Shown: positions 1 to 8,012 of the stretch, one piece after another | How positions within the stretch are numbered: the stretch's first letter is position 1 | Layout: every line of letters starts with the position of its first letter | Program-made: the position numbers and the translations under genes | Notes under the pieces: model-generated | Told to the model about the DNA's origin: nothing | The model's database searches: none | What the model saw: only the letters and a program-made list of their open reading frames with translations | NCBI GenBank assembly: GCA_024687845.1 | Contig: JAILEL010000236.1 | Location: 1 to 8,012 of the forward strand | Direction of reading: 5' to 3' | Origin: Eubacterium sp. | GTDB taxonomy: Bacteria > Bacillota_A > Clostridia > Lachnospirales > Lachnospiraceae | Length of the DNA: 8,012 bases

Positions 1-12
1 CAGGAGGTATCT
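1..12 (+). promoter_or_regulatory. Ribosome binding site of the glutamate-cysteine ligase gene
   Basis: AGGAGGT at 2-8 lies five bases before the ATG at 13. It is a near-perfect Shine-Dalgarno and fixes this start. The promoter is outside the window, so it is unknown whether further genes precede the ligase in an operon. Confidence 0.85.
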
Positions 13-1269
13 ATGAGTTTTATAAAAGACATTTCCGATTATATAAGATCAGGTGAAGCAGATGATCAGAATCTGGGACTTGAAGTAGAGCATTTTATAA
101 TAAATGATGAAGGTATACAGATAGGATTCCATGAGATTTCCAACCTTATTGACCGTGTTGGAAAATCCATAGGAGCAGATATAATATATATGGACAGCTA
201 TCCTGTTGGATATTATACAGGAGAGTATTCCACAAGTCTTGAACCAGCGTGTCAGTTTGAGATAAGTATTAATCCATATTCCGATATAGATACAATTAAG
301 AATATATATAATGAATTCAGATCTCTTTGGGAACCAATCTTTAAAGAGAGAGGATATCATTTTGAAACAAAGGGGAACCTTCCACTTGTTGAGCTTGGAA
401 AGATTACTCCAGATGATATTCCACTTTCGCCTAAGAAAAGATATAAATATATGGATGAATATTTTAAGAGAAGTGGTAAATATGGAAAATATATGATGCG
501 TGCTTCTGCATCTGCTCAGGTTTCCATTGATTATAAGTCAGAAGAGGATATGGTCAGAAAGTTAAATGTTCTTCAGAAGATTTCTCCGATTCTTATGATT
601 TTGATGGAAAACAAGTATGATATGAATTCGACTCTTTCAGGATTGGAGGATAAACCACATCTTTTCAGAATCCAGGAGTGGGATGATCTGGATCCTGAAA
701 GAACAGGTTTTGTACCTCATTCTTTTGATAAAGATTTTGGTTATGACAAAATGGCAGATGTAATATATCATACTCCACTGATACTTCTTACTGATAATGG
801 AGAAACTGTGAATGTAGGGCATCAGTGTGCAGAGGAGCTTGTGGAGAATCATATCATCTATACAGATGATCTGGAAGAGGATAGAAAGAAGAAACTGATA
901 GAGCACTTCATGTCTATGGGATTCTTCCATTTTAGAATTAAAAAATATATAGAAGTAAGGGTGGCTGATAGTGTTCCTATAGAAAAAGCTCTCGGATACG
1001 TTGCTCTGTTAAAGGGAATAGTCTATTCTGAAGATAGTCTGTCAGCTCTTGAAAAAGAATTAGCGAATATAGATAGTATATCTAAGCTTCAGAATGTAGT
1101 TGAAGAGATTGAAAGATATGGATTAGATGCTGTTATTTATGAAGGAAAAACAGCTAATTGGTGGATTGACCACATTATGAATATAGCCGCTAGATCCCTT
1201 ACGAAAAAGGATAAGGAGTATCTGAAAAATGTGCGAACTATTTGGAGTTACGGCAAACAGGCGTGTTAA
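13..1269 (+). CDS. Glutamate-cysteine ligase, plant/EgtA type (GCS2 family)
   Basis: Probable cytosolic ATP-dependent ligase joining the gamma-carboxyl of glutamate to cysteine to give gamma-glutamylcysteine. Visible family signatures are the N-terminal LGLEVEHF (residues 21-28, with metal/substrate glutamates E24 and E26), SLEPACQFEISINP (75-88), MRASASAQVSID (162-173), the EWDDLDPERTG segment (222-232) and YIEVRVAD (312-319). The length of 418 residues fits plant-type and actinobacterial EgtA enzymes and excludes the long GshF fusion. No glutathione synthetase is seen here, so the product may stay as gamma-glutamylcysteine or be used otherwise. The 3' end overlaps the next gene by 41 bases, which suggests translational coupling with the amidotransferase-like protein. 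The family call is firm. The exact substrate is inferred, since related GCS2 proteins can ligate other amines. Confidence 0.85.
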   Translation: MSFIKDISDYIRSGEADDQNLGLEVEHFIINDEGIQIGFHEISNLIDRVGKSIGADIIYMDSYPVGYYTGEYSTSLEPACQFEISINPYSDIDTIKNIYNEFRSLWEPIFKERGYHFETKGNLPLVELGKITPDDIPLSPKKRYKYMDEYFKRSGKYGKYMMRASASAQVSIDYKSEEDMVRKLNVLQKISPILMILMENKYDMNSTLSGLEDKPHLFRIQEWDDLDPERTGFVPHSFDKDFGYDKMADVIYHTPLILLTDNGETVNVGHQCAEELVENHIIYTDDLEEDRKKKLIEHFMSMGFFHFRIKKYIEVRVADSVPIEKALGYVALLKGIVYSEDSLSALEKELANIDSISKLQNVVEEIERYGLDAVIYEGKTANWWIDHIMNIAARSLTKKDKEYLKNVRTIWSYGKQAC

Positions 1270-2002
1270 GATAAATGATCTTCTGAAAATATTTTTTGGG
1301 CATAGTAATGAGCATCGAAATGGCTGGGGACTTGCATTTCTTGATGATAATTCTGTATCAATCGAGAAGGAACCAACCAGAGCCAGCGATAGTCTCTATC
1401 TTAAGAACAGACTCACTGGAAGGATAGAAACATCAAGGTGTATGGCTCATATTCGAAGAGCTACAGTAGGAGATGTATGCTTTAGCAATACGCATCCATT
1501 TACTAAGAGAGATGAAGCTGGTAGAACATGGGTTCTGGTTCATAATGGAACAATATTTGAATCTCCAATTCTTAGTGCCTATCAATACACGCAGGAAGGA
1601 ACTACAGATAGTGAAAGAATTCTGCTCTATATAGTAGATCAGATGAATAAACATTATATCAGTGAATTAAATGGATTTGACGCGAATGAGCGTATCCAGC
1701 TCATTGAGAAAATAATTCGAAGACTTGCACCGGAGAATAAACTGAATATCATGCTTTACGATGGTGACTATTTCTATGTTCACAAAAATGAGAGGGAGAC
1801 ATTATATAAAAGTGAAAGAAATGGGTCTGTAATCTTTTCAACCCATCCACTTCAGGATTCAGGCTGGGAAGAAGTGCCACAGAACCAGCTGCTTGTTTAT
1901 AAAGATGGGATACTGGTTCATACGGGGCAGAAGCATGATCATACATATGTACAAACAGAAGAAAAAACAAAACTATTATATCTAGGCTTTGCAGGGCTGT
2001 AA
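1229..2002 (+). CDS. Class II glutamine amidotransferase-like hydrolase (EgtC/YafJ type)
   Basis: Ntn-hydrolase with the catalytic cysteine directly after the start methionine (Met-Cys2), which is exposed when Met1 is removed. Conserved class II glutaminase blocks are NGWG (31-34), AHIRRATVG (73-81), NTHPF (87-91) and HNGTI (105-109, oxyanion-hole Asn-Gly). At 257 residues it has only the glutaminase domain and no synthase partner domain, as in YafJ and EgtC. EgtC removes a gamma-glutamyl group during ergothioneine synthesis. A start inside an EgtA-like ligase gene suggests this protein acts on a gamma-glutamyl compound made by the upstream enzyme, which is inference. The start at 1229 is supported by AAGGAG at 1213-1218 and by the need for Cys at position 2. 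No terminator was seen after the stop. Confidence 0.85.
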   Translation: MCELFGVTANRRVKINDLLKIFFGHSNEHRNGWGLAFLDDNSVSIEKEPTRASDSLYLKNRLTGRIETSRCMAHIRRATVGDVCFSNTHPFTKRDEAGRTWVLVHNGTIFESPILSAYQYTQEGTTDSERILLYIVDQMNKHYISELNGFDANERIQLIEKIIRRLAPENKLNIMLYDGDYFYVHKNERETLYKSERNGSVIFSTHPLQDSGWEEVPQNQLLVYKDGILVHTGQKHDHTYVQTEEKTKLLYLGFAGL

Positions 2003-2014
2003 GACGTTATATTA

Positions 2015-2043
2015 TTGACGTATTCTTGTGTATCATATATAAT
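2015..2043 (+). promoter_or_regulatory. Sigma-A-type promoter of the GGDEF-EAL gene
   Basis: TTGACG at 2015-2020 and a perfect TATAAT at 2038-2043 are separated by 17 bases, the ideal housekeeping spacing. Transcription should begin near 2050, which rules out the earliest possible TTG start at 2055 and leaves a leader of about 80 bases before the TTG at 2130. Confidence 0.75.
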
Positions 2044-2086
2044 ATGAAGGAAGGTTGCTTGTATTTTGGGGATACTTTGGGAGAAT

Positions 2087-2110
2087 GAAAAGCATTTTTT
2101 TATGCTTTTC
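2087..2110 (+). promoter_or_regulatory. Leader hairpin before the GGDEF-EAL gene
   Basis: GAAAAGCAT (2087-2095) and ATGCTTTTC (2102-2110) form a perfect 9-bp stem around a six-T loop. The hairpin sits in the transcribed leader just before the GAGGGGA Shine-Dalgarno (2114-2120). It is followed by AAAGAGG rather than a T-run, so it is not a standard terminator. It might protect the mRNA end or tune initiation, but no known riboswitch motif was recognised. Confidence 0.5.
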
Positions 2111-2129
2111 AAAGAGGGGATGTTGCTAC

Positions 2130-3875
2130 TTGAATACGAGCGAAAAGGGTTCTGCAAGAAAAATCAGATTCGATAAAACTCTGAGGGAAATAGCTATTCC
2201 CAAGGAAGTTCCTAAGAGCGCATTTGTGCTCATTCTTTTATTGTATTTTATTACATCAATTGTTGTTGTGAAAATATCCATGATGCAGGGAAATGTGTAT
2301 CTTTTTGGATATCCTATCCGCTTATCTGCATTTGCAGGAGTGTTAACTTCTCTTGCAAATATCTCTATTTTCATGCTTGTTTTCTTTTTCAAAAAAACAG
2401 GATTTGTTACAGCAATCGTTATCTTGTCATGTCAATTTCCGGCAATATTTTATAACATGATTATTCATCGTAATTTTTCATCACTTCCTGGTGTTTTTTC
2501 TAATATATTTACAATTGCTGCTGTTATCATTATCTATGTAAGCGGTGTCAAAGTAGGACAGGTCCAGGAAAGAGTTCGTAGGCAGGCTGTAACAGATATG
2601 CTGACAGGACTGCCAAATAGATTTGCATGCACTGAGCTTATGAATAGTCTTATTGATAGTGATGAAGAATTTGCTATTGTTTCAATAGATCTGAATAATT
2701 TTAAAAGCATAAATGATACGATGGGGCATAGCTTTGGAGATAAGTCTCTTATTGAAGTAGCAAGGCGCTGGAAGAAGCTTGTTGAATCTAATCAGCTGAG
2801 CACAAATAATTTCGTTGTCCGTTTTGGCGGGGATGAATATGCTCTGGTTATTCGTAGCTATAGCTCAGAAGATGAGATTATTGAAACAATAAGAAAGTTT
2901 GAAGAAGTACTTGAAGAGAAGATGACTATTGATGAATGTGACTATTATTTTACAGCTGCTTTCGGTTATGCCACATTCCCTGATGACGCAAATGCAGCAG
3001 ACACTCTGATTTCTTATGCTGATTCTGCTATGCATGAGATAAAACGTAGAAATAATAGTAATCATATACGGCGTTTTACACCGGAGCTTCTGGAATATGA
3101 GCAGACTATAGAAATGGAAAGAATTATCAGAAATGCTCTTGATAATGATAATATTTTTTATCTTCTTCAACCACAATATGACATCAACCATAAGCTTCGT
3201 GGTTTTGAAGCACTTGCAAGAATAAAGGATCCAGAACTGGGCTTGATAAGTCCAGACAGATTTATTCCAGTTGCTGAGAAAATAGGTCTGATTGATAAGA
3301 TAGATATGAATGTTTTCAAAAAGTCAGCAGCTTTTCTGGGACAGATTATTAAGGAAACAAATGCAGATATCACTCTTAGTATTAATATTTCGGTAAGACA
3401 TCTTATGAAGAATAATTTTATTGAAGAAATAAAAGATGTTCTTGAAATGTGTGATTTTCCAGCAGATCATCTAGAGATAGAAATAACGGAATCAATTATG
3501 ATAGATTCTGTTGATAAAGCACTTGAATGCATTAGAAGAGTAAAAGACATGGGAATGAAGATAGCTATCGATGATTTTGGAACAGGATATTCTTCACTCA
3601 GCTATCTGAACAAATTCCCTGCAGATCTGCTCAAGGTTGACAAGTCATTTATTGATAAGATGAACACTAATGAATCATCAAAGCAGTATGTAGCTATGAT
3701 AATTTCAATTGGTCATATAATGAATCTTGACGTTATATCTGAAGGCGTTGAGTCTCCTGACCAGATAGAAACACTTAAAGATATTGGCTGTGACTATATT
3801 CAGGGCTTTATCTGGGGAAAACCTGTTTCATCAGAAGAAGCTGAAGAAATAGTCAGAAAAAATATGAGTGAGTAG
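2130..3875 (+). CDS. Membrane-bound GGDEF-EAL cyclic-di-GMP synthase/phosphodiesterase
   Basis: Two-domain signalling protein that makes and/or breaks cyclic-di-GMP at the membrane. From the TTG start it has 581 residues: a cytosolic tail of 30, about four membrane spans (31-50, 66-88, 91-112, 121-141), a GGDEF domain opening with DMLTGLPNR (156-164) and carrying GGDEY (233-237), and an EAL domain. All EAL catalytic residues are visible: E360 of EAL, N419, E451, D481-D482 in DDFGTG, K502, EGVE at 538-541 and Q558, so phosphodiesterase activity is likely. The inhibitory RxxD site before GGDEY is replaced by STNN, so product inhibition is probably absent. TTG at 2130 was chosen because GAGGGGA at 2114-2120 precedes it and a hairpin covers the region upstream. 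Alternatives in frame are ATG at 2085 and TTG at 2055. The membrane part has no extracellular ligand domain that I recognise. Confidence 0.9.
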   Translation: MNTSEKGSARKIRFDKTLREIAIPKEVPKSAFVLILLLYFITSIVVVKISMMQGNVYLFGYPIRLSAFAGVLTSLANISIFMLVFFFKKTGFVTAIVILSCQFPAIFYNMIIHRNFSSLPGVFSNIFTIAAVIIIYVSGVKVGQVQERVRRQAVTDMLTGLPNRFACTELMNSLIDSDEEFAIVSIDLNNFKSINDTMGHSFGDKSLIEVARRWKKLVESNQLSTNNFVVRFGGDEYALVIRSYSSEDEIIETIRKFEEVLEEKMTIDECDYYFTAAFGYATFPDDANAADTLISYADSAMHEIKRRNNSNHIRRFTPELLEYEQTIEMERIIRNALDNDNIFYLLQPQYDINHKLRGFEALARIKDPELGLISPDRFIPVAEKIGLIDKIDMNVFKKSAAFLGQIIKETNADITLSINISVRHLMKNNFIEEIKDVLEMCDFPADHLEIEITESIMIDSVDKALECIRRVKDMGMKIAIDDFGTGYSSLSYLNKFPADLLKVDKSFIDKMNTNESSKQYVAMIISIGHIMNLDVISEGVESPDQIETLKDIGCDYIQGFIWGKPVSSEEAEEIVRKNMSE

Positions 3876-3883
3876 AACAATTA

Positions 3884-3920
3884 AAAATAAGTAAGACAAA
3901 TTGTTTGTCGTACTTATTTT
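3884..3920 (+). terminator. Hairpin terminator after the GGDEF-EAL gene, probably bidirectional
   Basis: Arms at 3884-3900 and 3904-3920 pair over 17 positions with one mismatch (3894 against 3910) around a TTG loop, eight bases after the stop at 3875. The arm ends AAAATAAG and CTTATTTT place A- and T-tracts on both strands, so it could also end leftward transcripts. The stop codon of the - strand GGDEF remnant (3914-3916) lies inside the right arm. Confidence 0.7.
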
Positions 3921-4060
3921 ACAACAATGTTCTTCCCACTCTTTTTTCCTATATAAAGTTTGTCATCAGCTTCCTGTATCCATTTGTCTATAGAAGTGAT
4001 ATTTTCTCTTTTGGCAAAGCCAATAGTTACAGAAATCTTTATTTTTTCTCCATCATATTT
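3914..4060 (-). pseudogene. Remnant of a GGDEF domain (C-terminal 48 codons)
   Basis: Reading leftward from 4060, one frame stays open for 48 codons to a TAA at 3914-3916. It contains KISVTIGFA followed by ADDKLYIGKKSGKN, the usual end of a diguanylate cyclase domain (the beta-strand with the S-x-G-x-A pattern, then the A-D-x-A/K-L-Y-x-x-K-x-x-G-x-N helix). A TAA stop at 4061-4063 in the same frame cuts off everything upstream, and no start codon or ribosome site fits, so this is a 5'-truncated relic. Its sequence differs from the matching part of the intact GGDEF-EAL gene (AAFGYATF and YADSAMHEIKRRNNSNH), so it comes from a different gene. The truncated end faces the repeat-terminus copy at 4095-4109. 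Confidence 0.75.
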
Positions 4061-4094
4061 TTAATTTATAGTAACAAGTTTTTTATAATGTAAC

Positions 4095-4109
4095 TATTCA
4101 CGTTTAACT
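4095..4109 (+). repeat. Copy of the left terminus of the 3' multi-hairpin element
   Basis: This 15-base stretch matches 7679-7693, the left end of the structured element, at 14 of 15 positions (one G-to-T change at 4103). The two bases before it, AC at 4093-4094, also match the element's right end read in reverse. No matching right end was seen within this intergenic stretch. It may be a solo remnant left by loss of an element, or a shared protein-binding word. Confidence 0.5.
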
Positions 4110-4131
4110 TTAAAATATCTCAAAAAAAGAC

Positions 4132-4159
4132 TTGACTTTTAATATAGATTGTGTAAAAT
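4132..4159 (+). promoter_or_regulatory. Promoter of the ohrR-like redox operon
   Basis: TTGACT at 4132-4137 and TAAAAT at 4154-4159 are 16 bases apart, giving a start near 4166 and a leader of about 30 bases to the ATG at 4196. It is the only clear promoter seen before the four genes that follow. The -10 box overlaps the left half of an inverted repeat. Confidence 0.65.
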
Positions 4160-4173
4160 TAAATTGTACACAA
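4149..4173. promoter_or_regulatory. Probable operator of the MarR/OhrR-type regulator
   Basis: TTGTGTA at 4149-4155 and TACACAA at 4167-4173 form a perfect 7-bp inverted repeat with half-site centres 18 bases apart. It covers the -10 box and the likely transcription start directly before a MarR-family gene. MarR/OhrR dimers usually bind such AT-rich inverted repeats and repress their own operon, so oxidation of the regulator should induce the operon. The binding is inferred from position and symmetry. Confidence 0.6.
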
Positions 4174-4195
4174 CTTATATAGAAAGGGACAGATA

Positions 4196-4642
4196 ATGAG
4201 TAAATACGATTGTTTAAAACTGGAGAATCAGTTATGTTTTCCATTATATGCATGTTCTAAGGCGATAATAAGACACTATAAGCCCTTCCTGGATAAATAT
4301 GATCTTACATATACGCAGTATATAACTATGCTGGCTATGTGGGAATTGAAGAAATCAAGTGTTAAGGAGCTGGGAGAACATTTATATCTGGATTCCGGAA
4401 CTCTTACACCAGTTATAAACAAGCTTGAGAAAAAAGGGTATATCAGCAAACATCGAAGTCAAGATGATGCAAGAGGCGTTCTGGTTGAGATTACAGATGA
4501 AGGAAAGAAACTCAGAGAAGAGATTGTTAATGTTCCTTCAATGATGGGGGGGTGTGTTAATCTGAGTGAACAGGATTCAAAGGACCTGTACAGGATTCTG
4601 TATACAATCCTGGGACGTTTTGATGAACTTGATTCTCAGTAG
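4196..4642 (+). CDS. MarR-family redox-sensing repressor, OhrR type
   Basis: 148-residue winged-helix repressor. The N-terminus, ENQLCFPLYACS then YKPFLDKYDLTYTQY, follows Bacillus subtilis OhrR closely: C14 takes the place of the peroxide-reactive Cys15, and Y28 and Y39 the place of the two tyrosines that hydrogen-bond the thiolate. The DNA-binding helix (about 65-80) and the wing (about 84-99, with DDARG) follow. Further cysteines are C6, C20 and C120. C120 lies near the position of the resolving cysteine of two-Cys OhrR proteins such as the Xanthomonas one, so it could form an intersubunit disulfide. It heads a cluster with Memo-AMMECR1, thioredoxin and thioredoxin reductase. No ohr peroxidase gene is present in the window. 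AGAAAGGGA at 4180-4188 serves as ribosome site. Confidence 0.85.
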   Translation: MSKYDCLKLENQLCFPLYACSKAIIRHYKPFLDKYDLTYTQYITMLAMWELKKSSVKELGEHLYLDSGTLTPVINKLEKKGYISKHRSQDDARGVLVEITDEGKKLREEIVNVPSMMGGCVNLSEQDSKDLYRILYTILGRFDELDSQ

Positions 4643-4665
4643 AAGATAGGGGAGGTAAAGTTTTT

Positions 4666-6063
4666 ATGGGGTTAGTAGCAGGATTTATGGTGCCTCATCC
4701 GCCGATGATCATTCCTGATGTTGGCAGGGGCAGTGAGTCTAAGATACAGGAGACGATTGATTCATATGAGAAGGTGGCTAAGGAAATCGCGGCTATTGAG
4801 CCTGATACGATTATTATAACAAGTCCACATTCTACAATGTATTCAAATTATTTCCATATATCACCAGGCAAGGAAGCCAAAGGCGATTTTGGAGATTTCA
4901 GGGCATCGGGTGTTAAGTTTGAAGAAGAGTATGATTTTGAACTTGTGAATCAAATCGAAGAGAAAACATTTGATGACGGCTTTCCAGCAGGCTTTGAAGG
5001 AGAACGAGAAAAAAAGCTGGATCATGGAACAATGGTGCCTCTCTATTTTATTCGCAAATTCTATAAGGGAGGAAGGATAGTAAGAATTGGACTATCGGGA
5101 CTATCCCTTGTGGATCATTATCAACTGGGAATTTATATTAGAGATGCTGTGAATGAAATGGGGAGAAAGGCTGTATTTGTAGCCAGCGGTGATCTGTCGC
5201 ATAAGCTTCAGGACTATGGACCATATGGTTTTGCAAAGGAAGGTCCGGAATATGACAAAAGGATAATGGATGTAAGTGGCAGGGCGGCATTTGATGAAAT
5301 GCTTGAGTTCGATGAGGATTTCTGCGATAAGGCTGCTGAATGCGGACATAGATCATTTGTAATTATGGCAGGTGCATTTGATGGACTGAATGTAGATGCA
5401 AATGTACTTTCGCATCAGGATGTTACAGGTGTTGGATATGGCATTGTTACTTTTTATCCGGGAACAGAGAATGAAAACAGATGTTTTCTTCAGAAGCAGC
5501 AGCTTAAGGTTGAGGAAAAATATACTCATTCAGATGGATATGTTCTTCTTGCAAGAGAGGTTATTGAACTATATATAAAAGAAAGAAGAAAGCTTAAAAT
5601 TCCAGATGATATTTCTGAGAATCTGATGGGCATGCTTCCAGAAGAAATGTTTAGCAGAAGAGCAGGTGCATTTGTTTCTATTCATAAGCATGGTTCACTT
5701 AGAGGATGCATCGGGACGATTGGTCCGGCAACGAACAGCCTTGCTCAGGAAATAATCAATAATGCAATAAGCGCATCAACCAGAGATCCGAGATTTGATC
5801 CAATCACTGAGGAAGAACTGAAGTGGCTCGAAATTAATGTGGATATACTTGGTGATGCTGAGGATATTGATTCAAAGGAACAACTGGATGTAAAACGCTA
5901 TGGGGTAATTGTAAGTTGTGGAAGGAGAAGAGGTCTGCTGCTTCCTGATCTGGAAGGTGTAGATGATGTTGACACACAGATATCTATAGCGATGAAAAAG
6001 GGTGGAATAAAGCCCGAGGATGATTATAAATTACAACGTTTTAAAGTTGTGAGACATTATTAA
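4666..6063 (+). CDS. Memo-AMMECR1 fusion (AmmeMemoRadiSam system proteins B and A)
   Basis: Fusion of two conserved families of uncertain function. Residues 1 to about 270 form a Memo/LigB-like domain related to class III extradiol dioxygenases, with candidate metal ligands in VPHPP (H11), SPHS (H55), LDHGT (H120), SGDLSH (D176, H179) and CGH (226-228). Residues about 285-465 are an AMMECR1 domain with the hallmark LRGCIG (345-350), RAGAFVSIHKHG (332-343) and ASTRDPRFDPIT (370-381). Bacterial AmmeMemoRadiSam loci normally add a radical SAM enzyme, but none is seen here. Instead thioredoxin follows after 31 bases. GGGGAGGT at 4649-4656 gives a strong start at ATG 4666, 23 bases after the regulator. 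Known Memo proteins bind iron or copper and are linked to redox balance. A redox-linked oxidase or repair role here is inference. Confidence 0.85.
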   Translation: MGLVAGFMVPHPPMIIPDVGRGSESKIQETIDSYEKVAKEIAAIEPDTIIITSPHSTMYSNYFHISPGKEAKGDFGDFRASGVKFEEEYDFELVNQIEEKTFDDGFPAGFEGEREKKLDHGTMVPLYFIRKFYKGGRIVRIGLSGLSLVDHYQLGIYIRDAVNEMGRKAVFVASGDLSHKLQDYGPYGFAKEGPEYDKRIMDVSGRAAFDEMLEFDEDFCDKAAECGHRSFVIMAGAFDGLNVDANVLSHQDVTGVGYGIVTFYPGTENENRCFLQKQQLKVEEKYTHSDGYVLLAREVIELYIKERRKLKIPDDISENLMGMLPEEMFSRRAGAFVSIHKHGSLRGCIGTIGPATNSLAQEIINNAISASTRDPRFDPITEEELKWLEINVDILGDAEDIDSKEQLDVKRYGVIVSCGRRRGLLLPDLEGVDDVDTQISIAMKKGGIKPEDDYKLQRFKVVRHY

Positions 6064-6094
6064 AAAAATATATAAATGAAAAGGAGAGATTGAT

Positions 6095-6406
6095 ATGGCA
6101 GTACAACATATTACAGAAGCAGAATTTGACGAGGTAGTTATTAAGAGTGATAAACCAGTTTTCGTAGATTTTTTTGCTACATGGTGTGGCCCTTGCAAAA
6201 TGATGGAGCCTATTATTCAGAAAGTATCTGATGAGAATGAAGGTGTTAAATTCGTAGCAGTAGACGTTGATGATGCAGAAAGACTTGCAATTGAGTATGG
6301 TATATCCAATATTCCTTGCATGATATTCTTTAAGAATGGCGACGAGGCAGATCGAATCGTAGGAAGAGTTTCAAAGCAGAATATCGTTGATGTGATTAGT
6401 AAATAG
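6095..6406 (+). CDS. trxA: Thioredoxin
   Basis: Small cytosolic dithiol protein that reduces protein disulfides and is recharged by the reductase encoded next. At 103 residues it has normal length. The active site WCGPC spans 30-34 (C31, C34), the buried acid is D25 (VDFFATWCGPC), and the cis-proline loop is at 72-75. That loop reads NIPC where most thioredoxins have IPT, which places a third cysteine (C75) next to cis-Pro74 and close to the active site. AAGGAGAG at 6081-6088 precedes the ATG. The gene lies 31 bases after Memo-AMMECR1 and 33 bases before trxB, with no terminator seen, so it is probably cotranscribed under the OhrR-type repressor. The identity is secure. The role of C75 is unknown. 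Confidence 0.95.
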   Translation: MAVQHITEAEFDEVVIKSDKPVFVDFFATWCGPCKMMEPIIQKVSDENEGVKFVAVDVDDAERLAIEYGISNIPCMIFFKNGDEADRIVGRVSKQNIVDVISK

Positions 6407-6439
6407 TAGTATCGCAATAGTGGATGAATGAGGTGTTAT

Positions 6440-7360
6440 ATGATAGATGTTCTTATAATTGGTGCCGGCCCTGCCGGACTTGCAGCGGCAATATATGTTC
6501 AGCGTGCTGGAAAGAAGGCGGTTTGTCTTGAGGCTCTTACAGTTGGCGGACAGATAGTAAATACTCCGGATATCGCTAATTATCCCGGAATAAAATCTAC
6601 AAGCGGTTTTGATTTCTCTATGGGTCTTTACGAGCAGGCAACTGAGCTGGGAGCAGAGGTTGAGTACGAAAAGGCAGTTAAAATTGAAGAAGTTTCAGGA
6701 GAGAAAAAGTGTTTTAAGGTCTTAACTGAGTCGGGAGCAGTATTCGAAGCGAGAACAGTGATTTTAGCTACTGGAGCTAAAAACAGACATCTTGGACTTG
6801 CTAAAGAAGAAGCTCTTACAGGCTATGGAGTTTCCTACTGTGCAACCTGTGATGGTGCATTTTATAAAGGAAAGGATGTGGCAGTAAATGGAGGCGGAAA
6901 TACAGCTCTCGAGGATGCTTTGTTCCTGACCAACTACTGTAATAAGGTTTACATAATCCATAGGCGAGATGAATTCCGTGGAGAACCTAAGAATCTTGAA
7001 GCAGTTAAAAATAAAGAAAATATCGAGTTCATCCTTAATTCAACAGTAACTGATCTTAAAGGTGATAAGAAGCTTGAGGCAGTTATAGTAAAGGATAAGA
7101 ATACAGGCGTAGAAAGAGAGATTGCTGTGCAGGGACTCTTTATAGCAATCGGACAGGAACCGGATAATAAAGCATTTGAAGAAATTGCTGAGCTTGACAG
7201 TGCAGGATACATCTCAGCTGATGAAAGTTGCACTACGAAGACGGCAGGAATCTTTGTGGCAGGAGATTGCAGAACCAAGTCGGTAAGGCAGCTTACGACA
7301 GCAGTATCTGACGGAGCGGTCGCAGCACTGGCAGCATGTTCGTTTATTGAGATGGCGTGA
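6440..7360 (+). CDS. trxB: Thioredoxin reductase (NADPH-dependent flavoprotein)
   Basis: Transfers electrons from NADPH through FAD and a redox disulfide to thioredoxin. From ATG 6440 it has 306 residues, the usual length of low-molecular-weight bacterial enzymes. Visible are the FAD motif GAGPAG (8-13), ATG (110-112), the redox CATC (134-137), the nucleotide-binding GGGNTA (151-156), HRRDEFR (174-180, typical of NADPH binding) and the second FAD motif GIFVAGD (270-276). The HRR motif argues against a ferredoxin- or F420-dependent variant. GAGGTG at 6430-6435 gives normal spacing for ATG 6440. A start at ATG 6428 would add only four residues (MRCY) and would overlap this ribosome site. Last gene of the operon. 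Confidence 0.95.
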   Translation: MIDVLIIGAGPAGLAAAIYVQRAGKKAVCLEALTVGGQIVNTPDIANYPGIKSTSGFDFSMGLYEQATELGAEVEYEKAVKIEEVSGEKKCFKVLTESGAVFEARTVILATGAKNRHLGLAKEEALTGYGVSYCATCDGAFYKGKDVAVNGGGNTALEDALFLTNYCNKVYIIHRRDEFRGEPKNLEAVKNKENIEFILNSTVTDLKGDKKLEAVIVKDKNTGVEREIAVQGLFIAIGQEPDNKAFEEIAELDSAGYISADESCTTKTAGIFVAGDCRTKSVRQLTTAVSDGAVAALAACSFIEMA

Positions 7361-7376
7361 ATAATAACCGAATAAC

Positions 7377-7395
7377 AAAAATCAGTCATTTTTTT
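7377..7395 (+). terminator. Weak terminator-like hairpin after trxB
   Basis: AAAAAT (7377-7382) and ATTTTT (7388-7393) pair around a five-base loop and run into further T residues, 16 bases after the trxB stop. The stem has only A-T pairs, so read-through into the rubredoxin gene is quite possible. Confidence 0.3.
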
Positions 7396-7407
7396 ACTTA
7401 AATACTC

Positions 7408-7437
7408 TTTACTATATCTATTCAGACAATATATAAT
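7408..7437 (+). promoter_or_regulatory. Candidate promoter of the rubredoxin gene
   Basis: A perfect TATAAT at 7432-7437 is preceded 18 bases upstream by TTTACT (7408-7413), a weak -35 box. It would give a leader of about 70 bases. In such AT-rich sequence a chance TATAAT is possible. Confidence 0.4.
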
Positions 7438-7515
7438 ATTGATTATCAGATTGCATTAAACTGATTTGGTTTAGTTGATTTGTAAATGAAATAAATTATT
7501 CAAGGAGGTAGTGAA

Positions 7516-7674
7516 ATGGATAAGTATGTATGTGGACCATGTGGATATATATATGATCCTGAAGTTGGAGATCCTGATGGAGGAATAGCTCCGGGAACTG
7601 CATTTGAGGATATTCCGGATGACTGGGTATGTCCAGTGTGCGGTGTTGGCAAGGATATGTTTGAAAAAGAGTAG
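7516..7674 (+). CDS. Rubredoxin
   Basis: A 52-residue one-iron electron carrier, below common ORF size cut-offs. Iron ligands are C6 and C9 in YVCGPCGY and C39 and C42 in [11 protein letters not shown]. The middle has the standard [16 protein letters not shown] (13-28) and the aromatic/acidic FEDIPDDW (30-37). Length and spacing are those of a classic clostridial rubredoxin. AAGGAGGT at 7502-7509 sets the ATG at 7516. In anaerobes rubredoxin passes electrons to superoxide reductase, rubrerythrin or flavodiiron oxygen/peroxide reductases, which fits the redox theme of the preceding operon. No such partner gene is in the window. The stop codon is followed directly by the end of the multi-hairpin element. 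Confidence 0.95.
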
Positions 7675-7689
7675 TTTTTATTCACGGTT

Positions 7690-7808
7690 AACTCAAAAAA
7701 CACTCTTAAGTCCGCATCGCCTAACGCTTATCCTTATGCAAGCATAAATAAGCTTATATGCGATGCTCTATTGCTGCTAACGCAGCACTGAATCGTGTTT
7801 TTTGAGTT
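7690..7808. other. Domain I of the element: three-way junction
   Basis: A perfect 14-bp stem (7690-7703 with 7795-7808) closes two branches. Branch one pairs GCATCGC (7714-7720) with GCGATGC (7760-7766), then GCTTAT (7726-7731) with ATAAGC (7748-7753), then TTATGC (7734-7739) with GCATAA (7742-7747). Branch two is TGCTGC-TAAC-GCAGCA (7772-7787). The right arm of the closing stem ends with six T residues and GAGTT, so it could also stop rubredoxin transcripts. Confidence 0.7.
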
Positions 7809-7935
7809 CCTGCTTGTGCCATATCACTACGTGATATGCAAGGATTGCATGGCAATCCTTGGTTCTGCTATGCAGAACGCATCCTCACTTCGTTCGGACC
7901 ATCGATTACTATGTAATCGACGGCTAATTCGCAGG
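7809..7935. other. Domain II of the element: cluster of short-loop hairpins
   Basis: CCTGC (7809-7813) can pair with GCAGG (7931-7935) to enclose four hairpins: an 8-bp stem with loop TAC (7820-7838), a 10-bp stem with loop ATG (7839-7861), a 7-bp stem with loop TAT (7862-7878) and an 8-bp stem with loop TAT (7902-7920, flanked by CC/GG pairs). The stretch 7879-7901 is mostly unpaired, though GAACG (7875-7879) could alternatively pair with CGTTC (7891-7895). Confidence 0.65.
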
Positions 7936-7937
7936 TA

Positions 7938-7997
7938 TTATGAGATATAATATGAAAAACAAACTGCAAGCAGTTGTTTTTCAATTATATCTCATAA
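7938..7997. other. Domain III of the element: long bulged hairpin
   Basis: Three helices stack into one arm: 14 bp (7938-7951 with 7984-7997), 10 bp (7953-7962 with 7974-7983) and 4 bp (7964-7967 with 7970-7973), interrupted only by single unpaired A residues at 7952 and 7963. All 28 pairs are Watson-Crick. The arm directly abuts the right terminal repeat. Confidence 0.75.
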
Positions 7998-8012
7998 ACC
8001 GTGAATAGTAAC

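Follow-up and report, generated by a model that had tools for sequence, protein, structure and literature searches.

A composite repeat beside a rubredoxin gene of Eubacterium sp.: a putatively mobile, MITE-like family with a compensated and strand-biased fold

To our knowledge, the folds of bacterial MITEs have mostly been predicted and have seldom been taken further. In a review (PMC10969869), bacterial MITEs such as QMITE2 have terminal repeats, 7–9 bp duplications and transcripts with predicted stable stem loops; the term "IS66" is absent from its text. The pneumococcal BOX and RUP sequences are small dispersed repeats whose ends pair in a predicted fold, and the optional boxB module of BOX folds largely by itself inside the element (PMC3049150, from the text of which the word "compensatory" is absent). 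A third system is the ISBst12 group of the IS66 family, in which ISDge4 is described with an 8-bp repeat and with GTGACTACTCAGCA / GTAACTGCTCAGCA as its ends (PMC12898284).

The window analysed here, i.e., the whole stretch of 8,012 nt that makes up contig JAILEL010000236.1 of Eubacterium sp. (assembly GCA_024687845.1), ends in a repeat, element A, that resembles these MITEs in terminal repeats, duplication length and stem loops. It differs from MITEs in general in that many genomes share its interior architecture, which shows compensatory change and a strand bias. A second repeat, element B, lies in A as boxB lies in BOX, and the ends of A pair as those of BOX and RUP do, but A has other ends and other hosts in what is a comparison by description only. 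The kind of element is already known, as folded MITEs and modular BOX repeats (PMC10969869 and PMC3049150). New within the literature searched is a variant that is dispersed across a family, is compensated and strand-biased, and has a fold that was not found in the likely parent type. Literature searches (journals other than subscription journals, preprints not included) gave matches to the A end sequences only in papers with non-bacterial titles, and the A family was not recognised in what they returned on structured MITEs, IS66-type MITEs and Lachnospiraceae repeats. The window element and a clean copy (L067) gave only matches far under the gathering scores in Rfam at relaxed thresholds. No Rfam family reaches its gathering score within the window, in agreement with a sequence-only reading that had recognised no known RNA class. 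A repeat with an optional module outside every Rfam family is described here; its 98 distinct copies from many genomes permit a direct test of fold conservation. Since the fold outlasts the stem sequence, the question of by-product versus selected MITE folds becomes testable, with named non-MAG strains available.

At the end of the window the open reading frame list shows a rubredoxin gene, followed by a gene-free stretch up to the last base. The stop codon of this gene is TAG at 7672–7674, and position 7674 is also the first base of element A. Element A spans 7674–8012 with the ends GTTACTATTCAC..GTGAATAGTAAC and contains no ORF of 80 aa or more. Its right border, 8012, is the final base of the window; a right-hand target duplication would fall beyond it. 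The terminal arms are 16 nt in length and 88% complementary, and the left end of this copy is degenerate. The features are as follows.

7516–7674, plus strand: rubredoxin gene, intact, with a PF00301 match in the domain search.
7666–7673, no strand: AAGAGTAG, the 8 bp where the left target duplication would be expected from the duplication length of the family.
7674–8012, minus strand (marked as structured by the strand tests): whole element A, MITE-like, including element B; based on same-ended copies in relatives, GTTAC..GTAAC borders with the 8-bp duplication of the family, and the fold.
7674–7689, no strand: left terminal inverted repeat, GTTTTTATTCACGGTT, family form GTTACTATTCACRG; based on repeat search, copies in relatives and flank comparison.
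7997–8012, no strand: right terminal inverted repeat, AACCGTGAATAGTAAC; same basis as the left repeat.
7690–7808, minus strand: branched domain; based on repeat search, fold, covariation and internal-loop count.
7690–7703 / 7795–7808, minus strand: closing stem of the branched domain, 14 bp.
7704–7705 / 7793–7794, minus strand: two-by-two internal loop of the branched domain, GA/GA on the minus strand.
7714–7766 and 7773–7786, minus strand: arm and hairpin of the branched domain, within the closing stem.
7809–7813, minus strand: first arm of the small CCTGC/GCAGG hairpin of A, a hairpin that occurs without B in L037 and L052.
7816–7927, minus strand: element B, a five-hairpin repeat in the loop of the CCTGC/GCAGG hairpin; based on solo copies, copies in A and covariation.
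7931–7935, minus strand: second arm of the CCTGC/GCAGG hairpin; based on copies in relatives.
7936–7997, minus strand: long bulged hairpin of A with GCTTGC at its apex, as read on that strand; based on fold, covariation and loop classes.

The sequence-only reading had described a nearly self-complementary element of 330 bases, and all of its listed parts are recovered by repeat search, including the 14-bp closing stem with two branches inside it and the long bulged hairpin. The element was placed at 7679..8007, where it does lie, but the real span is five bases longer on each side; the terminal repeats are likewise present but are longer than the 11 bp first read. Four hairpins had been counted within the CCTGC/GCAGG stem. 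These are perfect or nearly so, and a fifth, imperfect hairpin brings the number to five. The view of the whole as a single unit does not hold, as the five hairpins belong to another repeat that lies within the first; that the element is a composite of two repeats had been missed. The fold is far beyond chance, with z values of -14.4 (plus strand) and -13.0 (minus strand) and 0 of 100 dinucleotide shuffles as good on either strand.

With the gene-free stretch as query, matches in pieces were found in 13 of 20 related genomes. At two places in genome G009 and one in G003 the query parts 6–142 and 255–339 are adjacent and the middle is absent, which defines element A. Copies of A, the search for which the earlier reading had proposed, are present in the genus and the family. 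Matches were found in at least 23 of the 61 genomes of the genus of G009 (best 12 candidates per genome scored, the counts being lower bounds), in at least 38 of 397 genomes of the family (covariance model R1, built from 30 copies; best 5 candidates per genome) and in at least 13 of 391 genomes drawn from the class (a second model, R2; best 6 per genome), where some matches are to the long hairpin alone. The family is one of gut bacteria, probably Lachnospiraceae. Full copies other than that of the window are mostly 160–240 bp. Two of the genomes with matches are named non-MAG strains, Lachnospiraceae bacterium AC2031 (G005) and LC2019 (G020), which we take to be cultured rumen isolates. Collections of phages and plasmids gave no match to the window piece, nor to two distant copies of A. 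A tblastn search with the rubredoxin for an empty site, covering the first 36 loci, had a sole match (L029), in which A is absent downstream and which is too diverged to give an exact junction.

Of the 38 A-bearing genomes 37 were checked, and 21 of these have the exact ends GTTACTATTCACRG, with 243 sites in genome G303; a reversed-pattern control gave 2 sites over all 37 genomes. Flanks were compared for 74 of 75 copies, one being omitted for a missing flank. Agreement between flanks peaks at 8 bp: at 44 loci the mean is 4.36 of 8 compared with 2.31 for swapped flanks, and six of these loci have exact 8-bp duplications where 0.000 are expected (L208 is additionally exact at 10). For the subtype of the window (30 loci) the agreement is 3.50 of 8 compared with 2.40 for swapped flanks and none is exact, as if these insertions were older than the other copies of A. 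Element A is short and gene-free, its copies are dispersed, its terminal inverted repeats are conserved, and the family has a target duplication of 8 bp. On this sequence evidence the A family is mobile, and the earlier guess of a MITE holds in part, as does the companion guess of a selected fold.

The architecture of A is constant: its ends pair as a closing stem, and with this stem go a branched arm, then a small hairpin and finally the hairpin that is long and bulged. In A1, the subtype of the window (30 copies), 44 of 55 consensus pairs show double-sided change, and 90.8% of cells are paired compared with 73.7% in shuffled alignments and 36–42% when partners are slid. In A2, which comprises 37 further and mostly distant copies, double-sided change is found in 68 of 76 pairs; 80.7% of cells are paired compared with 62.8% shuffled and 36–41% slid. 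The A2 structure is a hand drawing based on a single member (L183), which favours it on this measure. The terminal repeats of A2 covary too (13 of 16 pairs). In A1 and A2, none of the 500 shuffles attains even one of the five measures, a result to be read with the facts that relatedness alone can exceed such shuffles, that the structures were derived from the same copies and that related copies are not independent. A further alignment, A3, has both strands mixed and was left out of the counts. Despite the relatedness of the copies, the fold is judged to be conserved from the effect size and the slid controls. Stems are compensated, and the data support a fold of A that is selected and is kept while the stem sequence diverges.

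Variants were also scored against the majority of each of several groups of copies. In four close groups (mean identity 93–96%), 4 variants are double and keep a Watson-Crick pair, and 48 are single-sided; of the latter, 20 give G-U on the minus sense, 15 give it on the plus sense and 13 break the pair. Seven groups at 75–90% identity have 85 single-sided variants (29 G-U minus, 12 G-U plus, 44 broken) and 93 double variants. Genome G303 alone, with 11 copies, has 13 double and 40 single changes when counted by cells. These numbers come from few groups, formed by hand and in some cases crossing genomes, and the variants are not independent. Fresh copies thus vary rather freely and lasting lineages are compensated, as under selection that acts among lineages and not on every copy. 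Because close copies carry mostly single changes and diverged copies matched doubles, the fold seems to matter for spreading or for long retention.

The two strands are not equivalent. In a strand-neutral count, single non-Watson-Crick pairs inside helices comprise 55 G-U pairs on the minus sense and 23 on the plus sense. Counted as distinct contexts the numbers of G-U-type pairs are 46 and 19 (p 0.001; 98 distinct copies of 99), and an earlier count with 75 copies gave 38 and 17; in the closest groups the preference is weak, 20 versus 15. Loops on the minus sense of the 75 copies include 154 of the GN(N)A type compared with 7 for the complement, and 98 two-base loops of the CTTG type compared with 6, with 303 other small stems in neither class. 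GA/GA accounts for 40 of the 90 two-by-two internal loops. Stable motifs of RNA include GNNA loops, CUUG loops and tandem GA; since DNA too can form some of them stably, they do not distinguish RNA from single-stranded DNA. The evidence points to the minus strand of the window as the structured strand. This is opposite to the sense of the rubredoxin gene and had been missed in the earlier reading.

Element B is the middle of the query (about 140–260), which occurs alone, with matches in 32 of the 61 genus genomes. Where A is without B, the site reads CCTGCTTCGCAGG (L037, L052). B lies in the loop of the CCTGC/GCAGG hairpin in the window and in L040, where both A ends are present. L063 and L064 show this placement too, with a recognisable 3' half of A but no recognisable left end. 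The orientation of B is identical in all four. Similarity of L040, L063 and L064 to the window is limited to B and the surrounding hairpin despite A-type flanks, which implies that B entered A repeatedly or outlived the sequence of its host. In 19 copies of B, 20 of 37 pairs show double-sided change, and 93.9% of cells are paired compared with 83.5% shuffled and 29–39% slid; 0 of 500 shuffles reach the measures. The strand signal of B is on the minus side as in A (loops 46 versus 2, with 20 others; G-U 10 versus 2). Other copies of B are found in further intergenic places. Of the 37 loci scanned, three have B-type hairpin arrays together with tRNAs. In L165 the array adjoins a tRNA; in L054 and L156 the arrays lie within tRNA clusters and are oriented both ways with respect to the tRNAs.

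A search for the IS66 transposase (PF03050) in 21 genomes gave matches in six. Ten loci were viewed and an A-like end pair was seen only in L303, GTTACTGTTCAG. The L303 transposase has a PF03050 match with an E value of 4e-23 and scores 161.8 bits with the NCBIfam IS66 model, which is under the cut-off of 180. Its relatives are present in at least 34 of 397 family genomes (best three candidates per genome scored), and 16 of 30 fetched loci were inspected. Both ends are A-like in 8 of these 16 IS66-type loci, with 10–11 of 12 bases as in A, e.g., GTTACTGTTCAC, GTTACCATTCACGGGG, GTTACTTTTCAC, GTTACTTTTCACGGGGTGGGGAA, GTTACAGTTCAC and similar. Seven loci have both A-like ends and both flanks. Three of these have exact 8-bp duplications; the remaining four agree at 0, 4, 2 and 2 of 8 positions, i.e., have no 8-bp duplication. 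From the DUF6444 domain and the single gene we take the IS66-type loci to be of the ISBst12 group. Such loci resemble A in their ends and in the duplications of the three, but A is without a gene, and a search of 18 loci with model R2 did not find its branched fold (best E 2.9). That insertion sequences with similar ends belong, by their transposase matches, to the IS66 family was a further point missed before.

Membership of A in IS66/ISBst12 is not claimed. An IS66-type element would be only the likeliest mobiliser, because same-family IS66-type elements have similar ends and some have the same duplication length. An L303-type relative occurs together with A in two of the 38 A-bearing genomes listed (G361, G380), where about 3.3 are expected by chance, and no IS66 domain was found in G303, the genome with most ends. 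Gaps in the MAGs may hide the partner, or another transposase may act.

A different candidate for an autonomous partner, an IS4-family element between A-type ends in L204, was rejected, as its relatives carry their own AATGTCATTAAGTTAA-type ends and seem to occupy terminator-like hairpins; the A-type ends surround that single copy. It is more likely to be a visitor inserted in an A-type palindrome. Besides L204, facing A ends 0.8–4 kb apart include, among the sites listed, at least a 1.1-kb pair in G206:C36, and a further facing pair spans 614 bp in G217 (L280). As a separate observation, L264, L267, L268 and L269 have an IS4-family element with AATGTCATTAAGTTAA-type ends that lies, by eye, in terminator-like hairpins with duplications of approximately 9–10 bp. 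This element may target palindromes.

The explanation that best joins these results, and one we consider probable, is that A is a MITE-like element that would be mobilised in trans by an IS66-type (ISBst12-like) transposase. The window copy lies at the stop codon of the rubredoxin gene, with B in the loop of a small hairpin of A. The stems are kept by compensatory change, the minus strand has the more favourable pairs and loops, and the fold would serve the propagation of A itself, as a transcript or as single-stranded DNA. We infer the role in propagation from the single changes in close copies, the matched double changes in diverged copies and the lack of a preferred gene orientation.

A further reading is possible but doubtful. 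A would have a conserved RNA or single-stranded DNA module that is specific to one strand, is required for spread and was not found in the insertion sequences with similar ends; it would be comparable to a SINE, in bacteria and with plug-ins such as B as options. The folded strand would then act on the transposase, on a transposition intermediate or on the tolerance of the host for the insert. Arms of A are lost in L080 compared with L050 (apparently the same site), L118 and L104, and in L285–L288 A is reduced to 46–54 bp with duplications of 5, 7, 6 and 7 of 8, respectively. Such short or end-only copies with partial duplications count against the main explanation, since the fold may be dispensable for movement, unless they shrank after insertion. 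L205 shows the opposite change, an expansion of A by tandem copies inside the long hairpin.

It is unlikely that A is a structured RNA useful to the host, i.e., that its copies are domesticated regulatory or untranslated-region sequences with a fold that serves the neighbouring genes. Strong covariation and strand bias would suit such a role, as would position: A is upstream of at least one gene at 32 of 33 loci and between convergent genes at the other, according to crude longest-ORF calls that cover 36 of the 75 copies (loci of at least 2500 bases; 33 with both neighbours called, and an ORF called across the element in 3 of the 36). At these same 33 loci, however, no orientation bias of A to neighbouring genes was found. 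The structured strand runs along both neighbours at 12 loci and against both at 11, with 9 divergent and 1 convergent. The exact target duplications indicate that some copies are probably recent, and very close copies have unmatched stem changes, neither of which favours a host function. A location between convergent genes is rare, 1 of 33 compared with 9 of 33 between divergent genes.

We regard it as quite unlikely that the complementarity of the stems comes from a mutational mechanism, template switching between the arms, and not from selection. Near-perfect inverted repeats are known substrates for template-switch repair, and the terminal repeats also covary; template switching could be a source of part of the covariation. 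However, specific mismatches persist, as in the GA/GA internal loops, and the loop sequences are strand-specific. Concerted repair should appear early, but the close groups have 4 double compared with 48 single variants and G303 by cells has 13 double compared with 40 single changes, a pattern that fits immediate repair of one arm from the other less well. That A is an ordinary MITE whose interior fold is merely inherited and has no role is very unlikely, as decay would break the stems and the paired cells of both A1 and A2 are well above their shuffled values, even though short copies of A exist and a search of IS66-type loci did not find the fold.

In addition to element A, further repeats were observed. 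At L281:301–595 the long hairpin of an A copy holds another small repeat, which has its own interior and the ends GTAACTGTTCAG..; these ends are related to those of A, and the 8-bp duplication of the small repeat is near-exact by eye. L282:301–444 differs from A in its interior, but it has A ends and its 8-bp duplication, AATGTTCC, is exact. L200, L201 and L202 are folded repeats with ends such as GTAACTATTCAG / CTGAATAGTTAC and are perhaps a sister family of A.

A neighbouring protein in the window has its closest relatives in rumen Lachnospiraceae, with approximately 75% identity at best. The gene at 4666–6063 encodes LigB and AMMECR1 domains with a weak Memo match and adjoins genes for thioredoxin, thioredoxin reductase and rubredoxin; its relatives occur in contigs that carry the label Treponema as well as in rumen Lachnospiraceae. 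The gene at 13–2002 is of the glutamate-cysteine ligase family (GCS2) and overlaps a class-II glutamine amidotransferase gene.
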